A DNA stretch of 64,000 nt from Clostridiales bacterium. GTDB lineage: Bacteria; Bacillota; Clostridia; Christensenellales; Aristaeellaceae. The notes under the pieces are model-generated. The model searched no databases and was not told where the DNA came from. It saw only the letters and a list, made by a program, of their open reading frames with translations. Position numbers and translations under genes: made by a program. The DNA lies in assembly GCA_015056055.1 (NCBI GenBank), contig SVHC01000012.1, positions 1 through 64,000 on the forward strand, read 5' to 3'. Positions 1 through 64,000 of this stretch are shown here, piece after piece. How positions within the stretch are numbered: the stretch's first letter is position 1; every line of letters starts with the position of its first letter.

Positions 1-1
1 T

Positions 2-117
2 TCCGGTGGCAATAGCAAGAGGGATCCACCTGTTCCCATACCGAACACAGAAGTTAAGCCTCTTAGCGCTGATGGTACTTGGCTGGAAACGGCCCGGGAG
101 AGTAGGTCGTCGCCGGA
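2..117 (+). rRNA. rrf: 5S ribosomal RNA
   Basis: The 5' end (TCCGGTGGC) pairs with the 3' end (GTCGCCGGA) to form the terminal helix I, and the interior contains the typical bacterial 5S segments CCGAACACAGAAGTTAAGC and ATGGTACT. The length of about 116 nt is normal. The window probably opens at the distal end of an rRNA operon whose 16S and 23S genes lie to the left. Confidence 0.96.
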
Positions 118-127
118 TTCCAAATAG

Positions 128-154
128 GACATCTTCTTTCGAAGGTGTCTTTTT
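128..154 (+). terminator. Intrinsic terminator after 5S rRNA
   Basis: A 9-bp stem GACATCTTC / GAAGGTGTC with a TTTC loop is followed directly by five T residues. It sits 11 nt after the 5S gene and would end the rRNA operon. Confidence 0.9.
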
Positions 155-191
155 ATATATTATATAAATAAGATAATGTGGCGGTGATTAT

Positions 192-905
192 ATGAAAGCA
201 ATACGATGCATTTGGGAACACAACGGAGAAGATACGCTGCTGTATGCGGCAGATTTTGTTGGTGCTTATACGCGAGGAGAGACGCAGGAAGCAGCGAAAG
301 CAAAAATGCCGGATGAAATCAGAAGCTACTGCAAATGGAGCGAAACTGACATTCCATATGGATTTGACATTGAAATAGTCCAGGAAAAAGAATCGGAGTT
401 GCATATATGCGACGCAGACAGTGATGTGCTTTTTGAGGCCGAGAAAGCTGCTTTAACGGAATTTGGATATGAGCAATTGAAGCATCTTGCATTGAAATCA
501 GCTGAGGATTTTCTGCAATTATATAATTCCATTCCGGATAAAAATGCGGTTGCCTCTCAAAAGCGAAAAACCTTTTACGGAGATGTACCGCGTAGTGCGA
601 GTGAAATGTATGAACACACTAAGAACGTGAATGCATACTATTTTGCTGAAATTGAAGTGGATGCGGACAACAACGGCGATATTCTGGAATGTCGAAAGCG
701 TGGATTTGAGCTGTTGGAGATGAAGAAAAATTTCCTTTTGAATACCGTGTTTGACGGAAGTTATGGGGAAGAATGGTCCTTGCGAAAGGTTTTGCGTCGT
801 TTTATCTGGCATGACCGAATTCATGCAAAGGCAATGTGGAGACTCGGTGTTCAATTGTTTGGTGAAAACAATATAGCAAATCCATTCTATTTTGCAGATA
901 AATAG
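192..905 (+). CDS. Hypothetical protein with DinB-like C-terminus
   Basis: This 237-residue protein is predicted soluble, with no signal peptide or membrane segment. I do not recognise the whole protein. The last third carries the phrase IWHDRIHAKAMWR, whose spaced His residues resemble the metal-binding helix of DinB-superfamily four-helix bundles. The first 50 residues loosely resemble a HicB-type fold. The ATG follows a weak purine-poor leader (GGCGGTGATTAT), so translation may be inefficient. It stands alone between the 5S terminator and a bidirectional terminator, so it is probably monocistronic. The function is unknown and the DinB relation is only an inference from the motif. Confidence 0.75.
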   Translation: MKAIRCIWEHNGEDTLLYAADFVGAYTRGETQEAAKAKMPDEIRSYCKWSETDIPYGFDIEIVQEKESELHICDADSDVLFEAEKAALTEFGYEQLKHLALKSAEDFLQLYNSIPDKNAVASQKRKTFYGDVPRSASEMYEHTKNVNAYYFAEIEVDADNNGDILECRKRGFELLEMKKNFLLNTVFDGSYGEEWSLRKVLRRFIWHDRIHAKAMWRLGVQLFGENNIANPFYFADK

Positions 906-907
906 TA

Positions 908-946
908 ACAAGCCCTGCCGAATTAATTATCGGCAGGGCTTGTTTT
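908..946. terminator. Bidirectional terminator
   Basis: An 11- to 13-bp perfect stem built on AGCCCTGCCG / CGGCAGGGCT has a 10-nt loop. T-rich flanks (GTTTTG on +, TTGTTACT on -) let it serve both the upstream + gene and the convergent - strand oxidoreductase operon. Confidence 0.85.
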
Positions 947-955
947 GCAATACAC

Positions 956-1903
956 TTATTTGTTTGCGTAAGCCATTTCCATCAGGCGGGTAAGTTTTTT
1001 CGCTTCCTGAATGCCACATCCGGGAAGAATTTCGTCGGTGCAGAACTGAACCAGAGGAGAGGGGAGTTCTTTCTCCATGGAGACGGATGCGACTTCTTTC
1101 GTAGAGGAAGTCCACTTCTGAACGCTGTTTCCAGCATAGCGAACCCAACCTTCTTCACCGCAGACTTCGATTGTCATCGGATAGCCGGTGGAATCAAAAC
1201 CGGTTTCGTTGATGGCGATGCAGCCGTTTTCATACTGCATGATGGTGACGGCATTGTCCTCCACACCATCGGGATTCAGAGCCTTTACGTCTTCGCGGTC
1301 ACAGGCAACGGTGAAGGCGGACTTTGCCGATACAGGCATACCGCAGATCCATTCAGAAAGATACATGCCGTGCGCGCCGAGGTCGATCATCGCGCCGCCG
1401 CCGCACTCTTTTGCATCATAGAAGTGGCGCGGGAGCCAGTTTCCGGTGCTTCCGTTGTGAGCATTGCGGCAGCGGAAGTAGTTAATCTTTCCAAGTTCGC
1501 CGCTGTCGACAATTTTTTTCACGGTCTGCGCGCCGGCAGAGTATTTATGCGGATAAGAAATGACAAAGCGGGCGTTGCCCTTTGCGAGCGCGGCTTCAAT
1601 TTTTTCGCAATCTTCGCCGGTGAGTGCGAGAACTTTTTCGGCAAAAATATCGATACCGGCTTCAGCGAGCGGAACGATAACATCTGCGTGCGTGTCGGTA
1701 GAGGTGCAGATAATGGCTGCATCCGCGCCGGAGGCGATCATGTCCTCAACGGTAAGAAGCTCGGGGATATTGTACTTTTCGGAAAATGCCTTACGCCACT
1801 GTTCATTGGGTTCGTATACGCCGATTACATCGGCATACTTGGCGGCTTCCATGTAATAGCCTTCGGCATGAACATGCCACAGACCGCAGATTATCAGTTT
1901 CAT
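956..1903 (-). CDS. Gfo/Idh/MocA family oxidoreductase (short, 315 aa)
   Basis: The protein has an N-terminal Rossmann NAD(P)-binding region (residues 1-115) and a C-terminal sugar-dehydrogenase-like alpha/beta domain containing GGAMIDLGAHGMYLSEW. Family members oxidise or reduce sugars, inositols or related polyols. Two family landmarks are altered: the usual GxGxxG loop reads GLWHVHA, and the catalytic EKP reads EKV. It overlaps the upstream gene by 4 nt (ATGA), so the two are translationally coupled. The substrate cannot be named. The changes may mark a distinct subfamily or a protein with altered cofactor handling. Confidence 0.85.
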   Translation of the reverse strand: MKLIICGLWHVHAEGYYMEAAKYADVIGVYEPNEQWRKAFSEKYNIPELLTVEDMIASGADAAIICTSTDTHADVIVPLAEAGIDIFAEKVLALTGEDCEKIEAALAKGNARFVISYPHKYSAGAQTVKKIVDSGELGKINYFRCRNAHNGSTGNWLPRHFYDAKECGGGAMIDLGAHGMYLSEWICGMPVSAKSAFTVACDREDVKALNPDGVEDNAVTIMQYENGCIAINETGFDSTGYPMTIEVCGEEGWVRYAGNSVQKWTSSTKEVASVSMEKELPSPLVQFCTDEILPGCGIQEAKKLTRLMEMAYANK

Positions 1904-2985
1904 TCGAAGTACACCGGCTTTCCTGTTTTGCTGGAGGTATAGATGGCTTCAAGGATCTGGGAGACGACCAGAGCCTGTTCGGGAAGAACGACGGGATCCG
2001 TATCGTTGAGGATGCAGTTGATCCAGCTTACGGCTTCAGTGAGGGCAGGAGTTTCTGCTGCGCCGGAATAGAAGGCAACGCCGCCGGCAGAGGTATCGAC
2101 ATCGGTTTTGACCTGGCGACCAAGTTCGACCTTGTTAATGGTCAGTTTGTCGTTTTTGATCTGCAGACCGGCGCGGCTGCCGCACAGAACACAGCTGCCT
2201 TCGCAAACGGGTTCTACGGTGTTCAGAGCCCAGCTGGTTTCCAGCATGATGGTTGCGCCGTTCTTCATGATAATCATAGCGCAGGCAGCTTCTTCAAGCG
2301 GCGTGGTGCTTACGCCGTTATCGCCCCAGATATTGCCGGCTTCGGGGTGCTCCAGTTTCTTGTGGGTTTTGCCCAGAACAACGGAGGGTTCATAGTTGTT
2401 CATGAGATACAGCGTGAGGTCGAGAGAGTGCGTGGCGATGTCGATGATGGGGCCGCCACCCTGTGCTTCTTCATCGAGGAATACGCCCCAGTTGGGAGTA
2501 CCTCTGCGGCGAGTGGCAAGGCAGTTGGCATAATAGATTTCGCCCATTGCATCGGTATCAATGAATTCCTTTGCATAGCGGCTCTGAGCCTTGTGGCGGT
2601 GCTGATATCCGATGGTCAGTTTCTTTCCGGTAGCCTTGGCTGCATCAACCATGCGCTGTGCGTCGGCTGCATTTTTCGCCATGGGCTTTTCGCACATGAC
2701 GTGCTTTCCTGCATAGAGGGAATCCACGGTAATGTCGGCATGCTCGCGGTTGGGAGTGAGTACGTGGATAACTTCGATGCTTTCGTCTTTTAGAAGTTCT
2801 TTATAGTCGGTATAAACTTTTGCATCCGGCGTGCCGTACTGGGCGGCAGCTTTCTGAGCGCGTTCTTCAATCAGGTCGCAGAAAGCAACCATTTCAACAT
2901 TGGGGATTTTCTGCAGGGAAGGCATGTGCTTGCCGTTGGCAATGCCGCCACAGCCGATGATACCTACTTTTAAGATCCTGTCCAT
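1900..2985 (-). CDS. Gfo/Idh/MocA family oxidoreductase (361 aa)
   Basis: This is a canonical member of the NAD(P)-dependent sugar/polyol dehydrogenase family. The N-terminus GIIGCGGIANGKH holds the nucleotide-binding loop, and the catalytic EKP is present in HVMCEKPMAKN. A GGGPIIDIATHSLDL segment carries the usual C-domain His. The start is set by AAAGGAGCTATC nine nt before the ATG. It is the first gene of a two-gene operon with the shorter paralogue and lies next to a GH3 glycosidase transcribed the same way. A role in catabolism of a plant-derived or modified sugar is therefore likely; this is inferred from context. Confidence 0.9.
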   Translation of the reverse strand: MDRILKVGIIGCGGIANGKHMPSLQKIPNVEMVAFCDLIEERAQKAAAQYGTPDAKVYTDYKELLKDESIEVIHVLTPNREHADITVDSLYAGKHVMCEKPMAKNAADAQRMVDAAKATGKKLTIGYQHRHKAQSRYAKEFIDTDAMGEIYYANCLATRRRGTPNWGVFLDEEAQGGGPIIDIATHSLDLTLYLMNNYEPSVVLGKTHKKLEHPEAGNIWGDNGVSTTPLEEAACAMIIMKNGATIMLETSWALNTVEPVCEGSCVLCGSRAGLQIKNDKLTINKVELGRQVKTDVDTSAGGVAFYSGAAETPALTEAVSWINCILNDTDPVVLPEQALVVSQILEAIYTSSKTGKPVYFE

Positions 2986-3044
2986 AAATGATAGCTCCTT
3001 TCAAATACGTTTGAGGAATTTATGTAATCGTATTGCTTTATAGA

Positions 3045-3079
3045 GATTATAGCATTTTTAGGGCGAAAATGCTATAATC
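3045..3079 (-). promoter_or_regulatory. Promoter/operator palindrome for the oxidoreductase operon
   Basis: A perfect 14-bp inverted repeat (3045-3058 and 3066-3079, arms GATTATAGCATTTT) has a 7-nt spacer. Each arm contains TGCTATAAT, an extended -10 element, facing outwards on its own strand. The minus-strand copy lies about 60 nt before the oxidoreductase start and is the plausible promoter. A dimeric repressor could occupy the same symmetric DNA. Confidence 0.6.
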
Positions 3080-3110
3080 AATTAAGAATTTGCGGGAATT
3101 ATTTCTTTAC

Positions 3111-3145
3111 ATAAAAACGGCCTTCCCCTTTCGTGGGGAAGGCCG
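3111..3145 (-). terminator. Terminator of the GH3 gene
   Basis: An 11-bp stem CGGCCTTCCCC / GGGGAAGGCCG with a 6-nt loop is followed on the minus strand by a TTTTTAT tract. It lies 24 nt past the stop codon of the glycosidase. Confidence 0.92.
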
Positions 3146-3168
3146 AAACAATTTTTGGGGTATGAAAA

Positions 3169-5439
3169 TTATTTCTTGTAGGTGAATACGAATCCCTCGT
3201 CCACATCGCTGCAATTGCTGATGTAGGCAGTGAAGGTGCCGTCTTCCACGATCCACTTGCCGTTCATGCTGTAGCGCAGCATTTCTTCGGTGATGGTGAA
3301 AACGACTTCGCAGGATTCGCCGGCTTCAAGTTCAACGCGCTTGAAATCCTTCAGCTCGCGGATGGGACGGGAAACCTGAGCAAAGTCATCGCGGATATAC
3401 ATCTGAACAACTTCTGCACCTGCGCGGGAACCGGTATTGGTAACGGTGCAGCGGATGGTGTTGGTTTCGCCTGCGCCGATCTGAGATTTTTCAAGCACCA
3501 CGTTCGAAATTTCGAAGGTAGTGTAGCTCATGCCGTAGCCGAAGGGCCACAGGGGCAGAGAATCTCTGCCGGTACCTTCGTACTTCTTGGGGCATCCCCA
3601 GTAGGGAACGCTGTACAGAACGGGAACCTGACCAACATTCTGCGGGACTGCGCAGGGCATTTTACCGGTGAAGTTGGCGTTGCCGAGCAGGAGGTCTGCC
3701 AGAGCGTTACCGGTTTCCTGACCGAGCGGGAAAGTCAGCACGATGGTGGAAAGGTGTTCCTTCTCCCACGGAATGGCATTGACGTGACCGTTATTGAGAA
3801 CGAGAACGATGGGCTTGCCGGTTTCGTAGATGGCATTCATCAGCTGGCGCTGTGCCCAGGTGAGGAACAAATCATCACAGTCGGTGTTTTCGCCGCCGGT
3901 CATGCGGTTGCCGCCCAATGCGAGGATAACGATGTCGCTGGAATTGGCAAGCTCAACAGCCTCAGGAACTCCGGCGATATACTGATCTCTGCGCTCTTCC
4001 CATTCGCGGGTGAAGCCGGTGTCTTCCGGAACGATGGTGCAGCCCTGAGCATAGTTGACTTCGGCACGATTTCCGACAGCGTCTTTCAGACCCTGCAGCA
4101 GGGTGACGTGATAACGGAAGTTTCCGGGAGAGTAGCCGCCGTTGAGGACCGCGTTGCCGTTTTCGCCGATGACGGCGATCTTCTTATACTTGTTCAGATC
4201 GAGTGGCAGGAGGTTTTCGTCGTTCTTGAGGAGAACAGGAGCCTGAACTGCGAGCTGATAAGCAAGGCGATTGTGGGAAACGAAGTCGATATGATATTCG
4301 TCTTCACCGATGTTGGCCTTGGGCATGGCGGGCAGACGGCCGAGCTTCATGGCGGTGGCGTAGCTTTCGCCGCCTTCGCTGGATTTTGCGAGTTCGATCA
4401 TCTGATTGTCGATGGCGAAGGTGCCCTTGCGGACAGCGGTTTCAAACAGGCCCATGCGGAACTTTACGATAAGAACGTTGCGGCAGGCAGCCTTGAGCAC
4501 ATCCATACCGTCTTCCCAGCGGCCGGAGAGAATATCGCGCAGATAGCCGCCGCCGTAGGATCGTTCTTCGAAGGGAACATGCGATTCGCCCAGCTCAAGG
4601 TCGATACCGGCACGCATGCTCTTATAGGATGCCTCGTTGAAGTCAACGGCCTGACGATGCTGGTGATAGAGGTTTCCGCCGCCATATACGGTGAAAGAAT
4701 ATACCTTCGGAATATCGCACAGGTCGGAAACGATGCAGCCATCAAATCCCCATTCCTTGCGGAGCAGGTCGTCCAGCAGCCACTTGTTGCTGTGGCAGGG
4801 GACGCGGTTGAGGATATGGTGCGCGGGCATTACGCCCTTGACATTGGACTTTTTAACGGCACGCTCGAAGGGGAGCAGGTGTGTTTCGCGCAGGGTATCT
4901 TCGCTGATTTCGACGGGAGCGCCGTTGATGCCGCGGGAGGGTTCGCCGTCGGCAACAAAGTGTTTCATAAAGGCCATAACATGGTTTTTATCCGGGGTAT
5001 TGGGAGTTTCGCCCTGCAGACCCTCGATAAAAGCACAGCCCATCTGAGCGACGAGTTCCGGGTCTTCGCCGAAGGATTCTTCAACGCGGCCCCAGCGCGG
5101 GTCGCGGGCAAGACCGAGCATCGGAGCAAAGCAAACATGCTTGCCGGCGGCGCGGGCTTCCAGAGCAGCAACGGAACCGGCCTGCTTTACCAGAGCAGGG
5201 TTGAAGGTTGCGCTCATGGAGATGGTGGAGGGGAATATGGTGGCATAGTCCTCCAGTGCGCCATGGCAGCATTCCGTGCAGTACAGCGGAGGAATGCCGA
5301 GGCGGGCGTTATCGTTATCGGGAGTGATGGCGTTCACCTGATACATCATCTCTTCCGGCGTCATGCGGGAAAGAAGATCATCAGCGCGCTCTTCGGGAGT
5401 TCTGGAAGGATCCTGATACAGAAATTCGTATTTATCCAT
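3169..5439 (-). CDS. Glycoside hydrolase family 3 (beta-glucosidase/beta-xylosidase type)
   Basis: At 756 residues this has full GH3 architecture: an N-terminal barrel (about 20-320), a C-terminal alpha/beta sandwich (about 390-640) and a fibronectin III-like tail (about 655-750). RDPRWGRVEESFGEDP and KHFVADGEP are family signatures. The nucleophile is Asp239 in IVSDLCDI, where the more common SDW is SDL. It has no signal peptide, so it should act on imported oligosaccharides in the cytoplasm, releasing terminal glucose, xylose or similar. The start is fixed by AGGAGGCTGAATCT. It is transcribed in the same direction as the oxidoreductase pair but has its own terminator. The exact sugar specificity cannot be read from sequence. 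Confidence 0.93.
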   Translation of the reverse strand: MDKYEFLYQDPSRTPEERADDLLSRMTPEEMMYQVNAITPDNDNARLGIPPLYCTECCHGALEDYATIFPSTISMSATFNPALVKQAGSVAALEARAAGKHVCFAPMLGLARDPRWGRVEESFGEDPELVAQMGCAFIEGLQGETPNTPDKNHVMAFMKHFVADGEPSRGINGAPVEISEDTLRETHLLPFERAVKKSNVKGVMPAHHILNRVPCHSNKWLLDDLLRKEWGFDGCIVSDLCDIPKVYSFTVYGGGNLYHQHRQAVDFNEASYKSMRAGIDLELGESHVPFEERSYGGGYLRDILSGRWEDGMDVLKAACRNVLIVKFRMGLFETAVRKGTFAIDNQMIELAKSSEGGESYATAMKLGRLPAMPKANIGEDEYHIDFVSHNRLAYQLAVQAPVLLKNDENLLPLDLNKYKKIAVIGENGNAVLNGGYSPGNFRYHVTLLQGLKDAVGNRAEVNYAQGCTIVPEDTGFTREWEERRDQYIAGVPEAVELANSSDIVILALGGNRMTGGENTDCDDLFLTWAQRQLMNAIYETGKPIVLVLNNGHVNAIPWEKEHLSTIVLTFPLGQETGNALADLLLGNANFTGKMPCAVPQNVGQVPVLYSVPYWGCPKKYEGTGRDSLPLWPFGYGMSYTTFEISNVVLEKSQIGAGETNTIRCTVTNTGSRAGAEVVQMYIRDDFAQVSRPIRELKDFKRVELEAGESCEVVFTITEEMLRYSMNGKWIVEDGTFTAYISNCSDVDEGFVFTYKK

Positions 5440-5641
5440 AGATTCAGCCTCCTATATACTTTTGCGAAGCGTATGTATTGAACTTTACAGCATACATATA
5501 ATAGTATTTTACTATATCTGCATATTCGGCGGCAATGGTTTGTGTGTAAATTTCTTTGCACAAGCATAAAAAACGGTAGTTTGCGATTCAATAATGCGAA
5601 AAACGGGTAATATGTAAAATGTACGGATTTAGTCGGAATTG

Positions 5642-5672
5642 ATTGACAGATTCTGATGGTCAATGGTACAAT
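5642..5672 (+). promoter_or_regulatory. Sigma-A promoter with overlapping inverted repeat upstream of the isc operon
   Basis: TTGACA (5643-5648) and TACAAT (5667-5672) are 18 bp apart. The same DNA holds the inverted repeat ATTGAC-N11-GTCAAT (5642-5647 and 5659-5664), covering the -35 and the spacer. The first gene encodes an Rrf2 regulator, so autoregulation at this site is a natural hypothesis. Confidence 0.75.
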
Positions 5673-5720
5673 ATAGCTGTTAAATCTGACATAAAAAGTC
5701 GGGATTGGAGGCGGCTTCTC

Positions 5721-6149
5721 ATGAAACTTTCAACGCGTGGGCGCTATGGCATTCATGCCATGTTTGACCTTGCACGCGAATATAAAGAGGGCGTGCCGCA
5801 GCCCATCAAAACCATTGCAGAGCGGCAGCGAATTCCGGACGCTTATCTTGAGCAGCTGATATCGGCACTCAGGAAAGCCGGACTTGTGACCAGTGTGCGC
5901 GGCGCGCAGGGCGGATACATGCTTGCCCGTAAGCCCGAGGAAATCACGGTAGGTGAAGTGCTGCGCGTGCTTGAAGGGGAACTCGCTACGGTTGAATGCC
6001 TGGAATTTGAAGATGCATGTGACCGGGCTTGCGCCTGTCCGACAAGGCTCGTATGGCAAAAAATACAGGACGGCGTGAATGCCATTGTAGATGGAATTAC
6101 GCTTGGAGATATGCTTTGTGACGACGCGCGAATGCGCGGGGAGGAATAG
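5721..6149 (+). CDS. Rrf2-family (IscR-like) transcriptional regulator
   Basis: This 142-residue winged-helix regulator begins MKLSTRGRYGIHAMFDLA, the standard Rrf2 opening, followed by the recognition region ALRKAGLVTSVRGAQGGY. Four Cys lie in a short segment (VECLEFEDACDRACACP), the region where IscR binds its [2Fe-2S] cluster, though the spacing differs from E. coli IscR. The ATG at 5721 is chosen because GGAGG lies 10 nt upstream; an in-frame TTG at 5643 falls inside the promoter. It is followed immediately by iscS and iscU, so it probably senses Fe-S status or cysteine and controls this operon. Confidence 0.9.
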   Translation: MKLSTRGRYGIHAMFDLAREYKEGVPQPIKTIAERQRIPDAYLEQLISALRKAGLVTSVRGAQGGYMLARKPEEITVGEVLRVLEGELATVECLEFEDACDRACACPTRLVWQKIQDGVNAIVDGITLGDMLCDDARMRGEE

Positions 6150-6150
6150 A

Positions 6151-7311
6151 ATGAAAAGAATCTATATGGATAATGCTGCTACAACGCGCATAACGGAGCC
6201 GGTATTGGAAGCAATGCTTCCGTATCTTACAAACGTATATGGCAACCCGTCCTCCGTGCACGCATTTGGCCGCGAGGCGCGCAAGGCAGTTGAAACCGCA
6301 CGCCGCCAGGTAGCGGCAGCGATTAATGCTCAGCCTTCGGAAATTTATTTCACCGGATGCGGTACCGAGGCGGATAACTGGGCGCTGCGCGGCGCGGCAT
6401 ATGCTAAGAATGCAAAGGGAAAACATATTATCACCACGCAGATTGAGCATCATGCAATTCTGCACACGGCAGAGCAGTTGGAAAAGGAAGGCTTTGAAGT
6501 AACCTATCTGCCGGTAGATGAACATGGCAGCGTGGATTTGGAAGCACTGAAAAGGGCCATTCGACCGGATACGGCAATCGTATCCATCATGGCGGCGAAC
6601 AATGAAATCGGCACCATTCAGCCGATTCGTGAGGCGGCAGCCATTGCAAAGGAACATGGCGCGCTGTTTCACACCGACGCTGTGCAGGCCATCGGCTGCG
6701 AGAAGATCGATGTGAAGGATATGAAGATTGATCTTCTGTCGCTCTCGGGTCACAAGTTCCACGGTCCTAAGGGCGTAGGCGTTTTGTATGTCCGCTCCGG
6801 TGTGAGGCTGGAAAGATTGATTCAGGGCGGTGCACAGGAACGTACGCAGCGCGGCGGCACGGAAAATCTGGCATCCATCGTAGGAATGGGCAAGGCGATT
6901 GAGATCGCGGTTTCGAACATGGAAGAGCGCAATGCATACATTGCGTCCCTGCGTGACAGGCTGATAAATGGCCTTCTGGAGCGAATTCCCGAAACGCGCC
7001 TGAACGGGCATCCCACGAATCGCCTGAGCGGTAACGCAAACGTTTCCGTGCGGTATATTGAGGGTGAGTCGCTGCTGCTTAGTCTGGATATGAAGGGAAT
7101 TGCAGCGTCTTCCGGTTCCGCTTGCACGTCGGGGTCGCTTGATCCGTCGCATGTGCTTCTGGCAATCGGACTTTCGCATGAGATTGCACACGGCTCCATG
7201 CGATTCAGCCTGAACGAAGAAAATACCATAGAAGAAGTAGATTATACGATAGACACAATGGTCGAGGTTGTGGAGCGTCTGCGGGCAATGTCCCCGCTGT
7301 ACGCGCGATAA
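6151..7311 (+). CDS. iscS: Cysteine desulfurase
   Basis: This is a PLP-dependent enzyme that moves sulfur from L-cysteine onto a scaffold for Fe-S cluster assembly. The 386-residue product shows the PLP lysine Lys202 in SGHKFHGPKG and the catalytic Cys325 in SSGSACTSGSL, placing it with the group I NifS/IscS enzymes. The start at 6151 uses GGGGAGGAATAGA and lies 1 nt after the regulator's stop codon, so coupling is likely. iscU follows after 13 nt. Whether it should be called NifS or IscS cannot be decided here. Confidence 0.96.
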   Translation: MKRIYMDNAATTRITEPVLEAMLPYLTNVYGNPSSVHAFGREARKAVETARRQVAAAINAQPSEIYFTGCGTEADNWALRGAAYAKNAKGKHIITTQIEHHAILHTAEQLEKEGFEVTYLPVDEHGSVDLEALKRAIRPDTAIVSIMAANNEIGTIQPIREAAAIAKEHGALFHTDAVQAIGCEKIDVKDMKIDLLSLSGHKFHGPKGVGVLYVRSGVRLERLIQGGAQERTQRGGTENLASIVGMGKAIEIAVSNMEERNAYIASLRDRLINGLLERIPETRLNGHPTNRLSGNANVSVRYIEGESLLLSLDMKGIAASSGSACTSGSLDPSHVLLAIGLSHEIAHGSMRFSLNEENTIEEVDYTIDTMVEVVERLRAMSPLYAR

Positions 7312-7324
7312 TGGAGGAATCACG

Positions 7325-7699
7325 ATGTATACCGAAAAAGTTATGGATCATTTCATGAACCCGCGCAATGTGGGCGAAATAGAGAATGCCAGTGGCGTTG
7401 GTGAAGTGGGCAACGCGAAATGCGGCGATATTATGCGCTTTTATATTCAGGTGGAAAATGAGGTTATTACCGATGTGAAATTCAAGACCTTTGGCTGCGG
7501 TGCTGCGATTGCAACTTCCAGCCAGGCAACCGAAATGATTAAGGGAAAAACGATTGAAGATGCCCTGAAAATCACCAACAAGATGGTTGCGGATGCGCTG
7601 GGTGGTCTTCCGCCGGTGAAGATGCACTGCTCTGTTCTGGCAGAAGAGGCGCTGCAGGCGGCAATTCTGGACTACAGGCAGAAGCAGCAGGCAGTATAA
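7325..7699 (+). CDS. iscU: Fe-S cluster assembly scaffold IscU/NifU-like
   Basis: This 124-residue scaffold has the three conserved cluster-ligand cysteines: Cys33 in NAKCGD (with the regulatory Asp35), Cys58 in FGCGAAIA and Cys102 in MHCSVLA. It accepts sulfur from the cysteine desulfurase encoded 13 nt upstream and builds transient [2Fe-2S]/[4Fe-4S] clusters. The short length without C-terminal NifU domains fits the IscU class. ATGGAGGAATCACG precedes the start codon. hscA, hscB and fdx are not present in the window, which is normal for Clostridia. Confidence 0.95.
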   Translation: MYTEKVMDHFMNPRNVGEIENASGVGEVGNAKCGDIMRFYIQVENEVITDVKFKTFGCGAAIATSSQATEMIKGKTIEDALKITNKMVADALGGLPPVKMHCSVLAEEALQAAILDYRQKQQAV

Positions 7700-7711
7700 C
7701 GGAGAAGAAAT

Positions 7712-9478
7712 ATGATATACGGTAATATCGAAGGTATCCGCGACAGTCTGATCGCGGAAATGGAACGATTGTATGACATGGAGTTTGCCCGGGACGAGTT
7801 TGTCCCGGACAGACTCCTTAATCTGCTTGTACGCTTTACGCAGGCTGTGAATCGCGAACTGATGGTATATCTCGGCCGCGACGGTCGTGTGCTGGAAATT
7901 GCGGTGGGCTCTGTATCGAGCGTTGGCTTGCCGGAATTGCATCTGCGCCGAAATACCGAGCGTCTTGCCGGTTTCCGCTGCATCCATACGCATCCGGGCG
8001 GAGATGCGCGTCTTTCCTCTGTAGATGAACAGGCGCTGCGCCTTCTGCGATTTGACGCAATGTGCGCCATCGGCGTGGGCGATAATTACTGCACCGGTAT
8101 AACCGCAGCCTTCCTTGGCGAGGTGGAATACGGACGCATATCGCTTGTGACCTATGGTCCCGTAAAACCCGGCCGCGTTCCGCATAAACTCTGGCTGCGG
8201 GAAATTGAGCTTGCCGAGGAACGCGTGGGTCGAGCAATTGCCGAGGGCGGTGTGGTTGAAAACGCCGAAAAAGTCATGCTGATCTCAATTGACAGTGATG
8301 AATCCCTCAATGAGCTGGAGGGCCTTGCGGATACCGCGGGCATGATCGTATTGACACGAGTTCTGCAGAAACGCCAGAAACCGGATACCGCCACCTATAT
8401 CGGAAGCGGTAAGGCAGAGGAACTGCAGCTTACATGCCAGGCGATGGAAATTGATATGGCCATCGTGGATGACGAACTCAGTGCGGCGCAGCAGCGCAAT
8501 CTGGAGGCAGTGCTTGGCGTGAGCGTGCTGGATCGCACGGCGCTGATTCTGAATATCTTTGCACGCCGCGCACAGACTGCAGAGGGTAAATTGCAGGTTG
8601 AGCTTGCAATGCTCAAGTACCGTCTGCCCAGACTTACCGGTCTTGGCGTATCCCTTTCCCGAATGGGTGCAGGTGCAAGCCAGCGCATGCGCGGTCCCGG
8701 TGAAACCAAGCTGGAACTTGACAGGCGCGTAATCCGCGGAAGAATCGATGATCTGAACCGCGAATTGAAGGAACTTTCCCGCCAGCGCGCTATGCGCCGC
8801 GCACGCCGCGAAAAGCAGGGAGAGAATATCGTTGCACTTGTCGGATATACCAATGCGGGCAAATCCACGCTGCTTAATGCGCTTTCCGGATCGGATGTGT
8901 ATGTGGAAAACAAGCTCTTTGCCACGCTGGATCCCGTACTGCGTCAGGTGGAATTGCCGGAAAACCGTTCCTGTCTGATGGTCGATACGGTAGGCTTTAT
9001 CAATAAGCTCCCCCACCAGTTGGTTGAAGCGTTCCATTCTACGCTGGAAGAGGCATTGAATGCCGACCTTCTGGTAATTGTACATGATATGTCCGCTCCC
9101 GACCTTGAAACTCAGAGATCCACGGTATTTGAGGTTTTGCGCGAACTTGGCGCAGGCGGAAAACCGTATATCGAGGCGTTCAACAAGGTGGACTCTATCA
9201 AGATGGAAGACCCCATTGATCCGCCGGATGCCGTATATATTTCCGCTAAGACGGGCGCTGGACTTGACCGCCTGATGAATGAGATTTCTTCCCGGATTGC
9301 TGCAATGCGCATGCAGGTAGAATTGCTTGTGCCGTACAGCAAGGGTTCGGTAATTGCCATTCTGCATGATGTGGCGGAAATTGAAGCGCAGGAATACGAG
9401 GCTGAAGGAACGAAAGTTACCTGCCGAATTGATGCTGTCAATCTTGCACGCATTCAGAAAATGCTGGAAGGCAAATAA
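7712..9478 (+). CDS. hflX: GTPase HflX with N-terminal JAB/MPN-like extension
   Basis: Residues about 190-588 form a complete HflX: the glycine-rich ribosome-binding domain (QRMRGPGETKLELDRR), the G1 loop GYTNAGKST near 378-386, DTVGF and NKVD. HflX splits or rescues stalled 70S ribosomes under stress. The product is 588 aa against about 420 for E. coli HflX. The extra N-terminal region (about 1-180) contains IHTHPGGDARLSSVD, an exact H-x-H-x7-S-x2-D pattern (His92, His94, Ser102, Asp105), the metal-site signature of JAMM/RadC folds. Preceding strands (NRELMVYLGRDGRVLEIAVG) also resemble RadC. It lies 12 nt after iscU and probably shares its transcript. The metal-binding role is inference. 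Confidence 0.93.
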   Translation: MIYGNIEGIRDSLIAEMERLYDMEFARDEFVPDRLLNLLVRFTQAVNRELMVYLGRDGRVLEIAVGSVSSVGLPELHLRRNTERLAGFRCIHTHPGGDARLSSVDEQALRLLRFDAMCAIGVGDNYCTGITAAFLGEVEYGRISLVTYGPVKPGRVPHKLWLREIELAEERVGRAIAEGGVVENAEKVMLISIDSDESLNELEGLADTAGMIVLTRVLQKRQKPDTATYIGSGKAEELQLTCQAMEIDMAIVDDELSAAQQRNLEAVLGVSVLDRTALILNIFARRAQTAEGKLQVELAMLKYRLPRLTGLGVSLSRMGAGASQRMRGPGETKLELDRRVIRGRIDDLNRELKELSRQRAMRRARREKQGENIVALVGYTNAGKSTLLNALSGSDVYVENKLFATLDPVLRQVELPENRSCLMVDTVGFINKLPHQLVEAFHSTLEEALNADLLVIVHDMSAPDLETQRSTVFEVLRELGAGGKPYIEAFNKVDSIKMEDPIDPPDAVYISAKTGAGLDRLMNEISSRIAAMRMQVELLVPYSKGSVIAILHDVAEIEAQEYEAEGTKVTCRIDAVNLARIQKMLEGK

Positions 9479-9499
9479 AGAAGCTGCTTGAAGCATGTT

Positions 9500-9532
9500 C
9501 ACCCCCTTGCACACATATCGTGTAAGGGGGTG
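9500..9532 (+). promoter_or_regulatory. Hairpin that sequesters the ribosome-binding site
   Basis: CACCCCCTT (9500-9508) pairs with AAGGGGGTG (9524-9532), extended by ACAC/GTGT. The 3' arm is itself the Shine-Dalgarno sequence for the ATG at 9538, and TTTT follows. It may act as the hflX terminator, as a translational block for the next gene, or both. Confidence 0.7.
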
Positions 9533-9537
9533 TTTTG

Positions 9538-9936
9538 ATGGATGCAAGAAAAGAAACGCTGCTGCGCACGCTGCGCGGTCTGCTTGTGGCCGCATTGATT
9601 ACGCTGGGAGAAATGGTGCTGCTTTCCGGGGTGGTTGTGGTAATTGGAATCGGCGATGAAGCATTGTTCATTCTGAATCAGGCGGCAAAAATTCTGAGTA
9701 TTTTTGCAGGCGTATATGCTGCTGTTGGCGTAGGAGGAGAAAGGGGATTTATTACGGGAGCTGCGGTTGGAATCCTGTATATGGTGTTGGGCTATGCATT
9801 GTACTATGCACTGAACGGAGGGATTTCATCCGCGGCTGTGATGCTGGGAGAGATGCTTCTTGGAATGCTGTTGGGTGCACTTTCGGGCGCAGTAACGGCT
9901 AACCTCCGGCCTGTGAAAAGGCGCAGAAAGGTATAA
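9538..9936 (+). CDS. Small integral membrane protein, TIGR04086-like
   Basis: The product is 132 residues with about four hydrophobic helices: 12-38, 44-64, 70-92 and 98-120. Glycines are frequent, and the C-terminus is basic (RPVKRRRKV), suggesting a cytoplasmic tail. Size and helix pattern resemble the TIGR04086/YrzE membrane family of Firmicutes, whose function is unknown. The ATG at 9538 follows AAGGGGG, which lies in the 3' arm of a stable hairpin, so translation may be conditional. It is followed by a strong bidirectional terminator. Confidence 0.8.
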   Translation: MDARKETLLRTLRGLLVAALITLGEMVLLSGVVVVIGIGDEALFILNQAAKILSIFAGVYAAVGVGGERGFITGAAVGILYMVLGYALYYALNGGISSAAVMLGEMLLGMLLGALSGAVTANLRPVKRRRKV

Positions 9937-9967
9937 AAAATGGGCTGTTTTATAACAGCCCATTTTT
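9936..9967. terminator. Bidirectional terminator
   Basis: The stem TGGGCTGTT (9941-9949) / AACAGCCCA (9954-9962) is flanked by runs of A on the left and T on the right. It works for the + membrane-protein gene and for the convergent secreted-protein gene. Confidence 0.93.
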
Positions 9968-9975
9968 ATACCTTA

Positions 9976-10959
9976 TTACTTGGTTTCAGTAGCTTCCTCT
10001 GCGGGAACAGTCAGATGGATGAAAGCAACTTTGCCGGTTTCGGAGAAGTCTACCTTGAAGGCGATGCCGTCATCGGTGAGCTCCGTATCCAGCTCGGTTT
10101 CAACGCCGTCTGCATCAACGGTGGTGAATACATAGTCAGCATATTCCTCGGGCAGAGTTACGATAACAGCCTTCTTGGCGTTTTCTGCACGACCGGAATA
10201 TTCATAAGTAACGGAGAGAAGGATATCCTCGTTTTCAAGTGCAGCTGCCAGAACAACGAGATCACCGCGGGGGGTTTCGCCCTTTACAGCCTTGGCGGTT
10301 GCTTCTACGGCTTCCATAGCGGTATCATCGAGATCGCCGCATACGGGGCAGAAGGTGTATTCCGTTTCATTGATAACTACGGTTGCCTTGCCGCAGTCAA
10401 TGGTGGAAATCCAGTCACAGCCATCGCGCAGGCAGGAAGCGCTGTGGGTACCGAAACCGTTGGGAGTCCAGGCACCGAACCAGTGCAGGATACGATCTAC
10501 TTCGTTGGTCTTGAACTGGTATTTGCAGTAAACGCAGGAGTGGAGCGTGTAACCGCCCTTGGTGCAGGTGGGCTCTACGACCTTGCTGGTGAAAGCGTGT
10601 CTGTGGGGACGGAATCCCGGCTTGCAATCGGTACCGGGCTTAATGGGGTGATGCGGGCAACCGAGGTGGCATCCACCGGTGCAGACAGTATGGATCGGGC
10701 AGTTGGGCTTGGTGCAGACATCAACTTTGCCGCTCAGATAGTCGGGCAGAGAGAAGTATCCGCAATGAATGAGCCAGGGGCGGAGTTCGAGCAGCTTGAG
10801 GACGTTGATAACATCCTCATCGTTGTAGCTTTCGCCCATTTCAACCGTTACAGTAAAACCGTAAGGATGCTCATAGAGAAACGTTTCGGCCATTGCGCCG
10901 CATGCCATGGAAATGCAGAGCATGCAGGCGATCATGCATGCCAGAATGCGCTTTTTCAT
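9976..10959 (-). CDS. Secreted cysteine/histidine-rich protein of unknown function
   Basis: This 327-residue protein starts with a clear signal peptide (MKKR then a hydrophobic stretch to about residue 24, likely cleaved after AMA). The middle holds several CxxC and HxxC pairs (CTKPNCPIHTVC, CHLGCPHH, SCVYCKYQF). The segment TSKVVEPTCTKGGYTLHSC matches the short PTCT-x-GGYT repeat common in extracellular Firmicute proteins. About 130 C-terminal residues look like a beta-rich domain without Cys. It may bind metal or be disulfide- or zinc-stabilised at the cell surface. There is no sortase motif or lipobox I trust. It has its own promoter and terminator. Confidence 0.85.
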   Translation of the reverse strand: MKKRILACMIACMLCISMACGAMAETFLYEHPYGFTVTVEMGESYNDEDVINVLKLLELRPWLIHCGYFSLPDYLSGKVDVCTKPNCPIHTVCTGGCHLGCPHHPIKPGTDCKPGFRPHRHAFTSKVVEPTCTKGGYTLHSCVYCKYQFKTNEVDRILHWFGAWTPNGFGTHSASCLRDGCDWISTIDCGKATVVINETEYTFCPVCGDLDDTAMEAVEATAKAVKGETPRGDLVVLAAALENEDILLSVTYEYSGRAENAKKAVIVTLPEEYADYVFTTVDADGVETELDTELTDDGIAFKVDFSETGKVAFIHLTVPAEEATETK

Positions 10960-10988
10960 AGTAATGTACCTCCTATTATGTTGCTACC

Positions 10989-11017
10989 ATTATATGGAAT
11001 TCGGGGAAGAAAATCAA
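10989..11017 (-). promoter_or_regulatory. Promoter for the secreted Cys-rich protein
   Basis: On the minus strand TTGATT (11017-11012) and TATAAT (10994-10989) are 17 bp apart, about 30 nt before an AGGAGG ribosome site at the start of the gene. Confidence 0.8.
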
Positions 11018-11045
11018 GTGAAAAAACGTGAAATTACAGCTGAAA

Positions 11046-11702
11046 TCAGCAGTGGCAGCAACAACAACGGCACAACATGTTGGCAAGGCAGAGTGTAAGG
11101 CAAGGATTGGAACACAATACCTGCGGCATGCCTCCGAATGCCTCGCCGAAAGAACGATACTGGCGTGAAGAACCTTCCAACTGATTCAGAAACAGTCTGT
11201 ACTGCATATTGTTCGGCTCCATGCGAACGGCGGTCTGCGCATATTCAAGCGCAGCCATACGGTTTCCCAGCCCAAGACTTGCCTGCGCGGCATGGTAGAA
11301 CCATTCCGCATTTCGCATGCGCATCTGAGAAAGGTGCTGCATGGCTTCCTGATATCGGCCTGCACGGATGAAATTGCGTACCTCTTCCAGCTCAGGGGAG
11401 GATTGATGGGAGTAGGAGGAACCGGAATACCCCCAACCGTTCTGGTAGTATCCTCCGTACCGGCTTTGACCAGCGTTTCCGTAAGGACCGTAAGAAGAAC
11501 CATAAGAGGATGAAGAGCCGCCCTGCTTCAATTGCATAATCTGGGAATAGGCCTCGTTGACCTCTTTCATGCGTTCTTCGGCTTCTTTGGAGCCTCCGTT
11601 CAGGTCGGGATGGTATTTGCGTGCAAGCTGCTTATATGCCTTTTTGATCTCCTCTTCGGAAGCGGAAGGCGAAACGCCAAGCACGCGATAAGGGTCCGTC
11701 AT
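11046..11702 (-). CDS. J-domain protein with TPR-like region and cysteine-rich tail
   Basis: Residues 1-60 form a J domain with HPD at 31-33 (KYHPDLN), the motif that stimulates DnaK ATPase. A Gly/Ser/Tyr-rich linker spans about 61-102, and a TPR-like helical segment about 103-178 ([24 protein letters not shown]). The last 22 residues hold nine cysteines, ending LCRCCCCHC, suggesting a metal- or membrane-associated tail. The start is the ATG at 11702 with AAGGAAG upstream; an open frame further upstream lies inside the preceding gene. It overlaps that DUF5685-like gene by 4 nt, so the two are translationally coupled and probably work together. It is not a canonical DnaJ: no J-type zinc finger domain is present. 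Confidence 0.88.
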
Positions 11703-12529
11703 TTGTTTTCTTCCTTTCGTTTTTGCAGATAGGCGTACCGTGACCATACGCCCGAATATATTACGCATTTCAGGATTTGGGCATCGTTGATAAGGGGAAG
11801 ACGTTCGAATTCCGCAGCGCATTCGGCAATGTGCATGGTAAGGATTTGGTGGCAGAATTCTTCAAAATTATCGTGTGTCTGCCAAGCGATCAGAGGGTTG
11901 AAACGATTTTTCTTTATGTCGGCAGCAAGGTCGTCATAGGCATCCATCACATAGATAAACCGTCCAAGGGCTTCGCCCAACGATTTAAGGGTCGGAGCCC
12001 ACATATCGTCATATCGCGCATAAATCAGGCCAAGGATTTTTCCGGTTTCATTGGCAGGTCCGTCAATGCCGCAATCGGGATGCTTTTCCATGAAAGAAAT
12101 TTGAGCAATGCAGGATTCAATGGCGGCGCATTTTTCGGGATACAGTGTTTTTACGCGTGCGTAGGGATTTTTCAGCATGCGTACCTGCGCATACGCGGCG
12201 GGGGATTTATCATCGTGCAGATGATCCAGCGCCACATGATAGGCAAGTATGATGTTCATATCCGCAGCGTATTCCGCGGCATCGCTTACCACATAAGCAT
12301 GAGGTTTTGCAGGGTGTGTAGCGCACCTTTCTTCGCCGGAAATTTCGGTGGGTTCGTAAAGTGAGGAAAGCAATATGGAAAGAAAGGTCATATCGTAACT
12401 GAGTGTGGCACGTCCGATCTGACCGTATCTTGCACACAGTACGTGGCACAATCCGCAGTAATGGGAACGGAAGCGCTCGTATTCTTCCTGTGAAAGAGCA
12501 TCTTTATTGATGGTTATATATCCGAACAT
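11699..12529 (-). CDS. DUF5685-like protein
   Basis: The 276-residue, mostly helical protein begins [12 protein letters not shown] and has an early Cys cluster ([10 protein letters not shown], Cys25/28/32). Later motifs [19 protein letters not shown] and [12 protein letters not shown] give two acidic patches that recall the DDxxD pairs of all-alpha isoprenoid-synthase folds. These features match my recollection of the uncharacterised DUF5685 family. GGGAGAAATGCT precedes the ATG. It is coupled by an ATGA overlap to the J-domain gene, which suggests a chaperone-dependent or shared membrane-linked role. The enzyme activity, if any, is unknown. Confidence 0.8.
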
Positions 12530-12910
12530 AGCATTTCTCCCTGCTGCGAAGGGCGATTTTTTTATTTACAGTATTCACATAATACCAGCTAACTATGACC
12601 GGTTTGTGAACTCAGCGCGGCAGAATACGAAAATTTTTTTGCCGGGAAGCGTGTGCAGAGGAAAGACCGAAGAAGCCGTGCTGTTATGAATAATATGCAT
12701 AGAAAGGGTTCTTGCTTTAAAATCACAAATTTCGGTGAAGAGGTATAAGTACCGGTGGGATTTCTGCCCAAAATCATGCTATCTTCCCGAAGATGCGTTT
12801 TACGCTACTATTATACGGTTGAATATGTGTGCTTACAAGTATATTCTGCAGAAGATTTGGTATTTTTTGGTGTTGACAATTGCATAGCTATGAATAATGA
12901 CACGGTTTTA
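12530..12910. other. Intergenic region with no gene seen
   Basis: About 380 nt separate the divergent DUF5685-like gene and the arg operon. No credible coding frame, T-box or riboswitch was seen. A TTGACA at 12873-12878 lacks a convincing -10. The nearby CATAGCTATG palindrome (about 12883-12892) may be a further regulator site. The left edge must hold the promoter for the DUF5685/J-domain pair, where TGGTATTAT is a weak candidate. Confidence 0.6.
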
Positions 12911-12983
12911 TTCCTTGAATATACATTAAAGTTGTATAAATTTACATTCATTTGATTGACAAAATCCGTCCAAGTGATATAAT
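12911..12983 (+). promoter_or_regulatory. argC promoter with candidate ArgR (ARG) boxes
   Basis: TTGACA (12956-12961) and TATAAT (12978-12983) are 16 bp apart, with a TG extension before the -10. Just upstream lie two AT-rich imperfect palindromes, TGAATATACATTAA (12916-12929) and TGTATAAATTTACA (12933-12946), which resemble Firmicute ArgR/AhrC boxes in sequence and tandem layout. Arginine repression of the whole operon is expected. Confidence 0.75.
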
Positions 12984-13018
12984 CACAAAATAAACCATAA
13001 AAACGGTGGTAGATATAT

Positions 13019-13939
13019 ATGATTCGCGTATTTGTGGATGGCGGAGCGGGAACAACGGGTCTTCGTATCGGTGAACGCCTCGCTGCAAGAGATGATATTG
13101 AGCGTATTGTTTTGAAGGAAGAATTCCGCAAGGATGCAGCTGCCAGAAAAGATGCGCTGAATTCCTGTGATGCGGCATTTTTGTGTCTGCCGGATGCAGC
13201 TGCAAAGGAAGCTGCTGCAATGGTGGAAAATCCCAATGTTGTAGTTCTGGATGCATCTACTGCGCACAGAACGAATCCTGACTGGGCGTACGGCTTTGCC
13301 GAGCTTTCTGCAGCGCATAGGAATGCAATCGCAACCGGAAAGCGCATTGCAGTGCCCGGTTGCCATGCCAGCGGATTTATCGCTCTGGTATATCCGATGG
13401 TGGCAAGCGGTATTCTGCCCAAGGATGCGCTGCTTTCCTGCCATTCCATGACGGGATACAGCGGCGGCGGAAAAACCATGATTGCAGATTACGAGGCGGA
13501 TGAGCGCGATGTGCAGCTTGGCAGCCCGAGGCAGTACGCTCTGGGACAGACGCACAAGCACCTGCCCGAAATGGCAAAAGTATGCGGACTTACGCATGCA
13601 CCGATTTTCTCCCCGGTCGTATCGGATTATTATGCGGGCATGGCCGTTACAGTGGGTCTGTTCCGCGATCAGATCAATGGAAGCAAGGCTGACGTTGAAG
13701 AAGTGATGCGCTCGCATTACGCATCTTCCCGCCTTGTGAAATATGCAGACGCACCGGATTTCTTCGCTGCCAACACCCTTGCAGGGCGCGACAGCATGGA
13801 AGTATCCGTTGCCGGAAACGATGACCGCATCCTGCTGCTTGCCAGATTCGATAACCTCGGCAAGGGTGCATCCGGTGCGGCGGTACAGTGTATGAATATA
13901 GCTTTCGGTCTGGATGAAGCAACCGGACTGAATCCGTAG
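13019..13939 (+). CDS. argC: N-acetyl-gamma-glutamyl-phosphate reductase, short type 2
   Basis: It catalyses NADPH-dependent reduction of N-acetylglutamyl phosphate, the third arginine-pathway step. The 306-residue length and opening MIRVFVDGGAGTTGLRIGERL fit the type 2 ArgC subfamily rather than the 345-residue type 1. The catalytic Cys lies in AVPGCHASGF, and the GYSGGGKTMI and HKHLPEM segments are conserved. It is the first gene of the arg operon, about 35 nt after a promoter with ARG-like boxes. The ribosome site is weak (ACGGTGG), so the start at 13019 rests mainly on the conserved N-terminus. Confidence 0.95.
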   Translation: MIRVFVDGGAGTTGLRIGERLAARDDIERIVLKEEFRKDAAARKDALNSCDAAFLCLPDAAAKEAAAMVENPNVVVLDASTAHRTNPDWAYGFAELSAAHRNAIATGKRIAVPGCHASGFIALVYPMVASGILPKDALLSCHSMTGYSGGGKTMIADYEADERDVQLGSPRQYALGQTHKHLPEMAKVCGLTHAPIFSPVVSDYYAGMAVTVGLFRDQINGSKADVEEVMRSHYASSRLVKYADAPDFFAANTLAGRDSMEVSVAGNDDRILLLARFDNLGKGASGAAVQCMNIAFGLDEATGLNP

Positions 13940-13951
13940 GAGGATACAGAT

Positions 13952-15166
13952 ATGCAGTATATTGCAGGCGGCGTATGTGCGCCGAAGGGATTTAAGGCAG
14001 CTGGCGTTCATTGCGGCATCCGCAAGAACCGTACCAAGTATGATCTGGCGCTGATCGTATCGGATGAAATGGCGGCAGCGGCAGCGGTATATACGCAGAA
14101 CCTTGTAAAAGGTGCTCCGATTCTGGTAACGAAAGAACATCTGGCGGACGGTTATGCCCGTGCTGTTATCGTAAACAGCGGCAATGCAAACACCTGCAAC
14201 GCCAACGGCATCGAGATCGCAAAGGGCATGTGCGCTCTGGTGCGCGAGCATACCGGTATTGACGAGAAGGATGTTGCTGTAGCCTCCACCGGCGTTATCG
14301 GTCAGCCGCTTTCTCTGCAGCCCATCGCAGACGGCATGGAAAAGCTGGTAAATGCGCTTTCCTACGACGGAAGCGTTGATGCAGCCAATGCCATTATGAC
14401 TACGGACACGCTGCTCAAGCAGTTTGCGGTAGAATTCATGATGGATGGCGTTGTATGCACCATCGGCGGCATCGCCAAGGGAAGCGGTATGATTCATCCC
14501 AACATGGCAACCATGCTTTCCTTCATCACTACCGACTGCGCTATTTCTCCGGAAATGCTGCAGGAGGCTCTGAAGGAAGACATCGTGGAAAGCTTCAATA
14601 TGGTATCTGTTGACGGCGATACCTCCACCAACGATATGGTTATGATCATGGCAAACGGTCTTGCGGGCAATTCTCCCATCACCAAGAAGAATGCGGATTA
14701 TGCCACGTTCCGTTCTGCACTGCGCATGATCACGCAGATGCTTTCCCGCGCAATCGCAAAGGACGGCGAAGGCGCTACCAAGCTGATCGTGTCCAAAACC
14801 GTTGGTGCGAAGAACGTCGAAACCGCCCGCACGGTTGCAAAGGCCGTTATCTGCTCGAACCTGTTCAAGGCAGCAATGTTCGGCGCGGATGCAAACTGGG
14901 GCCGCGTACTGTGCGCCATCGGTTATTCGGGCGCAGATGTGGATGTAAATAAGATTGACGTTACCTTCTCTTCTGAGATGGGCAAGCTGCCGGTTTGCAT
15001 GAACGGCGCAGGCGTTCCCTTCGACGAGGACGAGGCAAAGAAAGTTCTTTCTGCAAATGAAGTAAACGTACTCGTCGACCTGTGCGATGGCGAATGTGAA
15101 GCAACTGCATGGGGCTGCGATCTGACGTACGACTATGTAAAGATCAACGGCGATTATCGCACCTAA
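13952..15166 (+). CDS. argJ: Bifunctional glutamate N-acetyltransferase / ornithine acetyltransferase
   Basis: ArgJ moves the acetyl group from N-acetylornithine to glutamate, recycling it, and may also use acetyl-CoA. The 404-residue precursor carries the autocleavage motif KGSGMIHPNMATML with the nucleophile Thr187 at the alpha/beta junction. Its presence explains why no argA or argE is needed here. AGGAGGATACAGAT precedes the ATG. It lies 12 nt after argC and 15 nt before argB. Confidence 0.97.
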   Translation: MQYIAGGVCAPKGFKAAGVHCGIRKNRTKYDLALIVSDEMAAAAAVYTQNLVKGAPILVTKEHLADGYARAVIVNSGNANTCNANGIEIAKGMCALVREHTGIDEKDVAVASTGVIGQPLSLQPIADGMEKLVNALSYDGSVDAANAIMTTDTLLKQFAVEFMMDGVVCTIGGIAKGSGMIHPNMATMLSFITTDCAISPEMLQEALKEDIVESFNMVSVDGDTSTNDMVMIMANGLAGNSPITKKNADYATFRSALRMITQMLSRAIAKDGEGATKLIVSKTVGAKNVETARTVAKAVICSNLFKAAMFGADANWGRVLCAIGYSGADVDVNKIDVTFSSEMGKLPVCMNGAGVPFDEDEAKKVLSANEVNVLVDLCDGECEATAWGCDLTYDYVKINGDYRT

Positions 15167-15181
15167 TGGGAGGGAACACGC

Positions 15182-16045
15182 ATGGAAATTTCGAATGCAC
15201 AGCGCGCTGCCGTTCTGGTTGAAGCGCTCCCTTATATTCAGCGGTACGCCGGAAAAACTGTTGTTGTCAAATACGGCGGACATGCCATGCTTGATAACGA
15301 GCTGAAGCGTGCAGTTATGCGCGATATCGCGCTTCTCAACCAGGTCGGCGTAAAGGTCGTTCTGGTGCACGGCGGCGGTCCGGAAATTTCTGAAATGCTC
15401 AAGCGCGTCGGCAAGCAGAGCGAGTTTGTTCGCGGTCTGCGCGTAACCGATGCCGAAACGGCTGAAATCGTGCAGATGGTATTGGCCGGAAAAATCAATA
15501 AGGGTCTTGTCGCGCATCTGGGTGCAATCGGCGGCCGTGCAATCGGTCTTTGCGGTATGGACGGCAATATGATCGAGGCCGAAACGATGGATCCCGAACT
15601 GGGCTTCGTCGGCAAAATTACAAAAATCAATCCCAAGCCGATCGTGGATATGCTTGATATGGGATATATCCCGGTTATCTCCACCGTCGGCTGCGACAGC
15701 GACGGCGGCGTATACAATATCAATGCCGATACGGCAGCTGCACGCATTGCAAGCGCACTCGGCGCGGAAAGTCTGCTCAATATGACGGATATCGTGGGTC
15801 TCCTCCGCGATAAGGATGATCCGGAAAGCCTGATTCCTGTGGTTAAGGTTTCCGAGGCTCCGGCACTGATCGAGGACGGCACCATTTCCGGCGGTATGAT
15901 TCCCAAAATTGAGTGCTGCATCGAAGCGATGAAGAACGGCGTAACCCGCGTATTTATCATTGATGGCCGTATTCCGCATTCCATCCTGATCGAACTTCTG
16001 ACGGATGAAGGTATCGGCACCATGTTTGTGAACGGAGACGAATAA
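15182..16045 (+). CDS. argB: Acetylglutamate kinase
   Basis: ArgB phosphorylates N-acetylglutamate, the usual feedback-controlled step. The 287-residue protein shows the amino-acid kinase landmarks VKYGGHAM, LVHGGGPEIS, the NAG-binding NINADTAAARIA and GGMIPKI. An N-terminal helix (EISNAQRAAVLVEALPYI) precedes the core and is characteristic of hexameric, arginine-inhibited NAG kinases, so feedback inhibition by arginine is likely. GGGAGGGAACACGC precedes the start. argD follows after 3 nt. Confidence 0.97.
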   Translation: MEISNAQRAAVLVEALPYIQRYAGKTVVVKYGGHAMLDNELKRAVMRDIALLNQVGVKVVLVHGGGPEISEMLKRVGKQSEFVRGLRVTDAETAEIVQMVLAGKINKGLVAHLGAIGGRAIGLCGMDGNMIEAETMDPELGFVGKITKINPKPIVDMLDMGYIPVISTVGCDSDGGVYNINADTAAARIASALGAESLLNMTDIVGLLRDKDDPESLIPVVKVSEAPALIEDGTISGGMIPKIECCIEAMKNGVTRVFIIDGRIPHSILIELLTDEGIGTMFVNGDE

Positions 16046-16048
16046 ACA

Positions 16049-17188
16049 ATGGATATCAAGGCAGTTGATAAGGAGTATATTGCGAATACCTACGCGCGAT
16101 TTGATCTTACGATCACGGGTGGTCGCGGCTCCATCGTATATGACGATCAGGGTAAGGAGTATATCGATCTGGGCAGCGGAATCGCCGCAAATTCCGTCGG
16201 TATCTGCGACCCGGTATGGCAGCAGGCCGTAATCGAGCAGCTGATGCAGGTACAGCACACTTCGAATCTGTACTATACCGCTCCGCAGGCCAAGCTTGCC
16301 AAGCTCCTGTGCGAAAAAACCGGCATGAAGAAGGTTTTCTTCTCCAACTCCGGTGCGGAATCCAATGAGTGCGCCATCAAAGCTGCACGCAAATATGCAT
16401 CCGATAAAAACAGCGGACGCGATACGATCATTACTCTCTGGCAGAGCTTCCACGGACGCACGATTTCAACGCTGTCTGCCACCGGTCAGGAACATTTCCA
16501 TCAGCATTTTGGACCGTTTACGCCCGGATTTGTGCACGTAAAGGCTAATGATATCGAAGACCTGCGCGCAGCGGTTGCGAACAATAAGGTTTGCGGTATC
16601 ATGATGGAAATGGTGCAGGGCGAAGGCGGCGTAAATTGCCTGGACAAGGAATTTGTAGACGAGTGTGCAAAGATCTGCGCCGAGAATGATATTCTTCTTA
16701 TGGTGGACGAAGTGCAGACCGGTAACGGTCGCACGGGCAAGCTCTATGCATACGAGCATTACGGAATCAAGCCCGACATCGTATCCACTGCCAAGGGTCT
16801 GGGTGGCGGTCTGCCCATCGGTGCGACGCTGCTTGGCGAAAAGGTGGAGAATACGCTTTCCGCAGGAACGCATGGCTCTACCTTCGGCGGCAACCCCATC
16901 TGCGCAGCGGGTGCTTACAGCATTATTTCCCGTCTGGATGATGAATTCCTCGCAGAAGTTACCGCAAAGAGCGAATATATTTTCTCGCAGTTCCCGAATG
17001 CAACCGGCATGGGACTTATGATCGGCATTGCCACCGAAAAGCCTGCGGGTGAAGTTGTCCGCGCGGCGATGGAAAAGGGTGTTCTGTGCCTGACTGCGAA
17101 AACCAAGGTACGACTGCTTCCGGCTCTTACGATTCCGTGGGATCAGCTGAAGAAGGCAGTGGCGATTTTGAAGGAGGTAATGGAATGA
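16049..17188 (+). CDS. argD: Acetylornithine aminotransferase
   Basis: This class III PLP aminotransferase makes N-acetylornithine from the semialdehyde and glutamate. At 379 residues it has SNSGAESNECAIKAARKY, the PLP-Asp region LLMVDEVQTGNGRTG and the Schiff-base Lys in VSTAKGLGGGLPIGA. Its 3' end overlaps argF by 4 nt (ATGA). Some family members also act on succinyl-diaminopimelate, which is worth noting because a DapF domain is encoded downstream. The arg context makes the acetylornithine role primary. Confidence 0.96.
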   Translation: MDIKAVDKEYIANTYARFDLTITGGRGSIVYDDQGKEYIDLGSGIAANSVGICDPVWQQAVIEQLMQVQHTSNLYYTAPQAKLAKLLCEKTGMKKVFFSNSGAESNECAIKAARKYASDKNSGRDTIITLWQSFHGRTISTLSATGQEHFHQHFGPFTPGFVHVKANDIEDLRAAVANNKVCGIMMEMVQGEGGVNCLDKEFVDECAKICAENDILLMVDEVQTGNGRTGKLYAYEHYGIKPDIVSTAKGLGGGLPIGATLLGEKVENTLSAGTHGSTFGGNPICAAGAYSIISRLDDEFLAEVTAKSEYIFSQFPNATGMGLMIGIATEKPAGEVVRAAMEKGVLCLTAKTKVRLLPALTIPWDQLKKAVAILKEVME

Positions 17189-18081
17189 AGCACTTACTGA
17201 AAATGAGCGATCTGAGCGTTCAGGATATTCAGGAAATTTTGGATCTGGCAGATAAGCTGAAGTACGAAAAGAAGCACAACATTCCGCATCCGATTCTTGC
17301 CGGAAAGACTCTGGGCATGATTTTCCAGAAGTCCTCCACGCGTACCCGCGTTTCTTTTGAAACCGGTATGTATCAGCTGGGCGGCAGCGCACTGTTCCTT
17401 TCCTCCCGCGATCTGCAGATTGGCCGCGGTGAGCCTGTTGAGGATACTGCACGCGTGCTTTCCCGCTATCTGGACGGTATCATGATCCGTACCTTCGCGC
17501 AGAAGGAAGTTGAGGATCTGGCAGAGTACGGCTCCATCCCGATTATCAACGGTCTGACCGACTATGCGCATCCCTGCCAGGCACTGGCCGATTTCATGAC
17601 CATGCGCGAATACAAGGGCGATCTGAAGGGTCTGAAGTTTGCTTTCGTAGGCGACGGCAACAACATGGCAAACTCCCTGATCGTTGGCGCTATCAAGCTG
17701 GGTATGAAGGCTGTTATCGCTTGCCCCGAGGGATACGAACCCGAAGTTGCCGAATGGGCAAAGGCCAACGGTGATTTCAGCATCGTGCGCAAGGTTTCCG
17801 AGGCAACCGAAGGCGCAGACGCCGTATATACCGATGTTTGGGCTTCCATGGGTCAGGAAGGCGAGGCTCAGGAGCGCATGAAGGTATTCAAGGATTATCA
17901 GGTCAACGAAGAAAATATGAGCGTCGCCAATAAGGACGCAATGGTCATGCACTGCCTGCCCGCACACCGTGGCGAGGAAATTACGGCAGAAACCTTCGAA
18001 AAGCATGCAAATGAGATCTTTGACGAGGCAGAAAACCGTCTGCATGTTCAGAAGGCAATCATGGTCAAGCTGATGGCTTAA
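17185..18081 (+). CDS. argF: Ornithine carbamoyltransferase
   Basis: ArgF joins carbamoyl phosphate to ornithine to give citrulline. The 298-residue protein has the carbamoyl-phosphate motif SSTRTRVSFE, the HPCQALAD loop and the ornithine loop HCLPAHRGEE. The ATG at 17185 uses AAGGAGG eight nt upstream and overlaps the argD stop; an open frame starting earlier is inside argD. carA follows after 13 nt, so the enzyme and its substrate supply are encoded together. Confidence 0.97.
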   Translation: MKHLLKMSDLSVQDIQEILDLADKLKYEKKHNIPHPILAGKTLGMIFQKSSTRTRVSFETGMYQLGGSALFLSSRDLQIGRGEPVEDTARVLSRYLDGIMIRTFAQKEVEDLAEYGSIPIINGLTDYAHPCQALADFMTMREYKGDLKGLKFAFVGDGNNMANSLIVGAIKLGMKAVIACPEGYEPEVAEWAKANGDFSIVRKVSEATEGADAVYTDVWASMGQEGEAQERMKVFKDYQVNEENMSVANKDAMVMHCLPAHRGEEITAETFEKHANEIFDEAENRLHVQKAIMVKLMA

Positions 18082-18094
18082 CGGAGGTACGCGC

Positions 18095-19159
18095 ATGAAA
18101 AAGGCGTACATCGTTATGGAAAATGGCCGCGTGTTCGAAGGATGGCGCGCAGGCGCCGAAGGGAATACCATGGGTGAAATGGTGTTCTCCACGGGCATGG
18201 GCGGCTACATAGAAACGCTCACCGATCCGGCCTGCTTTGGTCAGATCGTTGTGGGCACTTTCCCGATGATGGGAAATTACGGAATGATTCGCGCCGACTG
18301 GGAAAGCAGCGGCGCTTTCCTGCGTGGATTTGTGGTGCGTGAAATTTGCGAAAATCCTTCAAATTTCCGCTGCGAAGGCACGCTGGACGATCAGCTGAAG
18401 GCATGGGGAATTCCCTGTGTCTGCGGCGTGGATACCCGGGAAATCACGCGTATTCTGCGCGAGGCCGGTTCCATGAAGGCGGCGATCACCGATGATCCTG
18501 CAAATGTGGATATGGATGCATTGCGCGCTTACCATGCAGATGATGCGGTAAAGAGCGTTTCTCGAAACGATATCGGCCATTTTAAGGGCGAAAAATCGCG
18601 ATATACGGTTGCGGTATATGACTTTGGCGTGCGCGCCTCTGTGATTCGCGCGCTGACCGATCGCGGCTGCGCGGTTACCGTGTACCCGGCCGAAACGCTT
18701 GCCGAAGAGGTTCTTGCCGGCAAACTGGACGGCATTGTTCTTGCAGGCGGCCCCGGAAATCCGGCGGAAAATGCCCAGATCATTGAAAACGTGAAGGCTG
18801 TTCTCGGACGTGTTCCGGTTATGGCTATTGGTCTGGGAAACCAGATTCTGGCGCTGGCTGCAGGTGCAAAGACCGAAAAGATGAAGTTCGGTCACAGGGG
18901 TGCGAACCAGCCTGTGAAGCGTTTGTCCGATGGGCGCACATTCATCACTGCGCAGAACCGCGGCTATGCCATTGTGAAGGACAGCCTGCCCGAGGGCGCT
19001 GTACTGAGCATGGAAAACGCAAACGATCATGCCTGTGAAGGTGTGGAATATCCGGCTCTGCGTGCATTCGGCGTGGATTTCTATCCGGCAACGGGCAGCA
19101 GCGCCAACAGCACTGCTTACCTGTACAACAACTTTATAAACGCGATGGGGGGAATTTAG
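18095..19159 (+). CDS. carA: Carbamoyl-phosphate synthase small subunit with glutaminase triad lost
   Basis: The N-terminal CarA domain is intact (VFSTGMGGYIETLTDP, FPMMGNYG, GVDTREITR). The C-terminal class I amidotransferase fold is recognisable (GGPGNPAENA, GHRGANQPVK), but every catalytic residue differs. The usual ICLGHQ is AIGLGNQ (Cys to Gly246, His to Asn249), and the usual QFHPE is DFYPA (His to Tyr330, Glu to Ala332). The conserved QNHG is QNRG. The reading frame is uninterrupted and sits within a tight operon, so it is unlikely to be decayed. By the family mechanism it cannot hydrolyse glutamine. It may support an ammonia-dependent synthase, as in animal CPS I, whose Cys is also replaced. 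At 354 aa it is slightly short. Confidence 0.93.
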   Translation: MKKAYIVMENGRVFEGWRAGAEGNTMGEMVFSTGMGGYIETLTDPACFGQIVVGTFPMMGNYGMIRADWESSGAFLRGFVVREICENPSNFRCEGTLDDQLKAWGIPCVCGVDTREITRILREAGSMKAAITDDPANVDMDALRAYHADDAVKSVSRNDIGHFKGEKSRYTVAVYDFGVRASVIRALTDRGCAVTVYPAETLAEEVLAGKLDGIVLAGGPGNPAENAQIIENVKAVLGRVPVMAIGLGNQILALAAGAKTEKMKFGHRGANQPVKRLSDGRTFITAQNRGYAIVKDSLPEGAVLSMENANDHACEGVEYPALRAFGVDFYPATGSSANSTAYLYNNFINAMGGI

Positions 19160-22100
19160 ATGCCGCGCAACAAAAGCATAAACAAGGTGCTCGTCATCGG
19201 TTCCGGCCCGATTGTTATCGGTCAGGCGGCGGAGTTTGACTATGCGGGAACGCAGGCATGCCGTGTTCTGAAGGACATGGGTGTGAATGTTGTGCTCGTA
19301 AACTCCAACCCGGCAACCATCATGACCGACGCAGCCCTTGCAGATGAAATTTATCTTGAACCGTTGAATGCGGAAACCGTCCGCCGCATCATCGAAAAAG
19401 AGCGCCCGGACGGAATGCTCGCTACCCTTGGCGGACAGACGGGTCTTACCATTGCTTCCGAGCTGGAAAAGGAAGGCTTCCTCGAAAAGAGCGGCGTGCG
19501 ACTGCTTGGCACCAATGCGCAGGCGATTGACCGCGCAGAAGACAGAAAGCTTTTTGCCGAAACGATGAAATCCATCGGCCAGCCCATTATTCCGTCCGGA
19601 ATTGCTGTTACGGTGGAAGAGGCTGTGGAAGTGGCCAATCAAATCGGTTATCCTGTTATCGTGCGTCCGGCATTTACTCTGGGCGGCACGGGCGGCGGCG
19701 TTGCCGAGGACGAGGCTTCCCTGCGCGAAATCGCAGATGCCGGACTTATGCTGTCGCCGATTCATCAGGCGCTGATTGAAAAATACATTTACGGCTGGAA
19801 AGAAATCGAATTTGAAGCACTGCGCGATTCGGCGGGCAATGCCATCGCCGTGTGCTCCATGGAAAATGTCGATCCTGTCGGTGTGCATACCGGCGACTCT
19901 GTTGTTGTTGCCCCTGCGCTTACGCTGGCGGCTCCTGAGCTTTCCATGCTGCGTCAGGCTTCTCTCGACATTGTTGAGGCGCTCGGCATTGAGGGCGGCT
20001 GCAACTGCCAGTTTGCTCTTGACCCGGTCAGCTTCCAGTATGCCGTTATCGAGGTAAATCCGCGTCTTTCCCGTTCTTCCGCACTGGCAAGTAAGGCGAC
20101 GGGCTATCCCATTGCCAAGGTTGCGGCAAAAATCGCTATGGGTCTTACGCTGGATGAAATCGTAAATGATGTTACCGGCGAAACCTATGCATGCGTTGAG
20201 CCGACCATCGACTATGTGGTTGTAAAGCTGCCCAGATTCCCGTTTGACAAGTTTGTGGGCGCAAGCCACGCACTTGGCACGCAGATGAAGGCGACCGGTG
20301 AGGTTATGTCTATCGGTCCTACCTTCGAAGCAGCGCTGATGAAGGCCATTCGCGGCGCAGAGATCAAGATGGATACCCTTAATTATGCGGGCGAACTGGA
20401 TTATCATAAGATGGACGATCAGCGTCTGTTTGCGGTATTCCAGGCGTTGAAAAAGGGTGTTTCCATCGATGAAATCTATGCAGCTACGCGCATTGATCGC
20501 TTCTTCCTGAATAAGCTCAACAACCTTGCAAAGGCTGAAAATGCCATTGCAGGCCGTGCTGTTACGGAAGAGGAATATATCGGCATGAAGCGCCTTGGCT
20601 ATACCGACAAGGCAATTGCGCGCATCAGCGGCAATCCTCTGCCTGCACACCGCTGTGCCGTTTACAAGATGGTTGACACCTGCGCAGCGGAATTCCGTGC
20701 GCTGACTCCGTATTTCTATTCTACATACGACGACGTTTGCGAGTCCCGCGAACGCAAGCAGGATAAGCCCTGCGTGGTCGTTCTGGGCTCGGGTCCCATC
20801 CGCATCGGTCAGGGTATCGAATTTGACTATTCTTCGGTACACTGCGTATGGACGCTGAAGAAGCTGGGCTATGACGTTGTTATCATCAATAACAACCCCG
20901 AAACCGTATCCACCGACTTTGATACGGCAGACCGCCTGTATTTTGAGCCGCTCACCGAAGAGGACGTTCTGAACGTCATCGAGGTTGAAAAGCCCGTGGG
21001 CGTTGTTGTTGCTTTCGGCGGTCAGACTGCTATCAAGCTCACCAAATGCCTGGATGAGCGCGGCATTCAGATTCTGGGCACCTCTGCCGAGGGAATCGAT
21101 ATGGCGGAAGACCGTGAACGCTTCGATGCGCTTCTGCAGCAGCTGGATATCCGTCGTCCGGAGAGCGACACTGCCATGGATATTGAAGGCGCGCTGCGTG
21201 CGGCAAACCGACTGGGTTATCCCGTACTTCTGCGCCCGAGCTACGTAATCGGCGGTCAGAATATGACCATCGCGCAGACGGATGACGATGTAAAAACCTA
21301 TATGCGTCTGATTCTGGCGCAGGGCATCGAAAATCCCGTTCTGGTTGACAAGTACATGCGCGGCACGGAGCTGGAAGTAGACGCTATTTCCGACGGTACG
21401 GATGTACTGATTCCCGGCGTTATGGAGCATATTGAGCGCGCAGGCGTTCACAGCGGCGATTCCATTGCCGTATATCCGCCTTACAATCTTACGGATAAGC
21501 AGGCGCAGGCGATTGTGGACTGCTCCACCAAGCTGGCTCTTGCACTGGGTACGCGCGGTCTGGTAAATATCCAGTATCTGATTCACGGCGGCGAATTGTA
21601 CGTCATCGAGGTCAATCCCCGCGCATCCCGTACCATTCCGTACATCAGCAAAGTATCCGGCGTACCGATGGTCGACATTGCTACCCGAGTAATGATGGGC
21701 GAGAGCCTCGCATCCCTGGGATATGCATCCGGCATTCATAAGACGCCTCCGTACTATGCCGTAAAGGTTCCGGTATTCTCCTTCCAGAAGCTGCCTGACG
21801 CAAACAGCGCTCTTGGCCCGGAAATGAAATCCACGGGTGAAGTTCTGGGCGTTGGCAAGACGCTGCGCGAGGCTCTGTTCAAGGGCTTTGCAGCTGCCGG
21901 ATTCAACATCGGCGGTAAAGCTGCCGAGAAGAAGGGCGTGCTCATCAGCATCGGCATTGCAGATGACGTGGAAACCATGCGTCTTGCAAAGAAGTTCTAC
22001 GATATGGGTCATGCTATTTACGCCACGAAGGATACCGCAAAGGTCATTCGTTCCTTGGGTATCCCCGCGGAAGAGGTTGGTCTGCCTGGGCAGGATGACG

Positions 22101-23170
22101 GCATCACCGCACTGATTACTGAGGGCATGATTGATTATGTCGTATTCGAAGGCATTTCCACGCCCGAGGATGTGCGCGACTATATCCAGCTGCACCGCGT
22201 TGCCATGATGAACGGCGTAGTATGCCTGACTTCCACCGATACGGCAAATGCACTTGCGGATATTCTGCAGAGCCGCTTCAACCTGCGCAATACGGAGCTT
22301 GTGGACATTGCTCACATGCGTACCGAGCGCCAGAAGCTTTCGTTCCTGAAAATGCAGGGCACGGGCGATGACTACATTTTCCTTGAGAATTTCGGAGGAA
22401 GGATTTCCTGCCCCGAATCTCTTGCCATTGATTTCACGGACCGCAGCTGCGGCATCGGCGGCGACGGACTTGCATTGATCGAATCCTCGTCCGTTGCGGA
22501 TGCGAAGATGCGCGTATTCAATCAGGATGGCTCCGAGGCCAGCATGGCGGGTAATGCCGTGCGCTGCGTGGCGAAGTATCTCTACGACCGCGGTCTTGTG
22601 AATACCGATACTGCAACCGTGGAAACGCTCAGCGGCGTGAAGAAGATCAATCTTTATACCGTTGCGGGCCGTGTGCATTCTGCTGAGGTTGATATGGGCA
22701 AGGCGGAGTTTGAACCGGCGAAAATCCCTGTCAAGCTTCCGGGCGAAAAAATCGTAAACCGCCCTGTGATGATTGACGGAATCCGCTTTAATATCACCTG
22801 CGTGAATGTGGGTACGCCGCACTGCGTAACCTTCTGCCGCACGCTGGAGGATATCGATGTGGAGCGCATCGGCCGTGCATTCGAGCATGCCGAGATTTTC
22901 CCCGAGCGCATCAATACGAACTTTGTCCGCGTAGCGGACAGGCGTACCCTGCGTATGCGCGTTTGGGAACGCGGCAACGGCGAAACCCGTTCCTGCGGTA
23001 CCGGCGCCTGCGCGGCGGTTGTGGCTGCGGCGGAGAATGATCTTGTCGATAAGAACGCCGACATCACCGTAAAGCTCGCCGGCGGCGACCTCATCGTAAA
23101 TTACGATGGCGAAACCGTGCGTCTCACCGGTAACGCAAACCTGATTTACGAAGGTACCATCGAGTATTAA
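19160..23170 (+). CDS. carB: Carbamoyl-phosphate synthase large subunit fused to a DapF-like domain
   Basis: One uninterrupted 1336-residue frame begins directly after the carA stop. Residues 1-400 are the carboxyphosphate ATP-grasp half, about 400-545 the oligomerisation region, about 550-930 the carbamoyl-phosphate half (RPSYVIGGQNM, VIEVNPRASRT), and about 930-1063 a divergent MGS-like regulatory domain. From Met1065 to the end is a full-length diaminopimelate epimerase fold: KMQGTGDDYIF, CGIGGDGLALI, ERGNGETRSCGTGACA. One catalytic Cys is present (Cys1279), but the other is Ala1130 (SMAGNAVRC instead of MCGNxxRC). The substrate Asn sites are Asp1070 and Thr1219. CarB activity is well supported; epimerase activity is doubtful. 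The fusion is unknown to me. Confidence 0.93.
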   Translation: MPRNKSINKVLVIGSGPIVIGQAAEFDYAGTQACRVLKDMGVNVVLVNSNPATIMTDAALADEIYLEPLNAETVRRIIEKERPDGMLATLGGQTGLTIASELEKEGFLEKSGVRLLGTNAQAIDRAEDRKLFAETMKSIGQPIIPSGIAVTVEEAVEVANQIGYPVIVRPAFTLGGTGGGVAEDEASLREIADAGLMLSPIHQALIEKYIYGWKEIEFEALRDSAGNAIAVCSMENVDPVGVHTGDSVVVAPALTLAAPELSMLRQASLDIVEALGIEGGCNCQFALDPVSFQYAVIEVNPRLSRSSALASKATGYPIAKVAAKIAMGLTLDEIVNDVTGETYACVEPTIDYVVVKLPRFPFDKFVGASHALGTQMKATGEVMSIGPTFEAALMKAIRGAEIKMDTLNYAGELDYHKMDDQRLFAVFQALKKGVSIDEIYAATRIDRFFLNKLNNLAKAENAIAGRAVTEEEYIGMKRLGYTDKAIARISGNPLPAHRCAVYKMVDTCAAEFRALTPYFYSTYDDVCESRERKQDKPCVVVLGSGPIRIGQGIEFDYSSVHCVWTLKKLGYDVVIINNNPETVSTDFDTADRLYFEPLTEEDVLNVIEVEKPVGVVVAFGGQTAIKLTKCLDERGIQILGTSAEGIDMAEDRERFDALLQQLDIRRPESDTAMDIEGALRAANRLGYPVLLRPSYVIGGQNMTIAQTDDDVKTYMRLILAQGIENPVLVDKYMRGTELEVDAISDGTDVLIPGVMEHIERAGVHSGDSIAVYPPYNLTDKQAQAIVDCSTKLALALGTRGLVNIQYLIHGGELYVIEVNPRASRTIPYISKVSGVPMVDIATRVMMGESLASLGYASGIHKTPPYYAVKVPVFSFQKLPDANSALGPEMKSTGEVLGVGKTLREALFKGFAAAGFNIGGKAAEKKGVLISIGIADDVETMRLAKKFYDMGHAIYATKDTAKVIRSLGIPAEEVGLPGQDDGITALITEGMIDYVVFEGISTPEDVRDYIQLHRVAMMNGVVCLTSTDTANALADILQSRFNLRNTELVDIAHMRTERQKLSFLKMQGTGDDYIFLENFGGRISCPESLAIDFTDRSCGIGGDGLALIESSSVADAKMRVFNQDGSEASMAGNAVRCVAKYLYDRGLVNTDTATVETLSGVKKINLYTVAGRVHSAEVDMGKAEFEPAKIPVKLPGEKIVNRPVMIDGIRFNITCVNVGTPHCVTFCRTLEDIDVERIGRAFEHAEIFPERINTNFVRVADRRTLRMRVWERGNGETRSCGTGACAAVVAAAENDLVDKNADITVKLAGGDLIVNYDGETVRLTGNANLIYEGTIEY

Positions 23171-23181
23171 AGTGTATAGCA

Positions 23182-23219
23182 AATCCCCTGCGGAAAAATA
23201 CATCCGCAGGGGATTTTTG
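23182..23219. terminator. Terminator of the arg-car operon, shared with the convergent ABC operon
   Basis: The 13-bp stem AATCCCCTGCGGA (23182-23194) / TCCGCAGGGGATT (23203-23215) ends in TTTTT on the + strand. An A-rich left flank provides T residues on the minus strand. Confidence 0.93.
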
Positions 23220-23222
23220 CAG

Positions 23223-25928
23223 TTACAGGTTTTCGTTTTTCAGTGCGTCGATGGGGTTTTCGCGCTTGACCTTGTGCATGGCGTATAGCATGGTGATAAA
23301 TACCACGATAAACACACTCAGGCAGGAAATGACCATTGCGCCCCAGGGCGGTTGGAAGGCGAAATCATAACCGGAGCCGAAGGCGCGGTAGATGAGATAC
23401 GACGTTCCGAGCGCGGCGGGCAGTCCGTATAAAAGAGCGCGGGAGCCGTACAGCAGGCATTCGTAGCACATCATCCGGTCAAAGCCGCCTTTCGTCATGC
23501 CGACGGATTTCAGCATGGCAAATTCACGTCTGCGCAGGATTATGTTGGTGGAAATCGTGTTGAACACGTTCACGGCTGCAATCAGTGAGATCAAAACCGT
23601 GAATCCGTAAGCGAACACACGGATGATCATTACGAGGTTTCGTTCCTCTTCCACAGATTCTGCATGATCATAAAGCTGCGAATCGGAAATACCGCGAACG
23701 GTAAGCAGTTTCCGGATGTCGTCATAGCTTTCCGCATGGTCATCGGATTTGAAGTAGTACGATGCTCCGTTTGCCAAAGAGGCGGAGGGATAGATAGTGC
23801 TGTGCATACTGGCAGGATAGATGAATGTCAAAGTGTCGTTGAGGACGTAGTACGGGCGATTCGCAAGCACGGCACCGGCTGAAAGCGTGAAATCCTCCAT
23901 GGCTTCTTCGCTGGGAAGCGTAATTGCGGAACGTTCTCCGTCTATAAAGGTGTAGTACGATACGAACAGATTGCCGTGCTCATCCCGTTCTTCGCCGTTT
24001 GAATAGTATCCTTCGATTAATCTTTCGCGGCGGAAAGTAAGCTCAAATTGATCGGTATTCAGGATTCGGAGCGAGAGAATCTGTCCGCGTGCAGCATCGA
24101 ATCCGCGGATGCTGTCGATTGCCACGGCGCGGGGATTTTCCGGGTCGGTGAATTTGGCTGCATCAAGGCCGTTTTCCGCCAGAAAATCCGCGAAGGATTC
24201 ATCATCCACGAACACGATATAGAAGCGGAAATTCTCAGTATTCTTTCCGAGGTCGCCTTCCGGGGCGGCAGCGGTGCGTTCACTGATAAAGTTTTTGTAC
24301 TGCTCCGAAAGTTGATCGGACGGGATATCAACATGGGTGTAGATCGAATTGGCATAGGCAACGTCGGTAACGGATTTTGCGGAGGCGAATGTGTCCAAAA
24401 GATCTGCATGTGAATCCTCCATCCTCTGCGAATAGGGGATGTAATAGATCAGATCGTATTCCGGGCTGGAAAAACCGTCCGTGACCGCAGAAATCAGGTA
24501 ATCGGTGAATGCGGCTGCCGATACGAACAGCACGATGCTCATAAAAAGGCTCAAAACGGTGGAACGGTACTTTTTGCGGCTGCGCTTGTAATGCTTGCGC
24601 GCCAGCACACCGGGAAGCCCGAAAAGCGCGTAAGTGACTTTTGCAGTTTTTGAGGACTTCTTTTTTGTGCGGATATCGCGGCTCTGGCGAATGGCTTCCA
24701 CTGCCGAAACCTTTGCCGCGCGTACAGCGGGAATCCACGCAGACAGAAGCACCGTAATCAGGGCAACGGCGGCAGCAATTCCCATGGCGGGCAGAGAGAT
24801 GCAGACCTGCATGGGAACAAGAACACCCAGTGAGGTAAATCGGTCTCCGATCAAAAGAAGGGTTACGCCGATACCGGCGGTTCCTGCTACTATACCGATT
24901 GGAATACCGATGACGCTTACGCACAGTGCCTCAAAAAGAACCATGCCGCGCAGTTGCTTTCGTGTTGCTCCGATGGAGGAAAGCAGGCCAAACTGCCGCG
25001 TGCGTTCGGATACCGAGATGGAGAATGCATTGTAAATCAGCGAAATCGAGCCCAGCATGATCAGCACGATTACGACTACCGAAACGGAATACAGTACCTC
25101 TTCAAACGCGTTATAATGCGAAACTCCGGAAAATGCCAGAACATCGGTATTGAACTCACCCGATATATTATTTTCCTCTGCGAAAGAATAGACGTCCGCG
25201 CCGTTTTTCATTTTGAAATAGACGTCGCACCGGTTTGCAGGAATCGTATCGGCGACTGTGAGCGCCGTGTATCCGGCTGCGGAATATTCCTCAATGTCAT
25301 AGGAGAAACGCTCGTAAAAGCCGACAACCGTATAAGTGCGCGTTTCGCGTACTGTTAGAGTTTCGCCGTTGTGAACGGTAATGCTTTGACCGCCTTCGTA
25401 CTGCCGGTTGTAGCAGGGCTGGTTGCGAATCATTTCGTATCCGTCCAGAATGCGGCTGCCGATATTGAGTGTCAGGGTACCACCGATGGAGTATTGTCCT
25501 TCGCTGTTTTCGATAAGATGGAGCGGCAGAAGGATTTCGCCGGAATTTGCCGGATAGGTGCCGTCCACAATGTGGATGGGGAGCACATTTTGCGCACCGT
25601 CAGAAAGACCTGCGATAAACAGATACGGCTTCCACTCGTTGCTGTTCCGGATGTGGGCATAGCCGATATAATCCATGCGGATCGCGTTTTCCACCTTTGG
25701 GTCTGTAAGGATGTCGGCATACTTTGCGTAGTCCACATTTTCCGCTTCGCCATGCCAGTCGCCGTCTGAGTAAATTGCTACCTCCAGAAGATAATTCCGG
25801 AAACTCGCCGTGAAGGTAGTCACGGCGCAGATCATTGCGGCTGAGAGGACAACGCCTATGATCGTGGCGACGGTACGCGCAGGATTCATTTTCAGAACGC
25901 GCAGGGTTGCTTTTTGGAATACGTTCAT
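23223..25928 (-). CDS. ABC transporter permease, FtsX/MacB type, peptide-resistance family
   Basis: The 901-residue membrane protein has an N-terminal helix (about 18-38), a large extracytoplasmic domain (about 40-270), a first FtsX block (helices about 275-400), a second long extracytoplasmic stretch (about 480-740), and a C-terminal FtsX block (helices about 765-890) with LRRREFAMLKSVGMTKGGF. Two FtsX domains in one chain is the layout of transporters that expel or shield against lantibiotics and other cell-envelope peptides. It overlaps the ATPase gene by 4 nt. The adjacent two-component system supports a sensing and resistance role, which is inferred. Confidence 0.9.
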   Translation of the reverse strand: MNVFQKATLRVLKMNPARTVATIIGVVLSAAMICAVTTFTASFRNYLLEVAIYSDGDWHGEAENVDYAKYADILTDPKVENAIRMDYIGYAHIRNSNEWKPYLFIAGLSDGAQNVLPIHIVDGTYPANSGEILLPLHLIENSEGQYSIGGTLTLNIGSRILDGYEMIRNQPCYNRQYEGGQSITVHNGETLTVRETRTYTVVGFYERFSYDIEEYSAAGYTALTVADTIPANRCDVYFKMKNGADVYSFAEENNISGEFNTDVLAFSGVSHYNAFEEVLYSVSVVVIVLIMLGSISLIYNAFSISVSERTRQFGLLSSIGATRKQLRGMVLFEALCVSVIGIPIGIVAGTAGIGVTLLLIGDRFTSLGVLVPMQVCISLPAMGIAAAVALITVLLSAWIPAVRAAKVSAVEAIRQSRDIRTKKKSSKTAKVTYALFGLPGVLARKHYKRSRKKYRSTVLSLFMSIVLFVSAAAFTDYLISAVTDGFSSPEYDLIYYIPYSQRMEDSHADLLDTFASAKSVTDVAYANSIYTHVDIPSDQLSEQYKNFISERTAAAPEGDLGKNTENFRFYIVFVDDESFADFLAENGLDAAKFTDPENPRAVAIDSIRGFDAARGQILSLRILNTDQFELTFRRERLIEGYYSNGEERDEHGNLFVSYYTFIDGERSAITLPSEEAMEDFTLSAGAVLANRPYYVLNDTLTFIYPASMHSTIYPSASLANGASYYFKSDDHAESYDDIRKLLTVRGISDSQLYDHAESVEEERNLVMIIRVFAYGFTVLISLIAAVNVFNTISTNIILRRREFAMLKSVGMTKGGFDRMMCYECLLYGSRALLYGLPAALGTSYLIYRAFGSGYDFAFQPPWGAMVISCLSVFIVVFITMLYAMHKVKRENPIDALKNENL

Positions 25929-26608
25929 TTGCGGATCACCTCATCCCGGGTGATGCGTCCGTCTTCAATGGCGAGAATGCGGTTTGCCTGCAGGGCGATG
26001 TTCTCGTCATGCGTGATGATAATCAGCGTCTGACCGTATTTGCGATTGGAATGCTTCAGAAGTTCTATAATTTCATGACTGTTTTTGCTGTCCAGATTTC
26101 CGGTGGGTTCGTCTGCAAGAACGACTGCCGGCGCATTGATCAGCGCCCTTCCGATGGAAACACGCTGCTGTTGTCCGCCGGAGAGCTGATTGGGCAGGTG
26201 GTTTTCGCGCCCTTTCAGGCGAAGTGTGGTCATGAGTTCTTCAAGGCGATCTTCGTTTACCTTTCTGCCGTCCATCAAAACGGGAAGGGTGATATTTTCC
26301 GTCACGTTCAGAACGGGAATCAGGTTGTAAAACTGGTAGATCAAACCAACCTGTCTGCGGCGGAAGATGGCCAGCTGATTTTCGCTCTGGCGGTAAATAT
26401 CAACTCCGTCCATATAAACCTTGCCGCCGGTGGGCTTGTCCACGCCGCCAAGAATGTGCAGAAGGGTGGATTTACCGGAGCCGGAAGGACCGATGATGGC
26501 GATAAAGTCGCCTTTTTCTACGGAAAAAGAAACGTTGTCCAGCGCCTTTACGGCATTTTCCCCGTGACCGTAGACTTTGCAGAGATTTTCAACGCGCAGT
26601 ATTTCCAT
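25925..26608 (-). CDS. ABC transporter ATP-binding protein (MacB/LolD-like)
   Basis: The 227-residue ATPase has Walker [17 protein letters not shown], signature [15 protein letters not shown], Walker [13 protein letters not shown] and the switch His in IITHD. The [12 protein letters not shown] opening and [10 protein letters not shown] segment place it with ATPases that power FtsX-type permeases by mechanotransmission. It partners the permease encoded immediately downstream with an ATGA overlap. AAAAAGGAGAAGCATTTTC gives the ribosome site. About 90 nt separate it from the kinase gene, and that gap has response-regulator-like repeats. Confidence 0.94.
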
Positions 26609-26655
26609 GAAAATGCTTCTCCTTTTTGTTTATGGCACTTATTGTACACGGTCAG

Positions 26656-26695
26656 GGTGACTGACGGGTGACGCGAAAATAACAAAAACGTCACC
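26656..26695 (-). promoter_or_regulatory. Candidate response-regulator site and promoter/attenuator before the ABC genes
   Basis: Direct repeats GGTGAC at 26656-26661 and 26667-26672 are exactly 11 bp apart, one helical turn, as OmpR-family regulators prefer. GTCACC at 26690-26695 is inverted to them and can pair with the second copy. On the minus strand TGTACAAT (about 26647-26640) is a plausible -10 just downstream. Confidence 0.55.
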
Positions 26696-26699
26696 AAGC

Positions 26700-27704
26700 C
26701 TAGATGACGCTCTTGTAGAAACGAATCGTAAACTGTGCGCCGCCGGAAGGGCGGTTTTCTGCTTTGATGGTGCCGTTTTGCGCGGTGATGATCATTCGGG
26801 CGAGCGCAAGACCGATTCCGAAGGAGCCTTCGCCGGAATCCGTGCCTTTATAGAAGCGATCAAATATATGCGGGAGATCGTTTTCTGCAATGCCGCTTCC
26901 GGTATCGGAAACTATGATCTCGGCAAAAAGCGCATTTTCCTGCGCATGGATTTCGATCGTGCCGCCGGAAGGTGTGTGCTCCATGCAGTTCTTGGCAATG
27001 TTTGCAATGGCTTCGCGCGTCCATGCGATATCGCCGCTGAAGAAACCGGTACCTTTTGTGACAAGCTGCTGTCCCCGGATATCCATGGGAGGAAGAAGCG
27101 GGTCAACGGCGCTCTGTATCAATTCGGAAAGGAGAAGAGATTCCTTGCGAAACTGCACTACGCCCGCATCCAGCTGCGAAATTTTGAGAAGGGCAGTTAC
27201 AAGCCAGTCAATTCGGGAAAGAAGTCCCCGCAGTTCAAACATGCGCTTTTTGCGCAGAGATTCGGAAAGATCGGGTTCGTTCAGAAGAGAAAGAAGGAGA
27301 TTTGCGGAGGTAAGCGGCGTTCGAATCTGGTGCGATATGTCCGCAATGGAATCGGAAAGCAGAATTCTGTCATCCATCAGGCTTTGCTGCTGTTCACGCA
27401 GGCGAAGGATCATTTTCTGAATTTCGCTTTGCAGAATGCCCAGTTCGCCCTCTGCGTATGTTTCAAGAGAAAGCTGATTTTCTCCATGCAGAATACGGTC
27501 GATATCCATGGCGAAGGAGGCAAGACGTTTGTATCGAAACCATGTGGAAATAAGATGCAAGGCGATAAAAACGATGGACAGGAGCGCGGTGAAGATTCCG
27601 GTATAAAAGTCCCACGCAAAGGCGACAACAGCGGCAAAAACGCCAATTGTGCATTGCAGAATCAATGTGCGCCGGACTTCGGGGTTTCGAAGCAGTTTTA
27701 TCAT
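26700..27704 (-). CDS. Sensor histidine kinase, intramembrane-sensing type
   Basis: The 334-residue kinase has two transmembrane helices (about 13-31 and 35-53) joined by only a few residues, so it has almost no extracellular sensor and probably receives its signal through the membrane or the partner permease, as in Bce-type systems. The phospho-acceptor is His125 in ISHQIRTPLTS. The ATPase domain shows NCMEHTPSGG (N box), DTGSGI, FDRFYKG and GIGLALAR. Its start overlaps the response-regulator stop by 4 nt. Confidence 0.93.
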   Translation of the reverse strand: MIKLLRNPEVRRTLILQCTIGVFAAVVAFAWDFYTGIFTALLSIVFIALHLISTWFRYKRLASFAMDIDRILHGENQLSLETYAEGELGILQSEIQKMILRLREQQQSLMDDRILLSDSIADISHQIRTPLTSANLLLSLLNEPDLSESLRKKRMFELRGLLSRIDWLVTALLKISQLDAGVVQFRKESLLLSELIQSAVDPLLPPMDIRGQQLVTKGTGFFSGDIAWTREAIANIAKNCMEHTPSGGTIEIHAQENALFAEIIVSDTGSGIAENDLPHIFDRFYKGTDSGEGSFGIGLALARMIITAQNGTIKAENRPSGGAQFTIRFYKSVI

Positions 27705-28372
27705 ATGTCCACCCTGTATCCAAGTCCGCGGACGGTGCGGATGATTTGAGGCTCCTGCGGGTCGTCTTCGATTTTTTCGCGCAGACGCTTGATATAGACG
27801 GTCAGCGTGTTGTCATTCACGAATTCTCCGGCTACATCCCATATAACTTCCAGAAGTCGGCTGCGCGTCATGGTCTGGCCGCGATTGTTGAGAAGCGCCA
27901 GAAACAGGCGGTATTCCAGCGCGGAAAGAAAAAGGTCGCGTCCGTCTTTGGTGGCGTTGCCGTTTACGGTATCCACGCTGATATCGCCCACGCGAATAAC
28001 ACTGCCCGCACCGCCCGTCAGGCGAAGAATATTTTTGATACGGGTTATAAGTTCGCGCGGACGGAAGGGTTTTGCAATGTAGTCGTCAGCCCCCAGTTCA
28101 AAGCCTGTGACAGTGCTGAATTCATCGCCCGATGCAGTAAGAAAGATTACCGGAAGGCTATAGGTGCTCTTTATGGTGCGGCAGGCAACAAAACCGTTTC
28201 CGTCAGAAAGAGAGATATCCAGCAGCACCAGATCAAAACTTTCGCTTTCCAACAGTTCAAGCGCACCGCTTTGCCCGGGAGCGCTTTTTACGCTGAATCC
28301 CTCCGTAGAAAGAAATTCGCTCAGGGTGGAAACGATGCTTTTGTCGTCTTCCACAAGAAGAATTTTCGGCAT
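27701..28372 (-). CDS. OmpR-family response regulator
   Basis: The 223-residue regulator has a receiver domain with acidic pocket ED at 8-9, phospho-acceptor Asp52 in LLDISLSDG and the conserved Lys in AKPFRP. A C-terminal winged helix ends TVRGLGYRVDI. It is coupled to the kinase gene. A GGAGG eight nt before the ATG supports the start. The probable target is the promoter region before the ABC genes about 1 kb downstream, where an 11-bp-spaced direct repeat is visible. Confidence 0.95.
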   Translation of the reverse strand: MPKILLVEDDKSIVSTLSEFLSTEGFSVKSAPGQSGALELLESESFDLVLLDISLSDGNGFVACRTIKSTYSLPVIFLTASGDEFSTVTGFELGADDYIAKPFRPRELITRIKNILRLTGGAGSVIRVGDISVDTVNGNATKDGRDLFLSALEYRLFLALLNNRGQTMTRSRLLEVIWDVAGEFVNDNTLTVYIKRLREKIEDDPQEPQIIRTVRGLGYRVDI

Positions 28373-28402
28373 TGTGTACCTCCGCAGTCGATGCTTATAT
28401 AA

Positions 28403-28732
28403 CTATTGAACCTTATATTTTTTCTCAATTTTCAGATAGGAATAAACCAGAAGGGGGATGCCTGCCGTTAAGCTCAGAACAAGAAGGACAAGCGCAAGGA
28501 CGGAGTTCCATATCTCAGCCAATCCGGAAGCGACAAACCATAGCGAATACAGCTTCCACATAATTCCGTTTTCGTGGTTATAGCTCTTTACATCGCTAAT
28601 CTGGGACGCATCCACTTCGGTGCCGGACCAGAACCACATGGGCTTTTTGAGCCTCTGCGCATAGACTCCGATAGAGAAAAACAGAATTGCACAGCCAAAG
28701 GAGACTGTGTACCAGATAATTTTAGCTGCCAT
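28403..28732 (-). CDS. Small membrane protein of unknown function
   Basis: The product is 109 residues with an N-terminal helix (about 6-26), a hydrophilic segment RLKKPMWFWSGTEVDASQISDVKSYNHENG (28-57, read as two motifs: KKPMWFWSGT and DVKSYNHENG) and two further hydrophobic stretches (about 59-76 and 78-98). I recall similar uncharacterised proteins in Clostridia but cannot name a family. AAAAGGGGGCG precedes the ATG. It lies 30 nt before the response-regulator gene in the same direction, so it may be co-transcribed with the two-component and ABC genes and act as an accessory membrane factor. Confidence 0.75.
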   Translation of the reverse strand: MAAKIIWYTVSFGCAILFFSIGVYAQRLKKPMWFWSGTEVDASQISDVKSYNHENGIMWKLYSLWFVASGLAEIWNSVLALVLLVLSLTAGIPLLVYSYLKIEKKYKVQ

Positions 28733-28762
28733 GGTGTCGCCCCCTTTTTTGCAGGATTAAAG

Positions 28763-28987
28763 TTAGCGCTGTGCTTTTTTGCTGTTTGCGATCTTGGATA
28801 GGTCGTTCTTATCAATCCATTCTTCGGTAAAGCCGCAATTGCAGCATATATATCGGTTTACATTTACTCCGGAAAAGGCGGTATTGCCGGTTAATACATG
28901 GTTTCCGGAACCGTATGGACCACAATAACCGTCAATGCGAACAATATCGGAAGATTGGCATTTGGGGCAGATTTTTGTATTCTTCAT
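28763..28987 (-). CDS. Small zinc-ribbon-like protein
   Basis: This 74-residue soluble protein has the Cys pairs CPKC (near residue 8) and CCNC (near 48), separated by a Gly-rich stretch (GYCGPYGSGNHV). A single zinc site is likely. The function is unknown. AAAGGAGCCGCATTT is a strong ribosome site, and a good promoter lies 45 nt upstream. It is the probable first gene of a transcript that continues through the small membrane protein into the two-component and ABC genes, all with gaps of about 30 nt or overlaps. Confidence 0.75.
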   Translation of the reverse strand: MKNTKICPKCQSSDIVRIDGYCGPYGSGNHVLTGNTAFSGVNVNRYICCNCGFTEEWIDKNDLSKIANSKKAQR

Positions 28988-29032
28988 AAATGCGGCTCCT
29001 TTCAGCCCGGTATGTATTCTGTGGCTGTTTCC

Positions 29033-29061
29033 ATATTATCAGAAAAACACAGATTATGCAA
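29033..29061 (-). promoter_or_regulatory. Promoter of the zinc-ribbon / two-component / ABC transcript
   Basis: On the minus strand TTGCAT (29061-29056) and TAATAT (29038-29033) are 17 bp apart, with a TG dinucleotide before the -10. Confidence 0.65.
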
Positions 29062-29062
29062 G

Positions 29063-29099
29063 AACAGGAACAGCGGTTTCTTACACCGCTGTTCCTGTT
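29063..29099 (-). terminator. Terminator of the ABC exporter operon
   Basis: A perfect 14-bp stem AACAGGAACAGCGG (29063-29076) / CCGCTGTTCCTGTT (29086-29099) has a 9-nt loop and lies 10 nt past the exporter stop codon. The minus-strand tail is only moderately T-rich (CTTGCATAAT). Confidence 0.8.
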
Positions 29100-29109
29100 G
29101 AATGTTTTT

Positions 29110-30834
29110 TTAGAGCATGCTGTTTGCGCGGAACTGGAGCTTATAAAGCTCAGCATAGGTGCCGTCCTTTGCGAGGAGCTCGTCGTGGGTGCCCTGCTCG
29201 ATGATATTGCCATCGGATACAACGGCGATTTCATCGGCATTTTTGATGGTGGACAGGCGGTGTGCAACGACGAGAGTCGTGCGTCCTGCGCACAGGTCAT
29301 CCAGAGCCTGCTGAATCAGGATTTCGGTGGTGTTGTCCAGTGCGCTGGTAGCCTCGTCCAGAATCAGGATGGGCGGGTTCTTCAGGAATACGCGTGCGAT
29401 GGAAAGGCGCTGCTTCTGTCCGCCGGAGAGACGCACGCCGCGCTCACCGATTTCCGTATCATATCCGTTGGGCAGCGACATGATGTAGTCATGAATGTTT
29501 GCGCGCTTTGCGGCTTCGATAACTTCTTCATCGGTAGCGTCGAGGCGACCGTAGAGGATGTTTTCCTTCATGGACGCGTTGAACAGGTAGATATCCTGCT
29601 GAACGATACCGATATTGCGGCGCAGAGATTCCATGGTGAGGGTGTGGATTTCCTTGCCGTCGATCAGAATCTGACCGCTGGTTACATCATAGAAATGCGG
29701 AATCAGATGGCAGATGGTGGTCTTGCCGCCGCCGGAGGGGCCGACAAGCGCGAACTTCTTGCCCTGACCGATGGTAAGGCTTACGTGGTTGAGGACGTCT
29801 TTGTCGCTGTCGTAGGCGTAGGTTACATCGCGGAATTCGATATGGCCTTCAAGCTGACCGGCATCCACGGCGTCCTCTGCATCCTTTTCGGGTTCGGCGT
29901 CGATGATCTCAATGAATCGTTCGAAGCCGGTAACACCGTTCTGATACTGTTCCATAAAGTTGATCAGCGTCATGACCGGGCCGATGAACATATGGACGGA
30001 AACGACAAAAGCGGAATAATCGCCGAACTGGATGGTGCCGTTATACAGGAACAGGCCGCCTGCGATCAGTACGACTACGTTGAAAACGTCGGTTACGAAG
30101 GTGTTTCCGGAATGGAACTGACCCATGGCCTTGTAGGCATCGCGGCGGGCTTCGGTGAAGCGAACGTTGCCTTCCTCGAACTTCTCTTTTTCCTTCTCAG
30201 CGTTTGTGAAAGCCTTGGTTACGCGGATACCGGAGATACTGCTTTCAAGGGAAGCGTTGATCTGTGCGGTGGATTTGCGGCTTTCCATGAATGCATTTTT
30301 CATACGCTTGCGCAGCTTCATGGAAATCAGAATCAGGAAGGGAACGCACGCGAACACAATCAGTGTAAGCCAGATGTTGATACTGGAAAGATAGATGAAA
30401 GACGTAACGATGGAGATGGAGGAGATCAAAAGGTTTTCCGGGCCATGGTGGGCAAGCTCGCTGATTTCCATCAGGTCGCTCGTCATGCGGGACATGATCT
30501 TACCGGTTTCGTGATTGTCATAGAAGCTGAAGGGGAGTTTTTCCAGATGGCCAAACATATCCGAACGCATCTGCGCCTGCATGCGTACACCCATTACGTG
30601 GCCGTAATACTGGATGAAGTAGTTAAGCAGCATCTTCACCAGGTACAGAACCAGAAGCGTAATACCGGCTGCAACGATCATGCGGTAATTGCGGTTGGGA
30701 ATCAGGTCGTTAAGCATTGTGCGGGTAACGATGGGGTACACAAGGCCTACCAGTGCGACGGCAAGGGACGCAAGCATATCGAGGGTAAAAATTGTTTTAT
30801 GAGGCCTGTAGTAGGCAATAAATCGTTTCAGCAT
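29110..30834 (-). CDS. ABC exporter half-transporter (MsbA/MdlB type)
   Basis: At 574 residues it fuses a six-helix membrane domain (about 1-310) with a C-terminal ATPase. Walker A is GPSGGGKTT, the signature is VRLSGGQKQRLSIARVF, Walker B is ILILDEATSALD and the switch His lies in VVAHRLST. Family members export drugs, lipids or peptides as dimers; only one half is encoded here, so it may homodimerise. It starts 3 nt after a MarR-family gene whose promoter carries a perfect palindrome, which suggests substrate-induced derepression. The substrate is unknown. Confidence 0.94.
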   Translation of the reverse strand: MLKRFIAYYRPHKTIFTLDMLASLAVALVGLVYPIVTRTMLNDLIPNRNYRMIVAAGITLLVLYLVKMLLNYFIQYYGHVMGVRMQAQMRSDMFGHLEKLPFSFYDNHETGKIMSRMTSDLMEISELAHHGPENLLISSISIVTSFIYLSSINIWLTLIVFACVPFLILISMKLRKRMKNAFMESRKSTAQINASLESSISGIRVTKAFTNAEKEKEKFEEGNVRFTEARRDAYKAMGQFHSGNTFVTDVFNVVVLIAGGLFLYNGTIQFGDYSAFVVSVHMFIGPVMTLINFMEQYQNGVTGFERFIEIIDAEPEKDAEDAVDAGQLEGHIEFRDVTYAYDSDKDVLNHVSLTIGQGKKFALVGPSGGGKTTICHLIPHFYDVTSGQILIDGKEIHTLTMESLRRNIGIVQQDIYLFNASMKENILYGRLDATDEEVIEAAKRANIHDYIMSLPNGYDTEIGERGVRLSGGQKQRLSIARVFLKNPPILILDEATSALDNTTEILIQQALDDLCAGRTTLVVAHRLSTIKNADEIAVVSDGNIIEQGTHDELLAKDGTYAELYKLQFRANSML

Positions 30835-30837
30835 ATA

Positions 30838-31317
30838 TCAGTTCTCCTTTTCGCATGGCGGATTTTTCCAGTGTTCCAAAAGAGTATCCAGAAGGGTGGA
30901 AAGCGTTTCTTTCTGTGCTTCGTCCAGCGGTTCAAACAGGAAATGCGCGGTTTCCCGGCGATGGGTTTCAAACTGAGCCGCACTTTCGCGTCCGGCATCC
31001 GTCAGATGAATTTCCCATACGCGTTTGTCGCTTTCGCTGCGCTTTTTTTCGACAAGACTGGCCTGCTCAATTTTTGAAAGAATCTCGCTCAGACTGCCGG
31101 GCTGAATGCCCATTTCGTCCTGCAGTGCGCGCTGCGTCATAGGGCCGTTCCGCGAAAGAAGCAAAAGAATTCGGTTCTGCGAAAAATTCAGATTGTACTT
31201 GTGGTAAAGCAGATGCCCGCAGCGGCGCATTCTGCGCATCAGAAGGATATCATTATCCTGAATGCTGTCCGCAGGGGTGGGAATGCAGGTGTTTTCGGTG
31301 CCGGAAAACTCCGTCAA
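30838..31317 (-). CDS. MarR-family transcriptional regulator
   Basis: The 159-residue winged-helix protein shows LSRNGPMTQRALQDEMGIQPGSL-type recognition helices (about 58-78) and the wing LVEKKRSESDKRVWEIHLT with DKR. A C-terminal dimerisation helix follows. It is the first gene of an operon with the downstream ABC exporter, so it most likely represses both and is released by a transported compound. CAAGGGAGGCTGATCG supplies the ribosome site. The N-terminal 25 residues are not conserved in the family; an internal start at MRRMRR is possible. Confidence 0.92.
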   Translation of the reverse strand: MTEFSGTENTCIPTPADSIQDNDILLMRRMRRCGHLLYHKYNLNFSQNRILLLLSRNGPMTQRALQDEMGIQPGSLSEILSKIEQASLVEKKRSESDKRVWEIHLTDAGRESAAQFETHRRETAHFLFEPLDEAQKETLSTLLDTLLEHWKNPPCEKEN

Positions 31318-31345
31318 GCGATCAGCCTCCCTTGTACAAATAACA

Positions 31346-31389
31346 TTAGGTACCTAAAGAATCGTACTCTTTTTGACGAAAAATGTCAA
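31346..31389 (-). promoter_or_regulatory. MarR promoter and palindromic operator
   Basis: On the minus strand TTGACA (31389-31384) and TACGAT (31366-31361) are 17 bp apart. The perfect 12-bp palindrome TTAGGTACCTAA (31346-31357) overlaps the expected transcription start. Position and symmetry fit a MarR-dimer operator. Confidence 0.85.
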
Positions 31390-31442
31390 TAGAAAAATGT
31401 GGCTGCGCTGTAAAGAATGATTTAAGAGGGACAACGATAAAA

Positions 31443-31474
31443 ATGTCCCGGGCGGAGTGATCCACCCGGGACAT
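31443..31474 (-). terminator. Terminator of the atp operon
   Basis: ATGTCCCGGG (31443-31452) pairs with CCCGGGACAT (31465-31474). On the minus strand the stem is followed by TTTTATCGTTG. It lies 15 nt after the atpC stop codon. Confidence 0.92.
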
Positions 31475-31488
31475 CGGTAAGGGAAACA

Positions 31489-33305
<1,817 letters not shown>

Positions 33306-33327
33306 TCAACTCCTTATCAATCCAGGT

Positions 33328-34173
33328 CTAAGATCCCGCAACGATTTCGGTGATCTCCTGCGTGATGGCTGCCTGACGGGCCTGATTGTATTTCAGATTC
33401 AGTCCGTCGATCATTTCGGTGGCATTCTGCGTGGCGGAATCCATTGCCATGCGGCGGGCCGCATGCTCGGATGTACGGCTTTCGCACAGCGCACCGTAAA
33501 TCACACCGCCGATATACTCGGGAATAATGGCGTCGAATACTTCCTTGCAGCCGGGTTCATAGAGAATATCCGATGTACCGGATGCTGCATCGTCGCCAAC
33601 GGAAAGGGGCAGCAGCTTTTTGCATCTGGGAGCCTGCGAAAGTACGGATACGAATTCGGTATAAATGACGCGGATTTCGTCAAACTCGCCCGCTAGATAG
33701 GCACGGCACAGGTTCTTTGCCAGCGAAAAACAATTGCCAACCGATACGTCGGAAGCATCAACATAGTAATCGCTGAAAAACTCTGCATTGCGGCTCTTGA
33801 AATAGTCGCAGGCTTTTTTGCCGATGGGGAGGATGACGGCATCCTTTCCCTGCATTTCAGCCTGACAGAGCTTGATGATGTTGCTGTTGTAGCCGCCTGC
33901 CATGCCGCGGTCGCCCGCGATTACGACAAAGGCTGTCTTTTTGGACTGCGCCGTATCCGGAGCGAGATAGGGAGAGGCGAAATCCTGATTGCTGCATGCG
34001 ATATCCTGTATCGTGGAATACAGAATTTCAAAATAGGGACGCGATCCCGCAATCTGCATCTGAGCGCGGCGAAGCTTGGAGGAAGCAACCATTTCCATGG
34101 CTTTGGTGATCTGCTTGGTGCTTTCAAGGCTTCGTATGCGGGATTTGATTTCTTTCGTGGAAACGCCGGCCAT
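33328..34173 (-). CDS. atpG: F-ATPase gamma subunit
   Basis: This 281-residue rotor-shaft protein has the N-terminal coiled-coil helix MAGVSTKEIKSRIRSLEST (begins STKEIKSRIRS), the GDRGMAGGYN motif and the C-terminal helix ATQNATEMIDGLNLKYNQARQ. The long terminal helices pair into the shaft that turns inside the alpha-beta ring. It lies between atpA and atpD with short spacers and its own AAGGAGGCGC ribosome site. Confidence 0.97.
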   Translation of the reverse strand: MAGVSTKEIKSRIRSLESTKQITKAMEMVASSKLRRAQMQIAGSRPYFEILYSTIQDIACSNQDFASPYLAPDTAQSKKTAFVVIAGDRGMAGGYNSNIIKLCQAEMQGKDAVILPIGKKACDYFKSRNAEFFSDYYVDASDVSVGNCFSLAKNLCRAYLAGEFDEIRVIYTEFVSVLSQAPRCKKLLPLSVGDDAASGTSDILYEPGCKEVFDAIIPEYIGGVIYGALCESRTSEHAARRMAMDSATQNATEMIDGLNLKYNQARQAAITQEITEIVAGS

Positions 34174-34187
34174 GCTTCAGCGCCTCC

Positions 34188-35702
34188 TTATTCCGAAACG
34201 ACAAACTCGGTGAGAAGCTCCTTCAGAGCCTCCTTGAGCTCAGACTCGGTGTCTTTTTCCAGCTTACCGGTGGTACGGATGGCTTCCAGCACGCCGAAGC
34301 GGCGGGTATCCATAAACTCATACAGACGCTGTTCGAAATCTGCAACCTGTTCAAGCGCAATATCGTTGAGATAGCCGTTGACTACGGCATAAATGATGCA
34401 TACCTGATGCGCAACCTCAACGGGGGATTCGTTCTTCTGTTTAAGTACCTCTACGATGCGTGCACCCAGATTCAGGCGGGCTTTGGTGTCGGCATCCAGG
34501 TCGCTTCCGAACTGTGCAAAGGATTGCAGTTCGCGGTACTGGGAATACAGAAGCTTCAGGGAACCGGCAACCTTCTTCATAGCCTTGATCTGCGCGTCGC
34601 CGCCTACGCGGGAAACGGAGATACCGGGGTTGACTGCCGGAACAACGCCGGAGTTGAACAACTCGGACTCGAGGAAAATCTGTCCGTCGGTGATGGAGAT
34701 AACGTTTGTAGGAATATAGGCGGAAACGTCGCCGGCCTGCGTTTCAATAATGGGCAGAGCGGTAAGGCTGCCGCCGCCGCGCTTATCGGACATGCGGGCT
34801 GCGCGCTCCAGCAGACGGGAGTGCAGATAGAATACGTCGCCCGGGTAGGCCTCGCGTCCCGGAGGACGACGAATCAACAGAGAAATTGCGCGGTAAGCAA
34901 CTGCATGCTTGCTGAGATCATCATAGACAACCAGAACATTCTTGCCCTGATGCATGAAGTATTCGCCCATGGTGCAGCCGGAATAGGGGGCAATGTACTG
35001 CATGGGAGCCAGTTCGGATGCGGTTGCGGATACGACGATGGTATAATCCATCGCGCCGCGAACGGTAAGATTCTGAACAACCTGCGCAACGGTAGAACGC
35101 TTCTGACCGATGGCAACATAAATGCAGATAACATCCTTGCCCTTCTGGTTCAGGATGGTATCGGTTGCGATGGTGGTTTTACCGGTCTGACGGTCGCCGA
35201 TGATCAATTCGCGCTGACCGCGGCCGATCGGAATCATGGAGTCGATTGCCTTGATGCCGGTCTGCAGCGGGGTATCAACGTGCTGACGTTCGATAATGCC
35301 GGGAGCATTTTCTTCGATCGGCTTGAAAGCGGCAGCCTCAATCGGACCTTTGCCGTCAATGGGCTCGCCCAGAGCGTTTACGACGCGGCCGATCAGCTTT
35401 TCGCCAACCGGAACGGAAACGACACGACCGGTGCGCTTAACGGTGTCTCCCTCGCGGATGCCGTTGTCACTGCCGAGAATAACGATGGAAACCGTATCCT
35501 CTTCCAGATTCTGCGCCATGCCGAAAGAGCCGTTGGTGAACTCGATCAGTTCGCCGGCCATGCACTTATCCAGGCCGGAAACGCGCGCAATACCGTCGCC
35601 GACGAGGATGACCACGCCGGTTTCGCTGGTTTCCAGCTTGTTTTCATAGTTTTTGATTTGGTTTCGTATGATCTTCGTGATCTCTTCGGGTCTTAATTCC
35701 AT
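34188..35702 (-). CDS. atpA: F-ATPase alpha subunit
   Basis: The 504-residue non-catalytic nucleotide-binding subunit has the P-loop [13 protein letters not shown], the arginine-finger region [20 protein letters not shown] and the signature [14 protein letters not shown]. The N-terminal crown domain ([15 protein letters not shown]) precedes the nucleotide-binding core. The ATG lies after an AGGCAGGGATAGT leader. It is followed by atpG after 14 nt. Confidence 0.98.
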
Positions 35703-35731
35703 ACTATCCCTGCCTTTATGAAAGACGAAAA

Positions 35732-36271
35732 TTATAGGACGGTGTTTTTCAGCAGCTTGCGGACAGACTCAAGGCGGTGCAGAACCGTATCATCCATGCG
35801 CGTGCCGTCATAATCCAGGCGAATACCGCCAAGACATTCGGGGTCGACCACATTGGTGAGCTCGATGGTTTTGCCGGTAAGGGAGCCGAGCTTTGCGGAA
35901 AGGCGCTGCGCCTGATTTTCCGTCAGGGCGATGGCGCTCACTGCCTTTACCGGAAGAATACCGTTATCCTCATTATAAAGATTGCGGTATGCCTCCTCGC
36001 AGTCAGCAAAACGGGCGATGTATCCCTTTTCGGTGAGGATTTTCAGAAAGTTCAACACATACGGATGAATCTTGCCGGAAAATGCCTCATCCAGAAGTGC
36101 GCATCTTTCCTCTTTGGAAACGTTCGGAACGGAAAGCAGGCGAACATAATCCCTGTTTCCGGCAAAAAGTTCCTTGAGAGCAGAAAGTTCTTCCAGAATG
36201 CTGCCGCTCAGGCTTTCATCCCGGGCGAGGTCATACAGGGCCTGCCCATAAATGTTTCCGACGCGGGTCAT
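35732..36271 (-). CDS. atpH: F-ATPase delta subunit
   Basis: The 179-residue peripheral-stalk subunit starts [18 protein letters not shown], the family opening, has a helical N-domain (about 1-105) and ends with the C-domain phrase [21 protein letters not shown]. It links the b-subunit stalk to the top of F1. It overlaps atpF by 4 nt (ATGA). Confidence 0.95.
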
Positions 36272-36792
36272 GCGTTATCACCCAATTCGTCGATGAACTG
36301 ATCGACCAGCTTGGCCTGGTCCTTATCCGTAAGCTCGCGACCGATAACCTTGCCTGCAATGGACAGGGCCATGTCAGCGATTTCGTTCTTGGCGTCGTTT
36401 ACGGCCTTTTTCTTTTCAAGTGCAACGTCGGCGGCAGCTTTATCGAGGATGGAAGCAGCCTCGGCATTCGCCTGACGAACGATTTCTTCCTCGCGCTTCT
36501 GACCGCGCAGAACGGCATCTTTTACCATCCTGTCGGAAGTGGCCTGCGCTTCGGAAAGCTTTTTCTGGTATTCTGCGGCCATTTCCTGTGCTTCGGATTT
36601 GGCCTTGCCTGCGTCGGCATACATTTCGTCGATCTCATTCTGACGGTCCGTGATGATCTTGTGAACCGGTCCGAAAAGGAACTTTTTCGCCACAAAGAAT
36701 ACAGCAAGCGTATTCAGGAGCACAAAAAGCGCCGTCCAGAAATCTACGCCGATAAAATCTTGAAAGAATCCCACGTTTTTCACTCCTATCAA
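36268..36792 (-). CDS. atpF: F-ATPase b subunit
   Basis: The 174-residue stator protein has one N-terminal transmembrane helix (about 15-35, DFWTALFVLLNTLAVFFVAKK) followed by a long charged coiled coil rich in Ala, Glu, Lys and Gln. It anchors F1 to the membrane sector next to subunit a. The coding frame overlaps atpH and lies 24 nt after the first c-subunit stop. Confidence 0.95.
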   Translation of the reverse strand: MIGVKNVGFFQDFIGVDFWTALFVLLNTLAVFFVAKKFLFGPVHKIITDRQNEIDEMYADAGKAKSEAQEMAAEYQKKLSEAQATSDRMVKDAVLRGQKREEEIVRQANAEAASILDKAAADVALEKKKAVNDAKNEIADMALSIAGKVIGRELTDKDQAKLVDQFIDELGDNA

Positions 36793-36816
36793 ATCTTCAG
36801 CGTGAACGAGAGATGC

Positions 36817-37360
<544 letters not shown>

Positions 37361-37395
37361 AAATAGTTTCCTCCTCAATCTATTCTTACTAAATA

Positions 37396-38301
37396 TTACT
37401 GTGCTGCCTCTTCGCTTTCGGGCGGCGGGCAGGCACTTGCAATGTAGGTCATGGTGAGCAATGTGAAAACGTAAGCCTGCACAAAGCCTGAGAAAATATC
37501 AAAATAGCAGGAGAGAAGCGCCGGGATACCGAATGCGAGAATCGGTACGCCGGAGAGGATGCCCAACGCCTGCAGAAGTCCGAACAGACCGAGAACCGCG
37601 CTCACACAGCCGAGGATCAGATGCAGCAGCTTGTGCGTGCGGAGTTTCCAAAGGACGATCAGAGCAGCGCCCACGATCAGCAGAACGATTCCGACTGCCA
37701 CTCCGCTTCCGGCGATGGCACCGAGAACTTTGTTTGAAAGGATGGCGAATGCAGTGTACAGAATGGAAGTGATTACACCGCCGCCGGCTACGTTACCGAA
37801 ATGACGGAACGCCATGGAAACAGGCTGAGCGATTTCAGAAACGATATTCATCGGAGTCATGAACGCGATCGGCTCGGTAAAGCCTTTCAGCCAACCGACA
37901 AAACCGTTGCGTTTAATGCTGTTGTACCAGATGATCACGGAAACCATGACAGCCCAGACAAGCACGCAGCTCAAATCTGCCGTGGAGGAGCGGAGAAAAC
38001 CGGTCATACCGATAAGAGAACCGAGAATGCTGCTCAGGAAGATGGTGCCGATAAAAGGAGCCCAGTGCAGATTGTGCTTGCCCATGGAATCTTCCACCAT
38101 GTTATAGAGCATGCTTACGCCTTTTTCCACCATGATTTGCAAGCCGTCCGGGCGCTTCTTCAGGTTTTTGCCGAGCTTAATGCAGAGAATTATCAGAAAC
38201 AGTGAAACGAGAAACGAGGATACCGTAGTCTGCGTGATATTGATTCCGCCAAAAATCGGAATCGTGAAGTAGACAAATGCACCTGCAACGTTTACGTTCA
38301 T
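37396..38301 (-). CDS. atpB: F-ATPase a subunit with extra hydrophobic segment
   Basis: This ion-channel subunit carries the essential Arg166 in PVSMAFRHFGNVAGG, preceded by PIAFMTPMNIVSEIAQ. At 301 residues it is about 40-60 longer than most. The extra length is a hydrophobic Gly/Leu-rich stretch at about 188-255 between the Arg helix and the final helix (SGFVQAYVFTLLTMTYI), enough for one or two added membrane spans. It overlaps the AtpI-like gene by 4 nt and is followed by the tandem c genes. Confidence 0.94.
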   Translation of the reverse strand: MNVNVAGAFVYFTIPIFGGINITQTTVSSFLVSLFLIILCIKLGKNLKKRPDGLQIMVEKGVSMLYNMVEDSMGKHNLHWAPFIGTIFLSSILGSLIGMTGFLRSSTADLSCVLVWAVMVSVIIWYNSIKRNGFVGWLKGFTEPIAFMTPMNIVSEIAQPVSMAFRHFGNVAGGGVITSILYTAFAILSNKVLGAIAGSGVAVGIVLLIVGAALIVLWKLRTHKLLHLILGCVSAVLGLFGLLQALGILSGVPILAFGIPALLSCYFDIFSGFVQAYVFTLLTMTYIASACPPPESEEAAQ

Positions 38302-38705
38302 GACTTGGCTTCACCTGACTTTCTGAAAAATTCAGCAATCGTGATAATAGGGCGGATAAATACCAGAGGGAGCACGCTTGCAAGCGCGTCGCATATGCCG
38401 CCTTTTACGCAGGCAAACAGAATAAGGAATATGACGAGAAGGCGAATGAAATAAGAAGATTTGATCAGTGCAGTTCCGCCTTTTACATCTTGATGCAGTT
38501 CCGCCTTATCGGCAGCGAGACTTGCGCCCACAGCCATAAAGAAGAAGTTTGCAACTGCGAGCACAGTGCCTATGAGTGCGCCCCAAAGCACTTTCGCGGT
38601 AAGATAGCCCAACAAAGCATATATTCCGAGCATCAATGCGAGACATATAATCTGCCCGAGTGCAATGATGCCGGTTTCGCGATAAACAATTTTGCGGGAG
38701 TCCAT
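38298..38705 (-). CDS. atpI: ATP synthase subunit I (AtpI-like)
   Basis: The 135-residue membrane protein has four predicted helices (about 15-32, 38-60, 83-102 and 105-125). Location immediately upstream of atpB, size and the helix-turn spacing AKVLWGALIGTVLAVANFFFM fit the AtpI family, which assists c-ring assembly in Na+- and H+-type ATPases. ATGA overlap with atpB indicates coupling. Confidence 0.85.
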   Translation of the reverse strand: MDSRKIVYRETGIIALGQIICLALMLGIYALLGYLTAKVLWGALIGTVLAVANFFFMAVGASLAADKAELHQDVKGGTALIKSSYFIRLLVIFLILFACVKGGICDALASVLPLVFIRPIITIAEFFRKSGEAKS

Positions 38706-38720
38706 CCCATAATCACATCC

Positions 38721-38975
38721 TTATTCATGATCGTTGAAAGAAACGGGATTGTCTGATTCTTTTTTATCTTTTGTCATGAGTGTCATAGCGCGCATGGAGG
38801 TTTTGAAGCCGTCAATGGCGCAGATGAGCCCCACGGCGCAGCCGCAGATGACGACCCAGCTGCCGAGGGCAAAACGATTTCTGAGCCAAATGCTCAGCAA
38901 AATAAATCCGGCCAGGGGCAAAGCTATGCTCAAGCCCAGCTGAGTCAGCCATACAAGCAATTTAAAGTCTTTCAT
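38721..38975 (-). CDS. AtpZ-like membrane protein heading the atp operon
   Basis: The 84-residue product has two transmembrane helices (about 8-30 and 38-58) and a basic/acidic tail ending FNDHE. It resembles AtpZ/AtpI-type Ca2+/Mg2+ proteins that precede atp genes. The start is uncertain. The ATG at 38975 has no nearby ribosome site. An in-frame TTG nine nt earlier would place AGGATGG at good spacing. An ATG at 39002 lies within the promoter. It is the first gene of the operon, 15 nt before the subunit I gene. Confidence 0.75.
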   Translation of the reverse strand: MKDFKLLVWLTQLGLSIALPLAGFILLSIWLRNRFALGSWVVICGCAVGLICAIDGFKTSMRAMTLMTKDKKESDNPVSFNDHE

Positions 38976-39003
38976 ATTATACAATCCATACCATCCTAGC
39001 ATA

Positions 39004-39032
39004 ATTATATAGCATTTTGCGGGCATATGCAA
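39004..39032 (-). promoter_or_regulatory. Promoter of the atp operon
   Basis: On the minus strand TTGCAT (39032-39027) and TATAAT (39009-39004) are 17 bp apart. Transcription would begin about 20 nt before the first ATG, giving a very short leader. Confidence 0.8.
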
Positions 39033-39075
39033 GTCCTGTTTGCCGGAATTCTGATTTTGTTGCGTGAATGTCGGG

Positions 39076-39104
39076 TTGAAAGATACAAAAAAGAATGTTA
39101 TACT
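39076..39104 (+). promoter_or_regulatory. Promoter of the 39.1 kb membrane-protein gene
   Basis: TTGAAA (39076-39081) and TATACT (39099-39104) are 17 bp apart and about 30 nt before the start codon. Confidence 0.8.
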
Positions 39105-39133
39105 CAAAGGAGAAATGAGAGGACAAAACCGAA

Positions 39134-39727
39134 ATGAAAAACAGGATTTTAAGTGCGATATATGTGTTTTTGATCACAATGGAGATATTCTGCGTGTTTG
39201 TGCTTTCTATGCTCTTTGTTCTTCTGGATGAAAGCGTATCGGCTGTAATCGGAACTTTAGGGTGGTGCACAGTGTATCTGCTGCTGCCAATGGGAGTATT
39301 CGCCGCAGCCATATTGCTGAAATTCGGAAAGGGAATGGGATTTCTGAAAGCGTTTTTTGCCGTGCAGGCATGCATAGTTGTATATGCGGCAGCGGCATTT
39401 GGTACGCAGGCTTGGGTAAACAGATATCTTTCGGATTTTACACCGGAAAAATGGGTAAGATATCCTTCGCAGCGCATCTGCATGATTGCTGATATGGCAG
39501 AAGAATATGAACTGATAGGCATGACGAAAGAAGATATATGGGCACTTTTCGGCGCGGAAGATATACCCTATGCGGATGTGGGTGAAGCGGACATACTCGA
39601 ATACTATATCGGCGCAAGCGGACTTTCTATCGATCCTACGATGATGACGATTGTTTTTGAAGAAAATCGTGCGGTGGAAGTGTATTGCTATACAGAACAC
39701 CGGAGTTTGAAACATCCTGTACAATAA
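39134..39727 (+). CDS. Membrane protein with BamE/SmpA-like C-terminal domain
   Basis: The 197-residue protein has three N-terminal hydrophobic helices (about 5-30, 38-62 and 70-92). The C-terminal part (about 110-190) has GMTKEDIWALFGAED, later EYYIG, then SIDPTMMTIVFEENRAVEVYCY. That order, a helix-turn 'GMTKEEV..LLG.P' followed by beta strands, is typical of the small BamE/SmpA-like fold found fused to Gram-positive membrane segments. The role is unknown. It has its own promoter, a GAGAGGAC ribosome site and a terminator, so it is monocistronic. Confidence 0.8.
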   Translation: MKNRILSAIYVFLITMEIFCVFVLSMLFVLLDESVSAVIGTLGWCTVYLLLPMGVFAAAILLKFGKGMGFLKAFFAVQACIVVYAAAAFGTQAWVNRYLSDFTPEKWVRYPSQRICMIADMAEEYELIGMTKEDIWALFGAEDIPYADVGEADILEYYIGASGLSIDPTMMTIVFEENRAVEVYCYTEHRSLKHPVQ

Positions 39728-39738
39728 CTTTTGAAAAT

Positions 39739-39780
39739 AAAACGGCGGTCCCTGCGAAGAATGCAGGGGCCGCTGCGTTT
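39739..39780. terminator. Bidirectional terminator
   Basis: AAACGGCGGTCCCTGC pairs with GCAGGGGCCGCTGCGTTT with one mismatch region, flanked by A-rich and T-rich ends. It separates the membrane-protein gene from the convergent GH10 gene. Confidence 0.85.
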
Positions 39781-39789
39781 TGAAATGGT

Positions 39790-41019
39790 CTAGGAAAAGC
39801 TTACAGTCTGGCTTTGGCAATCTTTAGAGAGTTTGAACGCGGCTTTCTTTCTGTCGCATTGCAGCGTATACTCTCCGCGGAAACCTTCCACGGTGCAGCA
39901 TCCGTTTTCGTCCGTCATCAAATCAAGCGAGGTATGCCAGTCATGGCGGATGCGCTGCTTCATGGCATCGAAAACGGGCTTGCGGCTGCCGTCCTTGCGC
40001 AGGAATCCGGCAGGAGCGCCGAGCCATGCACCGTAATCGGTGAAATTCCACGTGGTGGTGAATGCTTCCACCTGCGGATGGGCAAAAAGGGTATCTGCCA
40101 TGCGCAGGATGAGGCGAGCCTGTTGTTCTTCGCCTTCCGGCGTGGAAGCCCATTCGGCGGGTTTGTAGTCATTGGGGAATTCAACAGTCTTTGGCATGGG
40201 AGCGCCGGAAAGAATGGTATTCTCCGTAAAGTGCAGGGGAAGACCGAATGAGGAGAAGCGTTCAAGCACGCCTGCGAGTTTTTCCTCGCTCCAGTGGCTG
40301 CCGTGCTGGTGGGATTGAATGCCGATGGCGTCAATGCAAACGCCCGCTTCCAGACAATCTTCAATCACCTGACGGTAATCCTCGCCGGTGCTGTAATCAT
40401 TGATCAGGAGAGTGGCATCCGGATTGGTTTCGCGTGCCGTATCAAAAAGAGTCTTGATCAGCGGAACGCGTCCCATATGCCTGCAAAGGGGTGCGATGGC
40501 GTTTTCATCATGGTCATAATTGGGCATGGCAACGCTTTCGTTGATAACGTCCCAGATATCGACCTGTCCGCGGAATGCGCCGACATCGCGGCGGATGCGG
40601 GCAAGCTGATTTTCTAAAACGGCATCGTGGCTCCTGCCCAGCAGCCATTCGGGGGAAAGCTCATGCCAGCAGAGGGGGTGTCCCTTCGCCGTAAAGCCGT
40701 GGTCGTTCAGCCATTTGGCCGCGCGCATGAGTGCTTCCTTGCGGGGCTGATTTTCGATGGGTTCATAGCGCTTCTGATAAAAGGGCAGCGTGGCAAAATT
40801 CAGAAGCTCCTGCCATGCTTCCCAGAAAATTTCACACAGCGCGCGGGTTTCGGCCGGCACGGAAGGATCAAGCATATCCACCAGCCAGAAAATGTTGCTG
40901 CCGAAATGGAACTCGTGATTTTGCAGCTCGGCATGTATCCTGCATCCGGACATGGGAAGGCCTTTTTTATCTTTCAGGGTAATGCGGCATTTTGCGCGGC
41001 GGTGTTCCAGGGAATTCAT
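39790..41019 (-). CDS. Glycoside hydrolase family 10 (intracellular endo-xylanase-like)
   Basis: The 409-residue barrel enzyme has the acid/base Glu161 in DIWDVINES and the nucleophile Glu266 in LHFTEN, with GHPLCWHELSPEW also conserved. GH10 cleaves beta-1,4-xylan or xylo-oligosaccharides. There is no signal peptide or carbohydrate-binding module, so it should act on imported short xylo-oligomers. A carboxy-terminal beta segment of about 50 residues follows the barrel. Its start overlaps the stop of the upstream ferredoxin-ATPase gene by 4 nt (ATGA). That coupling is odd because the two proteins have no known link. Confidence 0.93.
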   Translation of the reverse strand: MNSLEHRRAKCRITLKDKKGLPMSGCRIHAELQNHEFHFGSNIFWLVDMLDPSVPAETRALCEIFWEAWQELLNFATLPFYQKRYEPIENQPRKEALMRAAKWLNDHGFTAKGHPLCWHELSPEWLLGRSHDAVLENQLARIRRDVGAFRGQVDIWDVINESVAMPNYDHDENAIAPLCRHMGRVPLIKTLFDTARETNPDATLLINDYSTGEDYRQVIEDCLEAGVCIDAIGIQSHQHGSHWSEEKLAGVLERFSSFGLPLHFTENTILSGAPMPKTVEFPNDYKPAEWASTPEGEEQQARLILRMADTLFAHPQVEAFTTTWNFTDYGAWLGAPAGFLRKDGSRKPVFDAMKQRIRHDWHTSLDLMTDENGCCTVEGFRGEYTLQCDRKKAAFKLSKDCQSQTVSFS

Positions 41020-41882
41020 GCCATCATCTCCATAACTTTGTCATAAATGGATTTGAGCGCGTCACGCGCAGGACAGGAGATATCGGCGATGCTTATACCG
41101 TCGTTGATTGCCTTAGGAACTGCGCTGTCAAACGGGATGCGTCCGAGAACGGGGATGTTGTTCTCTGCGCAGTAGGCCTCAATTTTTTGAGCATGTTCCG
41201 GGCTGGTATCCCATTTGTTGATGCAGACAACAGCGGGCGTTTCCAGAATATCCGCAACTTTCAGAATGCGCTGCATATCCGAAAGACCGGAAAGGGAAGG
41301 CTCCGCAACGATCAGCACCATATCAACGCCGGTGATGGAGGCGATAACAGGGCAGCCCGTACCGGGAGAACCGTCGATTACCGCAAAGGGAACATCGGGG
41401 GCTTCTGCAGCAAGCTTGCCTTTTACGGCACTTACGAGTTTACCGGAATTGCCGCGTCCCATTTTGAGCATTGCGGTTACAAAGGTGCGATCTTCAGCGC
41501 GGAAAGTCATAACGTCGCCCGAGGTATCGGGACGCATTACAACTGCGCCATGCGGGCAAACGTGCATGCAAACGCCGCATCCTTCGCAAACGAAGGGATT
41601 CACGCGGTATTTGCCGTTTTCCATCCGAATAGCGCCAAATTTGCAGGTTTCGGCACAAAGACCGCAGGATACGCATTTTTCCTTATCGATCATGGACATA
41701 TCCGTGCCGTAGTAAAGGCTCATTTCCGGTGCGTCCGGGAATTCGCCTGCGGCAAGGTGCAGGTTCGGCGCATCTACATCGCAGTCTGCAAATGCGCGTG
41801 CCTCGGAAAAACGGATAAATGCAGAGGCGGTGGTTGTCTTTCCGGTGCCGCCCTTGCCGCTCAAAATCAAAAGCTGCTTCAC
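41016..41882 (-). CDS. MinD-superfamily ATPase with inserted ferredoxin domain (second copy)
   Basis: This 288-residue P-loop protein begins with the deviant Walker A SGKGGTGKTTTA. An inserted 2x[4Fe-4S] ferredoxin module (about 60-115) shows CVSCGLCAETC and CEGCGVCMHVCP. The phosphate/Mg switch lies in VIDGSPGTGCPV. Such ATPases (COG1149 type) are related to Mrp/NifH-like Fe-S carriers and occur in pairs beside NifX-like genes in anaerobes. Their job is not established; Fe-S or metallocofactor handling is likely. It overlaps its paralogue upstream and the GH10 gene downstream by 4 nt each. Confidence 0.9.
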   Translation of the reverse strand: MKQLLILSGKGGTGKTTTASAFIRFSEARAFADCDVDAPNLHLAAGEFPDAPEMSLYYGTDMSMIDKEKCVSCGLCAETCKFGAIRMENGKYRVNPFVCEGCGVCMHVCPHGAVVMRPDTSGDVMTFRAEDRTFVTAMLKMGRGNSGKLVSAVKGKLAAEAPDVPFAVIDGSPGTGCPVIASITGVDMVLIVAEPSLSGLSDMQRILKVADILETPAVVCINKWDTSPEHAQKIEAYCAENNIPVLGRIPFDSAVPKAINDGISIADISCPARDALKSIYDKVMEMMA

Positions 41883-42715
41883 TTTGCGGCACCTCCGATC
41901 ATGTCCAGCAGTTCGGCGAACATGGCCTTTGCCTGTTCATCCTTTTCGCACAGGATTTCACCTGCGGCGCACAGACGCGCGTAATCCTCTTTGTACGGGA
42001 TGCGCATCAGGATGGGAAGACGGCGCATTTTGCAGTATTCTTCCAGCGGCTCGTAGGGTGAAGTTTCCTTATTAATCACAATGCCGCAGGGCTTTTTCAT
42101 AAGTGCGGTCAACTGGTGAACCATTTGCATATTGTGAAGACCGAAAGCGGTGGGCTCGGCAACGATGATGCAGTAGTCCACATCTTCCACGCTTTCCAGT
42201 ACCGAACATCCACTGCCGGGAGGACAGTCGATAATGGTGGTACGGTTTTCGGCAAATCCTGCATCCAGCGCGGCTTTGACAACCGGCGTGCCGGAGCCTT
42301 CGCCGATATTCAGCCTGCCGGTGATGCACATGGTATTGTTATGCATGCCATGGACAACTTCGCCCACGGGTACGCGGGCTTCGCCTACGGCATTTTCGGG
42401 GCATACGAGCGCGCAGCCGCCGCAGAAATGGCAAACATCCTCAAACACTTTGTGCTTGCCTTTCAAATACGCCAGCGCATTGAAACGGCAGAAATCCACG
42501 CATTTGCGGCAGCCGGTGCACTTTTCATCATCAAAAGTGGGAAGGGATTTGAAAACAGTCTGCGTCTGCGGATTTTCCGGCTTCAGAAAAAGATGGCCGT
42601 TGGGCTCTTCCACATCACAGTCAATATATACGGAATTTGCAGCAGCGCAGGCCAGATTGACGGAAACCATCGTCTTTCCGGTGCCGCCCTTGCCGCTGAG
42701 TACAGCAATTTTCAT
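41879..42715 (-). CDS. MinD-superfamily ATPase with inserted ferredoxin domain (first copy)
   Basis: This 278-residue paralogue of the next gene has Walker A SGKGGTGKTMVSVN and ferredoxin motifs CTGCRKCVDFC and CHFCGGCALVCP at about 68-110, and the switch region IIDCPPGSGC. The two proteins probably form a heterodimer, with nucleotide-driven transfer of electrons or Fe-S clusters. It lies 14 nt after the NifX-like gene and overlaps its paralogue by ATGA. A weak leader (TTAGGAGATCAC) gives the ribosome site. Confidence 0.9.
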   Translation of the reverse strand: MKIAVLSGKGGTGKTMVSVNLACAAANSVYIDCDVEEPNGHLFLKPENPQTQTVFKSLPTFDDEKCTGCRKCVDFCRFNALAYLKGKHKVFEDVCHFCGGCALVCPENAVGEARVPVGEVVHGMHNNTMCITGRLNIGEGSGTPVVKAALDAGFAENRTTIIDCPPGSGCSVLESVEDVDYCIIVAEPTAFGLHNMQMVHQLTALMKKPCGIVINKETSPYEPLEEYCKMRRLPILMRIPYKEDYARLCAAGEILCEKDEQAKAMFAELLDMIGGAAK

Positions 42716-42729
42716 AGTGATCTCCTAAC

Positions 42730-43086
42730 TTAGTGAATACCGTGATATCCTGCATGGAAACGGGTCAAAGGCTGCAGCTTGCCGTCTTTCATGGCGGCGA
42801 GGTTTGCCATGGCGTCGTTGCCCTCGGATTTATAGATGGCGATTTCGGCAAGCTTCAAAACCTCAGCGGAATTTTCGCCGCAGCGGGGAGTGACAAGCGT
42901 ATCGGCATTGCTGTCAACAATAAACTGCGCAGCTTTGATGCCTGCGCCGCCTTCTGCCTGTGCGGCGGGATTTTCAAGAATTTCGGTGGTGTCATTTTCG
43001 GTATTATGGAAAAGATAAAAAGGTGCACGCCCGAAAACAGGGCACACATCCGCGCGGTTTTCATCCAGCGGAATTGCGATAATCAT
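42730..43086 (-). CDS. NifX/NifB-type dinitrogenase cofactor-binding domain protein
   Basis: The 118-residue product matches the small alpha/beta fold of COG1433 proteins (IIAIPLDENRADVCPVFGRAPFYLF, seen as DENRADVCPVFGRAPFY, then LVTPRCGENSAEVLKLA). These bind iron-molybdenum-type cofactors or other metal clusters in nitrogen fixers, but occur widely without nitrogenase next to ferredoxin-MinD pairs. No nif structural gene is in the window, so a nitrogenase role is unlikely. A strong promoter and CAGGAGGTACAATT precede it; it is the first gene of the operon. Confidence 0.88.
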   Translation of the reverse strand: MIIAIPLDENRADVCPVFGRAPFYLFHNTENDTTEILENPAAQAEGGAGIKAAQFIVDSNADTLVTPRCGENSAEVLKLAEIAIYKSEGNDAMANLAAMKDGKLQPLTRFHAGYHGIH

Positions 43087-43117
43087 AATTGTACCTCCTG
43101 AATTGGCTTACAAAATT

Positions 43118-43145
43118 ATTATAGCATGTTATTGGCATATGTCAA
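43118..43145 (-). promoter_or_regulatory. Promoter of the NifX-like/MinD/GH10 operon
   Basis: On the minus strand TTGACA (43145-43140) and TATAAT (43123-43118) are 16 bp apart, with TGC before the -10 (extended). Confidence 0.88.
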
Positions 43146-43204
43146 GAATGGCTGTAAGGGGTACTGCAACTGCCGGGTATGTTATTTTATACACAATTTG
43201 TTTC

Positions 43205-43233
43205 GTGACAAAACACCGGGGTTATGATATAAT
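43205..43233 (+). promoter_or_regulatory. Promoter of the flavodiiron gene
   Basis: GTGACA (43205-43210) and TATAAT (43228-43233) are 17 bp apart; the -10 is extended by TGA. Confidence 0.82.
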
Positions 43234-43269
43234 GAAAAGAAGAGATGAAGCAAAAAGGGGTATTGTACT

Positions 43270-44421
43270 ATGTATATCACCAACGATATCCGCTATATCG
43301 GCGTGAATGACCATAAAGTTGATTTGTTTGAAGGCCAGTACGCGGTACCGAATGGTATGGCGTATAATTCCTATCTGATTCTGGATGAAAAGACTGCCGT
43401 TATGGATACGGTGGACAAGAATTTCACCGAGGAATGGATTGCAAATATCCGCCGCGAACTTGATGGCAAAAAACTGGATTATCTTGTGGTTCAGCACATG
43501 GAGCCCGACCATGCCGGAAGCATTGCAGCATTCCTTCAGGAATTTGAGAATACCACGGTTGTATCCTCGCAGAAGGCATTCAACATGATGAAGGCATTCT
43601 TCGGCACGGAGTATGCCGAACGCCGCGTCGTGGTAGGCGAGGGCAGCACGCTTGAACTCGGCAAACACACGCTTACCTTTGTAACTGCTCCCATGGTGCA
43701 TTGGCCGGAAGTTATCGTAACCTACGATTCCTGCGATAAGGTTCTTTTCTCCGCAGACGGTTTCGGCAAGTTCGGCGCACTGGATGCCGAGGAAGAATGG
43801 GAGGACGAGGCTCGCCGCTATTACATCGGCATCGTCGGAAAATATGGCCCGCAGGTGCAGGCTCTGCTCAAGAAGGCAGCAGGTCTGGATATTGCAGCGA
43901 TTTGCCCGCTGCATGGCCCGGTACTTACCGAAAATCTGGGCTATTATCTGAATCTGTATGATACCTGGTCTTCCTATCGTCCGGAAGAGGAAGGCGTTGT
44001 GATTGCATATACCTCCGTATACGGACATACCCGCGAGGCAGCTCTGCTGCTGGCAGAAAAGCTGCAGGAAAAGGGATGCCCGGCGGTGAAGGTGTATGAC
44101 CTTGCACGCTCGGATATGGCGGCAGCTGTTGCAGATGCTTTCCGCTACAGCAAGCTCGTTCTGGCAACCACTACCTATAATGCAGATATCTTCCCCTTCA
44201 TGAAGGAATTCATTCATCACCTTACCGAGCGCAGCTATCAGAAGCGCACCGTCGGCATGATTGAAAACGGTTCCTGGGCTCCCATGGCCGTAAAGGTCAT
44301 GAACAAAATGCTGGAAGGAAGTAAGGAACTGACTTTCACGCAGAATAATGTGAAGATTCTTTCCGCTCTGAATGACGAAAGCCGCGCACAGATTGAAGCA
44401 TTGGCAAGTGAACTGGCGTAA
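43270..44421 (+). CDS. fprA: FprA-type flavodiiron protein (A-type flavoprotein)
   Basis: The 383-residue two-domain enzyme has an N-terminal metallo-beta-lactamase-like diiron domain (about 1-245) with HMEPDHAG (H-x-E-x-D-H ligands), later APMVHWPE and LHGPV, and a C-terminal flavodoxin domain (about 250-383) beginning VIAYTSVYGHTREA. It reduces O2 to water or NO to N2O with electrons from rubredoxin, protecting anaerobes. Its own promoter and AAAGGGG site precede it, and a terminator follows. Rubrerythrin and hydrogenase genes are close by. Confidence 0.95.
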   Translation: MYITNDIRYIGVNDHKVDLFEGQYAVPNGMAYNSYLILDEKTAVMDTVDKNFTEEWIANIRRELDGKKLDYLVVQHMEPDHAGSIAAFLQEFENTTVVSSQKAFNMMKAFFGTEYAERRVVVGEGSTLELGKHTLTFVTAPMVHWPEVIVTYDSCDKVLFSADGFGKFGALDAEEEWEDEARRYYIGIVGKYGPQVQALLKKAAGLDIAAICPLHGPVLTENLGYYLNLYDTWSSYRPEEEGVVIAYTSVYGHTREAALLLAEKLQEKGCPAVKVYDLARSDMAAAVADAFRYSKLVLATTTYNADIFPFMKEFIHHLTERSYQKRTVGMIENGSWAPMAVKVMNKMLEGSKELTFTQNNVKILSALNDESRAQIEALASELA

Positions 44422-44491
44422 TCTCCCAGAGACTCATTTGGATTTCGAATGTGAATGGGTTGAGTGTTTATTTGGATGTGTCCTTATATCC

Positions 44492-44525
44492 AAAAAACTC
44501 CGCAGAGTAATCTGTGGAGTTTTTT
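44492..44525 (+). terminator. Terminator of the flavodiiron gene
   Basis: The 10-bp stem ACTCCGCAGA / TCTGTGGAGT (one G-T pair) has a GTAA loop, followed by TTTTT and preceded by a run of A. It is therefore usable in both directions. Confidence 0.88.
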
Positions 44526-44532
44526 GGATGCG

Positions 44533-44583
44533 ATACTATGCAAATACCCGCAGGAAATTTTCCTGCGGGTATTTGCATAGTAT
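44533..44583. repeat. 51-bp palindrome, probable terminator of the hydrogenase operon
   Basis: Two perfectly complementary 25-nt arms (44533-44557 and 44559-44583) flank one base. The centre reads CCCGCAGGAAATTTTCCTGCGGG, whose inner arms are CCGCAGGAAA and TTTCCTGCGG. It lies between convergent fprA and hydA, 16 nt past the hydA stop. It lacks a T tract on the minus strand, so termination is likely but the unusual length suggests an extra role. Confidence 0.75.
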
Positions 44584-44599
44584 GGAATTACAACGCTGT

Positions 44600-46291
44600 T
44601 TATTCGTGATGGTTATGCAGCAGTTCGTGAGCCTTGCCCTTGAAATAGCCGTTGTAGAACAGATCCATCAAGGGGTTCTCGTCGGACTTTTTGATGACCA
44701 TATCGCCATCTGCGGCATACAGACCTCTGGTTCTGGTTTCGGCACGCTGAGCTTTGGTGCCATCGGCAGGCTGACCGCCGCCCATGACGCAGCCGCCGGG
44801 GCATGCCATGATTTCGATAAAGTGATATTCCTTCTCGCCGGATTTGACGGATTCCAGTACCTTGCGGGCATTTGCCAGACCGGAAGCTACGCAGATCTTC
44901 ACATCAATGCCGTTGTAGGGAACCGTAAATTCCTTGATGCCCTTGTCGCCGCGAACGCCGCATTCAGCGATGGAGTTGAGCGTAGCGGTATCGTGGCCAT
45001 CTGCCAGACGGCGCAGAACAGCTTCGGTAACACCGCCGGTAACACCGAAAATAACACCGCCGCCGGAACCGATGCCGAAAGGCATGTCGCAGGCTTCGGA
45101 CGGAAGATTTTCAAAGCTGACGCCGTGAGCATCGATCATGCGGATCAGCTCGGTGGTGGTCAGAACAATATCGGTATCCTTTTCGCCGTGGGTGTATGCA
45201 TCGGCGCGCTCGGCTTCCGCTTTCTTGGCGGTGCAGGGCATGACCGAAACTACGAAGGTCTTTTTACCCTTGGCATTCTGTTCATCGCGATAGTAATCCT
45301 TCAGCAGGGCGGAGAACATCTGCTGCGGGCTGCGGCAGGAGGAAACATTTTCCTTGAATTCGGGATATTCATTCTCCACGAACTTGACCCATGCGGGGCA
45401 GCAGGAGGTCAGCAAGGGGAGCTTTCCGCCGTTGGCAACGCGGTCCAGGAATTCGGCAGATTCTTCCATGATGGTCAGGTCAGCGGTATAGGTGGTGTCA
45501 AATACCTCGTCGAAGCCCATCAGATGCAGTGCTGCTACAATTTTGCCCATGGAGTTTTCGCCCTTGGGAAGGCCGAAAGCCTCTGCCACGGCAACGCGGA
45601 CAGCGGGAGCAATCTGAGCGACTACGCGGGTATTTTTATCACCCAGAGCCTGCCATACATCGGTCATATTGTGATGGATGGTCAGCGCACCGGTGGGGCA
45701 GACCACGCGGCACTGACCGCATGCAACGCAGTTGGTATCCGCAAGATTTCGTTCGAATGCGGGAACAACGGTTGCCTCGGTGCCGCGGTAGGCAAATCCC
45801 AGCACGCCGATGCCCTGAATTTCGTTGCAGACACGAACGCAGTTGCCGCAGAGAATGCATTTGTTGGGGTCACGAACGATAGAGGGGGAAGAGAAGTCAA
45901 CGGGCTTGGTTTCCCGGTGGTTCTCGAAACGGACGGTATTTACGCCGTGCTGGTAGGCAAGTTTCTGAAGCGTGCACTTACCGTGCTTATCGCAGGTGGT
46001 GCAGTCGCGGCAGTGGGCAGCCAGCAGCAGTTCGATGATCAGCTTACGATGCTTGCGCAGTCTTTCGGTATGGGTGAAGATTACCATGCCGTCCTTGGGC
46101 TCTTCCGAGCAGGATGCGAAGAAACGGCCGCGGTCATCTTCCACGGTGCACAGACGGCAGGCACCGAAAATGCTCAGTTCCGGCTGGTAGCACAGAGTGG
46201 GGACCTCAATGCCGGCTTTGCGGATGATAGTCAGCAGATTTTTCTCGTTGGTAAACTCAACTTTCTTGCCGTTGATCGTAATAAAGCCCAT
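44600..46291 (-). CDS. hydA: [FeFe] hydrogenase catalytic subunit of an HydABC complex
   Basis: The 563-residue protein has an N-terminal [2Fe-2S] domain (Cys34, 45, 48, 61), a His-Cys3 cluster (HCRDCTTC with later C106), two [4Fe-4S] ferredoxin motifs (CILCGNC and CVACGQC) and the H-cluster domain with L1 TSCCPAW (295-301), L2 MPCTAKK (351-357) and L3 MACPGGCVMGGGQP (495-508). Together with hydB and hydC it should form the NADH/ferredoxin-linked, electron-bifurcating hydrogenase of fermenters. GGGAGGGATCACG precedes the ATG. The last His-rich residues (LLHNHHE) are unremarkable. Confidence 0.95.
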   Translation of the reverse strand: MGFITINGKKVEFTNEKNLLTIIRKAGIEVPTLCYQPELSIFGACRLCTVEDDRGRFFASCSEEPKDGMVIFTHTERLRKHRKLIIELLLAAHCRDCTTCDKHGKCTLQKLAYQHGVNTVRFENHRETKPVDFSSPSIVRDPNKCILCGNCVRVCNEIQGIGVLGFAYRGTEATVVPAFERNLADTNCVACGQCRVVCPTGALTIHHNMTDVWQALGDKNTRVVAQIAPAVRVAVAEAFGLPKGENSMGKIVAALHLMGFDEVFDTTYTADLTIMEESAEFLDRVANGGKLPLLTSCCPAWVKFVENEYPEFKENVSSCRSPQQMFSALLKDYYRDEQNAKGKKTFVVSVMPCTAKKAEAERADAYTHGEKDTDIVLTTTELIRMIDAHGVSFENLPSEACDMPFGIGSGGGVIFGVTGGVTEAVLRRLADGHDTATLNSIAECGVRGDKGIKEFTVPYNGIDVKICVASGLANARKVLESVKSGEKEYHFIEIMACPGGCVMGGGQPADGTKAQRAETRTRGLYAADGDMVIKKSDENPLMDLFYNGYFKGKAHELLHNHHE

Positions 46292-46303
46292 CGTGATCCC
46301 TCC

Positions 46304-48193
46304 TTATGCTTCAATATAGATGGCATCAAATGCACAGTTTTCCTTACATGCACCGCACTTGATACACTTCTCATTATCAATGGTATAGGGCTTCTTGACA
46401 ACACCGGAAATGGCATTGACGGGGCAGTTGCGGGCACACTTGGAGCAGCCCTTACAGAACTCGGGGTTAATGACATAGCGACGCAGTGCGGTACAGGTCT
46501 TGGCACGGCACTTCTTGTCCACAATGTGCTCGATGTATTCGTCCCGGAAGGTTTTCAGCGTGGAGATGACAGGCAGAGGAGCGGACTTGCCCAGGCCGCA
46601 CAGTGCCATGGTCTTAACCATGGTTGCCAGTTCTTCCAGGGTGTCCAGATCTTCCAGCTTGCCTTCGCCGTTGACAATCCGCTCCAGAATTTCCAGCATC
46701 CGCTTGGTGCCTTCACGGCAGGGAGTACACTTGCCGCAGGATTCCCGCTGGGTAAAACTCATAAAGAAACGGGCAACTTCCACCATGCAGGTGTCCTTGC
46801 TCATGACAACCATGCCGCCGGAACCCACAATGGCATTGAACTTTTTGACGGAGTCAAAGTCCAGAGGCTCGTCCAGATGCTTTTCCGTCAGGCAGCCGCC
46901 GGAGGGGCCACCAATCTGAACAGCCTTGAACTCAGCACCGTTCTTCAGGCCGCCGCCGATATCGAAGATGATCTCCCGCAGGGTGGAGCCCATAGGGACT
47001 TCGATCAGACCGGTGTTCTCAATGGCACCGGTGAGGGAGAAGGTCTTGCAGCCGGGGCTGCCGGGGGTGCCGATGGAGCGGAACCACTCCGCACCTTCCA
47101 GAATAATCTTGGGAACATTGGCATAGGTTTCCACATTGTTCAGAACAGTGGGTTTCTCCCAAAGGCCCTTTTCCACGGTTCTGGGGGGCTTGGTTCTGGG
47201 CATACCGCGGTTTCCTTCGATGGAAGCCGTCAGAGCAGAGCCTTCACCACAGACGAAGGCACCCGCACCCTTGTTGATATGCAGATGGAAGTTAAAGTCG
47301 GTACCCAGGATGTTGTCACCCAGCAGGCCACGCTCTTCCAGCTGAGCAATAGCACCACGCAGACGGGCAACAGACATGGGATATTCCGCACGGACATAGA
47401 TATAGCCATTGTCAGCCTTGACGGCATAGCCGGCAATCATCATTCCCTCAATGAGCTTGAAGGGATCGCCTTCCATGACAGAGCCATCCATGAAGGCACC
47501 GGGGTCACCTTCGTCACCGTTACAGACGACGAAGCGTTCCTGTTCCTTCTGGCGGGCAACCTGCTTCCACTTACGGCCGGCAGGGAAGCCGCCGCCGCCG
47601 CGGCCGCGGAGGCCGGACTGATCCACCACGTCGATAACACCATCACGGCCTAGCTCGAAAATGGCCTTTTTCAGGGCCTCAAAGCCGCCGGCAGCCAGAT
47701 ACTCATCCAGAGATTCGGCGTCAAACTTGCCGCAGTTTTCCAGAACAATGCGGGTCTGCTTTGCGATAAAGGGGATTTCATCGGGTGCTACATAGGCAGT
47801 TTCGCCCTTGTGGTAGAGCAGCCGTTCGATGACTTCATCACCGATGACCGTTTTCTCAATGATATCTTCGCAGTCCTCGGGCTGAACCTTGACATACTGG
47901 ATCACCTTTTCACCCTTCTGGATGCGGACCAGGGGGCCCAGCTCGCAGAAGCCCTGGCAACCGGTTTTCTTGACACCCACAGTTTTTTCTTCATGGTTGC
48001 CGCCGCAGGGGGAGAACACCAGCTCCACTCCGGGAGTTTCCTTTACCAGCTTCTCGAAGATCTCGTGAATCTTGTTGGAACCGGTGGCAATACAGCCGGT
48101 ACCGGAGCAGACCAGAATCCGGCAGTCATAGGCATTGAGCTGCTGCAGGGCAGCAGTTCTTGCCTGAGAGAGTTCTTCTTTATTTCGAATCAT
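46304..48193 (-). CDS. hydB: NuoF-like diaphorase subunit of the bifurcating hydrogenase
   Basis: At 629 residues it has an N-terminal thioredoxin-like [2Fe-2S] domain (about 1-120; CSGTGC, later CGG and CQGFC), the NuoF core with FMN/NADH site LRGRGGGGFPAGRKW and CNGDEGDPGAF, the [4Fe-4S] motif ESCGKCTPCREGTKR and a C-terminal 2x[4Fe-4S] ferredoxin (CKGCSKCARNCP, CIKCGACKENC). It oxidises NADH and splits electrons to the partner subunits. It overlaps hydC by 1 nt (TGATG). Its codons end in C more often than neighbouring genes, which may hint at separate ancestry. Confidence 0.95.
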   Translation of the reverse strand: MIRNKEELSQARTAALQQLNAYDCRILVCSGTGCIATGSNKIHEIFEKLVKETPGVELVFSPCGGNHEEKTVGVKKTGCQGFCELGPLVRIQKGEKVIQYVKVQPEDCEDIIEKTVIGDEVIERLLYHKGETAYVAPDEIPFIAKQTRIVLENCGKFDAESLDEYLAAGGFEALKKAIFELGRDGVIDVVDQSGLRGRGGGGFPAGRKWKQVARQKEQERFVVCNGDEGDPGAFMDGSVMEGDPFKLIEGMMIAGYAVKADNGYIYVRAEYPMSVARLRGAIAQLEERGLLGDNILGTDFNFHLHINKGAGAFVCGEGSALTASIEGNRGMPRTKPPRTVEKGLWEKPTVLNNVETYANVPKIILEGAEWFRSIGTPGSPGCKTFSLTGAIENTGLIEVPMGSTLREIIFDIGGGLKNGAEFKAVQIGGPSGGCLTEKHLDEPLDFDSVKKFNAIVGSGGMVVMSKDTCMVEVARFFMSFTQRESCGKCTPCREGTKRMLEILERIVNGEGKLEDLDTLEELATMVKTMALCGLGKSAPLPVISTLKTFRDEYIEHIVDKKCRAKTCTALRRYVINPEFCKGCSKCARNCPVNAISGVVKKPYTIDNEKCIKCGACKENCAFDAIYIEA

Positions 48194-48669
48194 CAGCCTT
48201 TACCTCTCAGTTCTTCAATCACAGCAAGAGCCTTTTCCGGAGTCATGGCAGGATAGACCTGCTCATTGACCATCATGGTGGGAGCGAGACCGCAGGCACC
48301 CAGACAGGAAACTGTCTCCACGGTGAACATCATATCGTCGGTGGTGTGTTTTTTCTTGCTCAGACCCAGTTCCTTCCACAGGGCCTCCAGAACAGGGGTG
48401 GAGTGGCGAACATGGCAGGCAGTGCCGTCGCAGACCTTGATGACATACTTACCCTTAGCCTCAAAAGAGAAGTTTTCATAGAAGGTTGCAACAGAGTAGG
48501 CCTTGGCTTCCGTAATACCGATTTCCTTGGCAACGTAGCTCAGCAGTTCAGCGGGCAAGTAGCGATACTCTGCCTGAATGTCTTGCATGATGGGGATCAG
48601 GGAGCGGGCATCCCGAACGTATCGGGAAATGATTTCGTCCGTTTTCTTGTAGAAGGATTCATCGAGCAT
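48193..48669 (-). CDS. hydC: NuoE-like [2Fe-2S] subunit of the bifurcating hydrogenase
   Basis: The 158-residue subunit carries a thioredoxin-like [2Fe-2S] fold with ligands in CDGTACHVR and CLGACGLAP. The ATG at 48669 is chosen because AAGGAGGTAATACACAAC lies just upstream; an open frame continuing 66 nt further has no ribosome site. It is the first gene of hydC-hydB-hydA, the common order. The N-terminal helices (YKKTDEIISRYV) are typical of NuoE. Confidence 0.93.
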   Translation of the reverse strand: MLDESFYKKTDEIISRYVRDARSLIPIMQDIQAEYRYLPAELLSYVAKEIGITEAKAYSVATFYENFSFEAKGKYVIKVCDGTACHVRHSTPVLEALWKELGLSKKKHTTDDMMFTVETVSCLGACGLAPTMMVNEQVYPAMTPEKALAVIEELRGKG

Positions 48670-48780
48670 GTTGTGTATTACCTCCTTGTACTCGTACGCA
48701 ATAGCATGCGAATTGCAAACCGGATGTGGAAGCAAATTGCGTTTGGATTCCTTTCAGCAGGATCATCAGGTTAACAGTAG

Positions 48781-48834
48781 AGTATACAATCAAAGTATAC
48801 AATGTAATTATATCACATATTAAACAATATGCAA
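48781..48834 (-). promoter_or_regulatory. Hydrogenase promoter with repeated operator-like elements
   Basis: On the minus strand TTGCAT (48834-48829) and TATAAT (48812-48807) are 16 bp apart, with a TG extension. CATATT-AAAC-AATATG (48816-48831) is an inverted repeat across the spacer. Immediately downstream AGTATACAAT occurs twice (48781-48790, 48794-48803) in direct orientation, 13 bp apart, each with a GTATAC palindrome. One or more redox regulators may bind here. Confidence 0.7.
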
Positions 48835-49079
48835 TGTATTTTTCTGCTTTTTTTGCGAAGTATTGAAATTTGGCTTGGGGAAATAGGGAGACTTTGTGAA
48901 TGGGAAAGTTTCTTTGAAGCAAAAAAATTGAAGGAATATGTTGCTGCTTTTACTGAGGTGGATGAATTTGTTGTCTGTGGTCATTTATATTCCGGGAAAC
49001 AAACTTGTCTTCAAATGTATATATGCAGTGGATTTGGGCCATAAATGAAATGGGAGACAGCCCGAAAGGAGAGAGTATT
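48835..49079 (+). other. Leader region of the rubrerythrin gene, possible gene remnant
   Basis: No conserved gene was recognised. One open stretch (about 48829-49044) reads as protein-like for 40 residues ([20 protein letters not shown]), but has no ribosome site and is AT-rich compared with its neighbours. It may be a decayed fragment. A clear rubrerythrin promoter was not identified. Confidence 0.4.
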
Positions 49080-49736
49080 GTGAAAAAATATTATTGCATG
49101 CTGTGCCACAAGACATTTGATGCGCCGGAAGGCGTGGAGCTGATCTGTCCGGTGTGCGGTGCGCGGGAGGATAAGATCAGGCTTGTGGAAGCGGATCAGC
49201 CGTGTCGCTATGCGGGCACGCGCACCGAAAGAAATCTGGAAGCGGCATTTTCAGGAGAATCCCAGGCGAGAAACAAGTACACATACTATGCGTCTGTTGC
49301 GAAGAGAGAGGGATATGAGCAAATTGCAGCGCTCTTTTTGAAAACTGCGGAAAACGAGCGGGAACATGCTGAAATGTGGTTCAAGGAACTGGGAGGAATC
49401 GGAAACACGGCCGAAAATCTGCTGCATGGAGCCGAGGGCGAAAATTACGAGTGGACCGATATGTATGCCGGATTTGCGCGGGATGCAGAGGAAGAAGGTT
49501 TTATGGACCTTGCAGCAAAGTTCCGCATGGTTGCTGAAATCGAAAAGCACCACGAGGAGCGATACAGGAAGCTTTTGCAGAATGTGGAAACAGCGCAGGT
49601 ATTTGAAAAGAGCGAAGTCAAGGTGTGGGAATGCCGGAACTGCGGTCATATCGTGGTAGGTACAAAGGCCCCCGAAATCTGCCCCGTATGTGCGCATGCA
49701 AAGGCATATTTCGAGATTGCTGCAGAAAACTATTGA
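49080..49736 (+). CDS. Rubrerythrin with rubredoxin-like domains at both ends
   Basis: This 218-residue diiron protein detoxifies hydrogen peroxide. An N-terminal rubredoxin-like site has Cys6/Cys9 (CMLC) and Cys23/Cys26 (CPVC). The central four-helix bundle (about 48-180) carries [25 protein letters not shown] and [12 protein letters not shown] second rubredoxin-like site ends the chain (CRNCG and CPVC). Most rubrerythrins have only one rubredoxin end. The GTG at 49080 is chosen because AAAGGAGAGAGTATT lies just before it; an upstream in-frame ATG at 49050 has no ribosome site. Confidence 0.93.
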
Positions 49737-49745
49737 TAAGGAAAG

Positions 49746-49788
49746 AAAACACCGCGATCCGGAAAAAAGTTTCGGATTGCGGTGTTTT
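49746..49788. terminator. Bidirectional terminator
   Basis: AAACACCGCGATCCGG and TCGGATTGCGGTGTTTT form a long stem with one G-T pair, ending in T residues on either strand. It separates rubrerythrin from the convergent flavin reductase. Confidence 0.9.
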
Positions 49789-49796
49789 CATGTGCG

Positions 49797-50303
49797 TTAT
49801 TCTTCGGCAACAAATGCATGAACGATTTCGCCGATGTACATATCGTGCAGATCGCGTCCGGGATAGTTCTTTTCAAAAATGTCCTTATCCAGGAATCCTT
49901 CTTCGGTCAGCGTACCGCGGTACAGTTTGCGGCATACGAGAGTGAGAGAAGCTTCCTTAAATGTGGTGAAACCTTCACCGAATACGGTCGTGAAGCCGAC
50001 GGCTGCAACCTTATCTTCATCGCGGCCGGAATGCGAGCCGAGATAGGAAAGCTGCTTTTTGTACTCCTGCGGGAAGAAGGAAAGGGTGTAGAGCTCTTCA
50101 CGGTCGACGAATTCTTTCGTATAACGCTGCGGGCGGATATATGCCACGGCAGTCAGGCGATTCCAGATGCAGCCCATGTGCCCCCAGGAGGCGGTCATGG
50201 TGTTGAAGCCGTTTTCCTTCGTGCCGGCGGTGATCAGCATCCAGTCGTTGGGGATTATGCTCAGTGCATTCAGATTCAGAGTTTCAAGGGCGATTTCTTT
50301 CAT
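49797..50303 (-). CDS. Flavin reductase-like (flavoredoxin family) protein
   Basis: The 168-residue FMN-binding split-barrel protein has NTMTASWGHMGCIWNRLTA and later YLGSHSGRDEDKVAAVG, the pattern of the DIM6/NTAB flavin reductase family. It probably binds FMN and shuttles electrons in the cytoplasm. The ATG at 50303 has TGGAGGTATCGCC upstream; a longer open frame begins earlier without a ribosome site. Proximity to rubrerythrin and the flavodiiron gene fits oxidative-stress or redox housekeeping. Confidence 0.88.
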   Translation of the reverse strand: MKEIALETLNLNALSIIPNDWMLITAGTKENGFNTMTASWGHMGCIWNRLTAVAYIRPQRYTKEFVDREELYTLSFFPQEYKKQLSYLGSHSGRDEDKVAAVGFTTVFGEGFTTFKEASLTLVCRKLYRGTLTEEGFLDKDIFEKNYPGRDLHDMYIGEIVHAFVAEE

Positions 50304-50416
50304 GGCGATACCTCCAATGATTATTCTAAAGGATATGCGCATTTGCACAGCAAAAGAAGGGGAAAGGAATTCGATGTGCTGACGGTAGGCGGGTATTTTT
50401 GGTTTGGACAGAAAAA

Positions 50417-50773
50417 CTAATCCCAGTCAAAACTTGGAAAACCTTGTAATGTGATTTTGTTGAGAAGTTCAATCCATAATTCTTCTTCGCTCGGATTGGA
50501 ATAAAACGTAACTTGGGGATTGGTGTAAAAGATGAGCTTCCATCCTCCGGCTTTTGTTCGATCACAAATATACCTGGGTTTTGCTTTTTTTCTGCTTCTA
50601 TGTTTGCACCAACCTTTGTAGGCGTCAAAATAACGGATAGTTGCTGAGTTTCCCTCATTATCCAAATAAAGGATGCCTGCTGCATCCACTTTTTGGATAT
50701 TGGTTAACGGAAGAGTTATTGGCGGAAACACTACATCATCTCTGCGTTTTTTCTTCTTAAAAAACGAAAACAT
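50417..50773 (-). CDS. Hypothetical protein, 118 aa
   Basis: The protein has a basic N-terminus (MFSFFKKKKRRDD) and beta-strand-like segments (WKLIFYTNPQVTFYSNPSEEE) and no Cys cluster or membrane span. I do not recognise a family. GGGAGGACTGTTT gives a good ribosome site at the ATG, which supports a real gene. Its base composition is more AT-rich than its neighbours. It is isolated next to a non-coding hairpin array, which may indicate acquired DNA. Confidence 0.65.
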   Translation of the reverse strand: MFSFFKKKKRRDDVVFPPITLPLTNIQKVDAAGILYLDNEGNSATIRYFDAYKGWCKHRSRKKAKPRYICDRTKAGGWKLIFYTNPQVTFYSNPSEEELWIELLNKITLQGFPSFDWD

Positions 50774-50899
50774 AAACAGTCCTCCCTTTACTACAGTCTA
50801 CCATAAAAAGGAAATAACCGCAACCTTATATCAAGATTACGGTTATTCTATGAGCTGCAAAAAAGATATTTTCGGAAGTTTTCGTATGTATTTGAACTC

Positions 50900-51128
50900 T
50901 CACCATTTTAGTGAAATTGTTCGCTTTCGCTCGTGGTGAAATAATTCACTTTGTGAATTGTGCAATCTGATGCTATCGCATCAAGTGAAATGAAATAAAT
51001 TCCTTCACATCCGCAGGCATTTTACATTGCAAGGCAATATTTCACGTGCGAAGCACATTTCACAAATCGCGTAAGGGATTTATTTCGTTGAAAAAGACCG
51101 TAACTTTGTTCAAAGTTACGGTCTTTTT
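50900..51128. repeat. Array of short hairpins punctuated by TTTCAC/GTGAA motifs
   Basis: This non-coding stretch holds successive small inverted repeats: AATTCAC-TTT-GTGAATT (50943-50959), GATGC-TATC-GCATC (50969-50982), ATTGC-AAG-GCAAT (51026-51038) and GTGC-GAA-GCAC (51046-51056). They are separated by TTTCAC or GTGAAAT-like words. It closes with a perfect 18-bp terminator-like stem (51091-51108 and 51111-51128; loop TT) flanked by A5 and T5. The region 50774-50899 shows only a weak stem (ATAACCG/CGGTTAT). Confidence 0.7.
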
Positions 51129-51194
51129 CTGGTTCCCTGCGCAGAATCTGATACAATTCAGGGAAACTACGGGTATGCATCCACCTACCACAAA

Positions 51195-52064
51195 CTATTT
51201 GATCTCAATCAACAGCAATTCAGGCCTGTTAAAAATGCGCGGAATACGCGTACTCTCGCGGGCTAGACCTCTGCTGACTATCATAGTTGTACTGGATTGT
51301 GTATACATACCGCCGGCATATTCCGGGAACCACCCCTGCCCAGGTGCATACAGACCGTTCAGAATTTCAGGGATGCGCCACTGACCGCCATGTGCGTGTC
51401 CGCACAACACCAGATCAAATCCATACTCTGAATACAGATCAAAAAATTCGGGTCTGTGAGCAAGCAATACTGTATAGAAATTATTTTCAGAATCAGTGTT
51501 CACGCATTCCAGCTGTTCGATGACTCTTACATGTCTGTCCGATACATCAAAAGCGTCAGGATCGTCAATTCCGCAAATATTTATGTGTTCGCCGTTTACG
51601 GAGACGGTGTTGCATTCACCCGATAGAACAGTTATGCCATACTTCTGAAGAATCGACATTTGTTCGGAAAAACGTTCGGAACCGCTCCAATATTCGTGGT
51701 TTCCGGTAACGTAATAACACGGATAGCTTTCTGCTATTCCTGCAAGAAACTGCTCAGTATTCTCGTCAGGCAGCACATCATCAAATATGTCGCCGCCAAG
51801 CATTACCAGATCCGGATTCAGGTCATGCACTGCATCGATCAACGTTTTTTGCCCCGTACCATAGTTGCAGGAATGAAGATCGGATACATAGGCAATGCCG
51901 ATGTTGCCGGTTATTTGCCGGGCGTCAACCATGTATGTGCTTACCGAAAGCCTAACGTCAAACGCGACGAAAACAACAATAGCAATAAGAATTATTGCAA
52001 CTGTACAGAGCAGTTTTTTTCTGTCTCTCTTTTTTGAAGCATGATTGACTAAGTTCGTTGTCAT
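51195..52064 (-). CDS. Membrane-anchored metallophosphoesterase
   Basis: The 289-residue protein has one N-terminal transmembrane helix (about 19-38) and an extracytoplasmic calcineurin-like domain with metal ligands in VSDLHSCNYG, MLGGDIFDD, VTGNHEYWSG and CGHAHGGQWRIP. It belongs with the YkuE/LpxH-like phosphohydrolases; a lipid or envelope phosphate substrate is possible. The ATG at 52064 is preceded by TTGGAGATATTTCG. It follows a tRNA gene and terminator on the same strand. Confidence 0.92.
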   Translation of the reverse strand: MTTNLVNHASKKRDRKKLLCTVAIILIAIVVFVAFDVRLSVSTYMVDARQITGNIGIAYVSDLHSCNYGTGQKTLIDAVHDLNPDLVMLGGDIFDDVLPDENTEQFLAGIAESYPCYYVTGNHEYWSGSERFSEQMSILQKYGITVLSGECNTVSVNGEHINICGIDDPDAFDVSDRHVRVIEQLECVNTDSENNFYTVLLAHRPEFFDLYSEYGFDLVLCGHAHGGQWRIPEILNGLYAPGQGWFPEYAGGMYTQSSTTMIVSRGLARESTRIPRIFNRPELLLIEIK

Positions 52065-52081
52065 CGAAATATCTCCAATTA

Positions 52082-52119
52082 CAAAAATCACGCAGCCTTT
52101 GTATCATAAGCTGCGTGAT
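52082..52119 (-). terminator. Terminator of tRNA-Ser
   Basis: ATCACGCAGC (52087-52096) pairs with GCTGCGTGAT (52110-52119) with a 13-nt loop; on the minus strand TTTTTGT follows. Confidence 0.9.
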
Positions 52120-52123
52120 AATC

Positions 52124-52212
52124 TGGCGGAGAAGGTGGGATTCGAACCCACGGAACATTTCTGTTCAACGCATTTCGAGTGCGCCCCGTTATGACCACTT
52201 CGATACTTCTCC
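52124..52212 (-). tRNA. tRNA-Ser, anticodon CGA
   Basis: The minus strand reads GGAGAAG at the 5' end and pairs with CTTCTCC before GCCA; the CCA is encoded. The T arm contains GGTTCGAATCC. The anticodon loop CTCGAAA (anticodon at 52177-52175) gives CGA, decoding UCG. A long variable arm (TTGAACAGAAATGTTCCG) and the discriminator G are class II serine features. Confidence 0.95.
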
Positions 52213-52247
52213 ATCCGCACACGAACTGAAAAATCAGTTACTTAACC

Positions 52248-52276
52248 AGTATACAGAAAAGGCAAAGGATTGTCAA
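52248..52276 (-). promoter_or_regulatory. Promoter of tRNA-Ser
   Basis: On the minus strand TTGACA (52276-52271) and TATACT (52253-52248) are exactly 17 bp apart, about 35 nt before the mature tRNA. Confidence 0.9.
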
Positions 52277-52312
52277 TGGATTTGCATGTAAAAAAATGCG
52301 AATGCGATTTGC

Positions 52313-52341
52313 TTGCATAAATAGAAGGAATACGCTATAAT
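52313..52341 (+). promoter_or_regulatory. Promoter of the secreted-protein gene
   Basis: TTGCAT (52313-52318) and TATAAT (52336-52341) are 17 bp apart. A run of G (52358-52363) then gives the ribosome site for the ATG at 52369. Confidence 0.85.
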
Positions 52342-52368
52342 AGACGAAAAATACTCTGGGGGGATGGC

Positions 52369-53016
52369 ATGCGTTTTCGAATATTGGTGATAATGATGCT
52401 TGCCTTATGGATTCCTCTTGCCGGGCATGCTGAGCTTGCAATCGATCTTTCGACGGCTACGCTGGAGGAATTGCTCGCCGCGCGGGATGCAATTCAGGCG
52501 CGGATTGAAGAAATAGAAAAAGAAGCGGCTGAAGCGCGCATTTCCGTCGGTGTTTATAAAATCGGTGAAGATTTGGAGCCGGGCATATATGTATTGATGG
52601 AAGAGGATGATGCGCTTTTGCCGAGCTTTATCCTGCGTGATGCCGAAACGGAAGAAACGCTGGAATTTGAAATTATCAGCAACCAGATGGTAGTCATGCT
52701 GGAAAAAGGGCAGATCATGCACCTTTCGGAGGCAAGGGTATATCCGATAGCGGAAGCTCCGATTGCGGCTGTCACAAGCGAAACTCCTCTTTGTGAAGGC
52801 GGCTATCTGGTAGGTACGCAGCTTGCTGCGGGAAAATATCGGATTGTGCCGGATGAAGGCGCGATATTTGCCTGCTTTGCGGTATATGACGGTCCGATTT
52901 CGCGGGAAAGCCGCATTTTGAAGTTTATGATGCTGTATGAAGCAGCCGATGTGGAACTTGCAGACGGGCAGTATATCGTTATCAGCGATTGCGTGATGAC
53001 GGTTCCGGAAGCCTAG
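52369..53016 (+). CDS. Secreted protein with two GxYxVG-type repeats
   Basis: The 215-residue product has a signal peptide (hydrophobic to about residue 20, likely cut after GHA). A helical segment STATLEELLAARDAIQARI follows. Two similar beta modules then appear: SVGVYKIGEDLEPGIYVL (about 60-77) and EGGYLVGTQLAAGKYRIV (about 143-160). Such 'GxYxVGxDIpaGxY' modules recur in extracellular Firmicute proteins of unknown role. No anchor is seen, so it is released or loosely bound. Confidence 0.82.
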   Translation: MRFRILVIMMLALWIPLAGHAELAIDLSTATLEELLAARDAIQARIEEIEKEAAEARISVGVYKIGEDLEPGIYVLMEEDDALLPSFILRDAETEETLEFEIISNQMVVMLEKGQIMHLSEARVYPIAEAPIAAVTSETPLCEGGYLVGTQLAAGKYRIVPDEGAIFACFAVYDGPISRESRILKFMMLYEAADVELADGQYIVISDCVMTVPEA

Positions 53017-53034
53017 AACCTGCGTCGTTTTCAG

Positions 53035-53074
53035 TGCGGATTGCTTGCAATCCGCATATTGGTTGTGGTATACT
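53035..53074 (+). promoter_or_regulatory. Hairpin and promoter before the LCP gene
   Basis: TGCGGATTGC / GCAATCCGCA (53035-53056, 2-nt loop) is a perfect hairpin that could end the upstream gene, although no T tract follows. Its 3' arm overlaps a -35 TTGCAA (53045-53050) placed 18 bp from TATACT (53069-53074), with TGG extension. Confidence 0.65.
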
Positions 53075-53115
53075 GTAACTGATTTGAATTCTATGTTTTA
53101 TGGAGGGTATTTACC

Positions 53116-54285
53116 TTGAGCAATTATGCACAGCGTCCCGGCAGTCGTCCGCCGCAAAGAAGAAAAAAGAAGTCCTCGGCAGCTCCGGTTTTCATGATCG
53201 GACTTATGATTGTATTGATCGTTCTGGCAGTGATCTTTATTCCGAAGCTGATGGGAGGTAACGATACTCCGGATCCGAATACGGTGAACAATGAAATCAG
53301 TCAGCCGACGGATGCGCCTGATATGCAGAACACTGAGAATACTGGTAATGCTGAGTCCGTTACCGATATTGCTACTCTGCTCGCAAACAGCGAAATGGTC
53401 GTGGCTCCGCTGGATGACTCCCAGCGCGTCAAGATTTCTGCAGAGGAACTCAGCGTGACGCCCGGTCTGCCGGACGAATGGCGCAATATCCTGCTGCTCG
53501 GTTCCGATGGTCATACCGCCATTGAATCCGCCCGTACCGATACGATGATGGTCTGCTCCATCAATACCCGAACCGGCGAGATCAAGCTTTGCTCGATTCA
53601 GCGTGACCTTATGGTAGAGATTCCCGACAGGGGCAATTACAAGATCAACTCTGCTAACTTCTGGGGCGGTCCGTGGCTTGCCGTGAAGCTGGTGAACGAG
53701 TACTTCGAAATGAACATCGAAGATTACGTAATGGTCAATTTCTTCGGCTTCCAGACGATCGCCAACTACCTCGGCGGAATCGAAATGGATATCACCAAGG
53801 AAGAAATGGAACAGATCGAGCGTAACGTTTCTGAACAGATTCGCCTCGGCCGCGAAGCTGGTATTGATGAAAGCGATCTGCCCATGGAACACCTTACTAC
53901 CTACGGCGAAAACACGCATCTGGATGCCCGCCAGACGCTGGGTTATGCCCGTATCCGTAAGCTCGCAGGCGCGGATATTGAGCGTGCAAACCGTCAGCGC
54001 AAGGTTCTTGCCGCACTGCTTGAAAAGATGATGGGTACCTCTCCGCTGGAGATTACCCGTATGGCTGCAAATCTCTTTGAGTATTTCAGCACGAGCATGA
54101 CTGCTGCTGAGGCTATCGAGCTTGCAAACTTCATCCTTTCTTCCAATATGGTGGAAATCGAAACGAAGTATCTGCCGGTCAATGGCACCTATGCGCTTGA
54201 TACCAGAAACAATATCTCTGCAATGTACGACGTTGACTACAAGACCAACGCTACCGCACTGTACGATTTTATCTACGGACAGTAA
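53116..54285 (+). CDS. LytR-CpsA-Psr (LCP) family cell-wall glycopolymer ligase
   Basis: The 389-residue protein has a basic cytoplasmic N-terminus (RRKKKSS), one transmembrane helix (about 25-46), an Asn/Thr/Asp-rich linker and an extracytoplasmic LCP domain. Key residues lie in ILLLGSDGH, ARTDTMMVCSIN, IQRDLMVEIP and GYARIRKLAGADIERANRQR. LCP enzymes attach polyprenyl-linked glycopolymers to peptidoglycan. Translation starts at TTG (53116) because GGAGGG lies 8 nt upstream and no ATG precedes the helix. It is monocistronic with its own promoter and terminator. Confidence 0.93.
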   Translation: MSNYAQRPGSRPPQRRKKKSSAAPVFMIGLMIVLIVLAVIFIPKLMGGNDTPDPNTVNNEISQPTDAPDMQNTENTGNAESVTDIATLLANSEMVVAPLDDSQRVKISAEELSVTPGLPDEWRNILLLGSDGHTAIESARTDTMMVCSINTRTGEIKLCSIQRDLMVEIPDRGNYKINSANFWGGPWLAVKLVNEYFEMNIEDYVMVNFFGFQTIANYLGGIEMDITKEEMEQIERNVSEQIRLGREAGIDESDLPMEHLTTYGENTHLDARQTLGYARIRKLAGADIERANRQRKVLAALLEKMMGTSPLEITRMAANLFEYFSTSMTAAEAIELANFILSSNMVEIETKYLPVNGTYALDTRNNISAMYDVDYKTNATALYDFIYGQ

Positions 54286-54294
54286 ACATTTCGG

Positions 54295-54329
54295 ATGCAC
54301 CGCGCAAAACAGCGCGGTGCATTTTTTTA
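54295..54329 (+). terminator. Terminator of the LCP gene
   Basis: ATGCACCGCGC / GCGCGGTGCAT forms an 11-bp stem with a 6-nt loop, followed by TTTTTTT. Confidence 0.95.
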
Positions 54330-54421
54330 TTTGTATTCAGGCATAAATGTGTGCATAAAATTTACCTGCACATGCTATACTGCGTGAATATAAAAATGAG
54401 CAGTTTAATTTAGGAATTTAC

Positions 54422-54450
54422 TTGACTAAAGTGCTAAAGTGATGTATAAT
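54422..54450 (+). promoter_or_regulatory. his operon promoter with tandem octamer
   Basis: TTGACT (54422-54427) and TATAAT (54445-54450) are 17 bp apart. Between them the octamer CTAAAGTG is repeated head to tail (54426-54433, 54434-54441), filling the spacer, a good position for a repressor. No T-box or leader peptide was seen. Confidence 0.82.
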
Positions 54451-54482
54451 GCTCACACGACAATTTGGAGGTGGCATCAGAA

Positions 54483-55598
54483 ATGATGAACGACGCTCTT
54501 CCGCGCGATGTGCGCCTGCAGTTTGCGCTGCGCGCATTGTACGAGAAATACGGATACGGTCTTTACCGTATGGGAAAATTTGAACCTTATGATATGTACC
54601 GCGAGAACAAAAATTTCCTTCGCGGCGAAAATATTATCACTTTTACCAACCCGAACGGTATCCTGATGGCGCTCAAGCCGGACGTTACCCTTTCCATTGT
54701 AAAGCATACCAAGCCTGAAACAAAAACGCAGAAACTGTTCTACCATGAAAACGTATTCCGCCGTGAAAAGAACAACCGCGAATACGGCGAAATCTGGCAG
54801 ATGGGTCTTGAATTCATCGGCGGCGGCAATGGTTATGCAGAAGCGGAAGTTGTGTATCTCGCACTTGAAAGTCTGAAGCTGATTGGCGGCGAAAGCATCC
54901 TGAATATCAGCCACATGGGTTATATGGCAGCGCTTCTGGACTATATGGGAATCATGCAGGAAAACCGCGATACGGTTCTCAATGCGCTCCGTCAGAAGAA
55001 CCAGAGCGAAGCGGCAGCTGCTGCACGCAATGCAGGGGCAGGCGAAAACGAAATTGCCGTGCTGTGCCAGCTGGCAAACTTCTCCATGCCGCTTGAAAAG
55101 GGCCTTGCGAAGCTCCGTGAACTGTGCCTTACCAAGGAAATGGAAGATGCTGTTTCCGGAATGGAAGAACTGGCGGACGGTCTTAAGTATCTCGGCGGCA
55201 CCGAGAATATCCGCGTGGATTTCTCCGTGGTCAATGATATGGATTACTACAACGGCCTTGTATTCCAGGGTTATGTGAACGGAATTCCGCGCGCTGTGAT
55301 GGCAGGCGGACGATATGACAACATGATGCGCCGATTGAACAAGCCGCAGCCTGCGGTAGGATTCGCGGTGTATCTGGGCGAACTGGAACGCGCCCTGCGC
55401 GAGCCCAAAGCCTACGATGTGGATGCGATTCTGATTTATGGCGACGCTTCCGCATCCGCTGCCGCACGGGCGGTATCGGCACTGATGGGCGAAGGCATCA
55501 GCGTGCGCGCGGAAAAGGAAATGCCCGCGGATGTACGCGCAAGGCGAATTTACCGTCTGCTTCCGGACGGACGCATGGAGGTGCAGCTGCATGCTTAG
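54483..55598 (+). CDS. hisZ: ATP phosphoribosyltransferase regulatory subunit
   Basis: HisZ is a catalytically inactive histidyl-tRNA synthetase paralogue that completes the HisG holoenzyme and carries histidine feedback. The 371-residue protein keeps class II synthetase motifs (LKPDVTLSIVKH, FRREKNNREYGEIWQMGLE, AGGRYDNMM) but lacks the anticodon-binding domain of HisS. GGAGGTGG eight nt upstream fixes the ATG at 54483. Its 3' end overlaps hisG by 8 nt. It is the first gene of a complete his operon. Confidence 0.95.
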   Translation: MMNDALPRDVRLQFALRALYEKYGYGLYRMGKFEPYDMYRENKNFLRGENIITFTNPNGILMALKPDVTLSIVKHTKPETKTQKLFYHENVFRREKNNREYGEIWQMGLEFIGGGNGYAEAEVVYLALESLKLIGGESILNISHMGYMAALLDYMGIMQENRDTVLNALRQKNQSEAAAAARNAGAGENEIAVLCQLANFSMPLEKGLAKLRELCLTKEMEDAVSGMEELADGLKYLGGTENIRVDFSVVNDMDYYNGLVFQGYVNGIPRAVMAGGRYDNMMRRLNKPQPAVGFAVYLGELERALREPKAYDVDAILIYGDASASAAARAVSALMGEGISVRAEKEMPADVRARRIYRLLPDGRMEVQLHA

Positions 55599-56208
55599 TA
55601 TAGCACTGCCCAAGGGACGACTGGGCGATAAGGTATATAAACTGTTTTCTCAGCTGGGATACGGATGCCCTTCCATTGAGGAGGACAGCCGCAAGCTTGT
55701 TTTTGACAGCCCGGACGGAAAGGTAAGATATCTTCTGGTAAAACCGTCGGACGTTGCCATTTATGTTGAGCGCGGCGCGGCGGATATCGGCGTAGCCGGA
55801 AAAGATACGCTGATGGAAAGCGAGCCGGATGTTTATGAACTGCTGGATTTGAAATTCGGCAAGTGCTCGATTGCCGTTGCTGCGAAAAACGGCTGGGTGG
55901 ATGACGTGAGTCTGCCGCTGCGTGTCGCAACCAAATATGTGAACGTGGCGCAGAACTACTATATGTCCATCAATCGCCAGATTGATATTATCAAGCTCAA
56001 CGGCAGCATCGAACTGGCTCCGATTCTGGGACTTTCGGATGTTATCGTGGATATCGTTGAGACGGGAACCACGCTGAAGGAAAACGATCTGAGCGTTTTC
56101 AACGTGATTGCACCGTCGAGCGCACGCCTGATTGCGAACCGCGCAAGCTATCAGTTCCAGGCGGATATTATTGAAGAAATCAGGGCAAAGCTGGAGGCAA
56201 TTATATGA
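55591..56208 (+). CDS. hisG: ATP phosphoribosyltransferase, short form
   Basis: This catalytic subunit of the first histidine step joins ATP and PRPP. At 205 residues it is the short HisG, which lacks the C-terminal regulatory domain and needs HisZ, encoded just upstream. It opens MLSIALPKGRLGDKVY, with GAADIGVAGKDTLME and the PRPP loop VDIVETGTTLKEN. The ATG at 55591 uses GGAGGTG inside the end of hisZ. Confidence 0.97.
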   Translation: MLSIALPKGRLGDKVYKLFSQLGYGCPSIEEDSRKLVFDSPDGKVRYLLVKPSDVAIYVERGAADIGVAGKDTLMESEPDVYELLDLKFGKCSIAVAAKNGWVDDVSLPLRVATKYVNVAQNYYMSINRQIDIIKLNGSIELAPILGLSDVIVDIVETGTTLKENDLSVFNVIAPSSARLIANRASYQFQADIIEEIRAKLEAII

Positions 56209-57494
56209 TTCGCATACTTTCGAGCCGCGAAACCGCGATGGAGGATATCCTCTCGCGCGGCGAAAACCGCGTGCCGGAAACAGTGGAGCGCGATGTGCGC
56301 GCTATTCTGGATGAGGTCAAAGCGGGTGGAGACAGTGCGGTTCTGGCCTTCAACAAAAAGTTTGGCGGAGCAGAGCAGAACAGCCTTCTTGTGACGGCTG
56401 AAGAGATGGAAGAAGGCTGGGAAAAGGCTGATAAGGAGCTTATCCGCATTCTGGAGCGTGCAAAGGAAAACATTGAAGCTTTCCACTGCCGCCAGAAGAG
56501 GGAAGGCTTTATTGCAAGCGATAAGCCGGGTATTATCATGGGCCAGCGCATCACGCCGATTGACAAGGTCGGCCTGTATGTGCCGGGCGGCACGGCGAGT
56601 TATCCTTCCACGGTTCTGATGAATGCGGTTCCGGCCAAAATTGCCGGTGTTCCGCAGATCGTTATGACCACACCTCCGGGACCGGACGGCAAAATTGCCC
56701 CGGCAATCCTTGCGGCAGCAAAAATCGCCGGCGTTGATACCATTGTGAAAGCCGGCGGTGCACAGGCTGTTGCTGCGTTGGCGTACGGTACCGAGAGCAT
56801 TCCGAGGGTTGATAAGATTGTCGGCCCCGGCAACATTTTTGTGGCGACGGCGAAAAAGCAGGTGTTCGGCCTTGTTGATATCGATATGATTGCCGGACCG
56901 AGTGAGATTCTTGTTATTGCGGATGCAAAGGCAAATCCTGCCTTTGTTGCGGCAGACCTGTTGAGCCAGGCTGAGCATGACAGGCTTTCTTCCGCAGTTC
57001 TGATTTGCGACAGCATGGCACTGGCCGAAAATGTGGCGCAGGAGATTGAACGTCAGCTGGCGCTTTTGCCCCGTCAGGAAATCGCGCGCGAATCCATCGA
57101 AAAGAACGGAAAGATCATCGTGACGGATAATCTGCTGGAAGGCGTGGAGATTTCCAATGCACTGGCTCCCGAGCATCTGGAACTGTGCGTGGACGAACCG
57201 TTTGCACTGCTCGGTGCCGTAAAACACGCCGGCAGCATTTTCCTCGGTCGTTATGCGCCTGAGGCTCTGGGCGACTATCTGGCAGGCCCGAACCATACGC
57301 TGCCCACCATGGGCGCGGCGCGTTTTGCCAGCCCTCTTTCTGTGGATGATTTCTGCAAAAAGAGCAGCTATCTGTATTATACCCGCGAAGCGCTTATGGG
57401 CGTGAAGGACGATATCGGCGTATTTGCTACGGCGGAAGGTCTCAATGCACATGCGCGCAGCGCGCTGATTCGCTTTGAGGAGGAAGGCGTATGA
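56205..57494 (+). CDS. hisD: Histidinol dehydrogenase
   Basis: HisD performs the last two steps, oxidising histidinol to histidine with two NAD+. The 429-residue zinc enzyme has [40 protein letters not shown] (zinc and catalytic residues) and [12 protein letters not shown]. It overlaps hisG and hisC by 4 nt each. In this lineage hisD lies early in the operon, after hisG. Confidence 0.98.
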
Positions 57495-58555
57495 GCCGCT
57501 TTCTGAAAAGCGCACTGAGTGCGCTGGAACCGTATACGCCCGGCGAACAGCCCCGCGGCGAAATCAAACTGATTAAGCTCAATACCAATGAAAGCCCCTT
57601 CCCGCCCAGCGCAAAGGTGCTGGAAGCGATTGATCGCGCGGAAGTGGAAAAACTGCGCCTGTATTCCGACCCGACCTGTCGGGACGCGGTAAACGCAATT
57701 GCAAAAATGCTGGGCGTTGAAAGTGATCAGGTGGTGCTTGGCAACGGAAGCGATGAGCTTCTGGCCTTTGCATTTCATGGATTCTGCGAAAAGGGCGCGG
57801 CATTTGCGGATATTACCTATGGATTCTATAGTGTTTTTGCGGATATGTTCTCCGTAAAGGCGAATGTCATTCCGCTGCGCGAGGATTATTCTCTTGCGGT
57901 GGAAGATTACAGGGATGCCGAAGGAACGGTGTTCATCGCCAATCCCAATGCACCTACCGGTCTGTGCCTGCCGCTTTCGGATATCCGAATTTTGTTGGAA
58001 CAGAACAGGGAACGGCTTGTGGTAGTTGATGAAGCGTACGTTGACTTTGGCGGTGAGAGTGCGATTGCGCTTTTGCCGGAGTATGATAATCTGCTTGTTA
58101 TCCGCACGATGTCCAAGTCGCGTTCCCTTGCAGGCGCGCGCGTGGGCTTTGCTATCGGCAATAAAGATCTGATTGCGGATATGAATGCAATGCGCTTCAG
58201 CTTTAATCCCTATAATATCAACCGCCTGAGCCTGCTTGCAGCCGAAAAGGCGGCGGAAGACGTGGAATATTTTGAGGACTGCTGCCGGAAGATTATCGAA
58301 AACCGGGCATTCCTGACAGAAGCGCTCAGAGAACGCGGCTTTACCGTGCTTGACAGCAAAACGAATTTTGTCTTTGCAAAGAGCACGATCGGCGGCAAGG
58401 CATATCTCGATGCACTGCGAGCAAAGGGAATTCTGGTGCGCTGGTTCTCTTCCGAAAGACTGCGTGACTATGTGCGCATTACCATCGGTACGCGCGAAGA
58501 AATGGAAGAACTCGTACGCGCTACGGACGATATTTTGCGGGAGGCAAACCAATGA
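57491..58555 (+). CDS. hisC: Histidinol-phosphate aminotransferase
   Basis: The 354-residue class I/II aminotransferase shows LNTNESPFPPS, GNGSDELLAF, NPNAPTGLCLP and the PLP-binding Lys in RTMSKSRSLAGARVG. It converts imidazole acetol phosphate and glutamate to histidinol phosphate. It has 4-nt overlaps with both neighbours. Confidence 0.97.
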   Translation: MSRFLKSALSALEPYTPGEQPRGEIKLIKLNTNESPFPPSAKVLEAIDRAEVEKLRLYSDPTCRDAVNAIAKMLGVESDQVVLGNGSDELLAFAFHGFCEKGAAFADITYGFYSVFADMFSVKANVIPLREDYSLAVEDYRDAEGTVFIANPNAPTGLCLPLSDIRILLEQNRERLVVVDEAYVDFGGESAIALLPEYDNLLVIRTMSKSRSLAGARVGFAIGNKDLIADMNAMRFSFNPYNINRLSLLAAEKAAEDVEYFEDCCRKIIENRAFLTEALRERGFTVLDSKTNFVFAKSTIGGKAYLDALRAKGILVRWFSSERLRDYVRITIGTREEMEELVRATDDILREANQ

Positions 58556-59142
58556 GAACGGCAGAAATCATCCGCAAAACCGCGGAAACCGATATTGCGC
58601 TTCAGCTGAATCTGGACGGCGAAGGCAAATACACGATTGATACCGGATGCGGCTTTCTGAATCATATGATGGAGCTGTTCACCCGTCACGGAAATTTTGA
58701 TCTTACGCTGAAATGCGCGGGTGATACGCATGTGGACTATCATCACACGGCGGAGGATGTAGCCATCTCGCTGGGAAGAGCCTTTGATGAGGCACTCGGC
58801 GACCGCCGCGGCATTCGCCGCTATGGCAGCATGATTCTGCCGATGGACGAGGCTCTTGTGCTGGCTGCGGTAGATATTTCGGGTCGTCCCGCACTGGGTT
58901 GGGATTTGCCCATTCCCACGGAAAAAGTCGGCGATTTTGATACCGAGCTGGTGAAAGAATTCATGCTGGCACTGACCCGTTCTCTGGGTGCATCCATTCA
59001 TCTGCGCCTGTTTGCGGGAGAAAACAGCCATCATATTATCGAGGGAGCGTTCAAGGCGCTTGCGCGTGCGCTTGCCGAGGCGGTTGCGATCGACGAGCGT
59101 TTCCGCGACCGAATTCCCTCCACAAAGGGTACCATTGTGTAA
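58552..59142 (+). CDS. hisB: Imidazoleglycerol-phosphate dehydratase
   Basis: This 196-residue Mn-dependent dehydratase has the duplicated His motifs GFLNHMMELFTRHG and DYHHTAEDVAISLG. It is the single-function form without the phosphatase domain, consistent with a separate PHP phosphatase at the end of the operon. Its start overlaps hisC by 4 nt. Confidence 0.97.
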   Translation: MRTAEIIRKTAETDIALQLNLDGEGKYTIDTGCGFLNHMMELFTRHGNFDLTLKCAGDTHVDYHHTAEDVAISLGRAFDEALGDRRGIRRYGSMILPMDEALVLAAVDISGRPALGWDLPIPTEKVGDFDTELVKEFMLALTRSLGASIHLRLFAGENSHHIIEGAFKALARALAEAVAIDERFRDRIPSTKGTIV

Positions 59143-59152
59143 GGAGAAATCT

Positions 59153-59797
59153 ATGATTGCGATCATTGATTACGGCGTGGGCAATCTTTTCAGTTTGTCT
59201 TCGTCGCTGAAATATCTGGGCATGGACGCGTGCGTTACCGGCAATGCGGAGGACCTTCGCCGTGCGGACAGAATTATTCTGCCCGGCGTGGGAGCGTTCG
59301 GCGATGCGGCAGAACAGCTGCGCGCAACCGGACTTGTTCCCGTGATTCGCGAAGAAGCGGCAAAGGGCAAACCGTTTCTGGGCATCTGCCTGGGTATGCA
59401 GCTTCTGTTTGAAGAAAGCTTTGAGTACGGAAGGCATGAAGGACTCGGCCTGATTCCCGGCGGCATCTATCCCATGGAGGAAGATCTGAAGGCAATGGGA
59501 ATTTCCCTCAAGGTCCCGCAAATCGGCTGGAATGCGCTGGACATTTGTAAGGCAGATCATCCCCTGATGAAGTACTGCAAAAACGGCGACTTCGTTTACT
59601 ATGTGCATTCCTACTATGCCAAAACGGCGGAAGAAAACCTTGTGGCAACGTCGGATTACGGCGTGCGCGTACCGGGCGCGGTGGCGCGTAAAAATGTATT
59701 CGGCTGTCAGTTCCATCCGGAAAAGAGCGGCCGCGTAGGACTTTCCATCCTGAAAGCATTCTGTGAGGTGCCTTATGAAAATCTTTCCGGCAATTGA
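59153..59797 (+). CDS. hisH: Imidazole glycerol phosphate synthase glutaminase subunit
   Basis: The 214-residue class I amidotransferase feeds ammonia to HisF. The full catalytic triad is present: Cys in LGICLGMQLLFE, and His and Glu in CQFHPEKSG. This is a useful internal contrast with CarA in the same window, where the equivalent residues are lost. AAGGAGAAATCT precedes the ATG. The 3' end overlaps hisA by 23 nt. Confidence 0.97.
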   Translation: MIAIIDYGVGNLFSLSSSLKYLGMDACVTGNAEDLRRADRIILPGVGAFGDAAEQLRATGLVPVIREEAAKGKPFLGICLGMQLLFEESFEYGRHEGLGLIPGGIYPMEEDLKAMGISLKVPQIGWNALDICKADHPLMKYCKNGDFVYYVHSYYAKTAEENLVATSDYGVRVPGAVARKNVFGCQFHPEKSGRVGLSILKAFCEVPYENLSGN

Positions 59798-60500
59798 TTT
59801 GAGGGGCGGCCGCGTTGTGCGCCTTACGCAGGGCGATTACGGCAAGACCACCGAATATGCAATTTCTCCCTGTGAGGCGGCAGAATCGTTTGTTCAGGCG
59901 GGAGCAGGCTGCATCCATATCGTAGACCTTGACGGTGCAAAGGACGGTACGCTTTCGAACTACGAAACGATTCGCGAAGTGCTCTCCGGCGGCAAACTTT
60001 TTGCCGAAGTCGGCGGCGGCATTCGCGATGAAAGCCGCATTGCATCCTATCTGGATGCAGGTGCGGGCCGCGTGATTCTGGGTACCGCTGCGGTGAACAA
60101 TTTTCCGTTCCTTGTGGAGATGGTCAAAAAATACGGCGAGAAGATCGCTGTGGGCGTAGATGCGCGTGACGGTCGCGTTGCGGTGGACGGATGGCTCACC
60201 GTGACCGAACTGGACAGCGTGGATTTCTGCCGTCGTGTGCGCGATATCGGCGTGAAAACCGTAATCTATACGGATATTTCGCGCGACGGTGCAATGCGCG
60301 GCACAAATCTTGAAATCTATGGTACGCTGGTCAAAATCGACGGGCTTGATATTGTAGCCTCCGGCGGCGTTTCCACCATGGCTGATATTACGGGACTCAG
60401 GAATATGGGCGTTCCTGCGGCTATCGTGGGCAAGGCGCTCTATACGGGTGCATTGCAGCTGGCGGATGTCTTGGCGGAAGCGAGGAAAACGGAATGGTAA
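59775..60500 (+). CDS. hisA: ProFAR isomerase
   Basis: The 241-residue beta/alpha barrel opens MKIFPAIDLRGGRVVRL with the catalytic Asp and carries VGGGIRDESRI and the second-half IYTDISRDGAMRG. It isomerises ProFAR to PRFAR. The start lies inside the end of hisH with GAGGTG nearby. Its 3' end overlaps hisF by 7 nt. Confidence 0.97.
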   Translation: MKIFPAIDLRGGRVVRLTQGDYGKTTEYAISPCEAAESFVQAGAGCIHIVDLDGAKDGTLSNYETIREVLSGGKLFAEVGGGIRDESRIASYLDAGAGRVILGTAAVNNFPFLVEMVKKYGEKIAVGVDARDGRVAVDGWLTVTELDSVDFCRRVRDIGVKTVIYTDISRDGAMRGTNLEIYGTLVKIDGLDIVASGGVSTMADITGLRNMGVPAAIVGKALYTGALQLADVLAEARKTEW

Positions 60501-61249
60501 CCAAAAGAATTATTCCCTGCCTGGATATCCGCGACGGACGCGTGGTAAAGGGCGTGAATTTTGAAAACGTAAAGAGCGTGGATGACCCGGTTGCCCTTGC
60601 GCAGTTTTACAATGAGAGCGGCGCGGATGAACTGGTATTTTACGATATCACCGCAAGCGTAGAAAAGCGTCCGCTGTTTACCGATGTACTCACCCGCGTG
60701 GCAAGCTGCATTTTTATCCCGCTGACGGTGGGCGGAAGCATCAATACCATTGCGGATTTTGATCGTGTTCTGAAAGCCGGTGCGGATAAGGTCAGCGTCA
60801 ATTCCGGCGCGATTGCCAATCCGGGTTTGATTGACGAGGCAGCAAAAAAATACGGCAACCAGTGTGTTGTTCTTTCCATTGATGCCAAGCGCGTGAACGG
60901 GCAGTACCGCGTATTTGCCAAGGGCGGACGCGTGGATACCGGCATGGATGCGCTGGAATGGGCCGCCGAGGGCGAAGCGCGCGGCGCAGGCGAGCTCGTG
61001 CTTAACAGTATTGATACCGACGGCGTGAAGAAGGGATTCGATCTTGAAATGCTCAGCGATATGGCTGCGCGCGTGAAAATCCCGATTATTGCCTCCGGCG
61101 GCGCAGGCTGCAAGGAGGACTTTACGGAGCTGTTCAAGCTGCCCGGCGTAGACGCAGGTCTTGCCGCAAGCATCTTCCATTTCCGCGAAATTGAAATCAT
61201 GGATTTGAAACGCTATCTGGCTGATAACGGGATTTCCATGCGCTTGTAA
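60494..61249 (+). CDS. hisF: Imidazole glycerol phosphate synthase cyclase subunit
   Basis: The 251-residue barrel opens [20 protein letters not shown] with catalytic Asp, then [21 protein letters not shown] and [14 protein letters not shown] (SIDTDG variant). It uses ammonia from HisH to close the imidazole ring, releasing AICAR. It is translated from an ATG inside the end of hisA. Confidence 0.97.
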
Positions 61250-61266
61250 TAAGGAGAATGATAATT

Positions 61267-61911
61267 ATGATCAACATCGATATGCTCAAATTTGATGAAA
61301 AAGGTCTGATTCCGGCCATCGTGCAGGATGTAAAAACGGGCCGCGTATTGACTCTTGCATATATGAACCGCGAAAGCCTTGAAATCACCCTGAAGGAAGG
61401 TCGCACCTGCTTCTGGTCGCGCAGCCGTCAGGAATTGTGGCGCAAGGGCGAAACCAGCGGCAACGTGCAGCGCGTGGTTGATATCTATGCGGATTGCGAT
61501 GCTGATGCACTGGTTGTGAAGGTGGACAAAGCCGGTCCCGCATGCCATCTGGGTACGGACAGCTGCTTTGAGCAGGAACTGTTCTCCACGGGCGAAAAGC
61601 CCTTCGATTTGGGCGACCTGTACAGCCTTCTGGTATCCCGAAACGAAGAACGTCCCGAAAAGAGCTATACCACCTACCTTTTCGAAAAGGGCAAGGAGAA
61701 GATTCTGAAGAAGGTCGGCGAGGAGTGCACCGAGGTTATCATCGGCGCAATGAAGGGCGACCGCGAAGAAACCATCTATGAACTGGCTGACCTGTGCTAT
61801 CATGCTATGGTGCTGATGGTATCTGAGGGAATCACTCTTGAGGATGTGAAGAATGAGCTGGCATCCCGCCACGTTATCGACCACAAGGTAAAGCAGGAGA
61901 GAATGCAATGA
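61267..61911 (+). CDS. hisI: Bifunctional phosphoribosyl-AMP cyclohydrolase / phosphoribosyl-ATP pyrophosphohydrolase
   Basis: The 214-residue HisIE fusion has an N-terminal cyclohydrolase (about 1-115; [40 protein letters not shown]) and a C-terminal pyrophosphohydrolase helical domain (about 120-214; [22 protein letters not shown]). The ATG at 61267 is preferred over 61258 because AAGGAGA directly abuts the earlier ATG. Its 3' end overlaps hisK by 4 nt. Confidence 0.96.
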
Positions 61912-62723
61912 CGACTATCCGTGCCGCACTGCACAATCACTGCACCCTTTGCGATGGCAGAAACACTGCGCGGGAAATGGCGGATGCGGCGATTGCAGCC
62001 GGATTTACGGATTTCGGTTTTTCCAGTCACGGGCACACGCCGTTCGATTTGTCGTATGCCTTGGAAAATAATGCAGCTTACCGTGCGGAAATCCGTGCGC
62101 TCCAGAAGGAGTACGAGGGCAGAATCCGCCTGTACTGTGGTTTGGAGCAGGATTATTACGGACCGGATGAAGCGCGGGATGAGTATGACTATATCATCGG
62201 CTCCGTTCACTATATCCGGGACGAAGCCACCGGCAGGTATTATGAAATCGACGGAAAGCCGGAAACGATTGAGCTTTGTCGGGATGAGGCATTTGGCGGC
62301 GATATCCGCCGGATGGTAGAGGCATATTTCGAGTCCGTTGCCCTGAATTGCGAAAAAATGCGCCCGGACGTTGTCGGACACATTGATGTAATCGGGAGGA
62401 ACAATGCAGGCGGCCGATTCTTTGACGAAAATGCTGCATGGTATCTTGATTGCGCATTTGCGGCGATTGAGCGGATTGTAAAAACCGGTACGATATTTGA
62501 ACTCAACTCCAACGGTTGGGCGAAGCGCGGCATGTGCTATCCGGCTCCGGTTTTGCTCAAAAAAATCCGCGAACTCGGCGGCAGAGTAACAATAAATGCC
62601 GACGCACACAGCGTCGGCAATATCACCCTGTATTTCGATAAGGCTCTTGAAATTCTGAAAGAAACGGGCTTTGAAGAAATCTGGGTGTGGAACCGCGGAA
62701 TGTTTGTTCCGCAGAGTCTGTAA
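61908..62723 (+). CDS. hisK: Histidinol phosphatase, PHP family
   Basis: The 271-residue PHP-type metal phosphatase has [46 protein letters not shown] and NADAHSVGN, the ordered metal ligands. It removes phosphate from histidinol phosphate, completing the pathway. It is the last gene, ending 2 nt before the convergent permease stop. No clear terminator is present between them. Confidence 0.95.
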
Positions 62724-62725
62724 GA

Positions 62726-63493
62726 TCAGCCCCAAAACTTCATAACAATCATGGCGGCGCCAAGAACGGTGAGCACAACTCCGGTAACGCGGTTGAGCTT
62801 TTCCGGGCTGGCGCCGTTTGCGTATTTGGCGGAAACCTGAGCTCCGACGAACGTGGCAATCACGCAAACGATGAGTGCGGTTATATCCGGCGCACCGCCG
62901 ATGACAAAGTGCGATGCTGCGCCTGTAAATGCGGTGAAGGCCATGATGAATACGCTGGTGCCTACGGCGGTTTTGAGTTCGTATCCCAGAACGCTTGTGA
63001 GAATCAGAAGCATCATCATGCCGCCGCCTGCACCGATAAAGCCGCATATAAATCCGATCACTGCGCCGCAAATCAGTGACTGAATGAATTTGGTGCGCGC
63101 GGATTTTTGCTCCATCTGTTCTTTGGTGGTCATGACGGGTTTTACAATGAACTTGATACCGAGCAGCGTGGTTGTAAATACAGAAAAGCTGCCCATGGTG
63201 CTGCTGGGAACAAACGAAGCGATATAACTTCCGATCATGGTGAACGCAAGGACAGCAGCGAGCATGACCAGACCGTTTCTGATGTCCAGATTTTTGTTTC
63301 TGCCGTAGGTGTATGCGGAAATCGCGGATGCAAGAACATCGGATGCAAGGGCAATTCCGACAGCTTCGTAAGCTTCAAATCCCAGAAAGGTAATCAGCAT
63401 GGGGGAGATGACAGCAGCCGCAGAAAGACCAGCGAGACCGGTGCCTACGCCTGCGCCGAGACCTGCAATAATATAAACGATCCAGCTCAGCAT
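62726..63493 (-). CDS. TauE/SafE family membrane permease
   Basis: The 255-residue membrane protein has about eight helices and two Gly-rich internal repeats (GLGAGVGTGLAGLSAAAV near the N-terminus and CGFIGAGGGMMMLLIL near 150). The family exports or imports small organic or sulfur-containing anions. The ATG at 63493 has AAGGAAG ten nt upstream. It lies 5 nt after the small Cys protein, so they are probably co-transcribed. The substrate is unknown. Confidence 0.9.
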   Translation of the reverse strand: MLSWIVYIIAGLGAGVGTGLAGLSAAAVISPMLITFLGFEAYEAVGIALASDVLASAISAYTYGRNKNLDIRNGLVMLAAVLAFTMIGSYIASFVPSSTMGSFSVFTTTLLGIKFIVKPVMTTKEQMEQKSARTKFIQSLICGAVIGFICGFIGAGGGMMMLLILTSVLGYELKTAVGTSVFIMAFTAFTGAASHFVIGGAPDITALIVCVIATFVGAQVSAKYANGASPEKLNRVTGVVLTVLGAAMIVMKFWG

Positions 63494-63498
63494 AAGAA

Positions 63499-63663
63499 TC
63501 AATCTTCCTTTGCGAGTTTGAGCGTCATATTTTTGCAGGGTTCGCCCGTTTTGAAATCAATGTGGGGAAAATCATAGGTTTCATCCGGTGAGAAGGAAAC
63601 CCAATAGTCGGGCACCTGATAAACAAAGCCGCATTCGGGACATTTGTAGAAGTAGGTTTCCAT
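63499..63663 (-). CDS. Small cysteine-containing protein, rubredoxin-like N-terminus
   Basis: The 54-residue product has METYFYKCPECGFVYQVPDYW, where CPECG resembles the first half of a rubredoxin or zinc-ribbon site, and one further Cys near the end (GEPCKN). Only three Cys are present, so metal binding would need another ligand such as His. TTGGAGGTACGCC precedes the ATG at 63663. It is coupled to the TauE/SafE gene. Confidence 0.8.
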   Translation of the reverse strand: METYFYKCPECGFVYQVPDYWVSFSPDETYDFPHIDFKTGEPCKNMTLKLAKED

Positions 63664-63687
63664 GGCGTACCTCCAAGTTTTTTCTTC

Positions 63688-63716
63688 AGTATATAGGAAA
63701 ATTGTGGCGAAGTCCA
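63688..63716 (-). promoter_or_regulatory. Promoter of the small Cys protein / TauE operon
   Basis: On the minus strand TGGACT (63716-63711) and TATACT (63693-63688) are 17 bp apart and about 25 nt before the start codon. Confidence 0.65.
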
Positions 63717-63735
63717 GCATGTTTTCGGAAATACT

Positions 63736-64000
63736 TTATCCGCGTTTTTTGTTGATGCAGAGAATTCCGATGCAGAATGCGGCGAGCAGTCCCGTGGCGA
63801 AAAAGAGAATGGGCGCGGATGGATCTCCTGTGGCGGTGGGAGATACGGGTGCGACAGCAAGAAGTGAAGAGGAGCTGGCAAACTTTGCGGATTGTGGTTT
63901 GGAAGAACACCATCCCAGCGGAATGTACACGTCGGGGAGAAACAAATATTCCTTGTTGACTTCACCATCAGAATTATATTCGATATAGGCTTCCGTGCAG
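63736..64000 (-). CDS. C-terminal part of a surface protein with sorting-like anchor (cut by window edge)
   Basis: The reading frame enters from the right edge and stops at 63736; the visible 87 residues run from ...CTEAYIEYNSDGEVNKEYLF to a C-terminal tail. The tail has SPTATGDPSAP, then a hydrophobic helix (ILFFATGLLAAFCIGILCI) and NKKRG. This arrangement, a Pro/Thr/Gly-Asp motif followed by a helix and positive charges, is typical of wall-anchored or membrane-anchored Firmicute surface proteins; PTATGD would be a non-standard sortase motif. The N-terminus and function lie outside the window. Confidence 0.8.
   Translation of the reverse strand, partial: CTEAYIEYNSDGEVNKEYLFLPDVYIPLGWCSSKPQSAKFASSSSLLAVAPVSPTATGDPSAPILFFATGLLAAFCIGILCINKKRG

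Follow-up and report, generated by a model that had tools for sequence, protein, structure and literature searches.

The carA and carB genes of the window, meaning the whole stretch of 64,000 nucleotides analysed here (contig SVHC01000012.1 of assembly GCA_015056055.1, a Clostridiales bacterium of the family Aristaeellaceae), probably encode an ammonia-fed carbamoyl-phosphate synthase (CPS) in which CarA has been kept as a structural subunit, as part of an erosion that affects several glutamine amidotransferases; the nitrogen donor in vivo is, we infer, ammonia. Catalytic residues have been lost from CarA frames that remain intact, the loss has originated repeatedly, close pairs of such genes show low dN/dS, and an intact GMP synthetase (GuaA) is lost along with them; the CarA fold is predicted to be kept. 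The features of the locus are the following.

13019..17188, + strand: argC-argJ-argB-argD, upstream arginine biosynthesis genes (open reading frames; names presumed from resemblance of the translations)
17185..18081, + strand: argF, ornithine carbamoyltransferase (open reading frame list; start inferred, name presumed from resemblance)
18095..19159, + strand: carA, CPS small subunit with a dead glutaminase site (open reading frame, profiles, alignment, codons and model)
18830..18832, + strand: codon 246, GGT (Gly), for the nucleophile Cys, E. coli C269 (alignment, codon read)
18839..18841, + strand: codon 249, AAC (Asn), for the His of GHQ, E. coli H272 (alignment, codon read)
18959..18961, + strand: codon 289, CGC (Arg), for the His of QNHG, E. 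coli H312 (alignment, codon read)
19082..19084, + strand: codon 330, TAT (Tyr), for the catalytic His, E. coli H353 (alignment, codon read)
19088..19090, + strand: codon 332, GCA (Ala), for the catalytic Glu, E. coli E355 (alignment, codon read)
19160..23170, + strand: carB, fused in frame to dapF (open reading frames, profiles)
about 59162..59758, + strand: hisH, in-genome control with intact Cys/His/Glu (GICLGMQ and FHPE kept)

The start of argF was placed at the Met of MKHLL, within an open reading frame listed from 17086. The end of argF is followed by carA after 13 nt and carB begins right after the carA stop, in agreement with the tight spacing given in a preliminary description of this DNA. 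By the open reading frame list, and with the arg names taken from resemblance, argC-J-B-D-F, carA and carB form a single tight run, and carA looks to sit within a complete arg operon. The carB-dapF frame (1336 aa) comprises CarB at about 1-1040 and DapF at 1061-1334; CarB can be aligned over residues 1-972 with positions 1-990 of the E. coli protein and two CarB models were passed, and from its sequence the synthetase looks complete. A CarB-DapF (diaminopimelate epimerase) fusion is also present in G006, a genome of the same genus, and in G046 (L373, L374).

The window carA is an intact, stop-free frame of 354 aa whose product carries both CarA domains in one chain (PF00988, 147 bits; PF00117, 121 bits), with carB adjacent. 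The Cys-His-Glu glutaminase triad of the CPS II small subunit is absent from it, the positions being occupied by Gly246, Tyr330 and Ala332, and both the codons and the alignment to E. coli CarA agree with the preliminary description of an intact gene bearing these replacements together with Asn249 and Arg289 (QNRG). The same alignment reveals three changes beyond those described earlier, S47 being Ala46, K202 being Arg180 and G359 being Ser336. We take Ser47, Lys202 and G359 to have glutamine-site or tunnel roles in CarA, G359 presumably lining the ammonia tunnel of the E. coli protein, for which the PDB has a G359F mutant (1m6v). The dead window CarA passes the 'glutamine-hydrolyzing' model TIGR01368 (NCBIfam, 351 bits), so that routine annotation hides the loss and metabolic models would show glutamine consumption where there is probably none. 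Sequencing error was rejected as a source of the substitution, because the second CarA and the GuaA of the same genome have lost the same residue, as have about ten lineages of the family.

Four residues that we presume to contact glutamine (Leu247, Gln250, Asn288 and Gly290, window numbering) are retained in the window CarA by alignment to the E. coli protein. Their retention would suit a Gly form that hydrolyses glutamine weakly by another mechanism, leaving the enzyme a glutamine-dependent CPS, as would three Sporosarcina copies in which His and Glu persist. Such residual hydrolysis is nevertheless extremely unlikely, since the hydrolysis, which proceeds via a thioester, is described as requiring both Cys-269 and His-353 (PMC6245113, in excerpt) and the window CarA is without both Cys and His, and without Ser47 and Lys202 as well.

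The predicted model of the window CarA (pLDDT 95.1; TM 0.94-0.96 to E. coli CarA entries) bears out the earlier statement that the fold is kept, and in a PDB ranking E. coli CarA stands above human CPS1. Gly246 lies in the model between a strand (242-245) and a helix (247-255), where it would form a tight turn suited to Gly, at a position presumably subject to the strain of the nucleophile elbow.

A survey of 201 genomes of the family yielded 140 CarA that were read, from 130 genomes, with 71 genomes having no CarA read; the set was drawn from the matches listed and left out fragments, weak rows and the partial rows G164, G102:C15, G129:C114 and G124. Cys is kept in 119 of the 140 and lost in 21 (19 Gly, one Ser and one Asp), with L330 and L291 counted as Cys-containing, the latter ending before His and Glu. 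L330 (genome G126, in which an intact-scoring GuaA is absent) has kept Cys and lost His, Glu and the His of QNHG, and the order of loss is therefore not always Cys first. If Cys is taken as ancestral, a FastTree tree computed with the active-site columns removed requires at least 10 changes of the Cys state; the 21 Cys-less CarA form 10 pure clades on it, of which nine have Gly and one has Ser/Asp. A single clade sharing all the substitutions, as had been envisaged earlier, is thus replaced by about ten family lineages with varied residues at the His and Glu positions. The window CarA itself is 60% identical to a same-genus CarA in which Cys is kept, and G006 has Cys in both of its CarA. The change from Cys to Gly takes one base (TGY to GGY) and is one of seven single-base amino-acid changes; the excess of Gly despite this points to selection for the fold.

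Eighty-three CarA columns are conserved in at least 95% of the 119 Cys rows, and 61 of these are conserved in at least 80% of the 21 Cys-less rows. The steepest falls are at C246 (0%), S46 (10%), H330 (14%) and E332 (37%), and other columns also relax (L216 24%, I183 29%, N218 33%), suggesting a relaxation that is centred on the glutaminase site, though not confined to catalytic columns. All 100 Cys-less rows, which include other lineages from among the matches listed and differ in kinship between groups, give a similar picture. His is present in 13, Glu in 48 and both in 9 of the 91 Cys-less rows with all triad columns filled, a set that includes named-genome matches listed and in which a few rows with gaps may have their triad letters out of register.

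Close pairs of Cys-less CarA have a median dN/dS of 0.164 over the whole gene and 0.166 over the GATase half (18 pairs, one duplicate genome dropped), the corresponding values for Cys-containing close pairs being 0.227 and 0.213 (274 pairs). From these low values it follows that Cys-less carA is kept for its protein, and the earlier judgement that the gene is maintained rather than decayed thereby holds for this type of gene rather than for the window gene itself. The opposite reading, that carA is decaying because de novo carbamoyl phosphate is unneeded and CarB alone or import suffices, could appeal to the source of the dN/dS values in other Cys-less CarA, the window CarA having no close relative in the set compared, and to the 17 family genomes with Cys-less CarA only, which are often without PyrG (13) and GlmS (11), as a reducing genome might be. 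Decay is very improbable in view of the low dN/dS in close pairs of the same kind, the stop-free frame and predicted fold, the position inside a seemingly complete arg operon, and the recurrence of the state in about ten lineages, of which nine share the Gly.

The window genome (G000) holds two CarA by PF00988 search, and both of its CarB score above the family cut-off. The second CarA adjoins genes read as pyrB and pyrC and reads FGIGLGHQ, KHQSY and QYQPE, with Gly in place of Cys and the His gone. A glutamine-type CPS for pyrimidines was not found in the window genome, since the only other CarA by PF00988 is also Cys-less; the second, canonical carAB that had been sought beside pyr genes turned out to be this copy. 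The preliminary description had proposed an ammonia-using synthase dedicated to citrulline, and of this proposal direct ammonia use survives as the most likely reading, whereas the dedication to citrulline does not: a citrulline-only CPS beside a normal CPS II is rejected by the same search, and among the matches listed the 79 Cys-less carA of named genomes (see below) have pyr neighbours in 30 cases, arg neighbours in 19 and neither within the stretch in 30.

The erosion extends to other enzymes of this genome. GuaA is full length and its synthetase domain passes the cut-off (446 bits against 339), but its N-terminal glutaminase domain, which reads VLALGCPAM and LQFFPE, falls below the curated cut-off (92 bits against 172). 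PyrG (CTP synthase, PF06418) was not found in the window genome, nor was GlmS, which is below its cut-off there; we presume that reverse NagB with ammonia could replace GlmS. The nucleophiles of PurF, PurL and HisH are kept, and the standard triad reported earlier for HisH is confirmed. Some glutamine amidotransferases of the window genome are accordingly disarmed or lost and others retained. An AsnB-like protein (L047, on G000:C13; 586-aa frame) has an N-terminal glutaminase half that matches weakly and is without an evident starting Cys.

A full-frame PF00120 match (glutamine synthetase) on contig C9 (G000:C9:14060-15151), together with the retained nucleophiles of PurF, PurL and HisH, indicates that glutamine is probably still made and used; with that match in place, an absent glutamine synthetase is unsupported as the cause of the losses. 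All 17 family genomes with Cys-less CarA only have some PF00120 match, the best being about 1e-104 to 1e-113 in 8, about 1e-85 in 2 and only about 1e-20 in 6; the 1e-130 class that is common in the family occurs in one (G156). Continued glutamine synthesis would be compatible with a glutaminase acting in trans that replaces the activity of CarA, so that CarB still receives glutamine-derived ammonia, and two-subunit glutaminase/synthetase systems do exist, for example the NAD synthetase of T. thermophilus (PMC3376133, in part). No replacement class I glutaminase subunit was found among the six PF00117 hits of the genome, which are the two dead CarA, the dead GuaA, HisH and two further proteins on other contigs. 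We take the latter two to be PuuD/C26-like from their resemblance. With this outcome of the PF00117 search, and with the residue at E. coli G359 changed too, supply in trans is very improbable.

The proposed direct use of ammonia by the window CPS is accompanied by a wider pattern in the family, whose genomes are divided by CarA into 17 with Cys-less copies only, 110 with Cys-containing copies only, 3 with both and 71 with none read. GuaA was scored as intact when its best match reached E <=1e-150, as it did in 131 genomes. Reading the triad in 46 of them, the 30 that scored best and 16 of those that scored lowest, gave 45 with Cys and one with Gly, the latter in G072, where CarA is unread. 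Intact-scoring GuaA is present in 0/17 Cys-less-only genomes, 87/110 Cys-only genomes, 3/3 with both and 41/71 with none read. The contrast of 0/17 with 87/110 gives P = 1.7e-10 by Fisher's test, which ignores kinship, and an exact P of 1.3e-4 within genera (6 genera); a supported-pair test on the tree (6 pairs; mean 4.9 the same way, 0.2 opposite and 1.0 without difference; median p 0.0625) agrees weakly in direction. Among the Cys-less-only genomes, GuaA was read in G000, G035 and G046, each with Cys replaced by Gly, and probably in a fourth, G237, whose CarA is that of G131; for the rest its state is deduced from the score. An intact-scoring GuaA is also missing from 23 of the 110 genomes with Cys-containing CarA. 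PyrG is present in 4/17 Cys-less-only against 100/110 Cys-only genomes and GlmS in 6/17 against 85/110 (within-genus P of 2e-4 and 0.035, respectively), absences that may reflect assembly gaps; mean completeness is alike in the two groups (88 and 89). Over the whole family, CTP synthase (PF06418) was not found in 60 of 201 genomes (33 among the 105 best-quality ones) and GlmS does not reach its cut-off in 84 of 201.

In the proposed mechanism CarB would make carboxyphosphate, take NH3 from solution at the carboxyphosphate site and proceed to carbamoyl phosphate, while CarA, unable to form the glutamyl thioester, would supply no NH3 and may be kept as a structural, perhaps regulatory, partner that holds CarB in shape. 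Such an enzyme would descend from a conventional CPS II that used glutamine, through replacement of Cys by Gly, usually with loss of His and often of Glu, and the same shift would have occurred many times, in arginine- and pyrimidine-linked copies alike. It would belong to a broader shift in which the GMP synthetase glutaminase was also lost, and often CTP synthase and GlmS, with free ammonia probably fed straight into arginine, pyrimidine and GMP synthesis, as might fit life with plentiful free ammonia. E. coli CPS is said to use ammonia solely at very high concentrations (PMC6245113, in excerpt), and either a CarB adapted to ammonia or a very ammonia-rich habitat is therefore expected; the synthetase part of GMP synthetase accepts external ammonia in vitro (PMC10526850, in part). 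That many bacteria of ammonia-rich habitats have dismantled several glutaminase halves at once, so that free ammonia sustains their nucleotide and arginine synthesis, with the Cys to Gly change of CarA as the genomic mark, has in our estimation an even chance of being right.

The window enzyme shares with E. coli CarA-CarB (CPS II) the two-subunit architecture, the fold, adjacent genes and a CarB alignable over 1-972, and differs in the absence of the catalytic Cys, His and Glu, in the changes at Ser47, Lys202 and G359, and in the fusion of CarB to DapF. Human CPS1 (CPS I, the ammonia type, which is mitochondrial; PMC6022934, in part) has likewise kept a glutaminase-like domain with its nucleophile replaced (TM 0.88-0.91 to the window model); it carries Ser294 for Cys and takes ammonia from outside, perhaps via another tunnel (PMC4655335, in part), and is a single chain that is activated by N-acetylglutamate and serves the urea cycle (PMC4655335; PMC6022934; both in part). 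The window CPS, by contrast, is bacterial, biosynthetic and separately derived, has Gly for Cys, consists of two chains encoded by separate carA and carB frames, and does not have animal CPS I as its closest relative. The parallel to animal CPS I drawn earlier thus applies to how the enzyme appears to work, while by family the window protein remains, on sequence, a CarA/CPS II lacking the glutaminase triad.

Convergent shifts from glutamine to ammonia have also been argued for CPS III of Alcolapia fish, in which, unlike the window CarA, the triad persists and the loss concerns a residue that binds glutamine (PMC7657897, in part). Single-domain NAD synthetase is another amidating synthetase with free ammonia as its in vivo donor; that form has been argued to be ancestral (PMC3376133, in part), whereas ammonia use in the window CPS would be secondary, with the dead glutaminase domain kept. 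A carbamate-kinase-like route in Pyrococcus also provides prokaryotic carbamoyl phosphate without a glutaminase, but through a different fold and enzyme, with no CarA or CarB (PMC6022934; PMC6245113; both in part). Glutamine is named in a review as the physiological source of nitrogen for every bacterial CPS (PMC6245113, in excerpt) and is given as the substrate of all CPS types but CPS1 (PMC4655335, in part), and no report of a natural Cys-less bacterial CarA was found among the matches listed in a search of open-licence literature by title and start of abstract. If the reading proposed here is correct, bacteria have made an ammonia-only CPS many times, in parallel to CPS I, and a single codon predicts an organism's need for free ammonia.

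A pattern scan of named genomes, which is blind to replacements with T-initial codons and gives no frequency, returned at least 80 loci, of which 79 encode a Cys-less CarA. Among the matches listed, the sources cover Clostridia and Bacillaceae and include MAGs from sheep, goat, deer and buffalo gut, Syntrophomonas, Pelotomaculum, Alistipes, Yaniella, Lederbergia, Siminovitchia, Allobacillus and four Sporosarcina; a dapF match (as a match only, not read as a fusion) lies at 11 of the 79 loci. In the named isolate record of Streptococcus agalactiae ATCC 13813 (L056), CarA has Gly at the Cys position and Tyr where the catalytic His would be. Several Sporosarcina and Lederbergia strains are named isolates with the same loss, which makes the reading testable now. 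Three of the four Sporosarcina CarA have lost Cys alone, with His and Glu kept, and the fourth has Tyr for His, as if, judging from the sequences, the loss had just begun. Cys-less CarA in this genus, which has a species reported to need ammonia, would be explained if several amidotransferases are lost together; for S. pasteurii, as distinct from the other named genomes that supplied the CarA read here, several papers call ammonia mandatory for growth, urea being able to replace it, and the species is described as without glutamine synthetase and glutamate synthase activity (PMC7775470, in part).

GuaA was checked in the genomes of 39 of the 79 listed loci, most non-clostridial ones being left out and one of those used, L122, being equal to that of a family genome. 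It is intact in 13, solely dead, shrunken or reduced to the ATPPase in 18 (16 read, 2 by match coordinates), and absent or weakly cross-matched in 8; the coupling of CarA and GuaA is therefore not universal, and 9 of the 13 hold a second GuaA match that is shrunken, dead or glutaminase-less. The GuaA proteins form a series from intact, through full length but dead, to a domain of about 110 residues and finally to its complete removal (310-364 aa), and in all nine full-length dead GuaA that were read, as well as in G072, Cys has been replaced by Gly. GMP synthetases without a glutaminase domain, or with one of about 110 residues (L191-L202, L188-L190, L348-L351), occur in MAGs of several gut and other Clostridia and also in the family genome G026.
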